Shown here: one piece after another, positions 1 to 64,000 of the stretch
How the letters are laid out: every line of letters starts with the position of its first letter
Position numbering within the stretch: the first letter of the stretch is position 1
Translations under genes and position numbers: made by a program
Assembly: GCA_015522635.1 (NCBI GenBank)
Contig: WALW01000019.1
Location: 186,001 to 250,000, forward strand
Direction: 5' to 3'
Source of the DNA: Candidatus Tiamatella incendiivivens
GTDB taxonomy: Archaea; Thermoproteota; Thermoprotei_A; Sulfolobales; Acidilobaceae
Length of the DNA stretch: 64,000 nucleotides
Notes under the pieces: model-generated
What the model was told of the DNA's origin: nothing
Databases searched by the model: none
Seen by the model: the letters and a program-made list of their open reading frames with translations, nothing else

Positions 1-1221
1 CACCATGGTAACGTTACATCAACATACAATAATCCAAACCTTGTAAACTACTTAAGCACCGGATTCTGGTACGGTAAGAACGCCAATATATCACTCGAAT
101 TCCTTAAACTCGTTGAGGAATATAAGGTAGAGCTAACACTACAAGGACACGTTCACAGTGATAGCATGGTTAACTTCACCAGCACAATGACAGGATACAA
201 GACGTGGTTCGTTACAACCACGACTATAGGAGGTCCACACGCTCCTGAAATATACAATGGTTTCCAAGTAATAGACGTATACCCGAATGACACGGTAAAA
301 TTCCCGTTTGCTCCTCCAACCTTCAATGTACCGGTAACCCACAAGACTAATAGAGGAGTATACCCGAAGCTCTCAATACCAGTACAGGACAACTATCCGG
401 AGCACTTCTATGCAAAATATTATTCCTACAGCTCTACTTTTGCAATAGAAATTGAGAATACCCTAGGCTACCTAAGCATATCTAGGCCAATACTGATAAG
501 AGTTCCATGGACTCAGAACACGGTACCGAATTTCTACTTAACGAAGTACTCGACAACTGGGTCGATAAAAGTTTTGAATGCCACACTACCTGGTGATGGG
601 TATCTATACTTGCTATTATCCACACACATCCCAACAGGTACTCATCTAATACTAGTAGGAACAACACAGGGTCCTGACAATACACCGCCAACAGCATCGA
701 TAAAGATGACGATACCTAGAACCCCTCAAGTAGGATCTACTCTAACAATGTATATTCAAGCATCCGACAGCGGGTGGGGAATAAAATCCCTATCAGCGAC
801 GTTAAATGATAAATCATTAGGTGTAGTGAAAAGCGGGAAATACTACCTGTTATCAACCAAGCTGAAACAAGACAGCAACCGTATAGTCCTAACAGTAGAA
901 GACCTAGCTGGCCATAAATCTTTATACACAATAACTATAGCTAATGGCAAGGTAACAATGTCACCATTCACTCCCACCCAAACAACAAGTACGACAACAA
1001 GTACGACCAGTACGACTACAACTCAAACCAGCCAAACTCAGACTTCAACAACCACCACTAGAACGACAAGTACAACAAGCATGACAACCAGTGAAACAAG
1101 CTCCTCCAGCACAACGGCTAGTAAGACAAGTACAGTAACAGGAAGCTCATACACTATCTTATGGGTCTCGATAATAGTTGCGATATTAATTATTGCAGCA
1201 GCACTAGTCCTCAAGCATTAA
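1..1221 (+). CDS. Secreted, C-terminally anchored calcineurin-like metallophosphoesterase (5' end outside window)
   Basis: The reading frame is open from base 1, so the gene begins upstream and only its last 406 residues are visible. The first visible residues are His-His-Gly, and a Gly-His-Val-His motif lies at bases 145-156. These are the last two metal-binding motifs of the calcineurin-like phosphoesterase fold. A beta-rich, Ig-like region follows, then a Thr/Ser-rich linker (about bases 960-1135) of the kind that is O-glycosylated and spans the S-layer. A hydrophobic segment at the very end (about bases 1150-1210) should anchor it in the membrane. The substrate is unknown; phosphomonoesters, nucleotides or phosphodiesters are all possible. 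An internal ATG at 166 is unlikely to be the start because it would cut off the metal site. It overlaps the convergent nitrilase gene by 11 nt. Confidence 0.8.
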   Translation, partial: HHGNVTSTYNNPNLVNYLSTGFWYGKNANISLEFLKLVEEYKVELTLQGHVHSDSMVNFTSTMTGYKTWFVTTTTIGGPHAPEIYNGFQVIDVYPNDTVKFPFAPPTFNVPVTHKTNRGVYPKLSIPVQDNYPEHFYAKYYSYSSTFAIEIENTLGYLSISRPILIRVPWTQNTVPNFYLTKYSTTGSIKVLNATLPGDGYLYLLLSTHIPTGTHLILVGTTQGPDNTPPTASIKMTIPRTPQVGSTLTMYIQASDSGWGIKSLSATLNDKSLGVVKSGKYYLLSTKLKQDSNRIVLTVEDLAGHKSLYTITIANGKVTMSPFTPTQTTSTTTSTTSTTTTQTSQTQTSTTTTRTTSTTSMTTSETSSSSTTASKTSTVTGSSYTILWVSIIVAILIIAAALVLKH

Positions 1222-2011
1222 AGAACCTGATATTCATATATACACCCCTTTTTTCTCTATAATCCTCTAGAACTGGAAGCCTCCTCCTCGCTTTTTGAAT
1301 TTCCTGCATATCAATTTCCCCGAGAATAATGCTCTCTTTCTCCCCGGCTTCAATAATAGCGTCCCCCCAAGGATCTACAACGAGCGAATGGCCTGCGAAT
1401 GGCTCCTGACAAACGCCGCTACCAGTCCTGTTGACAGCCACTAAGTATACTTGATTTATAGATGCCTGTGATCCTGTTACCATCCTCCATTGATGTAGTC
1501 TAGGCTTCCCCCAAGCAGCTGGAGATACGATAAGGTCTGCACCGCTTAATGCATATTGCCTAATTAGCTCTGAGAACCGGAGATCGTAACATATCGCTAG
1601 TCCTATTGTAAATCCCTTGTACTTAAATATAGACAGGTTACTTCCCGGAGTAAACACCTTGTCCTCATTGAATGGTTCGAATAAGTGGATTTTGTCATAG
1701 TATGCTATTATTCGGCCCATGTAAACAGCCAATGCTCTATTATACGATTTCCCCTCCACTTGCCATGGTATACTCCCTATTACTAAGCTTTTCGTCATAA
1801 TAGAGAATCGTGACATTGCTTCAAACGCCATTTTCCGTTTGATTCCAGAATAGTCTTCTAGGTATCCACAACACCAAAGTTCCGGTAGAACAATTATATC
1901 TGGTGTAGCTGAGTATAGCATTCTAATAAACTTATAGGCCTTCTGTACATTAAATGCCATATCTCCGTCTTTAACTTCTATCTGTATACCAGCTACTATC
2001 ATCCTAGTCAC
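1211..2011 (-). CDS. Carbon-nitrogen hydrolase (nitrilase superfamily amidohydrolase)
   Basis: This 266-residue protein has the full nitrilase catalytic triad: Glu44 in LPELW, Lys107 in YDKIHLF and Cys141 in AICYDLRF. Length and layout fit the omega-amidase/predicted-amidohydrolase branch. Those are cytosolic enzymes that hydrolyse amides such as alpha-keto-glutaramate or deaminated glutathione. The exact substrate cannot be read from the sequence. It lies alone between a convergent phosphoesterase and a divergent dihydropteroate-synthase-related gene, so context gives no pathway. Confidence 0.88.
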   Translation of the reverse strand: MTRMIVAGIQIEVKDGDMAFNVQKAYKFIRMLYSATPDIIVLPELWCCGYLEDYSGIKRKMAFEAMSRFSIMTKSLVIGSIPWQVEGKSYNRALAVYMGRIIAYYDKIHLFEPFNEDKVFTPGSNLSIFKYKGFTIGLAICYDLRFSELIRQYALSGADLIVSPAAWGKPRLHQWRMVTGSQASINQVYLVAVNRTGSGVCQEPFAGHSLVVDPWGDAIIEAGEKESIILGEIDMQEIQKARRRLPVLEDYREKRGVYMNIRFFNA

Positions 2012-2095
2012 CTTACAACTCTATATATAATCTCTATTATTCAATCTTTTATGTTAACCGTTCCAGATTTACTGTAGTTAGGGTGCCTAATAGGG

Positions 2096-3700
2096 ATGCA
2101 TGGAAAAATCGTTGTGGTTACTGGTAAGCTTGCTATGGAGGAAGCAGAGAGACAGGTTGAATTACTAAATAAAGCTGGTTACAATGTGAAGTTAAAGGTA
2201 TTCAATATTGACGTTGCAGTATTTATCAATGAAAAAAACCTGGCTAGCTGGATTAACAAGTTCTGCAGCGACTTGAAGGGCTCGGTAATAGTGATCCCAG
2301 GCGGATCTCACGTTAGATCAGATATCTTTTACACCCTACTCAGATGCAAGGACGTAAGAGTAGTTAAAGGCCCTATACATATCTCTGATTTGTATCATTA
2401 CAGCACTGCAATACCCCTAGGTGATTGGATGCTAGATCATCCGGTTGACCGTCTTCACGAGTGTGAGAAAAGATCCTCTACCATGGGTGCTTACAGGAAA
2501 ATGCTTTCAGAAAGCAAAGGGTTAAGGAGTGTTCATTCCAATATTGTCATACCAATAAAACCTCCTCCATTCATACCCATAGGAGAGTTGTACATTGATA
2601 GTTATTTTGGAAAGTACTTTGAAGACAAACTAGGCTGGCTTATTAACTCCGAGTTTCCAATTATAGTTGTAGGTTCACTTAGAAATGATTCAAGTGCCGT
2701 TGAAAAGGCAGTTAGAACTGTTGAAAAAGAAGGATTTAATGGAATATTAGGGATAGATTTGCCCCCATCCTGTAAGAGCATTAGATTAATAACAAATACT
2801 TCAGCCGAGCTGTTCCTTTCATTAAACTCTCATGCCTTTGGGAAGCTGGAAGAATGCATTAAAGCTGTTAGGAATAGTATTATGCCTGTTATAATTCCTA
2901 GCAACATCCGTGGAAGTAGAAGATCTAAACTATATTCCCTAGGACGTGGAGTGAAAAAAGCAGGCAACATAGGGTTAAGTAGAATAATATTAGACCCCAT
3001 TATTTCCCCACCCTATTCAAACGCGAATACCAGTGTTTTAGATGCCTTACTAGTCTCTAGAACAGTAAATGAAAAATACGGGAAACCCGTTCTCCTAGGC
3101 TTATCTAATTATATAGAGCTTGTTGACTCTGATTCACCAGGCCTTGTTTTTAGTTTAGTTCAACTCGCCGTTGAAGCAAAAGCTTCTCTAGGCCTCTTCT
3201 CGGAGGAAAGCTATAAAACCCAGGGCGTTCTGCAAGAGGCGTTTCTCGCCGCTGCAATGAACTCTTATTCAGCTATGCATAAGATTCCGCCTAAAGATAT
3301 TGGTGTGAATTTACTAGTTCTGAAAAGTAAAAAGAGAATTGAAAATAATATAACGGGTAGAGTGAAAGTCTTGGAAAGAGAAGGTGGGGAACAGCCTATA
3401 GGAGAATGGGATCCCACAGGGTATGTGAACATCATAGTCGATTACAAACGACGGCTCATCCTTACAAAAAAGAAAAAATGGAAGCACTGGATAGGAAGCA
3501 CTGAGTGGAGACCTATAATCGATTATTTAATTGAAAACAACGAGATCTCGAGGATAGGGCACGCCTTTTATTTAGGCCGAGAACTATACAAGGCTACACT
3601 TGCATTAAAACTTAACAAAAACTACATCCAAGATGAGAGACTGTTCACAAAGAACTATCTAAAAGGACTAGAAAAAGAAGAAAAAGACTTTGAAATTTAA
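2096..3700 (+). CDS. Dihydropteroate synthase-related protein (archaeal two-domain type)
   Basis: The 534 residues match my knowledge of the archaeal dihydropteroate-synthase-related family (MJ0107-like). The N-terminal domain (about 1-130) carries the family motif GGSHVRSDIFY. It is followed by a TIM-barrel region with pterin-binding-like strands (about 185-400) and a basic C-terminal extension. A role in pterin or one-carbon cofactor synthesis is often assumed but not proven for this family. The ATG is the first in frame after the preceding stop. It meets the S-layer gene tail to tail, sharing the stop tetranucleotide TTAA. Confidence 0.75.
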   Translation: MHGKIVVVTGKLAMEEAERQVELLNKAGYNVKLKVFNIDVAVFINEKNLASWINKFCSDLKGSVIVIPGGSHVRSDIFYTLLRCKDVRVVKGPIHISDLYHYSTAIPLGDWMLDHPVDRLHECEKRSSTMGAYRKMLSESKGLRSVHSNIVIPIKPPPFIPIGELYIDSYFGKYFEDKLGWLINSEFPIIVVGSLRNDSSAVEKAVRTVEKEGFNGILGIDLPPSCKSIRLITNTSAELFLSLNSHAFGKLEECIKAVRNSIMPVIIPSNIRGSRRSKLYSLGRGVKKAGNIGLSRIILDPIISPPYSNANTSVLDALLVSRTVNEKYGKPVLLGLSNYIELVDSDSPGLVFSLVQLAVEAKASLGLFSEESYKTQGVLQEAFLAAAMNSYSAMHKIPPKDIGVNLLVLKSKKRIENNITGRVKVLEREGGEQPIGEWDPTGYVNIIVDYKRRLILTKKKKWKHWIGSTEWRPIIDYLIENNEISRIGHAFYLGRELYKATLALKLNKNYIQDERLFTKNYLKGLEKEEKDFEI

Positions 3701-6700
3701 GGCCTCATCTTAGCGACTAGGTATAATGCTACTATTAATGTTATTATTATCAATATCATATTGATCAGACCATAGGTCTTTATTCCACTACCGGTCTTGC
3801 TACCTACAACACCCACTTTATTGGATACATCCTGTATCTCCTTAGATAAGTTATCACCAACAGTTGTTACCTTCTGAGCCGTATCGCTTGCACTCTTCTG
3901 TGCTCCGCTTGCCGCTGTAGCAGCATTCTGCGCTGCACTAGCTGCCTGCTGAGCCGCACTAGCGGCATTGCTAGCAGCTGTCTTAGCATCGCTCGCTGCA
4001 CTAGCTGCCTGCTGAGCAGCTGTCTTAGCATCGCTCGCTGCACTAGCTGCCTGCTGAGCAGCTGTCTTAGCATCGCTCGCTGCACTAGCTGCCTGCTGAG
4101 CAACTGTAGTAGCATTCTGCGCTGCACTAGCTGCATTGTCTGCAGATGTCTTTGCTTCACCTGCCAGTGTAGCTACATTATTAATCATATTGCTGAGTGC
4201 TGAGTCAACGCTGACAACTGCATGATCTGTTGCTACACTATTGAAGTAGCCTCCAAATATGCTGGCTCCAGCTAGAGCGTCAACTACTAGTACATCATTA
4301 GCGGGATGGTGGTCGATTATATAGGATATTACTATTTCGCTAGTGGTCGGGTTCACATAAACTACTGGCCCAGCTGATAGATCAGTTATGTTTATTACCT
4401 TAACATCTCCGGGTCCATATATGAACCATAGTGTTAGATATTGGAACTGAGCAACACTCGCTGGCTGTGATAGCATAGGCACTTCTTCAGTCTTATACTC
4501 TAATAACAGCTTCACTGAAACATATATAGTGTCTCCAACAAAAGCATTAGGATCAGCTTTCACTGATATCTTGAACAGAGGCTTCTCACTTACTATCAAG
4601 CTGAAGGTTTGTGAACACGGTGATGAATATAGTTCTAACTGGAATACACCACCATCCCTTCCAGTTAACTGTAATAGATATGACGTGCTAATAGTCGTAT
4701 TGAACGTACCATAGTCATCTGTAGTAGTAGATGCCAAGGAAGGACTTAGAGCAGGTACTAAACTATCTATCTCTACCGGTGAATTAGCGTCAAACCCGTA
4801 TCCTATAAATGTTACATTTGCACCCGGTCTAGCTGTAACTGTTCCCGTTAACATCTGGTATGCACTGCTTCCTGACACTTTGTATCCTATTATACATGAT
4901 ATGTTGAGCGCGTAGCTTGAGTATTGATCATAATAGTAACTAGTGCTATTTGATTCATTAACGTATGCATAATAGTAGTCACTAGGGAGTGTTGGTACTT
5001 TTATAGCTAACTCTTTGTACCCTTGTACCAGATCTGTTGCGTTGAATGATGTAACCTTATAAAACATTCCGTCCTCTAAGTTTACATCAACCGTACCATT
5101 ATCATACATGGGGAACCCTACGATCTCTACGTATGCCATTACATCACTCTTCTCTACGCCCTGTATGTACTCATAAGCCTCGTATGGATATACTGTCAAA
5201 TCGTTTAGATAGGAGAATATTTCGAGGCTCGTTGTATTACCGAAGAACCTGGCTACATTGTCACCGTATGGCCATAGGAAGACTTTATCATTGCCTACAC
5301 CGTATGCCACTGAATCTGCAGTAACGTTGCTAAAGCCTACATTATCTCCGGAGCCCTTAAGGCCGAATACGAATCCGCTTGCTAGTTTTGTCATGTTGAT
5401 ATCAGCTGGTAGCTTGACTACTAATGCTATCTCACCAGTTGTATCGTTCTTTACTTTGTATGCGTCAATCATGCCGTCTCCATTTGTATCAAGTCCCTGT
5501 ACGTTGGTTAGAGTTATGAGAGCGTGTAAAGCGTTTGTTATGTTGCTCGTGTCATATGATACGAAGGGTGTTAGGTCTTCTGTTGTTATGAATCCGTATC
5601 CCTTGATTAGTATATAGTCTCCTGGTGCTAATTGCTGGCCATCAACCGTGTTCCCCATGAAGTAGCCATCGTTGTCCAGGTATTCCGCTGTTACGTATGG
5701 ATATATCTTCATTCCCTGTGCGTCATCTACCCATGTCCTATATAATGTTCCTGTCACATTTACTCTGAGAATCGGGTAGAACATATTGCCTCCATATGGA
5801 TGGTTAGCAACATATACCGTTGCAGTTAAAGTACCATCGCTGCCGACTTGTGATTCTGTTCCCGGTGTGTAGACTTCTGTACTAAATATTGTGAAGTTTT
5901 CTCCGTTCCATCCTGCTAGACATACTGTTGAGAAGTTAGCCGGATACGGTAAGTTGTGACCTGTTATTACGAAGAAGTCTCCGGGATTCATTTGGTTGCC
6001 AAGTATGGTGTCTGTACCTTCTACTATATGTGTCTCGTTATATTCTAGTGTAACTGATGGATATACTTTTAGAGGTGGTGCTTCATTCCAGTTTACTAGG
6101 TATACTACATAGGCTTGGTCAGACGTTTGGTTGAATACATAGTCAACTGAATAGCTTGCTGGGGTAGCAGCTGGATTCTCGAATTCGTCTGCTGTTGAAT
6201 TATATGTGTAGTATGTTAACGTGCCAGTTATACCGTTTGATAGTTCACCCATTGCAAATACTGTGTTTGTATTGACTAGAGTGAGATTTAGGTAGCTTGT
6301 GGTTGTTAAATTCACTATTACAATATCGTTTGTTGAGTTAAATGAATTGTTGTAGTGTTCATCTTCTATTGGTGATATTTGGACTGTGTACAGGAGTTCC
6401 TGGAATTCACTATATGGGAATTCTACTCCTCCCTTAGTTTCGGTACCCGTTGCGTTCACAGGAAAGTCTTGTAATGTTTGTAGTGAGAACTTGACTTGTG
6501 ATGTGCTTGTATTTACATATGTTGCATTGGTGTTGTAAAACATATCTGATTCATTATTGATGACACCTGATGGTGTTATTGTTATGTTAAATAGGTAGCG
6601 TGGGATGTTGTTTGGATTGTAAGCTTCTACTTGGTACTTTATCCAGCTAGCATCACCGGCAGTTAGGTTCAGGGGAGTGCCATCAGCGTGGAATAGCTGT

Positions 6701-7329
6701 ATTGAGCCTGTTGTTTCATTTGTTGTTGCTGGTCCACCGTACCATGTTGCATTGAAGCCGGTGTATGAGAATTTTGTGTCTGATATCTGGTACTTACCGA
6801 CTATAGTTTTGTTTGATAATGAGAAGTGGCCGTCCATAACTGCTACTGTGTTCTGATCGATTTGTATTTTAAGGTATACTGCTGAGGCGCTAGCATAGTT
6901 AACTCCAGTCATTTCTGAGACTTTGGCCCACCAGGAGTTGTCGGCTGGCAGTGGTAGAGAAACGATTAAGAGGTTTTCGCCGACTCCGCTAGTATCTAGT
7001 TTTAAATGCTCTGCATATGGTACCGTTAGATTAACACCATTTTCCGCATAATACTGGCTGTCATATATTAGTGGGACACTTGTACTACCTATTGAAGCGA
7101 ATGCATTTGTATCCATGAATAAGTTTACTGCAACTGCTTGTGGATAGCTTTGCCTTAGTTTCTGAACATCTATTACGAAGAATAATTTACCGCCTACACT
7201 TGTTTTCTGCGTCAGCACTATTGCTTGTGAGCTCACTTGGGTCGCGGCTTCTGTATGGTATGCTCCTGCAGCCATACTTAAAGCTATAAGTAGCACGGCC
7301 GCGAGCATTAAGTGTTTTCTCCATTGCAT
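3697..7329 (-). CDS. S-layer-type surface glycoprotein with Ala-rich coiled-coil stalk and C-terminal membrane anchor
   Basis: This 1210-residue protein has an N-terminal signal peptide (about residues 8-29, Ala/Leu-rich) and a long beta-rich ectodomain with many Asn-X-Ser/Thr sequons. The ectodomain contains at least four recurring Ig-like starts of the form P-G-D/N-x-(hydrophobic)-x-G-x-G-F. Residues about 1040-1165 form an Ala/Gln/Ser/Asp heptad coiled coil that includes three identical 14-residue repeats. A C-terminal hydrophobic segment (about 1185-1205) ends in KMRP. The architecture combines an S-layer canopy with a SlaB/tetrabrachion-like stalk in one polypeptide. The ATG is preceded by an AAAGGTGAG ribosome-binding site, and a TATA-like element lies about 65 nt upstream. 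That this is the main S-layer subunit is inference from size, sequons and anchor. Confidence 0.82.
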   Translation of the reverse strand: MQWRKHLMLAAVLLIALSMAAGAYHTEAATQVSSQAIVLTQKTSVGGKLFFVIDVQKLRQSYPQAVAVNLFMDTNAFASIGSTSVPLIYDSQYYAENGVNLTVPYAEHLKLDTSGVGENLLIVSLPLPADNSWWAKVSEMTGVNYASASAVYLKIQIDQNTVAVMDGHFSLSNKTIVGKYQISDTKFSYTGFNATWYGGPATTNETTGSIQLFHADGTPLNLTAGDASWIKYQVEAYNPNNIPRYLFNITITPSGVINNESDMFYNTNATYVNTSTSQVKFSLQTLQDFPVNATGTETKGGVEFPYSEFQELLYTVQISPIEDEHYNNSFNSTNDIVIVNLTTTSYLNLTLVNTNTVFAMGELSNGITGTLTYYTYNSTADEFENPAATPASYSVDYVFNQTSDQAYVVYLVNWNEAPPLKVYPSVTLEYNETHIVEGTDTILGNQMNPGDFFVITGHNLPYPANFSTVCLAGWNGENFTIFSTEVYTPGTESQVGSDGTLTATVYVANHPYGGNMFYPILRVNVTGTLYRTWVDDAQGMKIYPYVTAEYLDNDGYFMGNTVDGQQLAPGDYILIKGYGFITTEDLTPFVSYDTSNITNALHALITLTNVQGLDTNGDGMIDAYKVKNDTTGEIALVVKLPADINMTKLASGFVFGLKGSGDNVGFSNVTADSVAYGVGNDKVFLWPYGDNVARFFGNTTSLEIFSYLNDLTVYPYEAYEYIQGVEKSDVMAYVEIVGFPMYDNGTVDVNLEDGMFYKVTSFNATDLVQGYKELAIKVPTLPSDYYYAYVNESNSTSYYYDQYSSYALNISCIIGYKVSGSSAYQMLTGTVTARPGANVTFIGYGFDANSPVEIDSLVPALSPSLASTTTDDYGTFNTTISTSYLLQLTGRDGGVFQLELYSSPCSQTFSLIVSEKPLFKISVKADPNAFVGDTIYVSVKLLLEYKTEEVPMLSQPASVAQFQYLTLWFIYGPGDVKVINITDLSAGPVVYVNPTTSEIVISYIIDHHPANDVLVVDALAGASIFGGYFNSVATDHAVVSVDSALSNMINNVATLAGEAKTSADNAASAAQNATTVAQQAASAASDAKTAAQQAASAASDAKTAAQQAASAASDAKTAASNAASAAQQAASAAQNAATAASGAQKSASDTAQKVTTVGDNLSKEIQDVSNKVGVVGSKTGSGIKTYGLINMILIIITLIVALYLVAKMRP
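3973..4098 (-). repeat. Three perfect 42-bp tandem repeats inside the coiled-coil stalk
   Basis: Units at 3973-4014, 4015-4056 and 4057-4098 are identical at the DNA level. Each encodes 14 residues (two heptads) rich in Ala, Gln, Ser, Asp and Lys. Diverged copies flank them on both sides. Perfect DNA identity suggests recent slippage or recombinational amplification, which would lengthen the stalk two heptads at a time. Confidence 0.92.
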
Positions 7330-7390
7330 GGCTTATACTCACCTTTACTTTAGTTTGTATTTGGTCGAATATGTAGTGGTGAAGCTGGCG

Positions 7391-7404
7391 GCTATTAAAG
7401 GGTT
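7391..7404 (-). promoter_or_regulatory. Probable BRE/TATA element of the S-layer gene
   Basis: Read on the minus strand, an AAACCC-TTTAATA stretch lies about 65-75 nt upstream of the ATG at 7329. The spacing would give a leader of roughly 40 nt containing the GGTGA ribosome-binding site. The match is only to a loose TATA consensus. Confidence 0.4.
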
Positions 7405-7528
7405 TTGATTGTGGAAACATTCACTTGGAATCCCCTATAGAAATCCAAGTCTGGAGAAAATAATTTAATTCTATGATGGGGATAATATAAATTAAGACCC
7501 TGTGATCGTTAGAGTCTAACCCGTCCAT

Positions 7529-7538
7529 ACTATATATC
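7529..7538 (+). promoter_or_regulatory. Probable TATA box of the RHH-PIN / VWA transcript
   Basis: ACTATATATC lies about 38 nt before the ATG at 7572, which leaves room for a short leader with a weak GGCGGT ribosome-binding site. Confidence 0.4.
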
Positions 7539-7571
7539 GGTTAATAAGGTAAGAGGATTAGGGCGGTATTA

Positions 7572-8345
7572 ATGGTAGTGACTGTTGAGATTACCGGCAT
7601 GTTAGAGGAGATCCTGGAAGCACTTGTAGCTGCTGGGCTTTATAATAATAAGAGTGAAGTTGTTAGAGATGCTATTAGACGTCTTGGAGAAAACATGGAT
7701 CTAACCAATATTGCATTTAAGGTATATATGAATAATAAGGAAATGACTTTCACCAGAGCATTGAACGTTTCACATTTAGGTTTCAAGGAAACTATAGTTT
7801 ACTTTATTAGACAAGGTTATGCACCCGAGTTAGGTGTTTTGCCTGAAGAAGAGGTTACGCGCTTGCATATATTGAAAGAAGAGGTTGTTATTGATTACTC
7901 TGTGCTAGAAGTATTTCTAGAAACAGGTTTTATCGAGCATCTCCCAAAGCTTTCAAGCACGATCAAGTTCATTGTACCAAAGTCCTTGGAAGATCGCGTA
8001 AGACAGCTTCCGTTGAGGTATGGGATGATGTATAAGAGGCTCCTGAGTCTTCCTGGTTTTCACGTAATCAAAGAGTCTGTATCGACTTCCGGGAAGGGTT
8101 GGTTGTCGGAGAGTGAGGCGGAAGCATTAAAGATCGCGGTGATTTATAGAATACCGGTGGTGTCTTGTGACATTAGGTTTAGAAAGGCTTTGAAGCTGAA
8201 AGGTGTAGATGTAATTCCAGGCCTTACTCTTGCTTACTTAAGTATTAAGAAGAACATTGTCCCTCAAAGTTTCTGGCCTATATTTATAGCTAGAGCAGCT
8301 TCTATACCCATACATGTACCTTCAGCGGTGGAAAGAATTGTATAA
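7572..8345 (+). CDS. Ribbon-helix-helix / PIN-domain fusion protein
   Basis: Residues 1-45 look like a CopG/Arc ribbon-helix-helix domain: a short strand, then two helices ending in KSEVVRDAIRRLGE. Residues about 55-95 resemble UPF0175-type antitoxin segments. Residues 105-225 look like a PIN (DUF3368-type) domain with Asp108, acidic residues around Glu180-Glu184, and Asp200 in SCDIRFRKA. In known toxin-antitoxin pairs these halves are separate antitoxin and RNase toxin. Here one 257-residue chain carries both, so it may be autoregulated or may have become a housekeeping regulator. The PIN site is weaker than in textbook VapC. The next gene starts inside its last codons. Confidence 0.68.
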   Translation: MVVTVEITGMLEEILEALVAAGLYNNKSEVVRDAIRRLGENMDLTNIAFKVYMNNKEMTFTRALNVSHLGFKETIVYFIRQGYAPELGVLPEEEVTRLHILKEEVVIDYSVLEVFLETGFIEHLPKLSSTIKFIVPKSLEDRVRQLPLRYGMMYKRLLSLPGFHVIKESVSTSGKGWLSESEAEALKIAVIYRIPVVSCDIRFRKALKLKGVDVIPGLTLAYLSIKKNIVPQSFWPIFIARAASIPIHVPSAVERIV

Positions 8346-8892
8346 TGTCGGGGAAAGTATTGTTATAATAATAGATGAAAGCTTAAGCATGATGAAAACT
8401 GATTTCAAGCCTAGGAGAATAGATGTTCTCCGCGAGTCGTTGAAGCCTTTTGTTAAAAGCCTTCTTGAACGGGAAGTACACACGCTGGTAGGTCTAGTAG
8501 GGTTCTACAAAATAGCTTATCCTATTACATATCTAGTAGATGACATCGAACTCCTTATGGATGCTTTGGAAACTGTTAAGATAAATGGTGAAGCTTCCGC
8601 GTCGGGAGATGCAGTAAATCTCTCTTCTCTAATACTCCTTTCAACTTCTCCTCCTGGATACAGTAAAAGAATAATCCTGATAACTGATGACACTTCTAAT
8701 GCTGGTATTCCATTGTCTTTAATGGCAATGCCTCTGAGGACTAGTGGTATCAAAGTCGACGTCGTTGGCTTAGGTAAGCTTACTAAAAATGCTAGCGAAG
8801 ATCTTGAGTCTCTTGCTTTATCAACAAGCGGCGTCTTTATTAGAGTAGAGAATAAAGAGAGCCTTCTTCCATCGCTGTTTAAACTTCTCTGA
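8338..8892 (+). CDS. Small von Willebrand factor A (VWA) domain protein
   Basis: The protein of about 184 residues is essentially one VWA domain. It has a MIDAS-type Asp-x-Ser-x-Ser (DESLS) near the N-terminus and a later ITDDTSNAG acidic loop. I chose the TTG at 8338 because a GGTGG ribosome-binding site lies 7 nt upstream; an in-frame ATG at 8314 would add eight residues. The start overlaps the end of the RHH-PIN gene by 8 nt, so the two are almost surely co-transcribed. VWA proteins usually act as metal-dependent adaptors for AAA ATPases or other partners. No MoxR ATPase is adjacent; one is encoded 15 kb away at 23.7 kb. Confidence 0.75.
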   Translation: MYNVGESIVIIIDESLSMMKTDFKPRRIDVLRESLKPFVKSLLEREVHTLVGLVGFYKIAYPITYLVDDIELLMDALETVKINGEASASGDAVNLSSLILLSTSPPGYSKRIILITDDTSNAGIPLSLMAMPLRTSGIKVDVVGLGKLTKNASEDLESLALSTSGVFIRVENKESLLPSLFKLL

Positions 8893-9005
8893 ATTATATA
8901 CAGCCAGTTGATAGATGCATTCCTCGTTTCATCATATTGTTATTAAACATCCATACAATCGTAGATGCCTTGGTGCTATTGGTGGGGAGAGGAAACTATT
9001 GGCCG

Positions 9006-11003
9006 GTGAAGAATAGAGTCTACTGGTGCCCTCACAGCAATGTACCTCTGATTGACGACCGCTGTAGAAATGGGAGCCGAGGCCCGCAACTTAAACTAAC
9101 TGACCCGGGTGACGTTAGACCCGGATTTGAACATGATATAGGAAGAGTCAAAAAAGCATACAAGAATGAGTTTGACACACTGAAAGGTGTAGACAGACTC
9201 CTCGGTTATGGCGTCGTCCTCCTCAACAAGGTTCCATTTATGGATGAAATGAAGGAAGTGATCTCTCAGGGAGCGGTGATTGCTAGGGTATATTATGAGC
9301 CGTTCAAAGGTGAATGGAGGCTAAGGCTTAGTAGGCCTGGAATACTTAGGATAATGGATGCAGGTGTATTTAGTGTGTTTAAACTAGAGGGTGGCTTGAG
9401 AATATTAAAATGGAGGAGGAGGCTGAGAGTTGACGGGGAAAACTATAGGGAAGGCGAGCAGATAGTTTTGGTGGATAGCCGCGGAGAACCTGTAGGTATA
9501 GGTTATTATAGTAAGGGGCAAATTGCTGTTCATAATGTTTTCTATACTTTCCACCCGCCAAAATTCGCGGAAGACCGGGATTCCACTTGGCAAGACGCTG
9601 TTAGGGAGAACGAGGGATATCTAGCTGTTTTGGAGGAGAGGTCTATAAAATTCATTAGAAGCTTATATGAGAAGCGTGGAGGCCCAGTAATAGTCTCCTT
9701 CTCCAGTGGTAAAGATAGCTTAGTTGCATTGCATCTAACGCTAAAAGCTGGCTTAGAGCCTGTTATCTTATTTAACAATACCGGAATTGAACTGCCTGAA
9801 ACTATCGAACATGTCTACAAAATCGCTGATAAATGGGGGTTAAAGGTTATTGAATCCTCGGCAGGCAATGCTTTCTGGAAATCCGTCGAGAGAATAGGGC
9901 CGCCTGGCAAAGATTACCGGTGGTGCTGTAAAATTACCAAACTGGCACCGCTAGCCCAAACGGTCAACAAGCACTTCCCTGATGGAGCACTGAACATTGT
10001 AGGACAAAGAGCTTACGAGAGCCTTGACAGGGCTAAAAGCGGGAGGGTATGGAGAAATAAATGGCTACCTAAACTATTGAACATAAGCCCCATACAATAC
10101 TGGGGTCAACTAGCAATATACCTCTATATCTTCAAGTATAACCTACCCCTTAACCCGTTATACTTCAGGGGGTTTGATAGACTCGGGTGTTTTATGTGCC
10201 CTGCTGCTACAGTTGCTGAATACCAGCAAGTAAATGAGATCCACCCAGAACTATGGGAAAAGTGGATCTCAACCCTATACAAATGGGCAGAAAGAATAGG
10301 GCTCAACGGGAGAGATGCTGAATTATGGGTGGAAAAAGGAATATGGAGGTGGTTAACACCTGCCAGTCAAAAGAAGAGGCTAGAGAAGAGGCTGAAGATA
10401 AATATGCCTGACTGGAAGGAGTACTACACCAAATGGTTAGAACCCCTCTCAGCTATAGAAGAGGAGAAAGACGGGGTAGTTATCCGATTTAACGGTGAAA
10501 TAGATCCTCAGTTCTTAAAGGAGCAATACACTGTTATAGGGCCTTTTACAATGGATGACAAGAACAAATATAGCATTAAGAATACTAGTGTGAGCATGAC
10601 TCTGGATCGAAATAATGTATATATATACGGCTTGAAGGGTAGAGCTGGAAAAGAATTCGCTTACGATGTAGTTAAACTCTACTACCGCTGGAAGGATTGC
10701 GGTGAATGTAAGCTATGTGAAACTAGCTGTACTACCGGTGCTATTAAAATAATAGATGGAAGACCGGTAGTCGATGCTTCAACCTGTATACACTGTAAAC
10801 TATGTATAGATAATTGCCCCATCTCTGATGTTACGGTTGAGAAAGTCATTATACCATTGAATGAGGGTGAGATCACTGCTTGGAGACGTAAGTGGAAACG
10901 TAGTAGGGAAAGCATAATCAAACGATATTATAAATTGAAGAAGGAAGCAAAAGGACCGGACACCGAGGAGGATGAGGCAGAAGGATTCTTCCTTGGAGGC
11001 TAG
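9006..11003 (+). CDS. PAPS-reductase-like PP-loop protein with N-terminal PUA-like region and C-terminal 4Fe-4S ferredoxin domain
   Basis: About 665 residues in the order: short Cys-containing N-terminus, PUA-like region (an EGEQIVLVDSRGEPVG stretch), PAPS-reductase/PP-loop domain with SSGKDS, a WCCKITK cysteine motif, and a C-terminal ferredoxin domain with two CxxCxxCxxxC clusters (around bases 10695-10730 and 10783-10820). Related archaeal fusions are annotated as phosphoadenosine phosphosulfate reductases. A PUA domain suggests an RNA substrate, so sulfur transfer to RNA is an alternative to sulfate reduction. The GTG at 9006 was preferred because family members start just before the (R/K)VxWC motif, but starts at 8937 or 8982 are possible. 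The usual N-terminal zinc ribbon has lost about half its cysteines. It shares a CTAG stop tetranucleotide with the convergent helicase. Confidence 0.82.
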   Translation: MKNRVYWCPHSNVPLIDDRCRNGSRGPQLKLTDPGDVRPGFEHDIGRVKKAYKNEFDTLKGVDRLLGYGVVLLNKVPFMDEMKEVISQGAVIARVYYEPFKGEWRLRLSRPGILRIMDAGVFSVFKLEGGLRILKWRRRLRVDGENYREGEQIVLVDSRGEPVGIGYYSKGQIAVHNVFYTFHPPKFAEDRDSTWQDAVRENEGYLAVLEERSIKFIRSLYEKRGGPVIVSFSSGKDSLVALHLTLKAGLEPVILFNNTGIELPETIEHVYKIADKWGLKVIESSAGNAFWKSVERIGPPGKDYRWCCKITKLAPLAQTVNKHFPDGALNIVGQRAYESLDRAKSGRVWRNKWLPKLLNISPIQYWGQLAIYLYIFKYNLPLNPLYFRGFDRLGCFMCPAATVAEYQQVNEIHPELWEKWISTLYKWAERIGLNGRDAELWVEKGIWRWLTPASQKKRLEKRLKINMPDWKEYYTKWLEPLSAIEEEKDGVVIRFNGEIDPQFLKEQYTVIGPFTMDDKNKYSIKNTSVSMTLDRNNVYIYGLKGRAGKEFAYDVVKLYYRWKDCGECKLCETSCTTGAIKIIDGRPVVDASTCIHCKLCIDNCPISDVTVEKVIIPLNEGEITAWRRKWKRSRESIIKRYYKLKKEAKGPDTEEDEAEGFFLGG

Positions 11004-13885
11004 GTTTTCCAGTACTTTCTATTCTCTACGAACTTCCTTTCCTCCTCTATTATAGCTCTATAGAATTCTCGCTCTCCGTAATCCACTAGTTTAGATACAA
11101 CTCTAGGAAGTATTGTTGGCCCTATACCTCTAGCTAGCAATGCTTCGATAACGTATTTGCCTAATCCTTCTGCCGAATAGGACAGCAGTAGAGTAGCGAC
11201 TTTCTGTAGATCTTTTAGTCTTTTCCCCTCTTCTCTAGTGAGTTTCTCCTTATCAAGGTGTTTTCTGATTATGTGGACTGCTTCTTCATCTCCCTTCCAT
11301 GTAATAGCTACAAGCCTACTGCTGCACCGAGGGCACTTAACATATTCTGAAGGATTCATATCACTTGGTTTGATAGTCCACGAATAACCACAGCTCAAGC
11401 ATATCATTCTGGCCTCACTGTTTTCCAGCCTTTTCTTAACAGCTTCTATCATTAGGCTTTTCAGCATTGTTTGCCTTCCGGAGCCAGTTTCAGGCCTTCT
11501 CATGTACGGGTTTTCGAGAGTTTGTTGCGCTAGGAAAGTAGGTTTTCCCTGGTGGTTATCTATAATCTTGATGCTATCTGTCTTGAGGTTTTCTAGGAAG
11601 TCTAGGACAGCGTTCATATCGTTATTCTCGATGAGCATCTCGTTAATCACCTCTCGCTCCAGAACGCTACCTTTATATATTTGAGTTAGTTTTCGAAGTG
11701 TTTCCGAGGATAACCTTGTGTCACGGCTTATTACGCCCATTCGCTTCGCTATCCATGAAAGCCTAATCTTATAGGCGTAAGTGTTTCTGACGTGGTCTAT
11801 GAAGAGGCCTATTAGTTCTGGTAAATCCGTTTTTGATAACTCTCTGAGTGAGTCAGCGATCATTTTAGCTAGAGCTTTTGCTGACATATTGGAGGTGAAT
11901 AGTATTGAGTATGGTATTCTACTGTATTCAACATGTTCAATTCTAGATATTATGCTTGAAATTAAAAGTCCCAGCGTATAATTACCCTTACTACCAAGGC
12001 ATGTATAAAGCAGAACACCGCCATCTATTATTTCTAGGACGGGTTTATAGTAACCTAAATCTGACAGACTGTTCGAACCACGACATAATTTCTCAACGAG
12101 TGAATATAGTTTAACCCTAGTGTTTTCCGATAGAAACTCACCGTATCTCTTACTGATTAAATTTAAGGCATATTTTTTGTCGTATAGAATCAATTGAAGA
12201 ATACCGCATACTTCTCTAGCAACCTTGTATTCAACTGGAATCAGTTCTCCTTCCCATGAAGGTATTCTAGCTTCAGATACTCCTTGTAACATCACATATA
12301 TTTTCCCCTTCTCAGTATCGATATCCAAGACACGCCAAATTTTACCTGCTAGAACAAAGTAAGGTGCTTCTCTGCTAATATTGGAGACCACGAAACGTTC
12401 TGATACCTTTCCTATCATTTCTCTTGACGAGATATCTATTACAGTGTAATCTGGTTCGCTGGGAATCATTGAGACGCTATAGAAATAGCTTCTGGTCCTT
12501 CTACCCCAGGTAAGTTCCCTTTCTCTTTTTCTCAGGGTTCTAAGGTTCTCCATGAAATCAGTGATTTCTACTATTTCATCCAACCCGAGATTCCGATAGA
12601 ATGGTAAATGTGAAACATAATGATATAATTCATCTATTCTAATTGGCCTAGAGTCTAGGACGAACCCTGCAATACCATGGGCCAAGGTGTCAAGAGGTTT
12701 ATCGTACATTGGAAGGTCTTCCAGGTCACCGTTTTTCGTTCTTCTCGCTATAACAACTGATTCTATTATCTCATATATGTTAGGTATTGTTATGACGTAT
12801 CCCTTGCTTAAACGGCCCAGCAGATGTCCTGATCTGCCAATTCTCTGAGATAGATTAGTCGCTCTTCTGGGGGACGTTACTTGCACTACTCTATTAACTG
12901 AGCCTATATCGATACCGAGTTCCATGCTTGATGTAGAAACAAGTATCTGAATTTCCCCTTCCTTGAATTCTTTCTCTACTCTTTCCCTTATACCTCTATG
13001 TAAACTTCCATGATGAACGCCCACACTGGACTTATTTCTTCTACCTAATTCTACTCCGAGCCTTTCAGCCACTTGGCGCGTGTTTACGAATACTAGAGTA
13101 CTGCCTTCCCGCGATGCTATTCCAGTAATTATCGAGGCAAGATCGGGCCAGAAACCGTTCTTGGATCCTGTTACCTCTACCTTTATATTATATTTTTTGT
13201 ATGATGGGTCTATAGCTAATAATGGATAGCCGCCTAAGGCTTCACTGACCCTTCTTATGCTTTTCTCCGACAATGTTGCTGATAATGCTATTAGCTGGGG
13301 GTTTCTCCCAATTAACCTTTCTAAACGCTTTATAGTGATGAAGAACTCTACTCCGCGCTTGCTGTCAAGGAGTTCATGGATTTCATCAATTATTATCCAT
13401 CGTATGTTTTTTAGGTGCTTCTGAATCTTGCTTACAGTTATTAGTAGGCCGAAGGACTCAGGTGTTGACACCATTATTGTAGGAGGTGTTGCCATGAATT
13501 TCCGCCTGCCCTGTTGTGTTGTGTCGCCGTGTCTTACCATAAGGGTATAGCCATTCATTTCTATAAGTCGCTTCATTCTATAATGAATATCCCTATTCAA
13601 AGCCCTGAGAGGGGTAATGTATACTACTCTTATACCCTTGGGATTCATTTCTAATTCTCGAAGCTTGGATAATACAGGTATAAGGGCGGCTTCAGTCTTT
13701 CCCGTTCCCGTAGGAGCTACAACCAGTACATTTCTACCGGAAAGAATCAATGGTATAGCCTTTTCCTGTATAGGAGTAGGTTCAACATAACCTAAAGAGC
13801 ATAATATGCTAATTAAACGTGGATTTAATCCCAGATTATTCCACAAACAAGCATCATTCCTTATCATAACATTAATATCATTCAT
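11000..13885 (-). CDS. Lhr/Ski2-like superfamily 2 helicase with C-terminal zinc ribbon
   Basis: This 961-residue SF2 helicase has Walker A APTGTGKT (about 57-64), the DEIH box (167-170), SATL (202-205) and motif VI QRIGRSGH (347-354). The long C-terminal part, with a winged-helix and Lhr-type accessory region, contains a CxxC...CxxC zinc ribbon near 826-855. Archaeal Lhr-type helicases unwind DNA-DNA and DNA-RNA duplexes and act in repair or RNA metabolism. I did not assign it to aLhr1 or aLhr2. It is transcribed divergently from the HerA-like ATPase, with about 70 nt between start codons. Confidence 0.88.
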   Translation of the reverse strand: MNDINVMIRNDACLWNNLGLNPRLISILCSLGYVEPTPIQEKAIPLILSGRNVLVVAPTGTGKTEAALIPVLSKLRELEMNPKGIRVVYITPLRALNRDIHYRMKRLIEMNGYTLMVRHGDTTQQGRRKFMATPPTIMVSTPESFGLLITVSKIQKHLKNIRWIIIDEIHELLDSKRGVEFFITIKRLERLIGRNPQLIALSATLSEKSIRRVSEALGGYPLLAIDPSYKKYNIKVEVTGSKNGFWPDLASIITGIASREGSTLVFVNTRQVAERLGVELGRRNKSSVGVHHGSLHRGIRERVEKEFKEGEIQILVSTSSMELGIDIGSVNRVVQVTSPRRATNLSQRIGRSGHLLGRLSKGYVITIPNIYEIIESVVIARRTKNGDLEDLPMYDKPLDTLAHGIAGFVLDSRPIRIDELYHYVSHLPFYRNLGLDEIVEITDFMENLRTLRKRERELTWGRRTRSYFYSVSMIPSEPDYTVIDISSREMIGKVSERFVVSNISREAPYFVLAGKIWRVLDIDTEKGKIYVMLQGVSEARIPSWEGELIPVEYKVAREVCGILQLILYDKKYALNLISKRYGEFLSENTRVKLYSLVEKLCRGSNSLSDLGYYKPVLEIIDGGVLLYTCLGSKGNYTLGLLISSIISRIEHVEYSRIPYSILFTSNMSAKALAKMIADSLRELSKTDLPELIGLFIDHVRNTYAYKIRLSWIAKRMGVISRDTRLSSETLRKLTQIYKGSVLEREVINEMLIENNDMNAVLDFLENLKTDSIKIIDNHQGKPTFLAQQTLENPYMRRPETGSGRQTMLKSLMIEAVKKRLENSEARMICLSCGYSWTIKPSDMNPSEYVKCPRCSSRLVAITWKGDEEAVHIIRKHLDKEKLTREEGKRLKDLQKVATLLLSYSAEGLGKYVIEALLARGIGPTILPRVVSKLVDYGEREFYRAIIEEERKFVENRKYWKT

Positions 13886-13957
13886 TCCTTACAGCCGCCA
13901 CTCATTTTTACTACAACCAGGCTTTTTATGATATAATGGCAAAAAGCAGGGGGTATC

Positions 13958-15742
13958 ATGAGCTCAATGAAATACACTACAATAACCGCGAAGAGAATTG
14001 CCATATTTCTCGCACTCTATTCAATATATCTTGTTCTACTGATGATAACCTTGTTGAAGATCTACGTTCCCTACAACGCCTTAAACATAAGCATGGTAAT
14101 CTATCCAAGCGTTCAACCCTTGATACTGCTCATAATACTGTTAACTCTAGGATTAGGATTCTCCTATTTAGGAACTGGGAGTCTTTTAGAGTATATCTCA
14201 GTACTACTGGTGAGCATATATATTCTATGGCTAACCCACCCTGAGATAGGTTTAGCAGGTGTTATGCTAGTCCTCTCATTACCACTAGTCATAACACTAG
14301 CACCAATCGTTCTTCATACGATTAGGAAAAATAAGAGTATAGAACCATTGTTTTCAAAGTCCTCAGTTTGCATAAGTACTGGTGTGAAACCGCTTTTCAT
14401 CATAGGATATATATCAGGTATCGGAATAGGATACTCTATTCAGGGACTATTCGGTTGGTTAACTATATACAACAGCTGGCTTTACTGGTTATCTGGAGTT
14501 TTGGCATCCTCATTACTGGGTTTATGCTTCTTTTACTACAACCCCGTTTTACTCGGATTATCGTCTTCTTTTTCCGTTTTCTCCCTTCCATTATCCGTAG
14601 TCCTAGGTCTTACTTCACCGTTACGAATATCTTTCAAAGGTAAAGACCTGGATGTTGGGGGTGTAGTTGGAGGCCTTTACTTCTGGTGTAAACTAGACTC
14701 ACTGGAGCCACCGTTCAACTACAATAAGGGAACGGTTAGCTGGCACTGGGCCATGATCTCAAGTAGTAAATTGTATTTGGACTTCGCCATTGAATCTCCT
14801 GGGAAACCTAATTTGAATACTATTGTGATAGGTAGGAGTGGTTCTGGGAAATCGATGTTGACTAAACGTCTGGTAACTTATTTCTCCGCGAAGGGTCATA
14901 AGGTGTTAGTCTTAGATTTCCACGGAGAATATGATGAGGGTTTTTTAGAAAATAGTGTTACAGTTGATTTTTGGAACAAGGACTACTACCTAGATTTCAA
15001 AGCAATCAATGGAAACGAAGAGTTTAAAGCGCAAGTAATTGCTGATGCCTTCAAAAGCATATACAACCTAGGAGATCGCCAGTATACAATGCTCTATGAC
15101 GTTTTGATTGATTATTTTTCCATTGAAAACGCTGAAAACCTCTCTAAGTATATTCCAAGGAGCCTGCTAAGTTTAGCAGGCTCCTCAGGTATAAGTGATA
15201 AATCAAGCATTATCGGGTTAACACAATATGTTCGCCAGTTGGAATACTTGTTTGAAGGTAAAACCCCTGTCAACTTATTGTTGGAAGGGGAAAAGAATAT
15301 GATAATAGATCTATCAGGAATACCTGGAATGCATCTGAGAATAGCAACAGCTGAATTAGTTCTAAGAATACTGTATAACACCATGGCAAAGATGCCTCAA
15401 ACAAATCGCCGGCTACTTGTAGTAGAGGAAGCTCATCATTTTAGCAATAATAGCATATTAAGTAAGCTATATACAGAGTCGAGGAAGTTTGGCTTAGCTA
15501 TAATTAGTATAACCCAAAACCCGAAGGTTTTACCAAGGGATATTGTTATAAACTCTACTTCAAAGTTTATGTTCGGAATGGATGAACCTGAGAACCTGGA
15601 TTACATGTTGAAAATTCTGACTCCATTAGACAGGGATCAAAGTATGATCCTACGAAAAACTCTTTCATCTCTACCTCCAGGATATACAATGTTTGATAAC
15701 AAATTAATAAGTAAAGATATATGGCTTATTAAGGTTTTTTAG
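13958..15742 (+). CDS. Membrane-embedded HerA/VirB4-like ATPase (CedB-like candidate)
   Basis: The first about 225 of 594 residues contain six to eight hydrophobic helices. A cytosolic HerA/FtsK-superfamily ATPase follows, with Walker A GRSGSGKS (about 292-299), VLDFHGEYDEGF and a Walker B ending in VVEEAHHF (about 483-494). Soluble HerA in archaea works with NurA in end resection, but no nurA is nearby and HerA has no membrane segments. Membrane-bound HerA/VirB4 homologs in crenarchaea include CedB, the DNA-import ATPase. The small CedA-type membrane partners are not seen here. The ATG follows a strong GGGGGT ribosome-binding site. Confidence 0.75.
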   Translation: MSSMKYTTITAKRIAIFLALYSIYLVLLMITLLKIYVPYNALNISMVIYPSVQPLILLIILLTLGLGFSYLGTGSLLEYISVLLVSIYILWLTHPEIGLAGVMLVLSLPLVITLAPIVLHTIRKNKSIEPLFSKSSVCISTGVKPLFIIGYISGIGIGYSIQGLFGWLTIYNSWLYWLSGVLASSLLGLCFFYYNPVLLGLSSSFSVFSLPLSVVLGLTSPLRISFKGKDLDVGGVVGGLYFWCKLDSLEPPFNYNKGTVSWHWAMISSSKLYLDFAIESPGKPNLNTIVIGRSGSGKSMLTKRLVTYFSAKGHKVLVLDFHGEYDEGFLENSVTVDFWNKDYYLDFKAINGNEEFKAQVIADAFKSIYNLGDRQYTMLYDVLIDYFSIENAENLSKYIPRSLLSLAGSSGISDKSSIIGLTQYVRQLEYLFEGKTPVNLLLEGEKNMIIDLSGIPGMHLRIATAELVLRILYNTMAKMPQTNRRLLVVEEAHHFSNNSILSKLYTESRKFGLAIISITQNPKVLPRDIVINSTSKFMFGMDEPENLDYMLKILTPLDRDQSMILRKTLSSLPPGYTMFDNKLISKDIWLIKVF

Positions 15743-15787
15743 CAGACCCAGCTATCTGTTTAAATGCAGTTAATGGGTGAATAGCTG

Positions 15788-16138
15788 TTGAGTGCTGATG
15801 AAATCACAGCAACTGAAGAGCAAGAGGAGGAGGTTACAGGTACTGAAGAGAGAGCTGAAGAGGAAGATATAGGCTTTATCGTTTTGAGTTCTACTCTTGT
15901 TGAATCCATGCTTACATATATTGATATCCTTGAGAGCTTGGCGAGAGGCGAAATAACTGTAACAAAAGCGAAAACCTATATCACAGAAATAAAGCCTCCT
16001 GAAGTCAAAAAGAAGAGATCAAAAACTAAGAAAAAGGCTATAGTGAAAAAGAAGACCAAGAGTACTAAGACTGCAAAACCAAAAACAGTGAAGAAAGCAA
16101 GAACCAAAAAGAAAACCAAAAGGAAGGCTTCAAAATGA
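15788..16138 (+). CDS. rpo13: RNA polymerase subunit Rpo13
   Basis: This 116-residue protein has three parts: an acidic N-terminus rich in Glu, a central amphipathic helix-turn-helix (about residues 33-66, including ESLARGEITVTKAK) and a Lys-rich C-terminal tail. The same layout and a similar helix-turn-helix (a NLLNGKISVDEAK-type motif) occur in Sulfolobus Rpo13, which sits near downstream DNA in the polymerase cleft. The identification is by recalled sequence pattern, not by alignment. The TTG start is preceded by GGGTGA at 8 nt. Its stop overlaps the convergent unknown gene by 9 nt. The Lys tail could also suggest a small chromatin protein, but the helix match favours Rpo13. Confidence 0.78.
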   Translation: MSADEITATEEQEEEVTGTEERAEEEDIGFIVLSSTLVESMLTYIDILESLARGEITVTKAKTYITEIKPPEVKKKRSKTKKKAIVKKKTKSTKTAKPKTVKKARTKKKTKRKASK

Positions 16139-16507
16139 TTTCTCAATATTTACCTCGTTATACCCTACCTCTTTTAATAATTGCGATAACTTTTCCACTG
16201 GAAACCTTTTATCGAATATTAATATGACAAAGCCTGCATTATCCCGTTTTTCTAGCCTAATCTTGTCTATTGAGACGTCGCCTCTCAATAAATCACTGTA
16301 ATCATGTGGTAATGGAATATAATCCCGCTGTTTTCTACGCATCATTTCATAGAAGACATCGAAGTTCTCTGCTATCCTTAATGCTTCTCTAACTTCATCT
16401 TTATCTCTCTCTCCTTGAAGAATGCTTAGGAGTTCCAAGGCCTTCTCTTTTGGAAGTTCTATTCTACTGTATCTAGCTAAATCCAGTTTTATCTTAATAG
16501 ACTCCAT
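16130..16507 (-). CDS. Conserved-looking crenarchaeal protein of unknown function
   Basis: I do not recognise this protein of about 125 residues. It appears mixed alpha/beta: a basic N-terminal strand (MESIKIKLDL), a helical charged middle with repeated Lys/Glu pairs, and a C-terminal strand-helix-strand with GFVILIFD and VGYNEVNI. No metal-binding or catalytic motif is visible. The ATG at 16507 has GGGTG five bases upstream, so it is preferred over the ATG at 16519. It is divergent from the PCNA gene and convergent with rpo13, so it lies among replication and transcription genes. That is only weak evidence for a role. Confidence 0.7.
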   Translation of the reverse strand: MESIKIKLDLARYSRIELPKEKALELLSILQGERDKDEVREALRIAENFDVFYEMMRRKQRDYIPLPHDYSDLLRGDVSIDKIRLEKRDNAGFVILIFDKRFPVEKLSQLLKEVGYNEVNIEKSF

Positions 16508-16612
16508 CAGTCCACCCATTTGGGGGTTTAATTAGTATGATAAAATAGTTTTTAGCCGGATATAACACTTATACTGATTGATGTAAACGAATTGTCCTTA
16601 GGGTGTTAAGCT

Positions 16613-17365
16613 TTGTTGAAGGCATCTTATGCTAATGTGTCTAAGCTCAAATATGTGACTCAAGCACTTGCAAAGGTGGGGGATGAGGCTCTAGTTTTAG
16701 CGGGAGCAGATGGGCTGCTTTTCAAAGTTTTGAGTCCTGACAAGCTTATACTAGCGATATTCCGTATGCCGCTTTCATCGTTCGAAGAATATCAATTAGA
16801 GGAAGAGTATAAGTTTACAGTCAGAACTGATAGGATTAGTGCAGCAATGAAGCGTGGTACAAGGAATGACGCACTAGAGCTCGAATACTATCCTGATACA
16901 AACAACCTACGCATGATATTCCGTGACAAGAAAACAGGTGTTCCGAGGATCTTCGAGATACAGACAATGCCAGGGCTTAATGATATCCCTGAACCGAAGG
17001 TCAATCTAACAACGAAAATACTGATGGGAGCCGACGACTTTAAACACATTCTTTCAGATGCAAAAGCCATAGGGGCAAACATCATAACGTTAATAACAGA
17101 AGCCGACGATCTAACGGTTACTGCCTCCGAGGAACCCTTTGAATATAAGGGAGTATTCAAACAAGACGCGCCTCTCATAGACATAGATACACCGGGAAAT
17201 GAAAAAGCAAGCTACTTGCTAGCAGCACTACAGGCAGCAGCTAAACCAGCAGGAGCCGCAGAACAACTTGCAGTAGAATTCTCCACAAATATGCCTATGA
17301 AGCTTGTTTATAAGCTCCCAGGAGGAGAAGATCTTTATCTATGGGTAGCTCCAGCAGTTGGCTAA
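16613..17365 (+). CDS. pcn: DNA polymerase sliding clamp (PCNA)
   Basis: At 250 residues this is a full-length archaeal PCNA with the two-domain clamp fold. The DNA-facing helix and central-loop patterns are present, and it ends in a beta-strand-rich C-terminus (GGEDLYLWVAPAVG). It forms the trimeric ring that tethers polymerases, FEN1 and ligase to DNA. Crenarchaea often carry several paralogous PCNA subunits that form heterotrimers; only one is in the window, so its ring composition cannot be told. The TTG start has GGGTG 7 nt upstream. One base separates its stop from that of the convergent zinc protein. Confidence 0.93.
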   Translation: MLKASYANVSKLKYVTQALAKVGDEALVLAGADGLLFKVLSPDKLILAIFRMPLSSFEEYQLEEEYKFTVRTDRISAAMKRGTRNDALELEYYPDTNNLRMIFRDKKTGVPRIFEIQTMPGLNDIPEPKVNLTTKILMGADDFKHILSDAKAIGANIITLITEADDLTVTASEEPFEYKGVFKQDAPLIDIDTPGNEKASYLLAALQAAAKPAGAAEQLAVEFSTNMPMKLVYKLPGGEDLYLWVAPAVG

Positions 17366-17366
17366 A

Positions 17367-17609
17367 CTATTTCTCTTTGCTATCAGTTATATACGACAAG
17401 ATCTTTCTAGAACGGCTTCCTTCTGTAACTTTTCTTTTAGCCATTTTCAACCCCGGAAACCACGCGGGATTAGGACAATTATCTCTTTCGGGGCACATGA
17501 GGCAGCACCATGGGCATACCATTAGCCCTGGCTTTAGACCGCATTCTCTGACAGGACCATGTCGACCGCATATATCGCATCTTTCCCATGAAAGGGTATT
17601 TCTATTCAC
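17367..17609 (-). CDS. Small cysteine-rich, probably zinc-binding protein
   Basis: The 80-residue protein has a CDICGRHGPVREC start and then CPWCCLMCPERDNC, giving at least eight cysteines arranged as two CxxC-type knuckles, probably two zinc sites. A short basic C-terminal tail follows. I do not recognise the family. The GTG start is supported by GAGGT about 8 nt upstream. It is the last gene of a minus-strand run (MBL-fold, DUF72, this gene). A GC-rich structured element lies just upstream and could form part of its leader. Confidence 0.65.
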   Translation of the reverse strand: MNRNTLSWERCDICGRHGPVRECGLKPGLMVCPWCCLMCPERDNCPNPAWFPGLKMAKRKVTEGSRSRKILSYITDSKEK

Positions 17610-17647
17610 TTCCTTTTACCTCGTTCTACATAATAGGCCCTCCTAGC

Positions 17648-17716
17648 GGAGGTCTACCCGGAGGGACATTGGTATTGTACCCCTCCCCGGATCCCCCCGC
17701 TCATCGGTAGGCCTCC
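17648..17716. ncRNA. GC-rich structured element: candidate small RNA or intercistronic leader
   Basis: This stretch is far more GC-rich than its surroundings. Bases 17648-17658 pair with 17706-17716 over 11 bp with a single G-U wobble. Immediately inside, CGGAGGG pairs with the downstream CCCCTCCCCGG arm around a 14-nt loop, with a 15-nt C-rich bulge on the 3' side. On the plus strand a TATA-like element (about 17624-17632) lies about 24 nt upstream and a T-rich run follows. On the minus strand it would sit between DUF72 and the zinc protein. The strand and identity are unresolved; no C/D boxes or tandem G-A kink-turn were found. Confidence 0.4.
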
Positions 17717-17724
17717 TATAATTA

Positions 17725-18495
17725 TTATTTCCCAAGGTTTAATTGCTCAAGGATGCTCTTAAAACTGACTGCATCACCGAACATATATATGTTGTTAAAC
17801 ATTACATAGGAAGTGGTCTTATCTTTGCTTTCCATGTAACCTACTATACGGTTGAGCAGTTCCCTTAAGTCGTCCTTCGTGTATTTATACCTGTAATTCA
17901 CCTGGCGTCCACCCAAACCATGTAGCCTTATGTAAACCAGTTCACTTCTATATTCTACGGGTAGGAGACTTCTAAGCATGTCTGTCGACAAGACCAACCC
18001 CGTAGTTTTCTCAGTTATCCTAGCAAGCTCTTCTTCATAGTCTAATGTGGCTCCTCTAACCTCCCATATAGGAGTGAACCCTTTGTCTACTACGGTTGTT
18101 AGAAAATGCGATATTCCATTAACATCTACAGGTTTAAATGAACCGGGCGTCTGGAATACTAGTAACTTTGCATTAACTCCTCTTGCCGCCTTGATTACTT
18201 CTTCAAGTAACATAAAATTCTCTTCAGTAGGCTTTAGGCCACCTATCCTATCCTTATTTATCTTCATGGTTGTTTCCAGTAGTTTTGCCTTTCGAACTAG
18301 GAGCTTGTTCCAGCCATGGGTTATTAGAAACCATACTTTGACCGTAAACTCAAGGTTCGAGGCTCTTTCCTTCCATTTGAGATATTTACTAGGTTTAGGC
18401 TTATAGAACGTTTCTTGTATTTCGATGACATCTAGTTTTTCTGATATAACCTCGATTTTTCTTGGGAGACCGCATACTCCTACTCTGATATCCAT
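17725..18495 (-). CDS. DUF72 family protein
   Basis: The 256-residue protein opens with DIRVGVCGLPRK and has the family pattern VIEIQETFYKPKPSKYLKWKE and FTVKVWFLITHGW. A TIM-barrel-like series of strands follows (LLVFQTPGSF, PIWEVRG, YIRLHGLGG). DUF72 (COG1801) proteins are widespread in hyperthermophiles and have no settled activity; a nuclease-like or endonuclease-IV-like barrel has been suggested. It overlaps the upstream metallo-beta-lactamase-fold gene by 16 nt, so the two should be translated from one message. Confidence 0.88.
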   Translation of the reverse strand: MDIRVGVCGLPRKIEVISEKLDVIEIQETFYKPKPSKYLKWKERASNLEFTVKVWFLITHGWNKLLVRKAKLLETTMKINKDRIGGLKPTEENFMLLEEVIKAARGVNAKLLVFQTPGSFKPVDVNGISHFLTTVVDKGFTPIWEVRGATLDYEEELARITEKTTGLVLSTDMLRSLLPVEYRSELVYIRLHGLGGRQVNYRYKYTKDDLRELLNRIVGYMESKDKTTSYVMFNNIYMFGDAVSFKSILEQLNLGK

Positions 18496-19169
18496 AAGGG
18501 TCCCTCTTCCACTATTTGGCTAAGATATCTTCTAAACTCCTGTTTATTATAGCATTTAATGCTGGTACAATAAGTGTCCGCTTCTAAATCCTTTAGTTTA
18601 TCCACCGTTTTCATCCATTCTTCTTCATTGGAAGCCCATTTTTCATTTAACGATCCTAGCGCATCCCCTACAGTCGCAATCGTCCTTAACGGATCATATA
18701 TTATATAAGTAGTGGACCCCGGAGTATGTCCTGGAGTGTGGGAATATTCTAGTTTGACCATATCCTCTTCTAGTAAACCTTTCTCCTCCCTTAACAAGTA
18801 CCCTACAGGTGTAGGATGGAATCGAGTATTATACCTATAGGAATCAGTTAACAAGGGATCGCCTTCCTTTATGGCTTTAGAGTCTTCTTCATGGCTAACG
18901 ATTACTGCTGAATGGCTCCGGTGAAACATGTAATCCCCGCCTGCATTATTGAAGTGACAATGCGTATTGTAAACCCTATATATCCGCTTCCCAGTTAACC
19001 CCAAGAATATAATGCTATGAATAATCTGCTCATATACCCCTCTGAGACCGGTTCCTGAATCTATTAGGGATAAATGGTCTCCTTGATCAATGAGTAACGA
19101 AATCGCGTCAAATGGATAGACCATGCTAGGTTCAAGTACTCGATACACATATTTGCCTATTCTAATCAT
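18480..19169 (-). CDS. Metallo-beta-lactamase-fold protein with altered metal site
   Basis: This 229-residue protein has the MBL fold: LSLIDSGTG, then a His70-x-His72 motif, His148 in HTPGHTPGS, and Asp169 in TVGDAL. The canonical HxHxDH is changed to His-Cys-His-Phe-Asn-Asn, so the Asp and His of the second metal site are replaced by Asn74 and Asn75. It could bind one metal with changed activity or be non-catalytic. Typical relatives are glyoxalase II-like hydrolases or lactonases. It overlaps the DUF72 gene by 16 nt. Confidence 0.85.
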   Translation of the reverse strand: MIRIGKYVYRVLEPSMVYPFDAISLLIDQGDHLSLIDSGTGLRGVYEQIIHSIIFLGLTGKRIYRVYNTHCHFNNAGGDYMFHRSHSAVIVSHEEDSKAIKEGDPLLTDSYRYNTRFHPTPVGYLLREEKGLLEEDMVKLEYSHTPGHTPGSTTYIIYDPLRTIATVGDALGSLNEKWASNEEEWMKTVDKLKDLEADTYCTSIKCYNKQEFRRYLSQIVEEGPLWISE

Positions 19170-19262
19170 AATGACCGCCTGTTTCCTGAGGCTTTAAGAG
19201 TTGCCGAAGGAAGTAATACCATCAAATGATGATATAGGAAAAATTGCTAGTAATAAACACTA

Positions 19263-19676
19263 TCACATAACTCTTATAGGACGTATGAAGACCATCCGAA
19301 CTTCCGGGAGACCATTGAGTATTTCTTTGAGTTCCTCCACACTAACTTTTGCATTGGATAAGTCAACAACCATGGTACACTCAGCGATATCGCCCCTTCG
19401 TATAGTAGAGCATCGGGTTGTAATCTGATCAGTTCCTTGCCTAGCTAGTTCATCAGAAACCGATGCGAAAGCTCCTGGAACATCTTGGAACTCAACCGCT
19501 ATCTCATAAACATTTTGACCTGAACTAATTATGGGCGTCAGAATTATCTCTTTGCTATCAGAATCTCCTATTATAACAAGATACATTCCTTCATTGATAC
19601 CTAGGGTTTCACGTATCAATGCAGGAATTGTAACTCTTCCCTTAGCGTCCATTCTGACTATATCTGTTATTCTCAT
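19263..19676 (-). CDS. AbrB-type DNA-binding protein with C-terminal ACT-like domain
   Basis: Residues about 1-45 form a SpoVT/AbrB swapped-hairpin DNA-binding domain (VRMDAKGRVTIPALIRETLG). Residues about 58-135 look like an ACT domain, starting EIAVEFQDVPGAFASVSDELA, which usually binds an amino acid. The ATG at 19676 is preferred because a perfect GGAGGTG lies 7 nt upstream; an upstream ATG at 19733 would add 19 residues unlike the family. It is divergent from the isoleucyl-tRNA synthetase gene across about 170 bp, so it may control that gene in response to an amino acid. That link is inference. Confidence 0.83.
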   Translation of the reverse strand: MRITDIVRMDAKGRVTIPALIRETLGINEGMYLVIIGDSDSKEIILTPIISSGQNVYEIAVEFQDVPGAFASVSDELARQGTDQITTRCSTIRRGDIAECTMVVDLSNAKVSVEELKEILNGLPEVRMVFIRPIRVM

Positions 19677-19847
19677 AGGAACACACCTCCCTTTCCCACG
19701 TTTATTCCACGCGATTATATTAAACCGCTTCAATCCGCAATATATAGTTTCCCATCATACATTACTCAAAGCAGCTAGCTAAAATTATAATTGTCAAGCT
19801 CTTGCAGAGAACTACTTAGGAACGGTAATGCGGAAAGGTGCTTGGTT
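19677..19847. promoter_or_regulatory. Divergent promoter region between the AbrB-ACT regulator and ileS
   Basis: About 170 bp separate the two preferred start codons. The region includes an AT-rich stretch near 19710-19790 suitable for opposing TATA boxes. The ribosome-binding sites are GGAGGTG (minus strand, next to 19676) and GGTG at 19837-19840 (plus strand). No clear palindromic operator was found by eye. Confidence 0.35.
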
Positions 19848-22800
19848 TTGAGCAGAGTCAGAGGGCAACTAGAAGGGGCATATAACCCGCATAAAGTAGA
19901 AGATCACGTTCACAAGTTCTGGGAGGAAAATGGGATATACCATAAAGTAAAGGAAAAATCCTCTAAAAGCAAGAAGAAATACTACTTCCTAGACGGGCCG
20001 CCGTATCCTTCATCAAGCACATTTCACATAGGAACCGCATGGAATAAAACAATTAAAGACTCTATGATTAGATTCTTCCGGATGAAAGGATATAACGTCT
20101 GGGACCAGCCTGGTTATGACACACATGGACTTCCCATTGAAGTGAAAATAGAGAAGGAGCTGGGTCTGAAAACGAAAAAGGATATCATGAAAATAGGAAT
20201 AGACAAATTTGTTACCAAGTGTATGGAGTTCGCAAAGAAGAACGTTAATGGTTTAACAAGCGGATTCAAGGATCTCGGCGTTTTCATGGACTGGGAGAAT
20301 CCCTATCTCACTTTCAAAAATGATTACATAGAATCAGGTTGGTGGATGATTAAGAGAGCAAACGAGGAAGGTTTACTGGAGAAAGATTTGCTCGTACACC
20401 ACTGGTGTCCTCGCTGTGAGACTACTCTTGCAGATTACGAGGTATCCGAGTATAAGGAAATAGAGGATCCCTCAATTTATGTCAAATTCAAAGTTAAGGG
20501 AAGAGATAAGACATACATAGTTATCTGGACAACAACTCCCTGGACTTTGCCTGCAAACGCTTTTGTAATGGCACATCCTGAAATTGAGTATGCCGAAATC
20601 AAAGTAGAAGATGAGACTCTCATTCTATCGAAGGCAAGAGCACCTATAATCTTGAAGCAAGCTGGGGTTACGGAGTATAGGATTGCCCGAACATTTAAAG
20701 GAGTGGAATTGGAAGGTGTTGAGTATAAACATCCCCTTGAAGATGAGGTTACAGCTCAGAGGATTTTAAGAAACTATCATAAGGTAATTCTTGCACCTGA
20801 AGCAGTAACCGAACACGAGGGAACCGGGTTAGTACACTCCGCACCAGGCCACGGTGACGTTGATTTTGAGGTGGCTAGGGAGAATGATGTACCTATAATA
20901 TCACTAGTGGGGGATCAAGGCAATCTAACAGAGGGTGGAGGTAAATACGCTGGCTTGTACTTCAGAGATGCAAATAAGTACATCATAGATGACTTGAAGA
21001 AAAAGGGGGCCATCCTATACGAGACTAGAATAACCCATAAATATCCAGTATGCTGGAGATGCAAAACCCCCCTACTACTGAGAGCGACTGAACAATGGGT
21101 TATCAGAGTTTCCAGGTTAAAGGATAAGCTGATCGAGGAGGCTGAATCTATCACCTGGCAACCTGAATGGGCTAAGACCAGGTTCATCAACCTCCTGAAA
21201 AATGTTAGAGACTGGGTTATAAGCAGGCAAAGGTTCTGGGGCATACCATTACCATTATGGGTATGTAAGAAATGCGGCCACATTGAAGTCATAGGTAGTA
21301 TAGATGACGTAAAACGTCTAGGTGGTAAAGTACCCGAAAACCTTCATAGGCCTTGGATAGATAAAGTAAAACTGAAATGCCCTAAGTGTGGAGGAGAAAT
21401 GGAAAGAATAAAAGACGTTACGGATGTTTGGTTCGACAGCGGCATATCATTCTATGCAAGCCTTGGGTATCCAAGGAGCAAAAAGTTATGGGAGTCACTA
21501 AAACCTGTTGACTTCATAACTGAAGGCCACGATCAGATACGGGGCTGGTTCTTTAGCTTACTTAGAAGCGGGGTTATAACATTTGGGTCAAAACCGTACA
21601 ACAGAGTGCTTGTACACGGATTCACTCTAGACGAACACGGGTTCGAGATGCATAAGTCACTCGGCAACTATGTCGAACTAACAGAGGTAATCAATAGAAT
21701 GGGAAGGGACGTCTTCAGATGGTGGGCCATGATGACTACTACATGGGAAGACATGAAATTCTCGTGGAATGGTATGGAGAAAGTGAAACGAGACCTCTCA
21801 ATAGTCTGGAACGTCTACAATTTCGCACTGACATACATGTCCCTAGACTCTTTCGACCCTACCGAGAACACCGTTGACAATTACTATGAATACATGAAAC
21901 CAGAAGACAAGTGGATCCTATCAAGGCTCCATAAACTAATCCGTGAATACGAGGCAGCGATGTATGATATGAAACCGCATGAAGCAGCCCGAGCTATTAG
22001 AGAGTTCATAGTAGAAGACGTTAGTAGGTGGTACCTTAGACTTATCAGGAGAAGAGTATGGATCGAGGAAGATACTGTAGATAAGAGAACTGCTTACACG
22101 GTACTCTACAGTATCTTAAACAACTGGCTTGTGCTTGCCGCCCCGTTTATACCGTTTATAACAGAGAAATTATACCGGGAACTCGTGTATAAGTCAGGGG
22201 ATGGCTTCGAATCAGTTCACTTAGAAAACATTCCCTCATATGAGAGGAGGTTCATTAACGAAGAAATTGAGGAAGCTATGAACCTCGCCAAAGAAATAAT
22301 TGAGGCAGCCCTGGCAGCTAGAATGAAGGCTGGAATAAAGATTAGAAGACCTGTTAAAAAAATATTGCTCTCACCCATAGATAACAGCATTATAACAAAG
22401 TTAGAGCCGGTGAGGCAGATAGTTCTAGAGGTGGTTAATGCTAAGCGTTTTGAAGTTGTTGGCGAAGGATTTATCGAGTCGCAGATTGTGAAAAGCGTAG
22501 AGCCTAACTACAGTGCCATAGGCCCCGAGTTCAAGAAGAAGAGTAAGAAAATTGCTGCTATAATTAAAGAGAAGAGCCGTGAAATAGCTGATAGCATAGT
22601 AAACAATGGTTATTATACTGTCGAGCTGGGCGGAGGGGAAACGCGTTTAGAGCCTAGACATGTTAAAATAAAAGCTGAATATCCCACCTGGCTTAGCGTG
22701 GAGGCTTCCAAAGTAGGCCTGGTAGCAATAGACTCCAGATTAGATGAAACCGAAATACTTGAAGGGCTAGCCAGGGAGATTGTAAGAAGAGTTCAGTTTA

Positions 22801-23012
22801 TGAGGAAAGAAATGGGGTTAGGCGTAGAGGATAGCATCAAGGTTTCAGTTACAACTGATGACCCCCTAATCTCCAAGGCAATCAACGAATACCGTAACTA
22901 TTTAATGAGGGAGGTTAGAGCAATAGAAATCGCAGATAACCCTCTCAATGGGCATAGGAAGGAATGGGATATTGACGGTGTAAAGGTTACTATAGCCATA
23001 GAACAGTCATAG
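19848..23012 (+). CDS. ileS: Isoleucyl-tRNA synthetase
   Basis: About 1054 residues of class I synthetase. The HIGH motif is HIGT, within DGPPYPSSSTFHIGTAWN, followed by the PGYDTHGLPIEVKIEKELGL stretch typical of IleRS. The editing (CP1) domain contains TTTPWTLPAN and a GTGLVHSAPGHG loop. The KMSKS position reads EMHKS, an altered form. A zinc-type CxxC pair occurs before the catalytic half ends (CPKCGGE). The TTG at 19848 has GGTG 7 nt upstream and is preferred to the earlier TTG at 19791, because family members start near the EGAYNPHKVE motif. A Cas4-like gene follows after 6 nt. Confidence 0.95.
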   Translation: MSRVRGQLEGAYNPHKVEDHVHKFWEENGIYHKVKEKSSKSKKKYYFLDGPPYPSSSTFHIGTAWNKTIKDSMIRFFRMKGYNVWDQPGYDTHGLPIEVKIEKELGLKTKKDIMKIGIDKFVTKCMEFAKKNVNGLTSGFKDLGVFMDWENPYLTFKNDYIESGWWMIKRANEEGLLEKDLLVHHWCPRCETTLADYEVSEYKEIEDPSIYVKFKVKGRDKTYIVIWTTTPWTLPANAFVMAHPEIEYAEIKVEDETLILSKARAPIILKQAGVTEYRIARTFKGVELEGVEYKHPLEDEVTAQRILRNYHKVILAPEAVTEHEGTGLVHSAPGHGDVDFEVARENDVPIISLVGDQGNLTEGGGKYAGLYFRDANKYIIDDLKKKGAILYETRITHKYPVCWRCKTPLLLRATEQWVIRVSRLKDKLIEEAESITWQPEWAKTRFINLLKNVRDWVISRQRFWGIPLPLWVCKKCGHIEVIGSIDDVKRLGGKVPENLHRPWIDKVKLKCPKCGGEMERIKDVTDVWFDSGISFYASLGYPRSKKLWESLKPVDFITEGHDQIRGWFFSLLRSGVITFGSKPYNRVLVHGFTLDEHGFEMHKSLGNYVELTEVINRMGRDVFRWWAMMTTTWEDMKFSWNGMEKVKRDLSIVWNVYNFALTYMSLDSFDPTENTVDNYYEYMKPEDKWILSRLHKLIREYEAAMYDMKPHEAARAIREFIVEDVSRWYLRLIRRRVWIEEDTVDKRTAYTVLYSILNNWLVLAAPFIPFITEKLYRELVYKSGDGFESVHLENIPSYERRFINEEIEEAMNLAKEIIEAALAARMKAGIKIRRPVKKILLSPIDNSIITKLEPVRQIVLEVVNAKRFEVVGEGFIESQIVKSVEPNYSAIGPEFKKKSKKIAAIIKEKSREIADSIVNNGYYTVELGGGETRLEPRHVKIKAEYPTWLSVEASKVGLVAIDSRLDETEILEGLAREIVRRVQFMRKEMGLGVEDSIKVSVTTDDPLISKAINEYRNYLMREVRAIEIADNPLNGHRKEWDIDGVKVTIAIEQS

Positions 23013-23018
23013 TGAAGG

Positions 23019-23654
23019 ATGCTACCTATGGAGAAAGAGAAAATAGCATTCACTCCCACGGAGATTAAAACATACTTTTACTGCCCTCGACTGTACTTTT
23101 TCGAGTTATATATCAAGGAGAAACCTTCTATTAAACGCAGGATTAGAATAGCTTTAGGTTCTCTCTATCACATTCTGAAGAAATATATCAGTATTCTCAG
23201 AGGTAGGGAAGCTGAAAAGACTATCTCCGTAGAGCTAGGGAACTACGTTTTAACAGGGCGAATGGATGCTTTAGAGATTCGTGAACAGGAAGTAATCATC
23301 CATGAATATAAGAGTGGAAAAGGCCCCCGCGAAGGAGCTTGGCTATCCGACTATATGCAAGCCTTAACATATGCTTTTATCAATATAAGAAAAGGCAGTA
23401 ACAATGTTAGAATAGAACTACATTACAGAGCTAAAACCGTTAACTTCACCGTTGACTCTGAGTCGGTAGAATTATTGCTGAAAGCCCTTAGTGATATGTA
23501 CTTAGTGAAGAAATATGGCGTTTTTCCCGATCCCAATCCTACTCCTCGCAAATGCTCAAAGTGCCCTTATAGGAAGACATGTGAAAAGTTGTCAGAAGAC
23601 GATGCCTTGGGTTCCTGGGTCAAGGAGATTAGCCCTGTTCATAAACTCAAGTAA
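23019..23654 (+). CDS. Cas4/Dna2-like PD-(D/E)XK nuclease, not in a CRISPR locus
   Basis: The 211-residue protein has all Cas4 landmarks: Cys22 (YFYCPR), His51, Asp83 (GRMDA), Glu96 and Lys98 (EYKSGK), Gln114 (QALTYA) and a C-terminal Cys179/Cys182/Cys188 group that would complete a 4Fe-4S cluster with Cys22. Cas4 enzymes are Fe-S exonucleases that process DNA ends. No cas genes or repeat arrays are nearby, so this is a solo member, probably in DNA repair. It is 6 nt downstream of ileS and likely co-transcribed with it. Confidence 0.85.
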   Translation: MLPMEKEKIAFTPTEIKTYFYCPRLYFFELYIKEKPSIKRRIRIALGSLYHILKKYISILRGREAEKTISVELGNYVLTGRMDALEIREQEVIIHEYKSGKGPREGAWLSDYMQALTYAFINIRKGSNNVRIELHYRAKTVNFTVDSESVELLLKALSDMYLVKKYGVFPDPNPTPRKCSKCPYRKTCEKLSEDDALGSWVKEISPVHKLK

Positions 23655-23731
23655 AGTAGTTTAATATTATAGCCTCCGGTTTTTAGATAAACTCTGATAA
23701 TATAATTAAAGACATAGGAGATGAACGCTGT

Positions 23732-24661
23732 ATGGAAGATATTCTTGAAAGGAAGGTTGCCGAACTTTATGGAAGCATAATAAAACAGAGGACTCCTATT
23801 AGAAATCCTCATCTAGCATTGGAGGTCTTGGAGAAGGAATATAAGCTTGTGGTAGATGAGAGAATAGTTACACTTACATTTGCCGCTTTCTATAATGGGC
23901 GGCCTGTGCTTTTTGAGGGCCCCCCAGGTACTGGTAAAACTGAAATAGGGTATGCATTACTTGAACTGTGGTCTGGAAAGCAGCCCTTCATTCTCCCATG
24001 TAGCGAAAACTATGATGAATATAGGGTTATAGGCGATTTCCATCCATTAATGGCTATGAAACTAGGCTTTAACGAGGAATCCTTCACACCCCGTCCTTTA
24101 TTATCAGCATTACTGCTTGATACTGGAATCCTTATTGACGAGGTTAGACGGAGTAGCGAGGAGTTCCAAAATATGGTTTTAGATATTATTGATAAAAGAA
24201 GGATAATAATACCGGAATTGAAAAGATATTATAAAGCAAATGAATTAGGGTTCCAAGTAATTTTTACAAGCAACCCTGAGGATATTGGCCAGAACGAGCT
24301 AAGTGATGCTTTTCTAAGAAGGGTTATTAGATTGGAGTTCGATTACCCTCCATCCAACATTGAGGAAAGGATCATGGAGTTGCGGGCACTAAGTAAGCCT
24401 ATTCTAGGAGGAGATGTCCTATCGTTCATGTCTGAAGTGATAGAGATGCTTAGAAAGTCCCCAGCACTATATAAACCTGGGACTTCAGATCTTGTCGAAT
24501 GGGGGAGGCTCTCACAGATAATTGCCCAGCTTTACGAGAGAGAGAAAGTTACAATAGAGGATGCTATTGAGGCTGCCTATGCTGTTTTACTCAAAAGATT
24601 AGAGGATAATGAACTTGTTGAAAAGACTCTGAGAGATGCGGGGAGCCATATTGACCTCTGA
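23732..24661 (+). CDS. MoxR-family AAA+ ATPase
   Basis: This 309-residue ATPase has Walker A GPPGTGKT (63-70), a Walker B ending IDEV (135-138), a TSNPEDIG sensor loop and the C-terminal lid expected for MoxR. MoxR ATPases act as chaperones that remodel or insert cofactors into client complexes, usually with a VWA partner encoded next door. The next gene overlaps it by 26 nt and is such a VWA protein. No metalloenzyme client gene is adjacent, so the target is unknown. Confidence 0.88.
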   Translation: MEDILERKVAELYGSIIKQRTPIRNPHLALEVLEKEYKLVVDERIVTLTFAAFYNGRPVLFEGPPGTGKTEIGYALLELWSGKQPFILPCSENYDEYRVIGDFHPLMAMKLGFNEESFTPRPLLSALLLDTGILIDEVRRSSEEFQNMVLDIIDKRRIIIPELKRYYKANELGFQVIFTSNPEDIGQNELSDAFLRRVIRLEFDYPPSNIEERIMELRALSKPILGGDVLSFMSEVIEMLRKSPALYKPGTSDLVEWGRLSQIIAQLYEREKVTIEDAIEAAYAVLLKRLEDNELVEKTLRDAGSHIDL

Positions 24662-26378
24662 TACCTGGAAATATATAGATACTAGTAGAGTAAGTCCTAG
24701 AGAAGCTATAATTTTCTCTAGATTAATAGAGACATATGCTGTTTTGCAGGATTTAGAAGGGAAAGTTAGGGAGAGAGATTTAAATCTAATATGCGAATCT
24801 ATTGGCATATGTACTGGAACGCCTAGAGAACCCGAGAAGCTTAATGATCCTGAAGCACTGATTGAACAAGGCCTCTCGATACTGGGACTACGTTATGGTG
24901 ATTGCTTCAGGAGGAGAGATGTCTATAGATCTCCTGATCCTAGGAAATCTGTTTCACTTTTCGTGCTTCTAAAACGTCTTGGTGTAATCCGAGAAACTAG
25001 GTCTGGATTGCACAGAGTTTTAGATAAAAGAGAAATCCAAAGGTTGGTTAAACAATTCCGAAGAAATAATCGGTCTTTGAATAAGATAGTTGGAGAATCA
25101 CAAGTTGGATGGAGTAGAGATGATCTTTTAATGGAGGCAGAAATTAAGAGTGATCTTAGTACCTATTTATCATACATGGATAATAAGAAGCTCCTAGATG
25201 TTTTGTCTGCAAGAATTAGGAAGAGAGACTGGAAGACAACTAGTAAAATAATTAAGGAATTAAATTCGAGAATAAATAAATTGAGCAGTAGAGAAATTTC
25301 GAGACTAGCACATGAAGTAGAAAACAATCCTAGAATAGCTGATAATAAACTGCTTGAAAACTTGCTGAAAAGAAAACCATCACTTACAAACAAATTAATA
25401 AGAAACCGTGAAAAAGCCAAGGCTATTGGGAATCAAATGCAAGGAACAGAGTTGGCAGCCGGTTATACAAGAAACATGGGGGGATCACCATCCTTTTCGA
25501 CGTATCTTCGAAGATATCTTGAAACTGGCAACCTAGGATATTTAGATATGGCCTTATCGTCTGTTCGAGAAGATAATAACTATCCACTATATGACAGACT
25601 AGTCAAGTATATTGAGACGGGGGAAGACAGTGAACCTATAAAAGTACTTAGCCTAGCATACAGCTTGCTCTACCCAGAGACAGATGTTATTGCAAGTATT
25701 ATTTCTAGTAAAAGCGTTAAGCGGAGGCTACTTCATTTTCTGCAGGATAGAATACTTGTAGAGGCAAAGGCTGGTAGAAAGAAAACGTCAAAGAAAACCT
25801 ATACAGACTCGGGTAATAGCGGGCGCCTTGATGTGAGGAGAAGCTCATTCCGTTTAGCTAGATTCCATAATAAGCCACTCCTCTACAGAAGAAATGTTAG
25901 AAAGCATGGTGCTATTCTTGTCGTAGATACTAGTGGGAGTCTTTCACAGTTTTCAGGAGAGGTTATACTTTACTCATCACTATTTTCAAAATTAATTGAA
26001 ACCCTCGTAGTATTCTCCGATAAATCCCAGGTATTCAAGTGTAGGAAGAAATGCAGAATTGACTCTATACTAGATAAACTGGCCTTTGGTGGCAATACAA
26101 ACCTGGTCAACGCCCTGGAAACAGCGTTCGGTTTATCCAGGTACTATAGAAAAATCATAGTCATTAGTGACCTCAAACACAACGTTAGTGATAAAGGGTT
26201 ACTTGTGAAGAGAGTAGGAGAAATACTGGCAAGGCAAAGGAAAATTGTTTTTCTTCTAGTAGGGGATTACGATAAGAGAACTTCAGCGATTTTAGCAGAT
26301 ACCGGTGCTAAATTAATCTTTCCAGGAGACGTTAGGAGGCTTAAGAGAATTCTTTATAGAGAGCTCCTATCCCATTGA
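24636..26378 (+). CDS. VWA domain protein paired with MoxR (CoxE/YehP-like)
   Basis: The 580-residue protein has a long basic, helical N-terminal part (about 1-410) and a C-terminal VWA domain. The MIDAS motif Asp-Thr-Ser-Gly-Ser lies near residues 430-434, with the later GGNTN and VISDLKHN positions. Overlap with the MoxR gene indicates translational coupling. The pair resembles MoxR/CoxE modules that activate or insert metal cofactors, or act as disaggregating chaperones. The start could be the ATG at 24636 or the TTG at 24651 behind a GGGGAG motif. Confidence 0.83.
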   Translation: MRGAILTSDTWKYIDTSRVSPREAIIFSRLIETYAVLQDLEGKVRERDLNLICESIGICTGTPREPEKLNDPEALIEQGLSILGLRYGDCFRRRDVYRSPDPRKSVSLFVLLKRLGVIRETRSGLHRVLDKREIQRLVKQFRRNNRSLNKIVGESQVGWSRDDLLMEAEIKSDLSTYLSYMDNKKLLDVLSARIRKRDWKTTSKIIKELNSRINKLSSREISRLAHEVENNPRIADNKLLENLLKRKPSLTNKLIRNREKAKAIGNQMQGTELAAGYTRNMGGSPSFSTYLRRYLETGNLGYLDMALSSVREDNNYPLYDRLVKYIETGEDSEPIKVLSLAYSLLYPETDVIASIISSKSVKRRLLHFLQDRILVEAKAGRKKTSKKTYTDSGNSGRLDVRRSSFRLARFHNKPLLYRRNVRKHGAILVVDTSGSLSQFSGEVILYSSLFSKLIETLVVFSDKSQVFKCRKKCRIDSILDKLAFGGNTNLVNALETAFGLSRYYRKIIVISDLKHNVSDKGLLVKRVGEILARQRKIVFLLVGDYDKRTSAILADTGAKLIFPGDVRRLKRILYRELLSH

Positions 26379-26457
26379 TCTAAGGGATTAACAATTTTAA
26401 AGGGATCTACTTATATTTGGTGTTAGAGCAGTGGTTGGATATAAGGGTGTGGAATAA

Positions 26458-26886
26458 TTGAGCATGCAGGAAATACCGGCTGAATGGAAGAAATTCGCCT
26501 ACAGGGGGAAGTCGCTAGAAGAACTCTTTAACATGTCTATGGACGAGTTCGTTAAGATGCTGCCCTCGAGGCAACGCAGAAGCCTCCGCAGAGGTTTCAC
26601 TCAGGCTCAGATCAAGCTTCTTCTAAAGGTCAGGAAAGCTAGGCAAAAAATTGCTCAAGGCAAGAAGGTTGTGGTAAAAACCCATGTAAGGGATATGATC
26701 ATTCTACCGGAAATGATTGGAGTAACAATCGCCGTATATAATGGCAAGGAGTATGTGCCCATTAGAATTATACCCGAAATGGTTGGCCATTATCTAGGAG
26801 AGTTTAGCCCGTCAACTAAGATCGTCCAGCACGGAGAACCAGGGTTGAAAGCTACGAGGTCAAGTCTACACATAGCCCAAAAGTGA
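26458..26886 (+). CDS. rps19: Ribosomal protein uS19
   Basis: This 142-residue protein contains the uS19 signatures: RSLRRGF near the N-terminus and a C-terminal [14 protein letters not shown] region. It binds the 30S head. It is the first gene of a long ribosomal operon. The usual preceding genes (uL3, uL4, uL23, uL2) are absent; the MoxR/VWA pair sits there instead. A TATA-like ACTTATATTT lies about 45 nt upstream, and the TTG start has GGGTG before it. Confidence 0.95.
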
Positions 26887-26897
26887 GGTGGATATAG

Positions 26898-27371
26898 GTG
26901 CCTGTATGGGAGTATTCTTTTAAAGCAAGAGACGAGTCTAACCTGGCCAGGGCTGTGCTTAAAGATGTACCAGTACACCCGAAAGTTATGTATGAAGTCT
27001 TGAACACCGTAAGAGGTAAGCCTCTAGATGAAGCTATGGACTTCTTGGAACGAGTAATAGAGAAAAAAGAAGCAGTTCCATTTAGGAGGTACCGTGGAAA
27101 GCAAGCCCATAAAAAAGGTCTAGGTGCAAAATGGGGCTGGTCTGCCGGTAGATACCCTGTTAAAGCAGCTACATATATTTTGAAGCTATTAAGGAACGTT
27201 GAGAATAATGCTGACGTCAAGGGTCTAGATATAGAGAGGCTAAGGATCAAACATATTGCAGCTCATAAAGGAATGGTGATAAAAAGATGGATGCCCCGGG
27301 CTTACGGTAGGTCAAGCCCGAAATACAAGATTAGTAGCCACGTGGAGGTTGTTGTAGAAGAGGTGCGATGA
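26898..27371 (+). CDS. rpl22: Ribosomal protein uL22
   Basis: The 157-residue protein ends with the conserved uL22 beta-hairpin (RGRSSPK-type loop, here AYGRSSPKYK) that lines the peptide exit tunnel. The GTG start follows a GAGGTGGATATAG ribosome-binding site. It lies 11 nt after uS19, and one base separates it from uS3. Confidence 0.95.
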   Translation: MPVWEYSFKARDESNLARAVLKDVPVHPKVMYEVLNTVRGKPLDEAMDFLERVIEKKEAVPFRRYRGKQAHKKGLGAKWGWSAGRYPVKAATYILKLLRNVENNADVKGLDIERLRIKHIAAHKGMVIKRWMPRAYGRSSPKYKISSHVEVVVEEVR

Positions 27372-27372
27372 T

Positions 27373-28107
27373 TTGGTGTTGATTAAGAGGTACTTTATAA
27401 AGCAAGCCATGCAGAAAACAATGATAGATGAGTATCTTGCAAAGCAGTTTGCAAGAGCCCGGTACAGTGGAGTTGACATAGTTCAAACACCTATAGGTAC
27501 TAGGGTCACTATTTTTGCTGAGAGACCGGCTCTCATAATAGGAGCTAGAGGAGCTACTGTCAGAAAGATAACACAAGTCCTTGAGAGGATCTTTCACCTA
27601 CCTAATCCGCAGATATCTGTTATGAACGTAGAAAACCCTGATCTTGACGCTAGAGTCAATGCCTTCAGAATAGCTAGCAATATAGAAAAAGGATATCATT
27701 TCCGCCGTGTGGCTTTCATATCTCTTAGAAGAATAATGCAAGCAGGAGCATATGGAGCAGAGATAGTAATTAGCGGTAAACTAACTAGTGAAAGAGCACG
27801 CTTTGAAAAATACAAGGCAGGCAAGATCTATAAAACAGGTGAACACACTGACTATGTAGTGGATAGAGCAATTGCACATGCTCTACTCAAGAAAGGCATT
27901 ATAGGTGTACAGGTAACCATAGTTAAACCAGGCACGCTTGGAGATTATGTAAGGATAAAAGATGAAAGTGAAGTTGCCGACTTCATAAACGCGATAAGAG
28001 AGCAGAGAAAAGCTGAAGAAGAAATAGAGGAAATATTAGAGGAAGCTGAAGAAGAAATCGTGGGTGAATCGCCCGAAGAAACTGTTGAGGGAGGAGAGCG
28101 GGCATGA
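27373..28107 (+). CDS. rps3: Ribosomal protein uS3
   Basis: The 244-residue protein has the KH domain (IIGARGATVRKITQVLE) and the RIMQAGAYGAEIVISGKL core of uS3, which guards the mRNA entry channel. An acidic C-terminal tail rich in Glu follows, as in many archaea. Its last four bases overlap the uL29 start (ATGA). Confidence 0.95.
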   Translation: MVLIKRYFIKQAMQKTMIDEYLAKQFARARYSGVDIVQTPIGTRVTIFAERPALIIGARGATVRKITQVLERIFHLPNPQISVMNVENPDLDARVNAFRIASNIEKGYHFRRVAFISLRRIMQAGAYGAEIVISGKLTSERARFEKYKAGKIYKTGEHTDYVVDRAIAHALLKKGIIGVQVTIVKPGTLGDYVRIKDESEVADFINAIREQRKAEEEIEEILEEAEEEIVGESPEETVEGGERA

Positions 28108-28301
28108 AGATAAGTGAGATCAGAAATATGACAAGAGAGGAAAGGATGAAAAGACTAGAGGAACTTCGCAATGAACTAATCAGCCTTAACGGTAAAGTCA
28201 AAGGAGGAGTTGTTGAGAGTCCTGGTAAGATAAAGGTTGTCAAGAGAGACATCGCTCGCATACTGACCATTAACAGAGAAGAAGAACTAAAGAAAGCCTA
28301 G
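28104..28301 (+). CDS. rpl29: Ribosomal protein uL29
   Basis: This short two-helix protein of 65 residues has the uL29 pattern: EIRNMTREERMKRLEELRNEL and VVKRDIARILTINREEE. It binds near the exit tunnel. It overlaps uS3 by 4 nt. In many archaea a SUI1/aIF1 gene follows; here a 168-nt gap leads to the RNase P protein. Confidence 0.93.
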   Translation: MKISEIRNMTREERMKRLEELRNELISLNGKVKGGVVESPGKIKVVKRDIARILTINREEELKKA

Positions 28302-28420
28302 TAAATCCGTTTGACATCACTTAACATCCTCATTACATTATAATCCTAGTACAAAATTCTTTTCCCTTAATCTTATTCATTCTCATAGCAATTAATTTAC
28401 TCACAGTTACGTCGTGCTCA

Positions 28421-28430
28421 TATTATATAA
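28421..28430 (+). promoter_or_regulatory. Probable internal TATA box before rnp1
   Basis: The 168-nt gap between uL29 and rnp1 (28302-28469) is pyrimidine-rich and lacks a gene. TATTATATAA lies about 40 nt before the TTG at 28470, with GGTG at 28457-28460 as ribosome-binding site. It could start a second transcript for the distal part of the operon. Confidence 0.45.
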
Positions 28431-28469
28431 TCCTGGAGGAGAACTAAAGCAATTTCGGTGTGAACAGCC

Positions 28470-28754
28470 TTGAGGATAACCAGTAAAAACATTGTAAAAC
28501 AAGAACTGATAGGACTACCTGTAAAGATAGTTAGACATAGTAACAGGCAACTGGAAAACATTGAAGGAATAGTATTGTGGGAAACAAAGAATATGTTGTG
28601 GATCAAGCGCCAGGACGATCGCGTTGTTAAAGTATTTAAATCCAGTGGTGTATTTATGTTTAGACTACCAGATAATACCTGGGTTAAAGTAACCGGAGAA
28701 CTAATAAACCACAGACCAGAAGATAGGGTGAAAGAGGCGTTTAGACGCGGGTAA
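28470..28754 (+). CDS. rnp1: RNase P protein component 1 (Rpp29/Pop4 homolog)
   Basis: The 94-residue protein has the Sm-like Rpp29 barrel with LIGLPVKIVRHSN, the GIVLWETKNML turn and the LPDNTWVKVTGELI strand pair. It partners Rpp21 in archaeal RNase P, which matures tRNA 5' ends. Its place between uL29 and uS17 is the standard archaeal one. Confidence 0.94.
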   Translation: MRITSKNIVKQELIGLPVKIVRHSNRQLENIEGIVLWETKNMLWIKRQDDRVVKVFKSSGVFMFRLPDNTWVKVTGELINHRPEDRVKEAFRRG

Positions 28755-28762
28755 GATGGGAG

Positions 28763-29122
28763 GTGTATGTGTTGCCTGTAAAGAAACTGGTTAAAAATGT
28801 GGGGATACCTGGAATAGAACCGCCGAAAAGGACTTGTGATAGCCCGTATTGTCCATGGCATGGTAAGATTAAAGTTAGAGGAGTCATTCTCACCGGGGAA
28901 GTTGTGAAGTCAAAGACTCCTAGTATGGTAGTTGTCTCACATAGCTATCTCTACTATTCCAAGAAGTATAAGAGATATGAGAAGAGGACTAAGAAAATTC
29001 ATGCTTACCGTCCTCCTTGCATTGACGTTAAGGAAGGAGATATAGTTGTAGTGAGCGAAACTCGTCCGATTTCGAAGACCATTAAATTTGTTGTAATAGG
29101 GCATAAGAAGAGGGTGGATTAA
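28763..29122 (+). CDS. rps17: Ribosomal protein uS17
   Basis: The 119-residue archaeal uS17 has [20 protein letters not shown] and the OB-fold core ending in [21 protein letters not shown]. The GTG start closely follows a GGGAG motif. It is a primary 16S rRNA binder. Confidence 0.94.
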
Positions 29123-29123
29123 G

Positions 29124-29546
29124 ATGCCGTCTAAGGTAAAGGTCAGTGTTTCGGCTTCTAGGAGAAAGATAAATGCTGGGCTTCAAGTGGGAAGTACTGT
29201 TCATACAGCGGATAATAGTGGTGCCAAGGAGGTTCTCATTATAGGAGTTCCCGGCTACAAAGGAAGGCTTAGGAGACTGGCTTTTGCAGGCGTAGGAGAT
29301 ATAGTAGTTGTCTCAGTCCAGAAAGGAACCCCAAACATGAGAAGACAGATAGTTCATGCAGTTATTGTACGTCAAAAACGACCCTTTAGAAGGCCGGATG
29401 GAACATGGGTAGCATTCGAGGATAATGCTGTTGTTATAGTGAACCCTGACGGAACGCCTAGAGGATCGGAAATAAGGGGGCCTATCGCCAAAGAAGCTGC
29501 TGAAAGGTTCCCTAGAATAGCCAACCTGGCTACACTCATAATTTAG
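29124..29546 (+). CDS. rpl14: Ribosomal protein uL14
   Basis: This 140-residue protein has the uL14 signatures: [15 protein letters not shown] and the [24 protein letters not shown] stretch in two parts. It bridges the subunits and contacts the sarcin-ricin area. One base separates its start from the uS17 stop. Confidence 0.95.
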
Positions 29547-29557
29547 AGGGATATGGA

Positions 29558-29938
29558 ATGGCTAGAATGACTAAGAGTAAGCAACCGAGGAAACAGAGAA
29601 AGGCATTGTATAATGCTCCTTTGCATCTAAGGCAGAAGCAAATGACTGCTATCCTTTCCAGGGAACTGAGGGAGAAATTCGGTGTTAGAGATCTCCCAGT
29701 ACATAAGGGTGATAGAGTAAGAATATTAAGAGGCGGATTTGGGGGAGTTGAAGGGAATGTCGTAAAAGTCAATCTCTCATCATACACTATCAACATAGAT
29801 GGTGTGACCCGGAAGAAAGCTAGTGGAGACCAAGTATTCGCTCCTATACACCCGTCTAATGTGATGATCATCAAGTTAAACTTGGATGATGAAAAGAGAA
29901 GAGCTGTACTGGAAAGGAGAAGGCATACAGAAGAGTAA
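29558..29938 (+). CDS. rpl24: Ribosomal protein uL24
   Basis: The 126-residue protein has the KOW motif ([20 protein letters not shown]) of uL24 after a basic archaeal N-terminal extension ([18 protein letters not shown]). It is an early 23S assembly protein. Confidence 0.95.
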
Positions 29939-29985
29939 CTATATAATACCAAATGAATTAGGTTGTATGGAGAGGTGTAGATAGA

Positions 29986-30747
29986 ATGGCTAGAATGGGC
30001 GGACAAAGAAGGCTGAAGGCATTAAATACGCCTGCATTTTGGCCGATACTTAGGAAAAAGTATAAATGGTCTGTTAAGCCGATGCCAGGTCCTCATCCTT
30101 CTCAAATGAGTATTCCACTCCTCATAGTTATTAGAAACATTCTCAGCTTAGCTGATAATTCTAGAGAAGCTAGGAAAATAATTTCCGAAGGCCATATAGA
30201 AGTGGATGGAAAAATTAAGAAAGACTATAAGTACCCTATCGGATTTATGGATGTAATAAGAATTGTTGATACTGACGAATCTTATAGGTTCATCCCTTAT
30301 CCTGTTAAGTTCTTTGCCCTTCAACCCGTAGATAAGGAGGAGAGTAAGTACAAACTATCCCTCATAAGGAATAAGAGTACAGTCAATGGAGGGCATATAC
30401 AGTTAAACCTCCATGACGGGAGGAATCTTATCATAAAGGTGCAAGATTCTAGGAACCCGGCCGAGGATAATTATAAGACCCTGGGGACTCTTAAGATAAG
30501 TCTTCCCGGGCAGGAGGTCCTCGACTATTACCCGTTCGAGACGAACTCTATAGCAATAGTAATAGGTGGAAGGAACATAGGGAGAGTAGGCAGAATAGTA
30601 GAATATAAGAAAGGTATGAGGCTTTACCGTGGCGTAGTTACAATTCAAGATCTATATGGAAAGAGGTTCCAGACGAGCATGGATTACATATTCGTCATCG
30701 GGAAAGAGAAGCCTGAAATAAGCTTGCCGGAGGGTGCATGGAAGTGA
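29986..30747 (+). CDS. rps4e: Ribosomal protein eS4
   Basis: The 253-residue protein has the eS4 start (GGQRRLKALNTPAFWPILRK), an S4-type RNA-binding region (about 45-100) and a C-terminal KOW-like segment with IGGRNIGRVGRIV. Length is normal. It overlaps the uL5 start by 10 nt. Confidence 0.95.
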   Translation: MARMGGQRRLKALNTPAFWPILRKKYKWSVKPMPGPHPSQMSIPLLIVIRNILSLADNSREARKIISEGHIEVDGKIKKDYKYPIGFMDVIRIVDTDESYRFIPYPVKFFALQPVDKEESKYKLSLIRNKSTVNGGHIQLNLHDGRNLIIKVQDSRNPAEDNYKTLGTLKISLPGQEVLDYYPFETNSIAIVIGGRNIGRVGRIVEYKKGMRLYRGVVTIQDLYGKRFQTSMDYIFVIGKEKPEISLPEGAWK

Positions 30748-31307
30748 GTGAAGCCTTATCGACAGAGACATATAATCGAATACTTGAAACATGGAGAAAG
30801 AGCCCTATGAGTAAACCTAAAATAACAAAAGTAACTGTGAATGTTAGTCTAGGTTATAGCGGAGAGCGACTTCAAAAAGTGGCTGAATTCTTAGAATCAT
30901 ATACGGGTCAAAAACCTGTTTACAGGAAGGCTAAGAGGACGATAAGAGCATTCGGAGTTAGGAAAGGCGAGAGTATAGCTGTCATGGTTACATTAAGGAA
31001 AGGTAAAGCTATAGAGTTCCTAGACAAGGCCCTTGAAGCGGTGACCAGGAAACTTAAAGCTTCAAGCATTGATATGCATGGGAATATATCATTCGGTATA
31101 GAAGAACACATATCCTTGCCAGGGGTCAAATACGACCCGGAGCTTGGTATAATAGGCATGGATGTTATAATAACGATAGAAAAACCCGGATACCGGATTA
31201 CTAGGAGAAGAGAGAACAGGAAAACGCACATTCCTTTCCGCCATAGAGTAAAGCCGGAGGAAACCATGGTTCTTCTATCTGAGATGCTTAATGTACAATG
31301 GGTTTGA
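30738..31307 (+). CDS. rpl5: Ribosomal protein uL5
   Basis: This 189-residue protein has the uL5 5S-binding core: [14 protein letters not shown], the FGVRKGE loop and the [15 protein letters not shown] region. It holds 5S rRNA with uL18. Start at the ATG 30738 inside the end of the eS4 gene. Confidence 0.95.
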
Positions 31308-31320
31308 AGGGTGTTGGTGT

Positions 31321-31485
31321 ATGGGTAAGTATAGACCTCCTAAGCCGAAAATTATGGGCCGTGGAGCTCAGAAATGCATGAGATGCGGAACTAGAGATGC
31401 TGTTATACAGAAATATGGCATTTACCTTTGTAGACAATGCTTCAGGGAGCTAGCACCCTCTTTAGGATTTAAGAAGTATAGCTGA
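31321..31485 (+). CDS. rps14: Ribosomal protein uS14, zinc-binding form
   Basis: The expected 54-residue archaeal uS14 starts at the ATG 31321 ([10 protein letters not shown]), preceded by a GGGTGTTGGTGT ribosome-binding region. An in-frame earlier start would add ten residues from the uL5 tail and is rejected. The four zinc cysteines are in CMRC and CRQC. Confidence 0.93.
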
Positions 31486-31496
31486 GGTGACTGGAT

Positions 31497-31898
31497 ATGG
31501 TGATGCTTGACACATTAGCGAATACTTTGACATCCATATACAACGCGTCTGTTAGAAACAAGAAGGAAGTTGTAATAATGCCTTCGTCAAAGCTGATAGC
31601 GGCAGTACTGAAAGTTATGCAGAAAGAAGGCTACATAGGCGAATTCGAATACATAGATGATGGCAGGTGGGGTAAATTCAAAGTTCAATTACTAGGTAGA
31701 ATAAACAAAACAGGTGTAATTAAACCCAGAATATCTGTAAGCTACAAAGATTTACAGAAGATGCCTGTTGACCTCCAGAAGTTCCTTCCAAGTAGGGATG
31801 TAGGTGTTCTCATAGTGTCTACTCCTCATGGAGTTGTAAGCCATAAGGAAGCTATAGAAAAGAGGACGGGTGGAGTTCTTCTAGCATACGTGTATTAA
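31497..31898 (+). CDS. rps8: Ribosomal protein uS8
   Basis: The 133-residue protein has the uS8 N-terminal domain ([21 protein letters not shown]) and C-terminal [24 protein letters not shown]. It binds the 16S central domain. Gene spacing is 11 nt before and 14 nt after. Confidence 0.95.
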
Positions 31899-31912
31899 GG
31901 GGTGTCAATTCG

Positions 31913-32464
31913 ATGGTAAGGGATGTTCATGTACTGAGAGAGGCTGAAATTCCAGAGAGAGTCAATGTTACAATTGAAGGATTAAAAATCATTGTAGAAG
32001 GACCTAAAGGTAAGCTAGAGCGAGATTTTAGCCATATGAAGCCTTTGATCCTAAAGAAAGAAAGTGACAAAGTAGTAGCAGAAGCATACTTTGCAAACGC
32101 TAAGAATAGAGCTAAGGTTGGAACAGTAATATCTCACGTCAAAAACATGTTCATTGGAGTAACCAAGGGATATAAGTATTACTTGAAGATAATCTTCTCT
32201 CACTTTCCAATAACAGTAAAGGTTGAAGGAGACAAGATACTGATCAACAACTTCCTAGGTGAAAGATCTCCCAGAATTGCCAGGGTAATGCCGGGTGTTA
32301 AAGTGTCGGTTAAGGGAGAGGATGTTATTGTAGAAGGGGTAGATATCGAGGCAGTCGGCCAGACAGCTGCGAACATTGAACTAGCCACTAAAGTTAGAAG
32401 GTTTGATAGGAGAAAATTCATGGACGGCGTTTACATTTACAAGAAGAAGGTGGTTGAAGAATGA
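31913..32464 (+). CDS. rpl6: Ribosomal protein uL6
   Basis: The 183-residue protein shows the doubled uL6 fold, with VTIEGLKIIVEGPKGKLERDF and the conserved NFLGERSPR segment between halves. It lies near the factor-binding site. It overlaps the eL32 start by 4 nt. Confidence 0.95.
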   Translation: MVRDVHVLREAEIPERVNVTIEGLKIIVEGPKGKLERDFSHMKPLILKKESDKVVAEAYFANAKNRAKVGTVISHVKNMFIGVTKGYKYYLKIIFSHFPITVKVEGDKILINNFLGERSPRIARVMPGVKVSVKGEDVIVEGVDIEAVGQTAANIELATKVRRFDRRKFMDGVYIYKKKVVEE

Positions 32465-32859
32465 GCGGTAAAGGCTTAAATAAAATACGGAATAGAATCT
32501 ATGGGTTTAGAAAAAGGAAAATAAAGTTTGTCCGATACCTGTCATGGAGATTCTGGGGACTGGGAAGAGAAGAATCGTGGAGAAAGCCTAAAGGAATAGA
32601 CAATAAAATGAGGCTCCAACTTAAAGGCTATCCACCCGTTGTAAAGATAGGCTATGGCAGTCCTAAGGATATACGGGGACTGCATCCTTCAGGGTTAAAG
32701 CCTATAATAATTAAATCCTTAAAGGATTTAGAAAATGTCGATCCTGAACAGGACATTGTTTATATAGCGTCTTCAGTCGGATTAAGATTAAAAAGTAAAA
32801 TTATTGAAGCCGCGCGTAAACGAGGTATTAGACTAGCGAACGGAGGGATGATGCAATGA
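32461..32859 (+). CDS. rpl32e: Ribosomal protein eL32
   Basis: The 132-residue protein has the eL32 hallmark SWRKPKGIDNKMRLQ and the VKIGYGSPKDIRGLHPSG loop. It is an archaeal/eukaryotic large-subunit protein. It overlaps both neighbours by 4 nt, suggesting translational coupling. Confidence 0.95.
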   Translation: MSGKGLNKIRNRIYGFRKRKIKFVRYLSWRFWGLGREESWRKPKGIDNKMRLQLKGYPPVVKIGYGSPKDIRGLHPSGLKPIIIKSLKDLENVDPEQDIVYIASSVGLRLKSKIIEAARKRGIRLANGGMMQ

Positions 32860-33314
32860 ATTATCGGTTGCAGAAGAGGCTTGCTGCTGGGGTTCTAGGT
32901 GTAGGGGAATCCAGAGTTTGGATAAACCCTGATCCCGACGTATCTGATGATATCGCAGATGCTATAACTAGAGAGGATATACGGGGTCTAGTAAGACAGG
33001 GTCTCGTAAATGTAAAACCAAAGAAAGGGAATAGCCATAGTGGATGGCTAGAAAGAAGAGAAAAGAGGAGAAAAGGGCATAGAAGAGGCTATGGTAAGAG
33101 AAAAGGTACAAAAGGTGCTCGCTTAGACTCCAAGGAAGACTGGATTAACAGGATCAGGAAAATGAGAAGGTATCTGAGATATCTTAGAGATAAGGAAGTA
33201 ATCGACAGGAAGGCCTATAGAAGGCTCTATAGATTAGCGAAGGGAGGCATGTTCAGCAATCTGAGCAGTCTTAAGAGGTATATGAGGGATCATGGCATAA
33301 TAAGAGAGGAGTAA
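32856..33314 (+). CDS. rpl19e: Ribosomal protein eL19
   Basis: The 152-residue protein has the eL19 motif RLAAGVLGVGESRVWINP, the RRKGHRRGYGKRKGTKGAR basic stretch and a long helix ending near YRRLYRLAKGGMF. Length is normal. Confidence 0.95.
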   Translation: MNYRLQKRLAAGVLGVGESRVWINPDPDVSDDIADAITREDIRGLVRQGLVNVKPKKGNSHSGWLERREKRRKGHRRGYGKRKGTKGARLDSKEDWINRIRKMRRYLRYLRDKEVIDRKAYRRLYRLAKGGMFSNLSSLKRYMRDHGIIREE

Positions 33315-33327
33315 GGGGTGTACTTGA

Positions 33328-33963
33328 ATGGGTAGAGGACCTAGATATAAAGTTCCTAGGAGAAGGAGAAGGGGAGGAAAAACTAACTATAAGAAGAGAT
33401 ATGTAATCATTATGTCGAGGAAAATACGGTTCGTTGTCAGGCCTTCTTTGAAGCATGTTAATATACAAATTATACAGGCTAAACCGGTAGGTGATGAGAC
33501 TATAGCTGCAGCCCATAGTATGGAGCTAGCTAAGAAGTACGGGTGGAAAGGCGGTACATCTAATACGTCAGCTGCTTATCTCACAGGCTTCTTAGCCGGG
33601 CTTAAAGCTTTGAAGGCAGGAGTGAAGGAGGCCATTCTAGATATAGGTTTCATAACTCCTGTTCCTGGTGGGAAAGTTTTCGCAGCTCTTAAAGGGGCAC
33701 TTGATGCGGGCCTCATTATTTCACATGGTGACAAAATGATACCTAGTGAAGATAGAATAAAGGGCGAGCATATAGCTAGTTATGCTTCAACTCTTAAAGA
33801 GGAGAACCCAGAGAAATATGAACGATTATTCTCTCATTATCTCAAAAATAATCTACCTCCAGAGAATCTATCTTCCCATTTCGAGGAGGTATTGTCTAAG
33901 ATAAAAGAGGACTATGAAGACGTTATATCTACCCTAAACAAGGAAGAGGTGGTTAAGGCTTGA
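33328..33963 (+). CDS. rpl18: Ribosomal protein uL18
   Basis: This 211-residue archaeal-length uL18 has [21 protein letters not shown] at its start and the 5S-rRNA-binding [21 protein letters not shown] core. It overlaps the uS5 start by 4 nt. Confidence 0.94.
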
Positions 33964-34598
33964 GTATTCAATTAGAAGGTTCCTGGGAGCCTAGGACTAG
34001 AGTTGGAAAAATGGTCAAGGAAGGCATGATAACTAGCATAGAAGAAATATTTGCTAGAAACATGCCTATTTTAGAGCCGGAAATAGTAGATGTACTGCTT
34101 CCTAGTTTAAAGCATGAGGTTTTGGACGTTAGAATAGTCCAAAAAATGACGGACGCTGGGAGAGTAACTAAGTTTAGGGCAACCGTAGTTGTAGGAAACG
34201 AGGATGGATTCGTAGGTATAGGGAAAGGAAAAGCCAGACAGCTACGTCAGGCTATAGAGAAGGCCATAGTTAATGCGAAGCTAAATATAACACCTGTTAG
34301 GAGGGGGTGTGGAAGCTGGGAGTGTACTTGCGGAGAAGCACATTCAGTACCTTATACTGTTAGAGGAAAGAGTGGCAGTGTGGAAGCTGTACTAAAACCT
34401 GCTCCGAAAGGTACAGGATTAGTTATTGGTGATGCCGCCAAGGTGGTTCTAAGACTAGCGGGTATAAAGGATGTTTGGAGTCAGACTAAAGGAGAAACTA
34501 GAACAACCTATAACTTTGCCCGTGCAACGTACAATGCATTGAGGAACACTTACTACTTTGTGACTCCAGTAGATTGGCTGAAAGCTTCGAAGATGTAG
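33960..34598 (+). CDS. rps5: Ribosomal protein uS5
   Basis: The 212-residue protein has the uS5 double-stranded-RNA-binding-like N-domain ([20 protein letters not shown]) and the [21 protein letters not shown] region. It is involved in decoding accuracy. It starts with TTG overlapping the uL18 stop. Confidence 0.95.
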
Positions 34599-34613
34599 TA
34601 TAGGTGAATAATT

Positions 34614-35105
34614 ATGAGTAGCGGCCAAAAACTTTTCCTAGTTATCAGGATTAGAGGGACAGTGGGTTTACGTCCAGGAGTTAGGTATACACTCGATCTT
34701 CTTAGACTGAGAAGAAAATTCACTGCAACACTATATCATTCGAGTCTTAACGGGCTTAGAGACATGTTGAGAAAAGTCGAGTACTGGACGACTTACGGGG
34801 AAATTGACAAGGAAACACTAGTTCAGCTTCTAGAAGAGAGAGGTAGAGTAGCTGGAGACAAGCCGCTTACAAGCGAATGGGTAAAGGAGAATCTAGGTTT
34901 AAACGGCATAGAAGAACTAGCTGATAAACTGTTAAGCGGAGAACTTCATTACCACAAACTTGAGAAGAATGGAGTGAAACCCTTCTTTAAACTGCATCCT
35001 CCCCGTAAAGGATTCGAAAAAACTATAAAGCGACACTATCATGATGAAGGAGAACTAGGTTATAGAGCTTCCGATATAAATGGCCTACTGAAAAGGATGA
35101 TCTAG
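34614..35105 (+). CDS. rpl30: Ribosomal protein uL30
   Basis: The 163-residue protein carries the uL30 core (FLVIRIRGTVGLRPGVRYTLDLLRL) with the longer archaeal/eukaryal C-terminal part ending in KRHYHDEGELGYRASDINGL. Length fits archaeal homologs. Confidence 0.94.
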   Translation: MSSGQKLFLVIRIRGTVGLRPGVRYTLDLLRLRRKFTATLYHSSLNGLRDMLRKVEYWTTYGEIDKETLVQLLEERGRVAGDKPLTSEWVKENLGLNGIEELADKLLSGELHYHKLEKNGVKPFFKLHPPRKGFEKTIKRHYHDEGELGYRASDINGLLKRMI

Positions 35106-35117
35106 GGGTGAAGCATT

Positions 35118-35570
35118 ATGGTCGTACGTAGAAGAAGGAAGGTAAGGAAACTAAGGGGGAGGACGAGGTCAATGAGTTGGGGTAGAGTAGGACAACATAG
35201 AGGTCCAGGATCCCATGGAGGACATGGTGCCGCTGGAATGCACAAACATCGTTGGATGTGGACCATAAAACACGCACCGACATGGTTCGGGAAACACGGG
35301 TTCAACAAACCCTTCATACGAGATTATAATGTCAAAATAGTTAACGTAGGGGAACTAGACGAGAGTATAGACTTCCTAGTAAAACGAGGGCTAGCTAAAA
35401 AAGAAGAGAATTCCTATAAAATAGACTTAGAAAACCTTGGTGCACAGAAACTCGGGGGCAGAGGTAAAGTCACCAAAAAAATAGTAATCACAGTTAAAAA
35501 TGCAACAGAACTCGCTGTCAAGAAAATTGAATCCTTAGGCGGTAAAGTCATAACGCGAGAAAGCGATTAG
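35118..35570 (+). CDS. rpl15: Ribosomal protein uL15
   Basis: This 150-residue protein has the uL15 start RKVRKLRGRTRSMSWGRVGQH followed by the Gly/His-rich loop and GKHGFNKPFIRDYNVKI. It is the last gene of the operon. The secY and adk genes that often follow in archaea are missing. A T-rich stretch (about 35571-35612) after the stop may end the transcript. Confidence 0.94.
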   Translation: MVVRRRRKVRKLRGRTRSMSWGRVGQHRGPGSHGGHGAAGMHKHRWMWTIKHAPTWFGKHGFNKPFIRDYNVKIVNVGELDESIDFLVKRGLAKKEENSYKIDLENLGAQKLGGRGKVTKKIVITVKNATELAVKKIESLGGKVITRESD

Positions 35571-35612
35571 TCCTAATTCTACCTTGTCTAATCCTTCGAA
35601 CTTTTATCATTA
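35571..35612 (+). terminator. Possible T-rich terminator after the ribosomal operon
   Basis: After the uL15 stop the plus strand runs through several pyrimidine-rich clusters (CTTGTC, CTTCG, CTTTTATC) without any gene. Archaeal termination often uses short T-runs, so this is a plausible end of the operon. No strong hairpin is visible. Confidence 0.3.
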
Positions 35613-35703
35613 AATTCTATCAGCAGCATGCTTCTCTAATATTTTCTTATCGAATACGCCTACTGAACCTCCCTAATGTTAATTTTCAATGGGAATAATC
35701 GGT

Positions 35704-35782
35704 TGGTGCGGCGGCCGGGATTTGAACCCGGGACCCCCGGCGTGGCAGGCCGGTGTCCTAGTCCAGGCTAGACGACCGCCGC
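35704..35782 (-). tRNA. tRNA-Gly (GCC)
   Basis: The minus strand folds as a complete tRNA. The acceptor stem is GCGGCGG/CCGCCGC, the anticodon stem CCGGC/GCCGG and the 7-nt loop CTGCCAC with anticodon GCC. The T arm contains GGTTCAAATCC. A 3' CCA is encoded at 35706-35704. No intron is needed. A TATA-like element lies about 30 nt upstream. Confidence 0.95.
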
Positions 35783-35810
35783 ATCCATTGTTTGGTATCG
35801 GATTTAACTG

Positions 35811-35818
35811 ATTAAAAG
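35811..35818 (-). promoter_or_regulatory. TATA-like element of tRNA-Gly
   Basis: On the minus strand CTTTTAAT lies 29-36 nt upstream of the tRNA 5' end, the usual distance for an archaeal stable-RNA promoter. The same AT-rich patch could also hold the plus-strand promoter of the split-MetE genes. Confidence 0.4.
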
Positions 35819-35862
35819 AATTTTATCTTAGATAAGTTGACTAGAGACGACGGGTGATTTGC

Positions 35863-36852
35863 TTGGTAGGTGTTTCCTGTTCTGTACTAGGTGGTTATCC
35901 TAGAAATAAGAGGGTGAGGCATTTAGTTAGAGATTATGAAGAGGGTAGGCTTAGTAGCGATGAGTTTCATCGTGTCCTGACCAATGAATCAGTGTTCCTT
36001 ACTGGTGTTCAGAGGGCACTGGATTGTGGGTGTGTAGTTGATGGGATGCTTGAATGGCATGATATACTAAGATCTTTCGTTAATTCTTGGAGAGGAGTTT
36101 ATCCTTCCGGGCTTCTAAGATATTTTGACAACAACTTTTTTTATCGAATACCTGTATTTCGCGAGGCACCCGAACCCATGAATTATGTTCTACCAGCAAG
36201 GTTTAACTTCATCAAGGATTACACTAGAAACTTCCCAGTTAAAGTAGTAGTTCCAGGTCCAGCAACATTTGTTGCTTTATCAAAAAATGAGACAGGTAAG
36301 AATGATATCTGGTTGGCTACAAAGATAGCTGAGGCACTTAACAAGGAGCTTAGTAGAATCGATGGAGAAAACATTGTAATTCAAATAGATGAGCCTGCCT
36401 TGACGGATAACGAACTTTATGCAAAGACTAAAGGATATCTAGGAAACCTGTATAGGCCACTACTATCTGGCTTAAACACCCCGGCAAGAGTGTCAGTTTA
36501 CTTTGGGTGCGTTCTAGAAGATGCTTATACAGAGCTTCTCGATATCAAGGAGATAGATTTCATTACCCTCGATTATGTTGACTGCAAAAAAAGCGATTCT
36601 ATAATTGAACAATATAGCGTGAAAAACAAGAAGCTTGGACTTGGAGTTATTGAAGCCAGGGATATCTACAAAGATAACTACGATAAGGTCAAAGCGAACG
36701 TTAATAAAATATTTGACAAACTAGGAGGTAGTTTGGGTTTACTACATTTAACTACAAGTACATGGCTAGACTTAATTCCCTTCAATTACGCTATCGAAAA
36801 GACTAGAATACTATCTGATTACTCCAAGAGGATAAAGATGGAGGTGGCCTAG
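35863..36852 (+). CDS. MetE N-terminal-like barrel protein (split methionine synthase, first part)
   Basis: About 329 residues resemble the UROD/MetE barrel, with [10 protein letters not shown] at the start, [31 protein letters not shown] and a final [11 protein letters not shown] region. It corresponds to the N-terminal half of cobalamin-independent methionine synthase, which in crenarchaea is often a separate gene. The TTG at 35863 has GGGTG 6 nt upstream; a GTG at 35854 is the alternative. The catalytic half follows two bases later. Whether the two make a complex, and what the methyl donor is, cannot be told from sequence. Confidence 0.83.
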
Positions 36853-36854
36853 AA

Positions 36855-37847
36855 ATGTATGAAGTCCCCAAATATTTTCCCACAACTATTGTAGGTAGCT
36901 ACCCCAAGATCCCTCCAGCGGAGGATCTGATAAGAAAAAGGAAGAAATGCTCGATCACTGAAGAAGAGTTCCATGAACTAGTGAAACCGTCTATTAAAGC
37001 TGTCATGGACGATTACCTACATGCTGGTGTGGATATTCTGAGCGATGGAGAGCAAGCTAGAGAAGATATGGTTGCATACTTTGCAGAACGGCTCAATGGT
37101 TATAAGGGTGGTGAATGGGTTAGAATATTTGATAGTGTATACTTTAGAAAACCGGTCATTGTTGGAGAAATAGAGTATATCAAACCGATGGCTGTTATGG
37201 ACTGGGTATACGCTTCATCGGTATCTATGAGGAGGCCTGTTAAAGCAATACTGACAGGCCCTTATACTATGGCAGATTGGAGTTTTGATTTATTCTACGG
37301 AGACCGGAGAGAATTAGTCATTGCATTAGCTAAGGTTATTCGCAGGGAAGTAGAGGAATTCCTGAAGAAAGGTGCTAAATATGTTCAAATCGACGAACCT
37401 GCACTCTCTACAAGACCACTCAAAGAAGAAGTTGATGTAGTGAACGAAGCTTTACACATAATATTCGATGGGATCAAGGCAAAGAAAATAGTCCATATAT
37501 GCTTCGGTAAAATAGAGAGAATTCTCGAGTATTTATTAGACTTCCCGATAGACCAGTTCGACTTCGAGTTCAAAAACAGTAATTTCAGGCTTCTACCATA
37601 CCTAGTAGAGTATGAAATTGATAAAGAGTTAGGATACGGAGTCATTGATGTTCACTCAACAAGAGTAGAGGAGGTACAAGAAATCTTCAATGACATTGAA
37701 AAATTAGTTAAAACCGGAATAATTGGACCAGAAAAAATCTATGTTGATCCTGACTGTGGATTAAAGAGACTGCCCCGGGGAATAGCCGTTGCAAAACTGG
37801 AGAATATGGTTAAGGCTGCTAAGCTAGCTAGAGAAAAACTTGTTTAG
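36855..37847 (+). CDS. metE: MetE C-terminal catalytic-domain protein (methionine synthase core)
   Basis: The 330-residue barrel has the homocysteine-activating zinc ligands: a HIC motif (KIVHICFG) and a later Cys in [11 protein letters not shown], plus [10 protein letters not shown]. These match the catalytic half of MetE. Methyl transfer to homocysteine would make methionine. Related core methionine synthases can use methylcobalamin or corrinoid proteins, so the donor is open. No metF-like gene is near; S-adenosylhomocysteine hydrolase, which regenerates homocysteine, is encoded 4 kb downstream. Its stop shares TTAG with the convergent Sec61-beta gene. Confidence 0.88.
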
Positions 37848-38023
37848 ATAAGGGCTCTAGCTATTAGAACTATTATAGTAAAACCTATTGACAGCAATAC
37901 CAAAGATGTTGGGCTCATTTTCACTTGCCCCTCATACTCTTCATAGAAAGATATAAGGCCAGCTCCTGTCATGGGCCCAGACATTTTCTTAGACTTCGAC
38001 TTACCCCTCTTCTTAGCCGGCAC
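37844..38023 (-). CDS. secG: Preprotein translocase subunit Sec61-beta (SecG)
   Basis: A 59-residue frame begins at a GTG (38023-38021), with GGTGG 6 nt upstream. It encodes a basic N-terminus ([12 protein letters not shown]), then [19 protein letters not shown] and a single C-terminal hydrophobic helix ([20 protein letters not shown]). This is the standard archaeal Sec61-beta layout: the S-G-P and AGLI-x-F/Y-x-E-Y motifs before one tail-anchor-like helix. It is an accessory subunit of the SecYEG channel. It shares the TTAG stop tetranucleotide with the split-MetE gene. Confidence 0.93.
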
Positions 38024-38107
38024 TTTTAGCCACCATTATTTAGTACTTTATTATCCAAGGTTTTAAACAATTATAGTCTACGAACATATGTATCTAGGGG
38101 GTAAATC

Positions 38108-38356
38108 ATGCAGATTAGAGAAGCACAAGATTTTATCAAAGAGAAATATTTTGGCAAAGACTCGCTGAGAGGCCTTTTCAAATCTTTTACCTGGCTTGTA
38201 GAAGAAGTGGGGAAACTTGGTGAGGCTTTGCTTAAAGGGTCTTATAAGGATATACAGGGAGAAATCGCTGATGTTATGGCATGGACTCTTTCTCTTGCAA
38301 ACTTAGTAGGGCTAGATGCTGAGAAAGCTTTTAAAGAAAAATATGGTTTAAACTGA
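38108..38356 (+). CDS. MazG-like nucleotide pyrophosphohydrolase
   Basis: The 82-residue single-domain protein has the MazG metal motif: Glu-Glu-Val-Gly-Lys-Leu-Gly-Glu in one helix and GEIADVMAW in the next. Such enzymes hydrolyse NTPs or dNTPs to monophosphates for house-cleaning. Short size suggests a homotetramer of the minimal four-helix type. It overlaps the convergent zinc-ribbon gene by 9 nt. Confidence 0.88.
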   Translation: MQIREAQDFIKEKYFGKDSLRGLFKSFTWLVEEVGKLGEALLKGSYKDIQGEIADVMAWTLSLANLVGLDAEKAFKEKYGLN

Positions 38357-38611
38357 TAGATATCTTGTTTTATTTAAGGAATATGACTCGATTAGATATG
38401 GAATATTATTATTCTTTGTCTCGGTTACTATTTTCCCGTTAACCCTTCTTATTGTTACAACGGAATCAGTTATCTTATATCTACATACTGGGCAACGATA
38501 GTATCTGTAGACAACCCTAGTCCCATCATGCTTGAGCTCTACTTCTATTTGATAGTTCATTAACGAACCACATCTCGGACAAATAAGCCCTGTTTTCTTC
38601 TTATCTGACAT
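38348..38611 (-). CDS. Small zinc-ribbon protein
   Basis: About 87 residues with CPRCGS and CPVCRYK knuckles separated by a strand pair (VELKHDGTRVVYRYYR), then a beta-rich tail. The ribbon resembles TFS/TFIIS-like or rubredoxin-type folds, but no catalytic acidic pair is visible. Function unknown. The ATG at 38611 is chosen because GGAGGGGTGA lies 6 nt before it; a GTG at 38620 is less likely. Confidence 0.78.
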   Translation of the reverse strand: MSDKKKTGLICPRCGSLMNYQIEVELKHDGTRVVYRYYRCPVCRYKITDSVVTIRRVNGKIVTETKNNNIPYLIESYSLNKTRYLSV

Positions 38612-38804
38612 TTTCTTCACCCCTCCAACAATTTTTTTACTGCAGATTCCCCGTTTCTACAGTATTTCTAGACGCTTCTGCCACACTCTGCTGTAATAAA
38701 ATTCTCCATATAGGAGTCTATATTTTTATTTAGCAGTATTCTATACTTGTTATATTATTATAGCGTTTGAAAATTGATAGTATTAGATGCGGAGGTGTAG
38801 TAAA

Positions 38805-40670
38805 TTGATGATTTCAGGGTATATTAGAGAACCATTAGCCATTATTGGTAAAGACGAGTCTATGATGAAGGCTAGGGCGTTGATGAGAAAGTATGGTGAG
38901 AGACTTGTTGTTATATTGAATGAGGAAGGGAAATTCAAAGGTTTTCTAACGAGAAGGGAAACCGCTATAGTAACAAGCGCTAAATCTGGGTTACGGGCTA
39001 TTGAACTTGCTAGAGACCATCCTATAATTACCCCAGAGACTCCGCTCGAGAAAGCGTTTAATGAAATGGTTTCTCAGAGAGTTTGGGAAGCTGTTGTCAT
39101 CGACGATCCTGCTTCCAATAATGTGATCGGAGTAGTTACACTCAGAGATATTATAGAGAAGTTTATAGAGAAAGGGTATAAACCTAAGGCTGTTTCCGTA
39201 TCAGAAATAATGACGAAAGACAAAGTTGGAGAAATGATTGTTGAACCAGGTACTAGAGTTACTAAAGTCTGGAGTAAACTAGTGCTGAAGAGCTATCCTG
39301 CAGTAATAGTTGTCAGATCCACGGATAATCCTGTTCCTATTGGTATAATAACTGCTAAAGATTTAGTGGATTCTAGTAGATGGAGGTTTCACAGAGAAGG
39401 AGAAATCAAAATAGCCATCCCAGCAAAAGCTAAAACCATAATGACGAGAGGAGTAGTAGTAGCAACATTAGATACGCCCATAGAGTATATAGCTAAAACT
39501 ATGGTCGAGAACGACTTCTCAATTATACCAGTAATAGACGATGAAGGTAAGGTTATTGGAGCAGTTACACAAGAAGATATCATAAGAGCATATCTAGAAG
39601 GAGCGAAACCCGGAGCTGTTAAGGTCAAGCCTAGGGTTGTTGTCAAACCTGTTCCAGAAATTGAAAGGATCACTTTTGTCAAAGCAGAATCTATGCTACA
39701 GCAAGTTCTAGTGAAAAAAGAAGCCGTGGAGATACCGCCAAAGATTACTGCTAGGGAATTGATTATTCCAGAACTTCCAGCAATGTCTATCAACGATACC
39801 GTGGAACACGCTAGAAAACTTATGCTTAGACACCGTGCGAATTACATAGCAGTATTAGACGATTCAGGGAAGGTTATAGGAATAGTTTCTAAGTGGAATA
39901 TGCTTAAAGCTATTTCTCTAAAAGGACCGATCTGGAAAAGGAGGATTCATGATAAATTCTTCATAGACAGTATCATAATTAAAAACCCTCCTAAAGTTAA
40001 ACCAGATGAACATATAGAGAATATTGCGTTAAAACTTCTGGCCGGCAATTCGGATGTAGCACTGGTCGAAGATGAAAACGGTAGTCTTCTAGGTTTCGTG
40101 ACCAAGGATAGTATAGTAGAGAAATTCGTTGAACAGAGAGGCCATAAGATACTGGTTGAAAACCTGATAACTCCAGCTAGAATAGGTATCGTACACCCTC
40201 ATCATTCCTTAGCCTATGTCGTCAACAAGATGAGAACCTTCCAATTAGATGCTGTTACAGTCGCAGATAAAGATGGAATATATGGAGTAGTCAGTGCAAA
40301 TAGATTGCCTTTCGTTGCATATGAAGACCATATAAATGCTAGGAAAAGTAGGAGGCTAATATGGGTAAGGAAATTAGTAAAGGGAGCAGCAAAGCTGGGG
40401 AGATATGTTAAGGTTCTTCCTTTGACCGCTATAGACGCCGCTGCCAAAGTAGAGGATTACTTGACTTCTAACCAAACACTGGTTGAAGCGTTGAAGAAAC
40501 TGAGAGAACTAAGCCTTGACGGAATTCCAGTGAAAGGCAGTGATGGCAGAGTGATCGGTGTGGTATGCAAATACGACATACTCAGAGAACTTGTTAGAGA
40601 AGCAGAAGCCTTTAGGGGAGAGAAGGCAGAGGAGAGAAGTTACAGCTACAAGGTAATTTCTAATGGATAG
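38805..40670 (+). CDS. Multi-CBS-domain protein (about eight CBS motifs)
   Basis: The protein of about 621 residues is built almost entirely of CBS motifs. Repeats of the VIGVVTLRDII, PIGIITAKDLV, VIGAVTQEDII, VIGIVSKWNML, LLGFVTKDSIV, IYGVVSANRL and VIGVVCKYDIL type mark seven or eight modules, that is about four Bateman pairs. Bateman pairs bind adenine nucleotides or SAM. No enzyme, transporter or DNA-binding domain is attached, so it may be a stand-alone energy or nucleotide sensor. The TTG at 38805 sits 7 nt after GGAGGTG; the ATG at 38787 lies before that site and is rejected. Confidence 0.88.
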   Translation: MMISGYIREPLAIIGKDESMMKARALMRKYGERLVVILNEEGKFKGFLTRRETAIVTSAKSGLRAIELARDHPIITPETPLEKAFNEMVSQRVWEAVVIDDPASNNVIGVVTLRDIIEKFIEKGYKPKAVSVSEIMTKDKVGEMIVEPGTRVTKVWSKLVLKSYPAVIVVRSTDNPVPIGIITAKDLVDSSRWRFHREGEIKIAIPAKAKTIMTRGVVVATLDTPIEYIAKTMVENDFSIIPVIDDEGKVIGAVTQEDIIRAYLEGAKPGAVKVKPRVVVKPVPEIERITFVKAESMLQQVLVKKEAVEIPPKITARELIIPELPAMSINDTVEHARKLMLRHRANYIAVLDDSGKVIGIVSKWNMLKAISLKGPIWKRRIHDKFFIDSIIIKNPPKVKPDEHIENIALKLLAGNSDVALVEDENGSLLGFVTKDSIVEKFVEQRGHKILVENLITPARIGIVHPHHSLAYVVNKMRTFQLDAVTVADKDGIYGVVSANRLPFVAYEDHINARKSRRLIWVRKLVKGAAKLGRYVKVLPLTAIDAAAKVEDYLTSNQTLVEALKKLRELSLDGIPVKGSDGRVIGVVCKYDILRELVREAEAFRGEKAEERSYSYKVISNG

Positions 40671-40675
40671 CTATA

Positions 40676-41410
40676 TCATTCCTTTATGCTTCTAACTATT
40701 TCCTTTAGTTTTTCAGGGTCCTCCTCTGCTAGTGTACCAGTTACGACAGCGTCAGCCCCAAAATTAATCAGTTTACGTGCACTCGATCCGTCTCTAATGC
40801 CTCCACCTACTATTAGCAGAGGATCTAATCCTGCTTCACTTAAAAGTATTCGTGAAGATTTAACTCCTTCAGGGTTTACTGTAAAGGGCGCACCTGATCC
40901 GGCTTCTAAGTAGATAGCTTTAGCCCCCATATATCCTCCCGCAAGAGCATAGCCCGCTATCAGTTCAGGTTTATCATTAGGAACCGGTAGAGCTTTCCCG
41001 ACATGGCTTACTGTACCACCATATCCTATGATAATATATGGAGTAGGTATGACTTCTAGATTCATTCTAAGAAGTATCGGAGCGGCTTGCACCTGAACTC
41101 CTGCTATATAATAAGGATCTATTGAATTCATTAAGATAAGATATAGGACAGCATCTGCATGTGGTGTTAACCCATTTATGTTCCCTGGGAAGAGAACTAC
41201 GGGTTTACCTGTGTTTTCTTTTATCCCTTCAGCTATAGCGTCTAGAGAACGGTAATCTATATTTGTTGAGCCGCCTAGGAGGAAGGCATCGGTTCCCGCT
41301 TCATACGCTGTTTGAGCTATATTTAATGCGTCGCTTACCGGAGCGGATCCAGGGTCGATTAAAGTTAGGTGAACAGGTTTACTCCTCTTCAGAATCGAGA
41401 GTATGTCCAC
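40676..41410 (-). CDS. Geranylgeranylglyceryl phosphate synthase
   Basis: The 244-residue TIM barrel has the family motifs HLTLIDPGSAP, DAFLLGGSTN, KPVVLFPGN, AIYLEAGSGAP, LIVGGGIRDG and ADAVVTGTLAEED. It joins geranylgeranyl diphosphate to sn-glycerol-1-phosphate, the first ether-lipid step of archaeal membranes. The 32-nt overlap with the upstream Elf1 gene points to one transcript, an odd pairing of lipid synthesis with transcription. Confidence 0.95.
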   Translation of the reverse strand: MDILSILKRSKPVHLTLIDPGSAPVSDALNIAQTAYEAGTDAFLLGGSTNIDYRSLDAIAEGIKENTGKPVVLFPGNINGLTPHADAVLYLILMNSIDPYYIAGVQVQAAPILLRMNLEVIPTPYIIIGYGGTVSHVGKALPVPNDKPELIAGYALAGGYMGAKAIYLEAGSGAPFTVNPEGVKSSRILLSEAGLDPLLIVGGGIRDGSSARKLINFGADAVVTGTLAEEDPEKLKEIVRSIKE

Positions 41411-41675
41411 CTATCATCTCCTCAAGTCTTCCTTCATTTGCTAGGTCGATGACTTTTCCATATACATCTATTTCTGTGAATACCTGTGGAACAGTTAACT
41501 CTAAGTATAGTTTGCAGGTACCACACCTTACTATTGCTAACTTGTGGAATGGTTCACCTTTGATTTTCTTGAACTGTACAGATAACGTCTCAGCTCCGCA
41601 TCTAGGGCATTGGTACACTTTCGGCATGCTTAGAGGCTTCGGTTTTATCACCTTCCTCCGTTTTCTTCGAGCCAC
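41379..41675 (-). CDS. elf1: Elf1-like transcription elongation factor
   Basis: The 98-residue protein starts with a basic tail (ARRKRRKVIKPKP) and has the Elf1 zinc site: Cys23-x2-Cys26 in YQCPRCGAET and Cys51-x2-Cys54 in VRCGTCKLY, plus the strand LELTVPQVFTEIDVYGKVID. Elf1/ELOF1 binds near downstream DNA on RNA polymerase and helps elongation. With Rpo13 it is the second polymerase accessory protein in the window. Confidence 0.88.
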   Translation of the reverse strand: MARRKRRKVIKPKPLSMPKVYQCPRCGAETLSVQFKKIKGEPFHKLAIVRCGTCKLYLELTVPQVFTEIDVYGKVIDLANEGRLEEMIGGHTLDSEEE

Positions 41676-41808
41676 TCAGACCACCTATCTAGGGATGTAA
41701 TAGATTATATGACGATTTTAACTTTGTGAATATTAAGGAAGGTTTTTACTGAAGTATTTTATAGTTAATAAATCAGTGTCTATGAATAGCTAGTAGAGGT
41801 GTAATGCT

Positions 41809-43053
41809 TTGAAAATAAGGATTAAGAATTTGGAGTTGGCTGGTAAGGGTAAGCTCACCTTAGAATGGGCTGAGAAATTTATGCCTGTAACAGTTGGTCT
41901 TAGAAAAGAATACGGGGCGACTATGCCTCTGAAGGGAGTGAAGATTGGAGCGGTTCTTCACGTGACAAAGGAAACGGGGGTTCTAGTTAGGACGCTAAAA
42001 GCTTTGGGTGCTGACGTCTATCTAGCTGGAAGCAACCCGTTATCAACGCAGGATGACATTGCTGCAGCCTTATATTCGGAAGGAGTGAGTATCTGTGCTT
42101 GGAGGGGTCAATCTTCCGAGGAGTACTTCGGTTGTATTGAAGAAGTAGTTTTATCGGAACCTGATATTGCTATAGATGATGGAGCTGATCTTCACGCTAT
42201 GCTTCACGGCAAACATAATGAAATAGCTGTTAAAGTGATCGGAGGTACCGAAGAGACCACTACCGGGGTTATTAGGTTAAAAGCTCTTGAGAAGGAGGAC
42301 AGATTATTATACCCTGTTATAGCTGTAAACAATGCCTATACTAAACACTTGTTTGACAACCGCTATGGTACTGGTCAGAGTACTGTAGATGGCGTCCTTC
42401 GTGCTACGAACGTATTAATAGCAGGTAAAAAAGTGGTTGTAGCAGGCTATGGGTGGGTAGGCCGTGGCATTGCAATGAGGATGCGCGGGATGGGAGGTAA
42501 CGTTATTGTCACAGAGATTGATCCCATAAGAGCTTTAGAAGCTGTAATGGATGGCTACACCGTTATGAGTATACGTAAAGCTGCGGAGATCGGTGATATA
42601 TTTGTTACAGCCACAGGTGACAAGAATGTTATCAGCTATGAAGATATTCTGAAAATGAAAAATGGGGTAATTCTAGCTAATTCTGGGCATTTCAACGTGG
42701 AAATAGACGTTGAAAACCTTGAAGCAAAAAATGTCTCCAAGAGGGTTATAAGGGAAAATCTAACCGAGTACACCCTCGAGAACGGTAGAAAAGTATATCT
42801 TCTAGGAGAAGGCCGTTTAGTTAACCTTGTAGCTGCAGAAGGCCATCCTAGCGAAGTAATGGATATGAGCTTTGCTAACCAAGCACTTGCTGCTATGTAT
42901 CTAGTTGAAAACCGTGGGAAACTAGGAAGAAAAGTCTATAACCCTCCTCTCGAGATAGACAGGGAGATAGCTTCTAGGAAACTAAGAAGTATGGACATTG
43001 AAATAGACAAGCTAACAGAAGAACAGATGAAATATCTGTCGTCTTGGAAGTAA
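41809..43053 (+). CDS. ahcY: S-adenosylhomocysteine hydrolase
   Basis: The 414-residue enzyme has the catalytic-domain motifs [26 protein letters not shown] and [10 protein letters not shown], the [18 protein letters not shown] stretch, and the NAD site [13 protein letters not shown] (about 210-222). It converts S-adenosylhomocysteine to homocysteine and adenosine, feeding homocysteine to the split MetE encoded 4 kb upstream. The TTG start has GAGGTG before it. Confidence 0.95.
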
Positions 43054-43055
43054 CT

Positions 43056-43064
43056 CTTAAAAAC
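43056..43064 (+). promoter_or_regulatory. TATA-like element of tRNA-Met
   Basis: CTTAAAAAC lies 30-38 nt upstream of the tRNA 5' end, a normal archaeal promoter distance. It starts just after the S-adenosylhomocysteine hydrolase stop. Confidence 0.4.
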
Positions 43065-43093
43065 TTCGTACTCTATTAATCTGAAACCGGCTA

Positions 43094-43201
<108 letters not shown>

Positions 43202-43226
43202 TTATTTGCGAATTAACAAATGGTGT

Positions 43227-43634
43227 ATGATAAAATTGAAGGAAATCATATATACAAAGGAAGCACCCGAACCAGTCGGACCTTACAGTCAAGCTGTCGT
43301 TTTTAAAGATACCATATTCGTCTCAGGGCAGATCCCCATTGATCCTAAAACAGGGAAACTGGTAGAAGGGGATTTCTCTGTGAAATCTAAGCAAACACTA
43401 ACAAATCTAATGAGTATAATAAGAGCTGCTGGCGGTGATGTTAGTACACTTTTAAAAGTTAGAGTCTATCTTAAGGATATATCGAAGTTCGGTGAGTTCA
43501 ATAATATATACTCAGAGATTATAGGTAAGACTCCTCCTCCCTCTAGAGTGGTGGTTGAAGTCTCTAATCTGCCCTTAGGTGCTGATCTAGAGGTTGAGGC
43601 TATAGCATATAGGATAAATAGTGACCTAGAATAG
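43227..43634 (+). CDS. ridA: RidA (YjgF) family enamine/imine deaminase
   Basis: About 135 residues with the family motifs PVGPYSQAV, FVSGQIPIDPKTG and the conserved Arg in PPPSRVVVEVSNLPLGADLEVEAIAY. RidA hydrolyses reactive enamines made by PLP enzymes to keto acids. A start at the ATG 43227 is most consistent with the family; an upstream TTG at 43206 would reach almost into the tRNA. A TTG at 43236 is also possible. Confidence 0.92.
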   Translation: MIKLKEIIYTKEAPEPVGPYSQAVVFKDTIFVSGQIPIDPKTGKLVEGDFSVKSKQTLTNLMSIIRAAGGDVSTLLKVRVYLKDISKFGEFNNIYSEIIGKTPPPSRVVVEVSNLPLGADLEVEAIAYRINSDLE

Positions 43635-43692
43635 AAATAATAACGCTGAAAACTCCCCATATATGCTCTGATAGCGGTGGGTTGTAAATAGG

Positions 43693-44292
43693 ATGGAGTT
43701 CATCGAAGTAGTTAGAGCTGTTGATAAAAACGGTGAGGTATCATCAATAGCTCGTAGAATGTTTATCACAAATGCGTTTGATTCTCTTCTAACCTCACTA
43801 GGAGTAGCGTCGGGAGGGTACTCTTCTAAAACCGATCCTAAAATCCTAGCACTAGGAATAATCGGTGCCGCTATTGCAATGGGCTTATTCAGTGCTACAC
43901 TAGGAGTTTACCTATCGGAGAAAGCTGAGAGAGAAAGAGAATTGAAGAAAATACAGACACATGTAGCCCGTCAGTTGTATAAGGATAGCATATACTACAA
44001 GGCAGCAAAATACATACCTATATACGTCGCCTTATGGAGTGGATTTGGTGCAACACTATTTCCCATCCTTGTCTCTCTTCCCTTTGTTTTAGCAGACGCC
44101 TTAGACCTATCAGTAGGAACAGCATTCATTATGTCATTGGGTGTAGGATTAGTCATTATCGGCTTCCTAGGGACATATCTAAGCAAAATCAGTGGAGAAC
44201 GCCTAATTTCCGGGTTAGCTAGATTTACCGGAATAGGCTTGGCAGCCGTAGTAGCTATTTTGTTAATAAAAAGGTTTTTTGGTTTGATATAA
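43693..44292 (+). CDS. VIT1/CCC1-family iron/manganese transporter-like protein
   Basis: The 199-residue membrane protein has about five hydrophobic helices. The first bears FDSLLTSLGVASGGYS and the second ends in LGVYLSEKAERERELKK, the VIT1/CCC1 pattern with a charged cytosolic loop after helix two. VIT1/CCC1 proteins export or store ferrous iron or manganese. The short length fits the archaeal members. Substrate is inferred from family only. Confidence 0.75.
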   Translation: MEFIEVVRAVDKNGEVSSIARRMFITNAFDSLLTSLGVASGGYSSKTDPKILALGIIGAAIAMGLFSATLGVYLSEKAERERELKKIQTHVARQLYKDSIYYKAAKYIPIYVALWSGFGATLFPILVSLPFVLADALDLSVGTAFIMSLGVGLVIIGFLGTYLSKISGERLISGLARFTGIGLAAVVAILLIKRFFGLI

Positions 44293-44315
44293 ATGAAATT
44301 AGTTGAAATGGGCGT

Positions 44316-44334
44316 GGAGGGGTGTTTCCCCTCC
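44316..44334. terminator. Perfect 7-bp hairpin between convergent genes
   Basis: GGAGGGG-TGTTT-CCCCTCC forms a perfect 7-bp, almost all-GC stem with a 5-nt loop in the 47-bp space between the VIT1-like and SpeD/ADC genes. It can form in both transcripts. It may act as a bidirectional terminator or 3'-end stabiliser. Confidence 0.5.
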
Positions 44335-44339
44335 TGAAC

Positions 44340-44726
44340 CTATTCCAGCGACCTAGAAGCTTTCCCTATTTCAACTCTTCTAGGCTTCAATGCCGAAATG
44401 ATGTACTCGAAAGCTTTCTGTGAATCTGTATGGCGTCCACAAGAGTAAACATCAACTGTAGCGTACCTATACTCAGGCCATGTGTGAACAGTTATATGGC
44501 TTTCCAGAATTATCGCTACAACAGATACTCCCAAGCCTATTTCCCAAGCTTTCACATCTAGCAAAGTCATATTGCCGGTTTCCGCAGCCTCTATAACAAT
44601 CCTCTTAAGCTCTTCAGCATCCGAAAGGAGGTCTTCGTTAATGCACTCAATAAGATTACCATAAACGTGTTTCCCTACAACCCTGAAGCCCACTACTTCT
44701 TCGTGTAACAGTTCTTGTGTATTCAT
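44340..44726 (-). CDS. S-adenosylmethionine decarboxylase or arginine decarboxylase proenzyme (pyruvoyl type)
   Basis: The 128-residue proenzyme has the self-cleavage site Glu75-Ser76 in ILESHI, followed by [17 protein letters not shown] with His81 and Cys96 at the family spacing. Ser76 becomes the pyruvoyl cofactor. Crenarchaea carry two close paralogs, one decarboxylating S-adenosylmethionine and one arginine, and I cannot separate them here. Either way it feeds polyamine synthesis. A hairpin-capable leader overlaps its ribosome-binding site. Confidence 0.9.
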
Positions 44727-44731
44727 ATTGA

Positions 44732-44751
44732 CCCCCCTTTATATAGGGGAG
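44732..44751 (-). promoter_or_regulatory. Leader hairpin/TATA palindrome before SpeD/ADC
   Basis: Read on the minus strand, CTCCCCT and AGGGGGG can pair over 7 bp (one wobble) around ATATAA. The G-run is also the only ribosome-binding site for the ATG at 44726. The centre, CTATATAAA, is also a good TATA box. So this is either a promoter with a very short or absent leader, or an RNA hairpin that hides the ribosome-binding site. A second TATA-like element further upstream (about 44765-44773) favours the latter. Confidence 0.4.
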
Positions 44752-44859
44752 TTTCAATTAAAATATAAGGTTTGACCCCTTCTCAGTTTATTATACTAGA
44801 AATAATGTAATAAACAGAAAACATGGAACACTTAAATTAGTAGATGGGGTTGTAAGAGG

Positions 44860-45675
44860 ATGAGTAGGTTTTACTCGACGTTCAAAGAGACAGGCATTCC
44901 TAGAAGTATGCCTGGGATTGCGTTTCTCATAGATTCTAAGGAAGCTTTTGACCAGATTAATAGCTTAGAATCTAAAAATCTGTTGGATTCATTTAGTGGA
45001 GAGTATGGCATAACAGGTATTATAGTCAGAATGGGAGAAAATGTCGAGACAGCCATGATTTATTATCCTTCTATACCGAGTCTTTCATTAAGCTTGCTAA
45101 GTGATCTTACTACAGCAGGCGTTAGAGTGGCTTTCAAGCTAGGTACCGCTTATAGTATAACAAAAGAATTATCCCCGGGTGATATAGTTATAGCTAGAGC
45201 GGCTGTTCGAGAGGATTTCATTTCCGATAATATCATTGATTTGAAGCTACCGGCTATACCTGATTTTGACCTCTACTTTAAAGCAAAGAGAAGCTTAATG
45301 AGTAGAATACTACAGCCAAGTGAGGAGAAGAAAGGGAGCAAAGCTGTTGGATGTATAGTTCTTTCACTGGGTTACATAGGAAAGCACCTTAACATCAAGG
45401 AGGGACGAATATCCTCTCTAATTAAAGCCCCTAGGCTTTGCGCTATTGATAGAGATACCAGTATCCTATATTCATATGGGTACCTGAGAAGCTTGAGGAG
45501 CATATCTATTCTAGTTGTACGAGAAAGCTTTTCCTCTTATAGCACTTTCGACCTAGAAGACAAAGAGGAACAAGAGGGAATTAAGAAACGGGTCTCCGAG
45601 AGTATTGTAAACATCTACACTGCTTTAAAGGATTCAATGGACTATATTGTGGGGTCTGAGATCATTGAAAAATAA
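44860..45675 (+). CDS. Divergent nucleoside phosphorylase-superfamily protein
   Basis: The 271-residue protein keeps the order of the PNP/uridine phosphorylase fold: a FKLGTAYSI strand-turn where the RIGTCGG phosphate loop normally is, then SPGDIVIARAAVREDFISDN, a LPAIPDFDLY segment and a late CAIDRDTSILYSYGYLRS helix. The last replaces the usual Met-Glu nucleoside-binding pair, so the ribose site is altered. It may be a real but changed phosphorylase or a non-catalytic relative. Substrate unknown; nucleosides such as methylthioadenosine from polyamine synthesis would fit the neighbouring SpeD/ADC, but that is only inference. Confidence 0.7.
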   Translation: MSRFYSTFKETGIPRSMPGIAFLIDSKEAFDQINSLESKNLLDSFSGEYGITGIIVRMGENVETAMIYYPSIPSLSLSLLSDLTTAGVRVAFKLGTAYSITKELSPGDIVIARAAVREDFISDNIIDLKLPAIPDFDLYFKAKRSLMSRILQPSEEKKGSKAVGCIVLSLGYIGKHLNIKEGRISSLIKAPRLCAIDRDTSILYSYGYLRSLRSISILVVRESFSSYSTFDLEDKEEQEGIKKRVSESIVNIYTALKDSMDYIVGSEIIEK

Positions 45676-45874
45676 GGTAAACGAAGAGCCTCTTCTCATT
45701 GTTGATAAAATATTCTCTGAAATAGAGTCTTTAGAATCAGATTTATACACTATATTCAAGTCAAGTGAATGTGGAAAACACAAAGGTATACATTTAAAGA
45801 TACAAGAAGCGATTGACGATTTATACGATGAATTAAGAGAGTTGAGGAGAACTTTATTTGAAAAAGAGTGTTAG
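45665..45874 (+). CDS. Small acidic/helical protein of unknown function
   Basis: About 69 residues, predicted all-helical with heptad-like spacing (KIFSEIESLESDLYTIF and EAIDDLYDELRELRRTLFEKE) and two cysteines. I do not recognise it. It overlaps the phosphorylase-like gene by 11 nt at the TTG 45665 (TTG 45647 is an alternative) and is likely co-translated with it, so it may be a partner subunit. It ends 6 nt before the convergent NfeD gene. Confidence 0.6.
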   Translation: MKNKVNEEPLLIVDKIFSEIESLESDLYTIFKSSECGKHKGIHLKIQEAIDDLYDELRELRRTLFEKEC

Positions 45875-45880
45875 TAGAAC

Positions 45881-47230
45881 CTACTCTGTACTTTCTTTTC
45901 TACGAACTATAAGCACCAAGCCTTTACGTCCGATAACAACAACTTCCTCTCCCTTCCGTATCGATTCAGAACTGGTAGCTTTCCAATACTCGCCCTCGAT
46001 AAGAACGAACCCCTCTTTCCCAGGCTCCAAATCTGTAACAGCTTTTCCTATTCCTCCCTCTAGCTTCCATTCAAACGAAGGTTTACGCCTTATCCTTACT
46101 ATTTTATATATTATGAAGGCAAAGAATGCTCCGATGCCTATTCCAAGTGCATATATACCATATAAAAGCTGGTTAGCATACGATTTTGATATGCTTATAT
46201 TCCCTGAGGTCGGAACCAGTATTAACCCTAGTGTCAACATCACTATTCCAGTACCTCCTATTAGTCCAAATCCCGGCGTGTATAATTCTATGACTAGTAA
46301 TACAGCTCCTATAACCATTAGTAGCAACACAGTAGTGTTTACACTATAGCCCGACCCTACAAGTCCTAGAAGAACAAGTAATGCCCCCAGACCTAGGAAG
46401 GCTGCATGTCCTGATAGCACAGAGAAAACTACAATCATGACTCCGAGAGAAAGTAGTAAACCTGAGATTATAGGATCAGATAAAGCGTGAACAACAGCCT
46501 GCCTAGGCGACGGCTCATATCTTTCTACGTTTAAACTGTGTAAATCTATCCGTACAACATAGCCTGAAGTCAAGTTTACATTAGTACCGTTTATCTTTTC
46601 TAGTAAATCTGTTAAATCACTGGCTATGAGATTAATTACACCATATTTTAACGCTTCTTCCGCTCCTAAATTCAAATTTTCCGTTACAAACCTATGTAGA
46701 ATTGTTGTATTTCTTCCTTTGGTACCTGCATGATCATCAAGGAACTTCAAGATAGGATTAATTATCTTTGACTCATTAACAGGTTTATAGCTACCTGTTG
46801 TCGGGTCATACTCTATCGGTTGCATAGAGCCTATCTGGGTATAAGGCTGCATCGCTGCTATATGGCAAGATACAAGTATGAGAGTACCAGCACTTTCAGC
46901 CCACTTATCCACGACATACCCAACAACCGGTACAGATGCTTTGTCTATATCTATAACTATATTCATCGCGGGATCTAGGAATCCTCCAGGGGTATTCAAC
47001 TCTATTATTAGAATAGAGTTAGTTTCCTCTGCATATTTAATAGCGTTTTCAACATACTCTTGTGTTGAAGAGTCTATCATACCGTCAATAGATATGACAA
47101 CAGCTCCACTAACTACTTTGTAAGTAGGAGTATTCTCTGCTTGAACCTGTATAATTGAAGCAGTAACTGGAATTGTTGATAAAAACAAAGCTAAAAGTAA
47201 AAAGAGGAAAATAAAGCCGGAGGGTTTCAT
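45881..47230 (-). CDS. NfeD-family membrane serine protease (ClpP-class)
   Basis: The 449-residue protein has a signal/TM segment (about 5-25), a ClpP-like protease domain with ELNTPGG and the nucleophile Ser113 in ESAGTL, a probable Lys149 or Lys155 general base, several TM helices (about 250-370) and a C-terminal NfeD OB fold. In Pyrococcus the homolog (1510-N) cleaves the stomatin C-terminus with a Ser-Lys dyad. It follows the stomatin gene after 10 nt, the same pairing. Confidence 0.9.
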   Translation of the reverse strand: MKPSGFIFLFLLLALFLSTIPVTASIIQVQAENTPTYKVVSGAVVISIDGMIDSSTQEYVENAIKYAEETNSILIIELNTPGGFLDPAMNIVIDIDKASVPVVGYVVDKWAESAGTLILVSCHIAAMQPYTQIGSMQPIEYDPTTGSYKPVNESKIINPILKFLDDHAGTKGRNTTILHRFVTENLNLGAEEALKYGVINLIASDLTDLLEKINGTNVNLTSGYVVRIDLHSLNVERYEPSPRQAVVHALSDPIISGLLLSLGVMIVVFSVLSGHAAFLGLGALLVLLGLVGSGYSVNTTVLLLMVIGAVLLVIELYTPGFGLIGGTGIVMLTLGLILVPTSGNISISKSYANQLLYGIYALGIGIGAFFAFIIYKIVRIRRKPSFEWKLEGGIGKAVTDLEPGKEGFVLIEGEYWKATSSESIRKGEEVVVIGRKGLVLIVRRKESTE

Positions 47231-47240
47231 TTAAAGAAAG

Positions 47241-48038
47241 TCACCCCTCAGTTTTATAGGATGACATGGCTTTGTTAGCCGAAGATATAGCCGCGGCTAG
47301 TTCAACGGCACCTGAATGCTGGGGTGATATAATTATCATATTCTTTTCCTTAGCTATCTCTATTAATGTTTGCAACTCTCTTAGTCTAAGCGCTACAGGG
47401 TGCTCCTCATAGAAATGAGCTGCTTCAGCCATTATACTTGCTGCCTGCTTCTCACCTTCCGCTTCAATTATCTTCGCACGCCTCCATCTCTCAGCTTCAG
47501 CCTGCTTAGCCATAGCTCTAAGCATGGATTCTGGCAACTTTACTTGCTTTATTGTTACCTGAGTCACCTTTATTCCCCAGGGATCCGTAAGCTCATCGAG
47601 AATTTTCTGTAGCTCTATATTTAGCTTCTCCCTATTGGTAAGTAAATCATCGAGATCAACCTGCCCTATGATATCTCTGAGAGTAGTTTGTGCAAGCATC
47701 ATAACCGCGTAAGGATAATTCTCGATCTTCATCACTGCAAGAACAGGATCTATGACTTTATAATATACCACCGCATCTACACCTACAGTCACGTTATCCC
47801 TTGTAATTATCTCTTGTTGAGGAACATCAACTACAGTAATTCTAAGGTCTACTCTGATCATCTTGTCAATACCTGGTATAATGAAGAATAAACCCGGTCC
47901 TTTTGCACTTATTATTCTACCCAAACGGAAAATTACTGCTCTCTCATATTCTTTAACTATCTTTATAGCACTAGCCAATACTATTAAGAGTATAATTATC
48001 AGTAGACTACCTGTTTCTAATAAAACACTAGAAGCCAT
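47241..48038 (-). CDS. Stomatin/prohibitin-type SPFH membrane protein
   Basis: The 265-residue protein has one N-terminal membrane helix (about 10-28), the SPFH domain (EYERAVIFRLGRI, GPGLFFIIPGID, DNVTVGVDAVVYYKV) and a coiled C-terminal half (ERWRRAKIIEAEGEKQAA). The hydrophobic NMIIISPQ near the C-terminus matches the place where the Pyrococcus stomatin is cut by its partner protease. It forms membrane scaffolds that recruit NfeD. Confidence 0.92.
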   Translation of the reverse strand: MASSVLLETGSLLIIILLIVLASAIKIVKEYERAVIFRLGRIISAKGPGLFFIIPGIDKMIRVDLRITVVDVPQQEIITRDNVTVGVDAVVYYKVIDPVLAVMKIENYPYAVMMLAQTTLRDIIGQVDLDDLLTNREKLNIELQKILDELTDPWGIKVTQVTIKQVKLPESMLRAMAKQAEAERWRRAKIIEAEGEKQAASIMAEAAHFYEEHPVALRLRELQTLIEIAKEKNMIIISPQHSGAVELAAAISSANKAMSSYKTEG

Positions 48039-48085
48039 AGTGGAACCACCTATTAATACCTAGTTTTATTCTAGAGCGTCCTAGG

Positions 48086-48096
48086 CTTTATATATT
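48086..48096 (+). promoter_or_regulatory. TATA box of hjc
   Basis: CTTTATATATT is a strong archaeal TATA match, about 30 nt upstream of the ATG at 48123. The transcript would be nearly leaderless for that ATG, or have a leader of about 20 nt for the ATG at 48138. Confidence 0.5.
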
Positions 48097-48122
48097 CATT
48101 AATACTCACCTTCCCAATACAA

Positions 48123-48590
48123 ATGTGGTTGAAGGGTATGAGTAGACGAACGAGTAGACAAAAAGGTTTTTACTATGAAAGATCGCTTGCCAGGAAGCTC
48201 TGGTCAAAAGGTTTTGCTGTAATTAGAGGGCCTGGCAGTGGAGGAGGCTCAAGGGACATTATCCAACCGGATCTAGTTGCTATAAAAAATGGTAAAATCC
48301 TAGTATTTGAGATAAAGGTAAGGTGGAAAAGAACAACAATATACCTAGACCGGGAGAAGGTAGAGAGGTTAAAAGAGTTTGCTAGAAGATCAGGGGGAGA
48401 AGCGTTTATAGCTATTAAGATAATCGATAACATTGACTGGAAATTCATACCCATAGAATGCCTCGAGAAAACGGGTAAGGGTAACTATAAGGTAAGCATA
48501 GGCTCCTTGGGGGAAGCACTGACCTTCAATAATCTGTTAGGATTGATTGATAAATCAAGAAAAATAACTGAGTACGTTAAAGAAGACTAG
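48123..48590 (+). CDS. hjc: Holliday junction resolvase Hjc
   Basis: The 155-residue nuclease has the Hjc motifs: RQKGFYYERSLARKL near the start, GPGSGGGSRD, PDLVAIKNGKILVFEIKVRW with the catalytic Asp-Glu-x-Lys set, and a C-terminal DNA-binding part. It cuts four-way junctions in recombination and fork repair. Starts at 48123 and 48138 are both possible. It is convergent with, and shares a CTAG stop tetranucleotide with, the PINA gene. Confidence 0.93.
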   Translation: MWLKGMSRRTSRQKGFYYERSLARKLWSKGFAVIRGPGSGGGSRDIIQPDLVAIKNGKILVFEIKVRWKRTTIYLDREKVERLKEFARRSGGEAFIAIKIIDNIDWKFIPIECLEKTGKGNYKVSIGSLGEALTFNNLLGLIDKSRKITEYVKED

Positions 48591-50143
48591 AATATAGCAA
48601 CATTAACATCATAACCGTATTTCTCAGCCATACGCTTTATCCTTTTTATCCTCTTAGCTAATGCCTTAGTGCTTGTTCTAGGTATTTTTAGCAAGATTCT
48701 ACTACCTCTAAATTCAACTTCAGCATCTGGAAGAATAGTTGAAATTCTATGTAGCATCTTCTTTTCTGTTCCATCAGTTCTCACCTGCTTTCTAACAGGA
48801 ACCACCATCGTCTGTTCTCCAAAGGTGTAGATTTCATATTCCAAGTCTCCCGTTAGAAAATCTCTAACTTCAACTACAGGCCTTGACAGCTCAGCTTCCC
48901 TTAAACCTGTTGGCAGTTTAACAGTCATCTTTAGCTCATAGGCTTTATCGACTTCCCCATTGTTCAAATAGACTACTGTGTCAATGATGCTCGGTATCAT
49001 ACCTAGTTCGATTCTTTTCATAAATCTCTGAATCGCATCTATGGGTGATGTAGCATGTATGACCCCTATCATACCAATACCTGCCAATCTCAAATCAATA
49101 TATAGCTTGAAGTCCTCGTCATTCCTAAGCTCATCGAAAACCGTGTAGTCTGGTCTAGACAGCAATAAAATGTCATGAAGCTCTCCTAGACTTGCATAGT
49201 TTTTGGAGTATTGAGTTATTTCTGGAGGTAATCTCATGTCTCTGGGCGATTCGATTGTTTTCACTATTCTACCCATTCTCATATAGAACTCTGCCAGTGC
49301 CTGTGCAAAAGTTGTCTTACCCATACCAGGCGCTCCAGCAATGAGAATTCCTTCTGCACGTTCTGTAAGCCTAGACATTAGCTTCTCAGGGAGATTATAA
49401 TCCTCTAATCTTAGCTTGACCAAAGGTCTAACAGCAGTTATCTCCCAGCCCTCACTTAGAGGAGGCCGGGTTATTACGATTCTATAATCTCTCAGCTGTA
49501 TAATAGAGGATCCTTCTCTATCAATCTCTATGAACCCTTTGGGAGAAGCAACTGCAGCCTCAATAAGTTCTCTGGAAACATCTTCAAGCTCCTCTCTTTT
49601 CAGCTTCCTCCTTTCTAGGACAACGAAAATCCATTTCCCGGGTCTACCCTTTTTTGCTATAGGGTAAGCGTCTTCTTTTAAGTGAACACTCATTGTTTTA
49701 TCATCAAAGTACTTGGATATACGTAACTCGACTCTTTCAGTCGCCCCTAAATATAGGACTTTTACACCCATAGCCCTCGAAGCAGATGCCTCCATCATAT
49801 CAGACGTTACTAGGATGGAGTCCATTTCCTTAGCTAAATTTCTCGTAAGGCTTCTAGTCACTTCTTCGGATATCATAGATCCTGGCCTGTAACCTTCAGT
49901 ATAATAGATTATTCCCCCATTATTATTCCTGACAACAATGTCATATACTTTTTCAAGCTCGCCTATACCAGTTATAGCTCTTGTTATACCTTTCTTAGCT
50001 TCGTGGAACAGGTAATCTAGAATGGAACGATGTATGTATACTGTAGGTTCTTTTATCCTTTCAAGGAGCCTCCTAGCCGAACCGTCCATTATACTGTCTA
50101 TGCTAAGTACATAAGTGTCTCCTTGATCAGCAAACTCTTTCAC
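48587..50143 (-). CDS. pina: PINA-type PIN/ATPase/KH hexameric translocase
   Basis: The 518-residue protein has an N-terminal PIN domain (about 10-135, with Asp-rich VLSIDS and ILVTSD), a PilT/VirB11-like ATPase with Walker A GAPGMGKT (270-277) and a C-terminal KH-like domain (about 450-515, RISTILPDAEVEF). In Sulfolobus islandicus PINA is a hexameric ATPase that binds Hjc and promotes Holliday junction branch migration. Here its gene lies tail to tail with hjc. Confidence 0.9.
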   Translation of the reverse strand: MKEFADQGDTYVLSIDSIMDGSARRLLERIKEPTVYIHRSILDYLFHEAKKGITRAITGIGELEKVYDIVVRNNNGGIIYYTEGYRPGSMISEEVTRSLTRNLAKEMDSILVTSDMMEASASRAMGVKVLYLGATERVELRISKYFDDKTMSVHLKEDAYPIAKKGRPGKWIFVVLERRKLKREELEDVSRELIEAAVASPKGFIEIDREGSSIIQLRDYRIVITRPPLSEGWEITAVRPLVKLRLEDYNLPEKLMSRLTERAEGILIAGAPGMGKTTFAQALAEFYMRMGRIVKTIESPRDMRLPPEITQYSKNYASLGELHDILLLSRPDYTVFDELRNDEDFKLYIDLRLAGIGMIGVIHATSPIDAIQRFMKRIELGMIPSIIDTVVYLNNGEVDKAYELKMTVKLPTGLREAELSRPVVEVRDFLTGDLEYEIYTFGEQTMVVPVRKQVRTDGTEKKMLHRISTILPDAEVEFRGSRILLKIPRTSTKALAKRIKRIKRMAEKYGYDVNVAIF

Positions 50144-50241
50144 ATTCCTATCCCTCTCAACTGCTCTAGAAACAGGGTTCTATATGAGAGGGTTTAAAGT
50201 TTCATTAAAGAAATGAAGGAAGATGAAGATGGTGAAGAGGT

Positions 50242-51090
50242 TTGCTAGACATACTAGTAAGAGGAGATAGTATATTCCTAGATGAATATAACTTGATAAG
50301 CAACGGCTATGTTTATATTAAAGACGGTATTATTGAGAAAGTGGGTTCCCAGCCTGTTCCAGAGGAATTCGAGTACGCTACCTTGGTAATAGGAGGCTCT
50401 AATAGAGTTATAATCCCAGCATTGGGTATTGCATATAGTGATATCGGATTATACGATATGCACCCTTACAATAGAGGTTCCCTAGAGAATCGGCTCCATT
50501 CGTTACGCAGGAGAGATGATGCAGCTATTATATCTTCTATAAACAGGGGGTTATTTGATTTAAACATACATGGAGTCGCGATTATCGGAATAGAAATGCC
50601 CTCTTACTGGATAGCTGTAGATTTAGAGGAGAAAACGGGTGTAAAGGTGAATGCTATAATGGAGAAATGCCCTGAAGATAGCAATCACTGCTTAGTGCCC
50701 AAACACTTACGGGAAGGAGGTAATGAGTCTAATATTATTTATCTAAATTCAAGTGAGCAAACAGTATTTTATAGGGGGAGAACGGCTCCAGCTTTAGTGA
50801 ATAGGTTCTCTTATAATCCCTGCTACATGGGAGCTGATAACTTACTTTCAAACACGAAAATAGCGTTTGAATCGAGAGGATTGAACTGGGGCATATATGA
50901 AAGGAACCCGGCCTATATAGCTGTCTTTAATTTCAATGAGCCACCTCATTACTTAGCCAATTTAACGGCGGCTGATATAATGGATGTTCTATCAACTTGC
51001 AAAAGAATCGAATCTCTTATCATAGAAAATGATCTAGTCATAGATGCTGGAGAGCATCTAACTATAGGAAGGAAGAATATGGGTCAGTGA
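50242..51090 (+). CDS. Degenerate amidohydrolase-like protein
   Basis: The 282-residue protein begins like an amidohydrolase (LVRGDSIFLDE, GYVYIKDGIIEKVG), but where the metal site HxH should be it reads VIIPALGIAYSDIGLY, with no histidines. Later metal ligands are also missing, while an ending like YLANLTAADIMDVL recalls the family. It is probably non-catalytic or has gained another role. An intact amidohydrolase lies at 62.6 kb. The TTG start has GGTGAAGAGG just before it. Confidence 0.55.
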   Translation: MLDILVRGDSIFLDEYNLISNGYVYIKDGIIEKVGSQPVPEEFEYATLVIGGSNRVIIPALGIAYSDIGLYDMHPYNRGSLENRLHSLRRRDDAAIISSINRGLFDLNIHGVAIIGIEMPSYWIAVDLEEKTGVKVNAIMEKCPEDSNHCLVPKHLREGGNESNIIYLNSSEQTVFYRGRTAPALVNRFSYNPCYMGADNLLSNTKIAFESRGLNWGIYERNPAYIAVFNFNEPPHYLANLTAADIMDVLSTCKRIESLIIENDLVIDAGEHLTIGRKNMGQ

Positions 51091-51150
51091 TCGAGGGCTT
51101 CTACATTACTAAAAGTTCAGGCCCTCCAAACTCTTCATCCCCCATAAAAA

Positions 51151-52311
51151 TCAAGGAATCCTGTAAACATCTATTTTGGGGGGCCATATACTCTCTAGTA
51201 TCATTGTGATCTTCAAAAATTCCTCGTTAAAAATAGGTGGCTCGGGGCGAGGTGAAGCACGTGCACCTTTATAGGAACAGAACTCTGTTTGTCTAGATGC
51301 TATGTCATAAAAACCTAGTTTCATCGTTTCCTTTACAATATCGTCTTTATCGAATCCCACAACCGGTCTCAGAATAGGAACCTGTAGGTGTGAAGATGTA
51401 ACATACATACTTTCCACGGTTTGGCTTGAGACCTGCCCTAATGACTCTCCTGTTACTAATGCTAAGTAATGCTTAGATAGTGCCAGCTTAGCTGCGTGCT
51501 GGAACATTAAACGACGTAATACAAGGATTCTATAGTTCTTTCTAATCATTCGGGATATGACTTCTGCAGTCTCATGAAAATGAACTCTGTATATTTTCAT
51601 AGGGTGCTGATCCATAATATGATCCGAATATAGTGCTGTAGCTAATTCAAGGGCAACCTTCCAATTATCTTCTGTAGCAAAGTCATAATATATTAGATCC
51701 GTGGGTGAACCCCTCTTCATCACCATCCAAGCCGATAAAGCAGAGTCAAAACCGCCACTGAATAATGTGAGAACCTTAGACTCGCTTCCTAAGGGCAAAC
51801 CACCCGGGCCATCTACAATCTTATCATATAGATAAGAAGTATTATCCCTAATTTCTATGTGAATAGCGTATTCAGGGTTCGTAAGATTCACCTTTCTGGG
51901 ATTACAGTTATCATACAAAAAACCGCCTATTTCTCTTTCCGCATCCTTACTCGTAAACGGATGCTTTCCCGTTCTCCTAACCCTAACCATAAACTCTTTC
52001 CCTCTGATTTTATTGCAAAATAATTCAAGGGCTACTTCACTTATTCTACGTAGATCAGCTGTATCCGTAAAACACGCTGGAGAAAAGCTCTTGACACCGA
52101 AAACATTGGAAAGGATTTTATCTATTAAGAGATCATACTGGTCGACTTCCACTATTATTCTTGCATGTTCATGGTAAACCCTATTAACATTGACTCTATT
52201 GAAGCCTAAGGCTTTACGTATGTTTAAGATCATCCTTGAAATCATTTTCGACCTAGTATAACTACCCTTGACAGCTGGTTCCGAATACCTAATTAAGTAA
52301 ACTTTTTTCAA
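51151..52311 (-). CDS. thiI: ThiI-type tRNA 4-thiouridine synthase
   Basis: The 386-residue protein has an N-terminal ferredoxin-like/THUMP region (about 1-165) and a PP-loop domain with SGGFDS (about 185-190) and the TGESLGQVSSQT helix. It adenylates U8 of tRNA before sulfur insertion. No rhodanese domain is present, so sulfur must come from another carrier, as in many archaea. Cysteines near the C-terminus (EFCSYKG) may take part. The TTG start is at 52311. Confidence 0.9.
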   Translation of the reverse strand: MKKVYLIRYSEPAVKGSYTRSKMISRMILNIRKALGFNRVNVNRVYHEHARIIVEVDQYDLLIDKILSNVFGVKSFSPACFTDTADLRRISEVALELFCNKIRGKEFMVRVRRTGKHPFTSKDAEREIGGFLYDNCNPRKVNLTNPEYAIHIEIRDNTSYLYDKIVDGPGGLPLGSESKVLTLFSGGFDSALSAWMVMKRGSPTDLIYYDFATEDNWKVALELATALYSDHIMDQHPMKIYRVHFHETAEVISRMIRKNYRILVLRRLMFQHAAKLALSKHYLALVTGESLGQVSSQTVESMYVTSSHLQVPILRPVVGFDKDDIVKETMKLGFYDIASRQTEFCSYKGARASPRPEPPIFNEEFLKITMILESIWPPKIDVYRIP

Positions 52312-52377
52312 CCCACAAGAACACCCTACTTAACTATTTATGGGTTAAACCTTGAGCCTAAAATAATCTGGTGAAAG

Positions 52378-52827
52378 ATGAAGGAGAAAATCGAGGTAAA
52401 ATGGATCTCTGGGGTTATTAGTATTTGGGGTGTAAGCGAGCTAACCATCAGAGGAGATGAATGGCATATAACTCTCTCGCAGAGAGATATTAAATTAGAG
52501 GGAATAATTGGAACAGAAGAACAGTTCCTTGCTCAAGGCTCAAACTTAAAGCACCTTTATATCCGATTTAATGAACAACTTAGAGGATCCAACAGGAAGT
52601 CCTCAAAACAAGTTATCTCAAGCAACTCTAGACTTGAAATAGGGTTCTTTGAAGTCAGATACACGGTATTGAGAGGAAAACTGTTCTATATAACTACAGT
52701 TCCTATATATGGTGCATTGTATGATTACGCTATTCTAACACCAAGCGAACTTTACGTTAGAACACTTGGTCGAAGGAAGGTTTTCATACAAGGCGGGCAA
52801 AACAATATGAATGTATACCTGCTCTAG
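52378..52827 (+). CDS. Beta-rich protein of unknown function, first gene of a three-gene set
   Basis: I do not recognise this 149-residue protein. It alternates short strands and polar turns (WISGVISIWGVSELTI, KHLYIRFNEQL, KLFYITTVPIYGAL) and ends in NMNVYLL, consistent with a beta sandwich or barrel. No signal peptide, membrane segment or metal motif is seen. Two further genes follow at 26 and 18 nt, so it likely acts with them. Confidence 0.65.
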   Translation: MKEKIEVKWISGVISIWGVSELTIRGDEWHITLSQRDIKLEGIIGTEEQFLAQGSNLKHLYIRFNEQLRGSNRKSSKQVISSNSRLEIGFFEVRYTVLRGKLFYITTVPIYGALYDYAILTPSELYVRTLGRRKVFIQGGQNNMNVYLL

Positions 52828-52853
52828 TGAGATAAAAAAGAGGGTGTTATGCT

Positions 52854-53816
52854 TTGTATATGCTTTCCATTAATTATGAGCAGATTGATAAAATAGCCGA
52901 GGTTTTAGGTAAAATTCTAAAAGACCATCCGGTAGATCCATTCGTGAATCCAAACTATTATCCCCCAGAAGGAACAGATTTTGAAGCCCTCACGATGTAC
53001 TTCCTAGTTATGGTATCTATGGATCATCGGTTAAGTAGGCCAAATAGACCATATGAACTGGTAATGCGTGGAGAGAAGTATCATGGAGCCGATTTACTAT
53101 ATAAATTAGGTATGGAAATGTTCAGGACGAAACCCCAGTTTTTTACAGCAGAATATCTCTCTCACATAACAGAGGACGATGTTAAAGAATGGCTTGCCCC
53201 CAGGGGAGTTGTAAGACCAGTTGATATCAACTTGAGAACACTGCTCCTAAGAGATATTGGGAGAAAATTAACTGCCTTGTTCGATGAGAAGGCCTACAAC
53301 ATAATTGAATACAGCAAAGGATACCTCAAGAATAAAGGAAAGGGTTTCATTGAATTACTGAAAGCATTTACCGCGTACCAAGACCCTGTAGAGAAGAAAG
53401 CTTTTCTCCTAGCCAAATTCCTAGAGAGGCGGAGAGTATTGCAGATAGTTGACAGCTGGAACAAAGAGGTTCCTGTTGACAATCATTTAACGAGAATAGC
53501 GATTAGGTGGGGATTAATACACCTAGAGCGGGAGTTACTTGAGAAAATAGCATATGGAACGCCTTTTACCGGCAAGGAAGATACTCTCATCCGTTATTAC
53601 GTGCAAATAGCATTTAAACTGGTTTCTCAGAAAGCCGGTGTTGATCCCTTTATACTAGACGATTTCCTCTGGAGTTTCGGGAGAACAGTATGTAAGAGAG
53701 AAAATCCTAAATGTATACAGAACGGAGATTGCCCCATTATGGAGTTCTGTAGAGCTCAATCAAACAGGCTCTATATGGTTGGGGAGCATAACTATTATGA
53801 AACATGGTATTACTAG
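52854..53816 (+). CDS. HhH-GPD/Qng1-like protein with C-terminal Fe-S-type cysteines
   Basis: The 320-residue protein resembles queuosine-phosphate glycosylase (Qng1/DUF2419) in order and motif: NPNYYPPEG, YHGADLLYKLG, RTLLLRDIGRKL, then VPVDNHLTRIAIRWGLI and DDFLWSFGRTVC. That family is related to HhH-GPD DNA glycosylases. It also ends in a Cys-x6-Cys-x5-Cys-x5-Cys group (CKRENPKC, NGDC, MEFC) like the 4Fe-4S loop of Nth/MutY. Archaea make archaeosine rather than queuosine, so a DNA or RNA glycosidase role is as likely. The TTG at 52854 or ATG at 52860 starts it. Confidence 0.58.
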   Translation: MYMLSINYEQIDKIAEVLGKILKDHPVDPFVNPNYYPPEGTDFEALTMYFLVMVSMDHRLSRPNRPYELVMRGEKYHGADLLYKLGMEMFRTKPQFFTAEYLSHITEDDVKEWLAPRGVVRPVDINLRTLLLRDIGRKLTALFDEKAYNIIEYSKGYLKNKGKGFIELLKAFTAYQDPVEKKAFLLAKFLERRRVLQIVDSWNKEVPVDNHLTRIAIRWGLIHLERELLEKIAYGTPFTGKEDTLIRYYVQIAFKLVSQKAGVDPFILDDFLWSFGRTVCKRENPKCIQNGDCPIMEFCRAQSNRLYMVGEHNYYETWYY

Positions 53817-53834
53817 TTTATTCAGGGATGAATT

Positions 53835-54866
53835 TTGATTAAAACCTATAGTAATCGAGTAAAAGACAGTATAGACGTTCAGTTCAACAACATAATAATT
53901 GACACTGAGCCGAATAGTTTCGGCTTAAACAAGATAGCAAGACCTATAAGTATAAAGGGATTCAATAGTAGTGCAAAAGAAATTTTAACCGAAGTGGTCT
54001 TAGCAGCAGTTAATCCTGCGGACAAGATAAAACTGTCTATTTCAATCAATGGTATAATAATAACAAGAGAGGTAAGGCCTACACATATCACAGACTACGG
54101 TGGGTTATATTGGATGTCAACAGTATATGATGCGACTGAGCTATTGAGAAATAGACTGAATCCTCTATATCAGACATTGAAAATATACTATCAGGGTAGT
54201 GATGTCAGGAGATTTGGATATGTATCCATGTTAGCTGCATATAACGCTGAGGATATGGAAACAACCTATACATATGCTTCGGGTTTAGAAAAAATCTCAT
54301 ACAATCAAGTTTACAGGTTAGCTCAAAACCTGGATTTCAATAGGAATAAAATAACCGATCTTCAAGGATCCCATCTAATGACTTATTCCCGTATTCCATT
54401 GGAAGCTCTAGAGATTTGCAAAACAAGTAAAGGCTGTATCAATACTCCAGTAAAACATGGTTTTAGCGAGTTGAAATTCAGGGATGCATTCGTAAAGGAA
54501 GTCTCCTTAAGAAGCAATCCAGACCCTATTAAACATAGTGTACTTTTAACTAATCACTTCAACTTCTATAGTTCTACAAGCATACCTGTATTCAAAGCTG
54601 GAAGATACAGTAAGACAAAGAGTCCTAATGATGGCTCAACAATTGTTAACATAGAATTTTCAGTAAAAGAAGGGACTGGAGAAGGCAGGGCACAATTTAT
54701 ACTAATAGATGAAGGAATCCCTGTGGGAAGACTTAGGAGAAAAGTAAAGCCAGGGTCTAACATAGTTTTGTCTTTCAACTCAAGAAATGCCCTGAAAAAA
54801 CCCATTATCAGGGTCCTGTTTTTTAAATACTCAAAGAACTGGATATTCGATTACCGCCTTGAATAG
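53835..54866 (+). CDS. Large beta-rich protein of unknown function, last gene of the three-gene set
   Basis: The 343-residue protein is not recognised. It is rich in strands (FNNIIIDTEPNSFG, KIKLSISINGIIIT, LKIYYQGSD, IRVLFFKYSKNWIF) and has no signal peptide, membrane helix or catalytic motif I can name. Charge is mixed, with two cysteines about five residues apart (EICKTSKGCIN). It lies 18 nt after the Qng1/HhH-like gene. Co-transcription suggests a shared substrate or complex. Confidence 0.65.
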   Translation: MIKTYSNRVKDSIDVQFNNIIIDTEPNSFGLNKIARPISIKGFNSSAKEILTEVVLAAVNPADKIKLSISINGIIITREVRPTHITDYGGLYWMSTVYDATELLRNRLNPLYQTLKIYYQGSDVRRFGYVSMLAAYNAEDMETTYTYASGLEKISYNQVYRLAQNLDFNRNKITDLQGSHLMTYSRIPLEALEICKTSKGCINTPVKHGFSELKFRDAFVKEVSLRSNPDPIKHSVLLTNHFNFYSSTSIPVFKAGRYSKTKSPNDGSTIVNIEFSVKEGTGEGRAQFILIDEGIPVGRLRRKVKPGSNIVLSFNSRNALKKPIIRVLFFKYSKNWIFDYRLE

Positions 54867-54885
54867 GCTCGTAAAGAAATTATAC

Positions 54886-55167
54886 TTATAGGTTAATGCG
54901 AGCTCTTTTCCTACCAACATATCTCCTTAGAGGTGAAGGCAGGTTTATGCATCCCTCTCCCTTCTCAAGCAACCTCATGTTCATCAAATCGAGAATAACA
55001 TCCTCGGCCTCATTGATTCCATATTTCTCTTTCAACTCTTTTATAGCTAAGAGATCGCCAACGCTCCTATATGTTAGGAAGTACTTCATGGCCAGCCTAT
55101 GATCCCCCTTCAAAGACAAGATTTCATCAACCATTTTATGGGCAGTTATTTCCCACTCTTCAACCAT
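54886..55167 (-). CDS. Small winged-helix-like protein
   Basis: About 93 residues, mostly helical, with a helix-turn-helix-like pattern (DLLAIKELKEKYGINEAEDVILDLMN) followed by a strand pair and a basic tail (RRYVGRKRARINL). This fits a small winged helix that binds DNA or RNA, but no family is named. The ATG at 55167 has GGTG about 9 nt upstream; a GTG at 55179 is possible. Confidence 0.6.
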   Translation of the reverse strand: MVEEWEITAHKMVDEILSLKGDHRLAMKYFLTYRSVGDLLAIKELKEKYGINEAEDVILDLMNMRLLEKGEGCINLPSPLRRYVGRKRARINL

Positions 55168-55258
55168 CCTTATATACACCAGAATAATTAACAGTGCGAT
55201 AAGGTGTAAAATCTTTATGAGGTGTTTAAACGAGATAGAACGTGCCTAGTGAACTAAC

Positions 55259-56125
55259 ATGACGCCAGGAAGAAGGCTAATAGAAGAGGTAATTGACGAG
55301 TTAGGGGTTGACAGGGAGGTTATCTGGCCACGCCTAGAAATAGTTGGCGATATCGCTGTTTTACGTAAACCAATAACAATAGAGTTGAACCCAAAAATAA
55401 CTGAGACTTACAAGAAAATAGCTCGCCGTATACAAGATCGAATACCAAGTATTAACAGTATATGGCTAGCATGTACTCCTGTGTCAGAAGTAAGTAAAAC
55501 ACGCAAGTATATTTTGTTGGCTGGAGCCAATAAAAGCGAAACCGTGCATAGAGAGTTTGGGTGTAAATTCAAACTAGATCTAAGGAAAGTGTATTTTTCT
55601 CCGAGACTCAACTTCGAACACGGCTGGTTTGCTAATTTTGTAGAAAAAGACGATTACATACTAAATATGTTCGCTGGAATAGGGTTCTTCTCTATAATAC
55701 CAGCTTGCAGGAAAGGGGCACTAAGCGTTGCAATAGACTTGAACCCATATGCCTACAAATATTTACTCGAGAACATTGCACTAAATAATGTAGAAAATAA
55801 AGTATATGCATGGCACGGCGATTCTGGTATTATTACAACGATCTTATCACAATACGAGAAATTCACCCATGTAATAATGCCCTACCCGGAAAAAGCTTTG
55901 TCATATCTGCCGGTAGCCATTAACGCTGTGGAGAAATGCGGCTATCTACATATATACCTTCATACTGATATACCGAGAGAAAACCACCTGCAGATCGTTG
56001 GCAAGCTAGTTTCAGACAAGTTAAATAAATACAGTAAAAGAACCCATGAAGTCATTAGAATACGGCAAGTCAGAACGGTAGGACCAAGATATGGGCAATA
56101 TGTCGTTACGGTGAAACTATGTTGA
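55259..56125 (+). CDS. Trm5/Taw2-like tRNA modification methyltransferase
   Basis: The 288-residue class I SAM enzyme has the Trm5-family motif VYFSPRLNFEHGW, the SAM loop NMFAGIGFFSI and ALSVAIDLNPYAYKYL...NI. The usual Asn-Leu-Pro-Pro motif reads MPYPEKAL. It modifies G37 of tRNA (m1G) or transfers the aminocarboxypropyl group in wyosine synthesis. The overlap with taw3 supports a wyosine role. Confidence 0.8.
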   Translation: MTPGRRLIEEVIDELGVDREVIWPRLEIVGDIAVLRKPITIELNPKITETYKKIARRIQDRIPSINSIWLACTPVSEVSKTRKYILLAGANKSETVHREFGCKFKLDLRKVYFSPRLNFEHGWFANFVEKDDYILNMFAGIGFFSIIPACRKGALSVAIDLNPYAYKYLLENIALNNVENKVYAWHGDSGIITTILSQYEKFTHVIMPYPEKALSYLPVAINAVEKCGYLHIYLHTDIPRENHLQIVGKLVSDKLNKYSKRTHEVIRIRQVRTVGPRYGQYVVTVKLC

Positions 56126-56718
56126 CAGACTCTTGGCATAAAAGGAAAAAACGTTTCTATGAGAGAATGCTTGAAGATAAAGAGATAGGTTATCTAGATC
56201 CAGGAATAGAAAGCCTTCTAGAAGCCTTCTTCGAAAAAGAAGGACTATATACTACTAGTAGCTGTATTGGTAGAATAACTATACTACACGGACTATATCC
56301 CTGGGATAGGGACTCGACGTCTATTATCTTCAAAAAACATGGTAAAATAGGTAAAGAAACTGTTTTGAACTATCTAAGAGGAGCATCCTATGAAAATATA
56401 TGGTTGAGAGTTACAGGGCCAATAATACACGTCATTTGCAAAGACGAGAAATGGGCTCAATGGATCATCGATCTTGCCCGCAAATCCGGGTTCAAACACA
56501 GCTGTATATTCAGTCTAAAGGATGGGATAGTAGTTGAAATAATGAGTTCAATTCAAGTTACAATGCCTTTAAAAATAGAGGGCACCCCTGTAGTATGTGA
56601 AGATAAGTTACCTATTATAGTAGCTTTAGTAAACTCATTATGGGAAAGAGGAGTTACTAGCGCTGAGTCTCTGAGGAAGCTGATTGAGTCTTCCCCTGAA
56701 CCTTCTTCAACTTCTTAA
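56119..56718 (+). CDS. taw3: Taw3 (TYW3-like) wyosine-pathway methyltransferase
   Basis: The 199-residue protein has the TYW3 pattern: a helical start (WHKRKKRFYERMLEDKEIGYLD), YTTSSCIGRITIL, WLRVTGPIIHV and a C-terminal MTIRV-like strand block. TYW3/Taw3 adds a methyl group during wyosine formation at G37 of tRNA-Phe. It overlaps the Trm5/Taw2-like gene by 7 nt and the convergent priL by 62 nt. Confidence 0.85.
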   Translation: MLTDSWHKRKKRFYERMLEDKEIGYLDPGIESLLEAFFEKEGLYTTSSCIGRITILHGLYPWDRDSTSIIFKKHGKIGKETVLNYLRGASYENIWLRVTGPIIHVICKDEKWAQWIIDLARKSGFKHSCIFSLKDGIVVEIMSSIQVTMPLKIEGTPVVCEDKLPIIVALVNSLWERGVTSAESLRKLIESSPEPSSTS

Positions 56719-57766
56719 GCTCGTTGAAATAGTAGGTCAATGGATGCCTAACTCCGCACTCCGCTACGCACAACCCTCTACTCCGCATATTCTCACAGTT
56801 ATAAGGACTATATCTCCTCCCGCTACCTCGTTTACCCGCCAAATACTCTATCTGATAACGTGTTATTTTCTCATTAAAGTCAGGTAACGTTCTAAATAAG
56901 TTTATAAGATACTCTATATCAGTATTAAGAGCTAACAAGAATGTTGCTATGGCAAATCGTTCATGGTGACTCAGGTTCTCACCTTTCAACATAGCGTTAT
57001 AAATCCTCTTTATGCAAGGAGGAAAGGCTTCAACAACTATTTTTCCTTTCATACCCGTAGGTAATACTCTAGCTAGAGAACTGGCATCACTATATTTCTC
57101 TGGGATTAGAGCCTTGACCTTCTCCACTAAGCCTTCAAGAGCCTCAATGGGAATCAGGTGAGTTCTATCAAACGTCTCCATTACCTTACTATAGAATACC
57201 TCTTTTCCCAAACGCACTAATTCATCCCGCTTCACATAAACGAATCCCCTGGAAACCAATCGATTTACAAGCTTCCATTTACCTTCACCCCAAAACCTCC
57301 TCGTATATCTCAAGTAATCCTGGAATCCGACGACAAAGTCGTAGATATCATACACTTCTCTACCACCTCTCGTACGCCCAATGAGTACCTTCAACTCCTC
57401 CAACGGTTTGCCAACGTTAATCCCGGATACCCTCATAATACTTATAAGGGACTGTGAGTCTTCCCCTTGTAAGAAGCGGTATGACCTCTCTGCTTCGAAA
57501 TTGGCAAACCTAGACTGAAGCCATCTAGAGTTTATCTTTTTAATCAAGAGTACAGCTATGTGAAAGGATATGACAAGATCGTCTGTAGATAAACCCCTTC
57601 TCTCGAATACTTTTCCTTTAATTGCTGATTCTATCCTCTTAACCGCCAAGTCTGTAATATTCCTGTTGCCTAAGAGACTATCCAAGTCTACAACGTATTT
57701 ATGCACTGCAATCATATAATCGTTGAGACTAACCAATAACGGATACTTAGAGAAATCTGCTTTCAT
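56657..57766 (-). CDS. priL: DNA primase large subunit
   Basis: This 369-residue protein has the PriL helical N-terminal half and a C-terminal Fe-S domain with Cys in FPPCIKRI and in PYNCENMRSRGLCVAECG, the four ligands of the 4Fe-4S cluster. It regulates the PriS catalytic subunit in primer synthesis; priS is not in the window. Its 3' end overlaps taw3 by an unusual 62 nt on the opposite strand. Confidence 0.93.
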   Translation of the reverse strand: MKADFSKYPLLVSLNDYMIAVHKYVVDLDSLLGNRNITDLAVKRIESAIKGKVFERRGLSTDDLVISFHIAVLLIKKINSRWLQSRFANFEAERSYRFLQGEDSQSLISIMRVSGINVGKPLEELKVLIGRTRGGREVYDIYDFVVGFQDYLRYTRRFWGEGKWKLVNRLVSRGFVYVKRDELVRLGKEVFYSKVMETFDRTHLIPIEALEGLVEKVKALIPEKYSDASSLARVLPTGMKGKIVVEAFPPCIKRIYNAMLKGENLSHHERFAIATFLLALNTDIEYLINLFRTLPDFNEKITRYQIEYLAGKRGSGRRYSPYNCENMRSRGLCVAECGVRHPLTYYFNELKKLKKVQGKTQSASSETQR

Positions 57767-57886
57767 TTAATCATGAGACCTCCAAGAACGGTGTTTTTTA
57801 CAGATTCCTAGCTATATGTCTAATCATTAAAAATGTGTTAAGCAAAATAAATGTAACCTGAATCCTAGGAGTGAGAGGTGAATGCG

Positions 57887-59263
57887 GTGAAAGTAGCTAT
57901 TATAGGTGGTGGAGCAGCTGGAATGGCGGCTGCTTCAAGGGCTAAAAGACTCTTAAAGGACTCAACCGTCACGGTCTTCGAGAAGACTCAATGGGTCAGT
58001 TTTGCACTATGCGGTATACCGTACTATGTGGGGTGTATTACTCCTCGCTTAGAGGACTTGATGTATTACCCACTAGAAGTATTCATAAACAAGAGAGGGA
58101 TAGATGTAAGAATAAAACATGAAGTCCTAGACATAGATGTGAACAGGAAAACACTAACATACAAAGACCCGGAAGGAAATGTTAATGATTATGAGTGGGA
58201 TTATCTAGTCATAGCGCCCGGGGCCAAATCATTAGCGCCAAAAATATTCCCTGAAATAAATGATCTTTCAAATGTCTCGTATATCACGCATCTAAATGAC
58301 GCTTATAGAATAAGAAACCATGTGACAGCTCTTCGTAAAGGAGACATTATTAACATTGTAGGAAGCGGGTATGTTGGCTTGGAACTTGCTCACACGCTTA
58401 CAGAAGCCGGCTTCAAAATCAGGATCATAGAAATGATGAAGCAAGTTCTACCTAAAAGCATTGATTCCGAAATGGCTGAATTGGTGAGTAGCACACTTGC
58501 ATCTAAAGGTGTAGAGGTTGTCTTAGGGGAAAAAACAGTAGGATTTGGGGAATCAAACGGTTATGTTACTGTTATAACAGAGAAAGGCGAATATAAAGGT
58601 AAGTATGCTATTGTAGGTGTAGGAATAAGGCCTAACACAGCATTAGCTGAGAAGATAGGGGTAAAAATAGGCGAAACCGGTGCTGTCTGGACTGATAACC
58701 ATATGATGACCAGTATTAAAAACGTTTACGCTATAGGTGACGCGGTGGAGGCAATCAACCTAGTAACAGGGAAGCCGGACTGGTTCCCGTTTGCACAAGT
58801 AGCTAACAAGATGGGGTATATTGCAGGGTCAAATATAGGTGGAAAAGACGCTGTTTTCCTAGGAGCCACCGGTACAAGTACGTTGAAAACATTTGATCTT
58901 ACTATAGCTAGAACAGGCCTGACAGAGTCGATGGCAAGACAACTAGGCTTTAATGCAGTCTCAGCAAAACTAGATGCTAGGTCTAAAGCCCACTACATCC
59001 CTGGAGGAAAGAAGTTCTCGTTAAAAGTAATAGCCGACGGGAACACTGGTAAGTTACTAGGTGCCCAAGCAGTCGGGTTCGACGAGTCCGTCTTCTGGCG
59101 TATAAATATAATAGCAACTCTCCTTGAGAGAGGAGGTACGGTATGGGACTTATTCCACACGGATATAGGATACGCTCCTGTACTCAATCCGACGTGGGAT
59201 GCACTTATTATTGCAGCTAGATTACTAATGAGGGAACTGGGTGAAAGCCCCAAGAAAGCTTAG
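57887..59263 (+). CDS. FAD-dependent CoA-disulfide reductase/NADH oxidase family protein
   Basis: About 458 residues with two Rossmann folds: FAD motif VAIIGGGAAGMAAASRA and NAD motif INIVGSGYVGLELAHTL. The active Cys42 is in FALCGIPYYVG, as in CoA-disulfide reductase, and YAIGDAVE and the C-terminal dimer domain are present. It could reduce CoA disulfides, polysulfide or sulfur, or oxygen. The GTG at 57887 is preferred for family fit; an upstream GTG at 57878 adds three residues. Confidence 0.9.
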   Translation: MKVAIIGGGAAGMAAASRAKRLLKDSTVTVFEKTQWVSFALCGIPYYVGCITPRLEDLMYYPLEVFINKRGIDVRIKHEVLDIDVNRKTLTYKDPEGNVNDYEWDYLVIAPGAKSLAPKIFPEINDLSNVSYITHLNDAYRIRNHVTALRKGDIINIVGSGYVGLELAHTLTEAGFKIRIIEMMKQVLPKSIDSEMAELVSSTLASKGVEVVLGEKTVGFGESNGYVTVITEKGEYKGKYAIVGVGIRPNTALAEKIGVKIGETGAVWTDNHMMTSIKNVYAIGDAVEAINLVTGKPDWFPFAQVANKMGYIAGSNIGGKDAVFLGATGTSTLKTFDLTIARTGLTESMARQLGFNAVSAKLDARSKAHYIPGGKKFSLKVIADGNTGKLLGAQAVGFDESVFWRINIIATLLERGGTVWDLFHTDIGYAPVLNPTWDALIIAARLLMRELGESPKKA

Positions 59264-59673
59264 ATTACTATGTCAACTACATCTCCATCCTTTAACCCAT
59301 ATTTTCTTCTCAAATGTTCTTGTGAAATTATCTCAATTACATCTCCTTTATACACCGTATACTCTGGTCTAACTATATAGACCTCTATATCGAATAAAGA
59401 AGCCTTAAACAAGTACACTTTACCTAATCTTAGACCTGAAATGGACGGGGGAAGAATTACTACAGGATCAACCTTCTTTAGATGATTATTCAATCTCTCG
59501 ACATCTTCGTCGATTACTCTAATATTAAGCGTTCCAGGGAAGGGAATAACCCCTAAAGCCCTTCTAAAACTCCTAGCATACAGATTCACATAAAATTCTC
59601 CCTCACCTAAACCGCTGAATATTATCCCTTTAACTACAACAGGTCTGACCACTTTCCTAGTAGAATCCCCCAA
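59260..59673 (-). CDS. ribK: CTP-dependent riboflavin kinase (archaeal RibK)
   Basis: The 137-residue protein has the RibK motif IIFSGLGEGEFYVNLYARSF and FPGTLNIRV, then IISQEHLRRKYGLKDGDVVDI. It makes FMN from riboflavin using CTP. The TTG at 59673 has GGTG 7 nt upstream; an ATG at 59700 adds a Cys-rich stretch not seen in the family. It shares the TTAG stop tetranucleotide with the flavoprotein gene. Confidence 0.92.
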   Translation of the reverse strand: MGDSTRKVVRPVVVKGIIFSGLGEGEFYVNLYARSFRRALGVIPFPGTLNIRVIDEDVERLNNHLKKVDPVVILPPSISGLRLGKVYLFKASLFDIEVYIVRPEYTVYKGDVIEIISQEHLRRKYGLKDGDVVDIVI

Positions 59674-59797
59674 GTCACAACACCTACAGGCAAATCTCAA
59701 ACGCTTACATATTTAACACAAACTGTGACACTAGAAGATTTAAACCAATAAGCCCGATTATCCCCTTGTTTGGATAAACAGTTGACGGTGAAAGAAA

Positions 59798-61090
59798 ATG
59801 AGAAAGATAGCTTTACTGCTGGCAATAATAGTCGTTTTATCGACTGCTATTTCGTTTGGAACAAATCAAGCTACAGCACAATCCACTAACGAATTAAAAC
59901 TGTATGTTACCGGTGATAATGTTACAGTTGAGAACTCATACTATAGAATAACTTTCAATCTATCTATGGGTGCCCAGGTATATTCGTGGCAAGTCAAGGA
60001 AGGGAGCAATCTAGTTAACTTAGTGGAAAGCAGTCCTATAGCACCAACATTATCATTAGACTTCTATACTGTAAAATCTCCTAAGAGCACTGGGATATCA
60101 TACGGGAATAAAACCGTAAATATAACATCAAGTTCTCTTATGCTAGGAAAATGGAAAGCAGATGTTATGGAGAACAGGTCAAAACTATTGGTCTTAAAGT
60201 TCTACCCAGTATCACAAGATGCCCTAGGCCAAATTGAACCACTTAACCTGAACATGCTTGTCTACTTTTATGCAGACCAACCCTATATAGATGTGTATTA
60301 TCTAATTGAAAACCCTACCCACACACCAGTATATCCCGAGAAGATAGTTGGAGATGCAACGTTTTTTCTGAGCTTCTTCGTATACAACCATAATGAAACA
60401 ATGTCTCAATGGAATGGAACGCTTCTCTATAATTCTCTAAAGGAAGACAAGCTAGTGTTTAAACATGATATCCGCTCAGAATACCTACTAACAGTAAGGG
60501 ACGGTAATCTCCAAGCTTTGGGAGCTTTCAGCAATTCAACAAAGGAGATTAGCCTGATATCCCCTATAGCGATAAACCCGGAATATATCTTAGTGTCAAC
60601 TACAGTACATAAAGCATCTCCCAATATAAAAGGAATTGAATATAAAGTTGGGTATGCCATTGAAAAAATAGACCCACTATCATCTGAACATATAGGTCTA
60701 AGAGTCACTTATGGACTATCGTATCCTTGCACACTTCAGGCACTACACATTATAGAATTATATAATGTAACGAATCCCAGTGCTGTAGGAGCGTTTAATG
60801 TGTATAAAGATACTTTTCCTAGTAAAATAGTCCAATTAAACAATACTATTAAGGGATTAAAAGAGGCAAAAGACAATCTCTTGAAGAAAATAGACGAACT
60901 CAACTACCAAATACAATACTGGAAAGGAAATTCAACCTACTGGAAGGCGAATTATGCGGTAGCAAAAGAAAGCATAGCATCTTGTAGAGCAGATGTTGAC
61001 AGGGCTTCCACTATAAGCGTCGTTGGTGCATTGTTAGGAATAATCATTGGATTTATCGGTGGAGCAGTCTTCTATAAAAAGAGGTATTGA
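59798..61090 (+). CDS. Membrane-anchored surface protein with YidC-periplasmic-domain-like fold
   Basis: The 430-residue protein has a signal peptide (about 3-24), a beta-rich ectodomain whose start (VENSYYRITFNLSMGAQVYSW) resembles the YidC P1 supersandwich, a short coiled coil (about 345-385) and a C-terminal membrane helix (about 403-425) ending KKRY. Many Asn-X-Ser/Thr sequons indicate glycosylation. The YidC resemblance is by motif only; no insertase helices are present. Function unknown. Confidence 0.65.
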   Translation: MRKIALLLAIIVVLSTAISFGTNQATAQSTNELKLYVTGDNVTVENSYYRITFNLSMGAQVYSWQVKEGSNLVNLVESSPIAPTLSLDFYTVKSPKSTGISYGNKTVNITSSSLMLGKWKADVMENRSKLLVLKFYPVSQDALGQIEPLNLNMLVYFYADQPYIDVYYLIENPTHTPVYPEKIVGDATFFLSFFVYNHNETMSQWNGTLLYNSLKEDKLVFKHDIRSEYLLTVRDGNLQALGAFSNSTKEISLISPIAINPEYILVSTTVHKASPNIKGIEYKVGYAIEKIDPLSSEHIGLRVTYGLSYPCTLQALHIIELYNVTNPSAVGAFNVYKDTFPSKIVQLNNTIKGLKEAKDNLLKKIDELNYQIQYWKGNSTYWKANYAVAKESIASCRADVDRASTISVVGALLGIIIGFIGGAVFYKKRY

Positions 61091-61102
61091 ATTTAAAAAA
61101 AA

Positions 61103-62488
61103 TCATTTCTCTACAGATAGATACCTCAACAATAATGACATATCTTCTATATTCTCTAAATCCCATACTCGATAGATCACCTTTTCTGCATCTATAGGAT
61201 CTAGTTTATCTTTAACGAGCTTCGAGAACTTCTCTTCAACACCTTTTCTATCAAGCTTATTCATAAAGTGTCCTGGAGGATAGGTACTTGATTCCTCATA
61301 TATTGAACCGTCATCCGTTTCTATAATTACCGTGTTTTTGATACCTCTAGGGTAAATCTTGTCATGCTCTTCGTCTACTTCTACAGTCATTTTTGAGAGT
61401 AATTCTCTTACATCCTGTGCTAGAATTCTTTCATTACTGAACGTGTCCAACCATACATGACCGTCTATTAGTGCAGCAGCTATAATATAAGGCATACTGT
61501 GATCTGCAGTTTCACGAGTCTTTGGATCCCATTTCTCTGGATCTTTTACTATTATCTTATATGCAACATCAAATGTTTTCACAAGGATCTTCTTTATTTT
61601 AGACGGATCAAAACCAGGTATCTTCCTTCTTAGCTTGAGAGCAGCATCTACCGCACTCATTGCATGGTATTCAACAGGCCAATACTTTATACTGGTCTCT
61701 AACATTTTGAAAGAAGCTCCGTTTTCTCCTCCCATTACTGGTAGGTCAAACTTGTCATCATTCAATGCAACATTGAAGAACCCGAATTCTCCTTCAAACA
61801 CCGGGCTTGGTCCAGTCATTCCTTTCCATGCAAGTATGGCTGCAAAAACCCCATTTCTAGCTGAGTTTGCTGCAGCACAGCCTTTCCACATACTGAGTTC
61901 TCCCGCTCTCGTTTGCCTTAACGCGTTATTCGTAGTTAAAGCTATGTTTATAGCATTAGTTAACTGTTTAACATTCAAACCTAAGACTTTGCCTGCTCCA
62001 ACCGCACTACTAACTGCTATATATGTCACATGATCCCATCCTTTGCCCCTGATACTATAGGCATCCGCAAGTCTTCCTGCCACCTCGTAAGCAGCCACGA
62101 TTCCTTCAATTACTTTTCTTCCCGAGGCTCCCACAATCTCTGCTGCTGCCATGATTGCCGGTATATTGTCACTAGGATGTAATGCCTCCTTACTAAGATA
62201 GGTATCGTTGAAATCGAAGTATCGAATAGCACAACCATTTGCAAATACCGCATGATCAGGCGTAGATTTCAGAAGAGTACCCCAGATCGACACTGGATAC
62301 TTTGAACTAGTTGTATATGCAGCATAGCTTCTCGCTATACTTGGCGGTGTCTCATAAAATGCTCCTAATGAGACTGCAAAACCATCGAGAACCCTCTTTT
62401 TGGCTTCTTCAACTACATCTGCAGGCAATTGGTCATAGTTTAACTCATATGCCCATCTAGCTATTCTTTCCGCCAAATTCAAGGACAT
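61103..62488 (-). CDS. MmgE/PrpD-family dehydratase-like protein
   Basis: About 461 residues match MmgE/PrpD: LNLAERIARWAYELNYDQLP, RVLDGFAVSLGA, NGCAIRYFDFNDTYL, HPSDNIPAIMAAAEI and the late YPRGIKNTV. Relatives are 2-methylcitrate or other hydroxy-acid dehydratases. No other methylcitrate-cycle gene is nearby. The ATG at 62488 or the following TTG is preferred to the earlier ATG at 62524, which would put extra residues before the conserved start. Confidence 0.88.
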   Translation of the reverse strand: MSLNLAERIARWAYELNYDQLPADVVEEAKKRVLDGFAVSLGAFYETPPSIARSYAAYTTSSKYPVSIWGTLLKSTPDHAVFANGCAIRYFDFNDTYLSKEALHPSDNIPAIMAAAEIVGASGRKVIEGIVAAYEVAGRLADAYSIRGKGWDHVTYIAVSSAVGAGKVLGLNVKQLTNAINIALTTNNALRQTRAGELSMWKGCAAANSARNGVFAAILAWKGMTGPSPVFEGEFGFFNVALNDDKFDLPVMGGENGASFKMLETSIKYWPVEYHAMSAVDAALKLRRKIPGFDPSKIKKILVKTFDVAYKIIVKDPEKWDPKTRETADHSMPYIIAAALIDGHVWLDTFSNERILAQDVRELLSKMTVEVDEEHDKIYPRGIKNTVIIETDDGSIYEESSTYPPGHFMNKLDRKGVEEKFSKLVKDKLDPIDAEKVIYRVWDLENIEDMSLLLRYLSVEK

Positions 62489-62602
62489 AACACCTCTGCT
62501 ACTGAAATTTATCAAGTGTTTCATGTATTGTTAATGTTGACAAACAGAAATATAAACTAGCAATACCTCATACTAGTCACAAAAACAGAGTGGGATACTA
62601 TA

Positions 62603-63766
62603 TTGATTGAAGCTGAAACTGCCATAATACATGGCAAAATAATCTATGATGCAAAACTGCCTATCGAATGGACTGATGGATCTTATAAGACGATAATCAT
62701 TCCAGGTTTTAGCGACGGGCACATTCATCCTCAAGTCATTGACCCAGGATTCTCACAACCATATTTATATTCAAACTCGTATGAATGGATAGAACAAAGG
62801 GTCATGGCAGTCGACGAGGCAGCCGTAAGGAAAGATGAACCCCTCTCAGCTAGACTGGCTTTCCTCACGTATTTAAGAAGCGTCCTAGAAGGATCAACAT
62901 TAATCTCAGTAACCGGTGCATTTGTTCCTAATGTTAAAGCCTGGAATCACACTTTGGATAAACCTAGGACAGTTTTCTTGCCAACAACCATGAGAAAATG
63001 TGGTTGGTTGCCTCCCCAAGAGATTTTCAATATTAGTGAAAAACTAAGAAACAGTATTAATGATTCACTTGCCAGACTAGGCATCTTCGTCCATAGCCTA
63101 AAATACAGTTCACCGAGGGATATAGAATATTCCTATACAATGGTCGAAACGAGAAAAGGAGTAATGGGGTTACATCTCAGCGAAGGTATAAGCGAATTAA
63201 ATAATCTTAAGAAGATTATGAAACGCGACAGATTTAATAGAATTATCGCTGTTCACTGCTTAAATGATAAAGTTAAACCGCAAGGTCTCTCCTGCATCTC
63301 ATGCCCGGGAACTAATATTATTCTATATAATAAGTTGAAGAGAGACATCTATGATATAGATTCATTCGGATCAGACTGGCCGCATATCCTTGGCACTGTT
63401 GCTAGTCACGTCCATATAGTCAATCGCCTATTCAATATTCCCATTGAAACACTATTATTCCGTTTAACTACAGGTGGATATATAATCCACGGCATATCGT
63501 CACAAGGAGACCTTATAGGGTTTGACAAACCGCTAGACAAAATACTAACAAGTGGAGAACAGCCTGTTGATGTATATGTAGCTGGCAGAAAAATCGTAGA
63601 AGATAAGCAAACAGTGTTCACTGGGTATAAACTAACGGATGTTAATAGAGAAACGAGCAATACTATAAATGCTGCATTAGATCTGCATGGAACAGGTTAT
63701 GTTAGTAAGAGTGAACTACACCTGCGGTTGAGGAAGGCTAAAGAAGCCTTCTTAAATTTCAGTTAG
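62603..63766 (+). CDS. Metal-dependent amidohydrolase (deaminase/hydrolase type)
   Basis: The 387-residue enzyme has a complete amidohydrolase metal site: His40-x-His42 in GFSDGHIHPQ, His191 in GLHLSEG, His218 in AVHCLND and Asp258 in GSDWPH. It most resembles cytosine/guanine-deaminase-like or SAH/MTA-deaminase-like members. Substrate unknown. The TTG start is right after an AT-rich promoter region shared with the divergent MmgE/PrpD gene. It shares the TTAG stop tetranucleotide with the rhomboid gene. Confidence 0.85.
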   Translation: MIEAETAIIHGKIIYDAKLPIEWTDGSYKTIIIPGFSDGHIHPQVIDPGFSQPYLYSNSYEWIEQRVMAVDEAAVRKDEPLSARLAFLTYLRSVLEGSTLISVTGAFVPNVKAWNHTLDKPRTVFLPTTMRKCGWLPPQEIFNISEKLRNSINDSLARLGIFVHSLKYSSPRDIEYSYTMVETRKGVMGLHLSEGISELNNLKKIMKRDRFNRIIAVHCLNDKVKPQGLSCISCPGTNIILYNKLKRDIYDIDSFGSDWPHILGTVASHVHIVNRLFNIPIETLLFRLTTGGYIIHGISSQGDLIGFDKPLDKILTSGEQPVDVYVAGRKIVEDKQTVFTGYKLTDVNRETSNTINAALDLHGTGYVSKSELHLRLRKAKEAFLNFS

Positions 63767-64000
63767 TAGTAATGATACATCCAGCGTAACAGCCAATGCT
63801 TATACAGGTTCAGTCTTTGTTTATCAACAAACAGTGGGAATAGAGCTATACCTGTTACAAATCCTCCTATGTGAGCCCAGAAAGCCACGCCATAAAGTGT
63901 TCCGGTTAACAAGGTTGATACCCCTAAAAGTAGCTGATAAACAAACCATATCCCTATATAGACAATGGCGGGGAAGTCTAGTGGAATCGGTATAAACCCT
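63763..64000 (-). CDS. Rhomboid-family intramembrane protease (5' end outside window)
   Basis: Only the last 79 residues are visible, on the minus strand, ending at the TAA 63765-63763. They hold two hydrophobic segments and FWAHIGGFVTGIAL, the AHxxGxxxG helix that carries the catalytic histidine of rhomboid proteases. The serine-bearing helix should lie beyond the window. The terminal RWMYHYY is basic and aromatic. Confidence 0.82.
   Translation of the reverse strand, partial: GFIPIPLDFPAIVYIGIWFVYQLLLGVSTLLTGTLYGVAFWAHIGGFVTGIALFPLFVDKQRLNLYKHWLLRWMYHYY

Follow-up and report, generated by a model that had tools for sequence, protein, structure and literature searches.

Assimilatory APS and PAPS reductases carry a C-terminal catalytic cysteine in an ECG(I/L)H motif, and the PAPS-reductase fold also occurs in DndC, a protein that acts on nucleic acid. 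In the arCOG library, the fusion described here already has an entry as a PAPS-reductase-like protein carrying a PUA and a ferredoxin domain. Among RNA-thiolating PP-loop enzymes, the TtuA group has an N-terminal zinc ribbon; to our knowledge, neither NcsA nor TtuA has a PUA or a ferredoxin domain. In the accessible parts of their paper, Yu et al. count proteins of this kind as putative APS/PAPS reductases in methanogen and ANME sulfur pathways and suggest that the added Fe-S clusters carry electrons (PMC6286981). Excerpts of that paper and of Jespersen et al. (PMC10322725) cite work in which relatives from M. jannaschii reportedly reduce APS/PAPS. According to the excerpted text of PMC10067955, NcsA and TtuA hold their [4Fe-4S] cluster through three cysteines, with one iron free. 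The portion of PMC11237513 that was available holds a CysH-cysteine desulfurase fusion as its sole relevant item, and that of PMC4463584 merely labels TON_0957 a PAPS reductase. Within open-licence PubMed Central, we found no paper that joins PAPS reductase, PUA and tRNA for this family, and none that describes RNA binding or RNA thiolation by a relative.

We analysed a member of this family encoded in a 64,000-nucleotide stretch of the Candidatus Tiamatella incendiivivens genome (hereafter, the window). The whole gene spans 9006..11003 on the forward strand, from GTG 9006, the start chosen in an earlier sequence-only reading of the window, to a stop codon at 11001-11003. It lies in a single intact open reading frame (8937-11003, forward strand) of 688 amino acids with TTG 8937 as the longest start and with GTG 8982 and TTG 8979 as further possible starts. 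Conservation among relatives begins at about residue 24 of the 688-residue frame, in agreement with GTG 9006. Two numberings are therefore in use: positions in the 665-residue protein (from GTG 9006) plus 23 give positions in the 688-residue frame (from TTG 8937). In the 665-residue protein, the zinc ribbon occupies residues 6-31, a pre-PUA domain 34-108, PUA 109-180 and the PP-loop domain 200-412, followed in the C-terminal half by a helical and small beta segment (413-545) and the ferredoxin cysteines (565-604).

The combination of PUA, PP-loop and double 4Fe-4S domains proposed from the sequence alone was confirmed by Pfam, by family profiles and by an AlphaFold2 model built from an 81-sequence alignment (mean pLDDT 93.9, pTM 0.92). 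The closest relative is 79% identical, and a quick maximum-likelihood tree places the window protein in a 14-row group of the Acidilobaceae branch (SH-aLRT 100). By sequence, the nearest profiles are PRK13795, PRK08557, PRK08576 and phosphoadenylyl-sulfate reductase. Its alignment to NF010367 runs from residue 24 to residue 630, covers positions 8-582 of the model's 584 (E 3.9e-135) and scores 451.5 bits where the equivalog cut-off is 456, which makes the protein a near homologue of that model. The family, known but with no function assigned, is widespread in archaea and usually carries a PAPS-reductase label; the window protein is one of its ordinary members.

The PP-loop domain (9603..10241, forward strand) adopts the PAPS-reductase/FAD-synthase fold according to Pfam, Foldseek and VIA, with PAPS_reduct (PF01507) matched at 251-423 (E 1.4e-41). 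Its ATP-pyrophosphatase loop (9696..9719, forward strand) reads SFSSGKDS, or SFSGGKDS in the family, and within it S233, G235, K236, D237 and S238 (S-x-G-K-D-S) are invariant in 81/81 sequences. In alignments of the loop, the E. coli PAPS reductase has SSSFGIQA and the ATP-using CysD has YSIGKDS; for M. tuberculosis APS reductase, the aligned region begins only past the ATP loop. The ECGxH motif was found in none of the 81 family sequences. Taken together, the invariant ATP loop and the absent ECGxH favour ATP over thiol chemistry as in sulfonucleotide reductases, and we consider it likely, judging from sequence, that the window protein uses ATP.

Two cysteine pairs in the same domain are probable Fe-S ligands: a Cys-Cys pair (9924..9929, forward strand), kept in 81/81 sequences, and a Cys-x2-Cys (10188..10199, forward strand), kept in 80/81, which align with the CC and the CxxC of M. 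tuberculosis APS reductase, respectively. They correspond to CC307-308 and CxxC395/398 in the 665-residue protein (CC330-331 and CxxC418/421 in the 688-residue frame). On this sequence pattern they probably form a third Fe-S site, inside the PP-loop domain, that the first reading had missed. Their conservation speaks for APS reductase and against the three-cysteine clusters of NcsA and TtuA. Outside the ribbon, the CC/CxxC set and the ferredoxin, no other widely conserved cysteine column was present among the 81 sequences; three additional columns hold cysteine in 17, 13 and 8 of them. Foldseek returned APS and PAPS reductases as the best matches of the PP-loop domain. VIA placed the PAPS domain of human FAD synthase highest (Z 21.5, 168 residues), followed by APS/PAPS reductases and CysD (Z ~17-19), TtuA (15.2) and NcsA (13.3).

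Upstream of the PP-loop lie a pre-PUA alpha/beta domain (9105..9329, forward strand), seen in the model and carrying the motifs P-G-D-x-R-P and L-N-K-V-P-x2-D-x-M-x-E-V, and a PUA domain (9330..9545, forward strand), assigned from family profiles and structure matches. PUA_3 scored under its Pfam cut-off of 22.6 bits on the full-length window protein (E 6.4e-4, 19.9 bits) and above it when the N-terminal piece was scanned by itself (E 3.4e-5, 24.0 bits). Elsewhere in the family, PF01472 (PUA) matches 15 of 81 sequences (best 2.3e-23), and TGT_C2, a domain of tRNA-guanine transglycosylase, matches the pre-PUA region of relatives in 10 of 81. When the N-terminal profile was compared with solved structures, it matched PH0734 (E 3.2e-4) and the Ta protein 1q7h (3.9e-3), and also two SAKe chains (2.1e-3 and 4.9e-3), which are designed proteins and not PUA proteins.

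A separate AlphaFold2 model of the N-terminal 186 residues (pLDDT 94.7) gave a PUA fold, so that the PUA-like region suspected from sequence is borne out, in the form of the pre-PUA/PUA pair of translation and tRNA-modification proteins. Its VIA matches are led by eIF2D (Z 11.5, 146 residues), MCT-1 (Z 11.3, 147) and PH0734 (Z 10.5, 140), with Nip7 (Z 7.9, 127) and archaeosine TGT (Z 7.8, 131) weaker; the sole Foldseek match under E 0.001 was Nip7 of P. abyssi. ATP sulfurylase 2gks shares the PUA-like fold with this model (Z 5.4, 61 residues), and a PUA-like fold alone is for that reason no proof of RNA binding. The pre-PUA/PUA pair is a stronger sign of RNA binding than a lone PUA-like fold. 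The N-terminal and PP-loop domains are both basic (pI 9.6 and 9.3). From the modelled fold, the window protein is likely to bind RNA.

At the extreme N terminus, the zinc ribbon is degenerate (YWC-x2-S-N-V-P ... C-x2-G; 9021..9098, forward strand). Two of the four ligands are left, encoded at 9027-9029 (C31) and 9063-9065 (C43), with S in place of a partner cysteine at 34 and G at 46 (688-residue numbering), which agrees with the proposal that the ribbon had been partly lost. Comparison of the ribbon cysteines across relatives, which had been suggested with that proposal, showed all four (CCCC) in 35 of 81 sequences. On the quick maximum-likelihood tree, the pattern takes 8 changes, at least 5 of them forced by well-supported branches. 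Even in sequences without the cysteines, the ribbon always keeps its W and P, and almost always its N.

Between the PP-loop and the ferredoxin, model secondary structure indicates a linker made of a helical segment and then a small beta domain (10242..10640, forward strand), weakly conserved except for a W-R-W motif. The ferredoxin domain that follows (10698..10817, forward strand) is of the two-cluster [4Fe-4S] type, with eight cysteines in two CxxCxxCxxxC motifs; Pfam Fer4 matches cover the cysteines at 588-627. All eight are kept in 72/81 sequences and the four of the first cluster in 80/81. Eight Desulfurococcaceae-type homologues keep the first cluster and have lost all four ligands of the second (L046, L034, L033, L037, L141, L138, L042 and L045), and one sequence, L058, has lost both ligand sets.

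We surveyed co-occurrence in 250 genomes of the window's phylum, each at least 90% complete. The full-length protein is present in 72, ATP sulfurylase (Sat, PF01747) in 108 and the sulfite-reductase domain PF01077 in 96; sulfate activation was scored by PF01747 alone. In tests that count genomes as independent, which their kinship makes them not, the protein showed no association with Sat (28 genomes in common, p 0.40; Sat missing from 44 of 72 holders) and a negative one with PF01077 (15 genomes in common, odds ratio 0.32, p 3e-4; missing from 57 of 72). Neither Sat nor PF01077 is present in 42 of the 72 holders, and the 15 holders with PF01077 belong to families f18 (10), f26 (4) and f15 (1). 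The window's own genome (completeness 95.8%) has ATP sulfurylase (PF01747) and gave no match to PF01077. A same-genus genome, G002 (98% complete), encodes the protein and gave no PF01747 match. In the 23 genomes behind L060-L082, which are mostly Thermoplasmata and all hold the protein, Sat was found in 2 and was missing from 21. The gene is patchy among close relatives. Of 23 genomes from the same genus or family, 12 lacked a match above 200 bits, and 9 of those 12 have a completeness of at least 90%. Its absence from so many close relatives implies that it is not needed for translation there.

The surroundings of the gene were compared across 81 loci (the window and 80 others) with flanks of up to 6 kb, the frame of L017 being left unclustered. 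No operon was common to all loci examined. The most recurrent neighbours are an uncharacterised membrane protein (28/81) and a putative Lhr-type helicase named from sequence (25/81), followed by HerA-like ATPases, an RNA methyltransferase (PF02598) and a putative ribosomal protein L3-like gene, at 14 each. Among 40 more loci, three (L145-L147) have a proteasome subunit before the gene and S26e after it, and two (L150, L180) have the gene between AspRS-like and proteasome genes. Sulfur genes are confined to smaller groups: a TauE cluster in 8/81 loci (one member scanned), its gene adjoining or one gene away in an Acidilobaceae subclade, and a CysE-like cluster in 4/81. Some methanogenic Thermoplasmata show a partial order of the gene, a nucleoside-phosphorylase-like gene, a hexapeptide acetyltransferase (CysE-like, 4 loci) and CysS (5 loci). 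Most loci showed no sulfate-assimilation operon around the gene; a tally of 145 neighbours by Pfam family covers the first 25 of 130 families and may hide rare sulfur genes. The clear sulfate or sulfite neighbours in most relatives that would have spoken against an RNA role thus did not appear. In some clades the neighbourhood tends towards translation, in others towards sulfur.

DUF2286, an uncharacterised archaeal protein, recurs near the gene in 15/121 loci examined (with at least one duplicate, L181 of L011) and is possibly a functional partner. It was seen upstream in L006-L008, L010-L013 and L015, and downstream in L023, L031, L039, L047 and L051. Many of the loci L020-L052 have a multi-spanning and a small membrane protein beside the gene, sometimes with a HerA-like ATPase, an arrangement that we take to resemble the Ced DNA-import set; two of these membrane proteins were scanned and gave no Pfam match. 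A tie to DUF2286 was given less weight, as was a functional tie to the Desulfurococcales neighbours of the membrane-protein, HerA-ATPase and Lhr-type helicase kinds, which in many cases are divergent or convergent and vary by clade.

The window had also been described as rich in tRNA-modification genes. The genes concerned are real: ThiI at 51151-52311 (reverse strand), with THUMP, ThiI and ThiI ferredoxin-like domains, and an overlapping wyosine pair of TRM5/TYW2-type and TYW3 methyltransferase genes at 55259-56125 and 56119-56718 (forward strand), the Trm5/Taw3 pair of that description. They lie some 40 kb or more from the gene and lend little support to its assignment. Elsewhere in the same genome (L002 787-2127, contig C27), a second PAPS-reductase-fold protein of 446 residues scores above the NF006351/PRK08576 cut-off and is directly followed by a putative aminoacyl-tRNA synthetase-like frame of 362 residues. 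Within the window, the reverse-strand gene at 3697-7329 encodes a large secreted-type protein with AAQQAASAASDAKT-like repeat units near its C terminus (~3850-4200); these AAQQAASAASDAKT-like repeats are likely to form a coiled-coil stalk.

One chain thus combines, by sequence or model, a pre-PUA/PUA tandem, an ATP-type PP-loop, a CC...CxxC set and a two-cluster ferredoxin. Our best single guess, to which we give an even chance, is that the protein is an RNA-directed, ATP-dependent, ferredoxin-fed sulfur-insertion enzyme. Following this logic, the PUA tandem would grip a structured RNA, probably tRNA, and the PP-loop domain would adenylate a base carbonyl with ATP. An Fe-S cluster near the active site would present or order the sulfur donor, and the fused ferredoxin would relay electrons from cellular ferredoxin, either bringing sulfur to the sulfide level or keeping the cluster reduced. 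An RNA sulfur-transfer role had already been suggested in the sequence-only reading; its RNA-binding part is well supported, while the resemblance of the PP-loop cysteines is to the four-ligand APS-reductase type and not to NcsA/TtuA.

The main rival, somewhat unlikely in our estimate, is a ferredoxin-driven assimilatory APS/PAPS reductase, in which the PP-loop would bind APS/PAPS, the CC/CxxC cluster would act as in bacterial APS reductases, the fused ferredoxin would replace thioredoxin as donor and the PUA part would be structural or regulatory. The best characterised sequence and Foldseek matches are indeed APS/PAPS reductases, and the CC/CxxC ligands follow the pattern of M. tuberculosis 7LHR, yet the catalytic ECGxH is absent from all 81 sequences while the ATP-type loop is invariant. 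The genomic record divides in a similar manner: the own genome carries ATP sulfurylase, and TauE and CysE-like neighbours occur in some clades, but PF01077 is missing from the own genome and from most holders, the protein shows no association with Sat, and G002 has it with no match to PF01747. In the accessible text of Yu et al., the reductase role is proposed for archaeal homologues by kinship with the M. jannaschii enzymes (PMC6286981). We regard the label 'PAPS reductase' as doubtful for this branch.

The sulfur genes near some loci could instead indicate another sulfur-metabolism enzyme, for example one delivering persulfide or sulfide to cysteine or to Fe-S assembly, with the PUA tandem tethering it either to the ribosome or to the mRNA that encodes it. 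CysE-like and CysS genes in some methanogenic Thermoplasmata and TauE-type genes in an Acidilobaceae subclade fit this proposal, as do MCT-1/eIF2D, the nearest N-terminal structures, which are seen with the 40S subunit (titles of 5oa3 and 5vyc); because these sulfur neighbours are limited to two groups in the loci examined and no operon is universal, we hold it to be unlikely. FMN or other adenylyltransferase activity would account for human FAD synthase being the best VIA match of the PP-loop domain, but that likeness is one of fold only, the nearest sequence profiles being the PRK and phosphoadenylyl-sulfate reductase models named above, and we know of no FAD synthase with a CC/CxxC set, a PUA tandem or a ferredoxin; we give this idea almost no weight. 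Backbone (phosphorothioate) sulfur transfer on nucleic acid in the manner of DndC/SspD is very improbable as well: there is a weak DndC profile match (E 1.4e-5), but its 24.2 bits lie far under the TIGR03183 cut-off of 290.4 and no Dnd partner stood out among the recurrent neighbours listed, even if type-4 BREX, in the excerpt of PMC12839542, also has a PAPS-reductase-like protein with a Cys-rich region.

Returning to RNA sulfur insertion, a candidate product, offered as a guess from phyletic pattern, is the 2-thiocytidine at position 17 (s2C17) of archaeal tRNA. In the part of Wolff et al. that was available (PMC7668247), position 17 of tRNA is given as s2C for M. maripaludis and P. furiosus, is cited as s2C for T. 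kodakarensis, and bears a methyl instead in S. acidocaldarius; that text names no enzyme for s2C17, and TtcA is absent from the main text. Among archaeal control genomes, the family model (E <= 1e-40) matched M. jannaschii and M. acetivorans, with no match in S. acidocaldarius or H. volcanii; the link draws on few species, and those with reported s2C17 differ from the two that the model matched. That the family supplies the missing archaeal thiolase, whether for the s2C17 of the tRNA D-loop or for a different orphan thio-nucleoside, and so represents a new RNA-thiolase class, is a tentative and rather improbable proposal. Such an enzyme would pair an APS-reductase-type four-cysteine cluster with its own ferredoxin reducing the incoming sulfur. 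Were it correct, many archaeal proteins now called 'PAPS reductases' would carry a wrong annotation; more generally, if the protein acts on RNA, reconstructions of methanogen and ANME sulfur pathways lose a step and a redox-linked route of RNA thiolation appears. The family also offers one named gene against which orphan thio-nucleosides of archaea, s2C17 among them, can be tested.

Compared with known systems, the window protein is closest to PRK13795 (NCBIfam NF010366-NF010369, 'hypothetical protein'), whose architecture is the same end to end; it differs in falling just below the cut-off and in having half lost its ribbon. The APS reductases of M. tuberculosis (7LHR) and P. aeruginosa (2GOY) have a similar PP-loop fold, and 7LHR shares the CC and CxxC cluster ligands, whereas the window family (81 relatives) is without ECGxH, keeps GKDS and adds a PUA tandem and a ferredoxin. 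The M. jannaschii APS/PAPS reductases (Lee 2011; Cho 2013), compared through the descriptions in excerpts of PMC6286981 and PMC10322725, are archaeal homologues with added Fe-S domains. NcsA and TtuA (6SCY, 5B4E) are likewise PP-loop ATPases with an Fe-S cluster in the catalytic domain, bound through three cysteines as opposed to the four conserved in the window family. MCT-1/eIF2D, PH0734 and archaeosine TGT have a pre-PUA and PUA two-domain module of their own, like the window protein, which differs in carrying this module at the N terminus of a PP-loop Fe-S enzyme.

Follow-up and report, generated by a model that had tools for sequence, protein, structure and literature searches.

The questions raised by this locus of Candidatus Tiamatella incendiivivens are whether its three closely spaced genes constitute a system, and what the middle one, P2, acts upon. 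The locus lies in the window (the whole 64,000-nucleotide stretch analysed), which is part of contig C19 of a 1.45 Mb archaeal assembly. The three open reading frames are co-directional, as the sequence-only reading had placed them, with gaps of 26 nt between P1 and P2 and 18 nt between P2 and P3, and a gene on the opposite strand follows them:

52378..52827, + strand: P1, 149 aa, an all-beta protein that matched no Pfam family
52854..53816, + strand: P2, 320 aa, a Qng1-like protein of Fe-S N-glycosidase fold, with a TTG start (alternative start: ATG at 52860)
53835..54866, + strand: P3, 343 aa, a beta-sandwich protein with a CARDB-like C-terminal domain in its relatives
54886..55179, - strand: PBP2 (PolB1-binding protein 2), an ORF of 97 aa (PF22511, E 1.5e-20)

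P1 is adjoined by a gene (51151-52311, - strand) encoding a ThiI-like protein with ferredoxin-like, THUMP and PP-loop domains (TIGR00342, above cut-off), and relatives of a TRM5/TYW2-type methyltransferase and of TYW3, which are wyosine-type tRNA modification genes, lie in tandem at 55259-56718 (+ strand).

P2 of the window reaches the Pfam cut-off of neither Q_salvage (E 8e-5, 22.8 bits; cut-off 25), nor AGOG (PF09171; E 0.004, 17 bits; cut-off 26.1), nor HhH-GPD (E 0.12, 13.2 bits; cut-off 26.2). Its relatives match Q_salvage in 22 of 28 cases (best 5e-7) and AGOG likewise in 22 of 28 (best 1e-4), and just 4 of 60 pass the curated cut-off of PF10343 (Qng1). The top matches of a profile of the 28 relatives are human and Sphaerobacter Qng1 chains (E 6.9e-5 to 4.7e-4), followed by AGOG and EndoIII. 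An AlphaFold model of P2 from 71 sequences (pLDDT 95.3, pTM 0.93) retrieves Qng1 chains first in Foldseek (1.2e-11, TM 0.77), with MutY, EndoIII and AGOG far lower, and is aligned by VIA-align with Qng1 at Z 30.7 (2.5 A over 282 of 320 residues), with EndoIII at Z 16.8 and with AGOG at Z 15.6. The Fe-S loop of P2 relatives gives matches to MutY (best 2.7e-6) and to DR2438-glycosylase (2.9e-7), and no LPGVGxKTA-type motif, the sequence of a canonical HhH hairpin, was seen in P2. The sequence-only reading had described P2 as a mixture of the Qng1 pattern with a four-cysteine loop of the Nth/MutY type; profile, fold comparison and hhalign all bear this out. The P2 family links the queuine-salvage enzyme Qng1 to the iron-sulfur DNA-repair glycosylases, and is widespread in archaea; no paper on it was found in the literature, and no Qng1 was found on plasmids.

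The predicted active site and the loop are encoded by four segments of the P2 gene:

53394..53399, + strand: K181-K182, aligned by hhalign with the catalytic lysine of StQng1 (K199) and AGOG (K142) at K181, and with StQng1 R200 at K182
53478..53480, + strand: D209, the aspartate of the GPD loop, aligned by hhalign with StQng1 D231 and AGOG D174
53658..53672, + strand: D269-x3-W273, the base-holding motif, equivalent to StQng1 D298/W302 and AGOG D208/W212
53691..53750, + strand: the Fe-S type loop C280-x6-C287-x5-C293-x5-C299, a four-cysteine motif in the sequence

Profile alignment by hhalign relates P2 to AGOG with an E-value of 2.7e-7 and to StQng1 with 2.3e-6. In the set of 71 P2 sequences K181, K182, K188, D269 and W273 are invariant, D209 is kept in 70, and P207 is conserved in at least 90%; K188 and P207 correspond to K149 and P172 of Pab-AGOG in the family alignment. 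That the predicted catalytic lysine is K181 and not K182 is judged from the profile alignments of the sequences and from the AGOG spacing of K, K+7. Active-site residues of StQng1 (D298/W302) are described in PMC11592518, and the roles of the AGOG residues (catalytic Lys, GPD Asp, Asp/Trp base contacts) in PMC9638937; StQng1 numbering was verified with its chain sequence and with the PDB titles that name K199C/D231N, and its residue roles were drawn from PDB titles and secondary papers. P2 shares with Qng1 an adjacent basic pair (K199-R200 in StQng1) and an E-[DE]-x3-R motif (around D243/R247 in P2), both absent in AGOG. The position of AGOG Q24, which reads N7-H of 8-oxoguanine, is occupied by N34 in P2 and mostly by arginine in its relatives, and that of the StQng1 NFxFW segment by D57-H58-R59, which is invariant. 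Thus P2 would retain the grip on the guanine face but neither of the known substrate readers, and with the 8-oxoguanine-reading glutamine and the aromatic pocket both absent, its family is placed by its residues outside both characterised groups, Qng1 and AGOG.

Among the same 71 sequences C280, C287 and C299 of the loop are invariant, and C293 is present in at least 90%. The C-x6-C-x2-C-x5-C spacing of Nth/MutY is reproduced exactly in eight, and the C-x6-C-x5-C-x5-C spacing of the window is common to 11. The loop is a C-terminal [4Fe-4S] motif of the Nth/MutY type, holding a putative cluster. About half of the family has, in addition, an insertion with three extra cysteines and a cysteine directly before C280 (both features in 34 sequences, neither in 28, partial in nine), a covariation that suggests a second four-cysteine metal site in those members.

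P2 relatives are encoded in 48 of 60 related genomes; a sample of 397 genomes from across the phylum Thermoproteota has them in 107 (E 1e-3), about a quarter, and among named assemblies they occur in Desulfurococcales, Acidilobaceae, Pyrodictiaceae, Ignisphaera, Caldisphaera, Zestosphaera and Caldivirga. A relative that is 45% identical, on a contig labelled Njordarchaeota (L155, JAHKLH010000042.1), reflects contamination or lateral transfer. Gene neighbourhoods were counted at 79 P2 loci of named assemblies. In families other than that of the window, a dUTPase gene is immediately upstream of P2 at 20 of the 79 loci, overlapping it by 4 to 68 nt at 18 of these (ORF starts being the first possible start codons, the larger overlaps may be overestimates); the dUTPase member tested passes its NCBIfam cut-off (179 bits versus 130). 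PBP2 belongs to the replicative PolB1 holoenzyme as one of its subunits (PMC5418573); its gene directly follows P2, in the same orientation, at 31 of 79 loci and lies within three genes at 56. Nucleoside phosphorylases (PF01048) are also found near P2. At all seven Thermoproteaceae-like loci, a label inferred from gene content, P2 has a divergently oriented PTPS/QueD-like neighbour, of which the members tested score above the Pfam cut-off for PTPS but below that for the QueD equivalog, and most of these loci also have a DUF711 gene. At Ignisphaera-type loci (L110, L113, L145 and L156) P2 is beside BPD_transp_2 ABC permeases that resemble nucleoside transporters, in orientations that vary by locus. 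Two groups of homologues look, from their residues, like dead enzymes: those of genus g7 (L073:7697-8593, L074:7280-8149 and L075:7494-8408), which have lost K181, K188, W273 and Fe-S cysteines and are still located between P1 and P3, and those of L205 and L207, which have Tyr in place of K181 and Asn in place of D209, and whose next gene, overlapping or nearly touching them, encodes a TIM barrel like xylose isomerase and endonuclease IV.

P2 is very probably an Fe-S N-glycosidase of the HhH-GPD/Qng1 superfamily, with a grip on a guanine-type base and with K181 and D209 as its catalytic residues. The base would stack on W273 and be gripped by D269, K188 and the turn P207-V208-D209, while K181 together with D209 would break the N-glycosidic bond. 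The preferred account of its substrate, to which we give a probability of about 0.43, is that P2 removes from DNA a purine that is damaged or non-canonical, perhaps in coordination with dUTPase and with replication by the PolB1 holoenzyme; on the simplest reading, the MutY-like Fe-S loop would contact DNA as in Nth/MutY. The evidence at hand consists of homology, residue conservation, the Fe-S motif and gene neighbourhood, from which we infer catalysis, the DNA substrate and the coupling to replication. To our knowledge, such Fe-S loops within the HhH-GPD superfamily are found in DNA glycosylases, and DNA is preferred as the substrate for this reason and for the dUTPase/PBP2 context, upstream and downstream respectively. 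Consistent with it are the structural matches of the model to Qng1 and then to EndoIII, AGOG and MutY, the coincidence of K181, D209, D269 and W273 (conserved in 70-71 of 71 sequences) with known active-site residues, and the loop matches to MutY and DR2438-glycosylase among relatives. The base-excision or modified-base role that the sequence-only reading had proposed thus remains the best one, given the profile and fold matches to Qng1 and AGOG and the active-site alignments. The main counter-argument is that Qng1, by far the closest fold, acts on a free nucleotide; three features that P2 has in common with Qng1 and that AGOG lacks (the dibasic KK/KR, the E-[DE]-x3-R motif and an N-terminal half like that of Qng1) also argue against DNA, as do the lack of a visible canonical HhH hairpin and the QueD-like neighbour in one family.

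Co-occurrence was assessed in genomes at least 90% complete, 36 with P2 and 10 without. AGOG co-occurs with P2 in 32 of the 36; the exceptions are four genomes only (G000, G002, G023 and G031). The genus of the window lacks AGOG, and the window's genome has one ordinary HhH-GPD protein. Replacement of AGOG by P2 was rejected because 32 genomes have both, so P2 is not redundant with a true AGOG, which counts in favour of the DNA account. On that account, plain 8-oxoguanine is probably not the lesion. TGT is nearly universal, and QueC is missing from 21 of the 36 genomes with P2, including that of the window, where no strong QueC was found and a YhhQ-type preQ0 transporter is present. QueC is not correlated with P2 (15 of 36 genomes with P2 versus 7 of 10 without, p 0.16); YhhQ is (20 of 36 versus 0 of 10, p 0.002), but this correlation is confounded by family. 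Loss of de novo preQ0 synthesis was rejected as an explanation for the presence of P2, given the QueC result and the fact that YhhQ tracks family lines. Genomes of family f9 that have P2 (e.g., G043 and G053) have TGT and mostly neither QueC nor a YhhQ transporter. All of these AGOG, TGT, QueC and YhhQ patterns follow family lines, and so favour neither of the two roles, DNA or 7-deazaguanine, over the other.

The main rival, possible but on balance unlikely, is that P2 is the archaeal counterpart of Qng1, hydrolysing a 7-deazaguanine nucleotide (archaeosine- or preQ0-5'-monophosphate) derived from tRNA turnover or uptake, and so supplying the free base to the tRNA-guanine transglycosylase of archaea. 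The wide margin by which Qng1 is the closest fold (Z 30.7 versus 16.8) and the conserved equivalents of K199, D231, D298 and W302 favour it, as does the retention of the adjacent basic pair: in a review of Qng1 work, two basic residues, both invariant, are said to be positioned for phosphate binding, and these are taken to be the pair matching K181-K182. The adjoining QueD-like PTPS gene at 7 of 7 Thermoproteaceae-like loci, the nucleoside-transporter-like permeases of Ignisphaera, and the near universality of TGT in genomes of which many, the window's included, lack QueC and may import preQ0 by a YhhQ-type transporter, point the same way. Yet Qng1 has no Fe-S loop, its NFxFW pocket is replaced by the invariant D57-H58-R59, the dUTPase/PBP2 operon context would be left unexplained, QueC does not associate with P2, and the association of YhhQ with P2 is confounded by family. 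A rather doubtful extension sees in P2 the archaeal link that the Qng1 superfamily has lacked: as an Fe-S N-glycosidase it would release 7-deazaguanine bases, archaeosine or preQ0, from nucleotides so that they can be used again. If true, this would show recycling of archaeosine in archaea and an origin of Qng1 from an ancestor of the Fe-S DNA-repair type.

Distinctly improbable is a nucleotide-pool sanitiser like DNPH1, which has a different fold from P2: hydrolysis that keeps non-canonical purine (deoxy)nucleoside monophosphates from reaching PolB1, in partnership with dUTPase, would accord with the overlap of the P2 start codon with a dUTPase gene above its NCBIfam cut-off, with the PF01048 phosphorylases nearby and with the action of a Qng1-like fold on a monophosphate, but such chemistry has no need of an Fe-S loop.

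P1 and P3 are beta-rich, as had been supposed. The AlphaFold model of P1 (pLDDT 93.5) is all-beta with 14 strands and has no convincing match in the PDB, the best (PilQ B2, Z 7.6; AmiC, Z 6.3) being below a trustworthy level, so that the resemblance may be a common beta arrangement only. Ten of 20 P3 relatives match the known beta-sandwich family CARDB (PF07705, best 1e-5) and one matches DUF3344, whereas P3 of the window alone gives no CARDB match; in the PDB profile search its sole match was a weak one to a cell-surface domain (2l0d, 0.02). No membrane-like segment is present in P1 or P3. Both evolve much faster than P2, and among 60 relatives (E 1e-3) P1 was found in 29 and P3 in 19, compared with 48 for P2. 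The gene order P1-P2-P3 occurs at 13 of 79 loci, all of the window's family, in addition to the window; P1 is immediately upstream of P2 at 16 loci and P3 immediately downstream at 15. In this family the three genes are part of a long syntenic block with the ThiI relative, Hjc, PBP2, Trm5/TYW3-type genes and the primase large subunit, and since the block includes such unrelated genes, the neighbourhood alone says little about the trio. The undescribed three-gene system of the sequence-only reading was rejected, as a general claim, on synteny: that the three proteins form one complex or system is very improbable, for although they are contiguous, co-directional and closely spaced where they occur together, and keep their order in genus g7, where K181, W273 and the Fe-S cysteines are gone from P2, the middle protein is found much more widely than the other two, commonly accompanied by dUTPase and PBP2, and P1 and P3 occur apart from it elsewhere. 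Poor conservation of the trio as neighbours and profile matches of a flanking protein to a known family, here CARDB for P3 relatives, are the outcomes that the sequence-only reading had itself named as refuting the system. P1 and P3 are lineage-specific neighbours of P2, not essential partners.

P2 is common in hyperthermophilic archaea, yet its family has no name. With a Qng1 body, an AGOG/Qng1 active site and a MutY-type Fe-S loop in one protein, it can reveal the kinship between an enzyme that salvages a micronutrient and a fold used in DNA repair, and the dUTPase-P2-PBP2 operon makes a role in replication or the nucleotide pool directly testable. Compared with Qng1 (DUF2419, PF10343), the queuosine-5'-monophosphate N-glycosidase, P2 has the same fold over its whole length and equivalents of K199/D231 and D298/W302, at about 18-20% identity, and differs in its four-cysteine loop and in the DHR that replaces the aromatic pocket. 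With AGOG, the archaeal 8-oxoguanine DNA glycosylase, it shares equivalents of K142, K149, P172, D174, D208 and W212, whereas Q24, specific for 8-oxoguanine, and F146 are not conserved, and AGOG lacks both the Fe-S loop and the Qng1-specific segments. With the Fe-S HhH-GPD glycosylases Nth and MutY it shares the sequence and position of the Fe-S loop and the Lys/Asp catalytic pair, but it lacks the canonical HhH hairpin, has five residues between the second and third cysteines in the window where they have two, and is far closer to Qng1 in overall structure.
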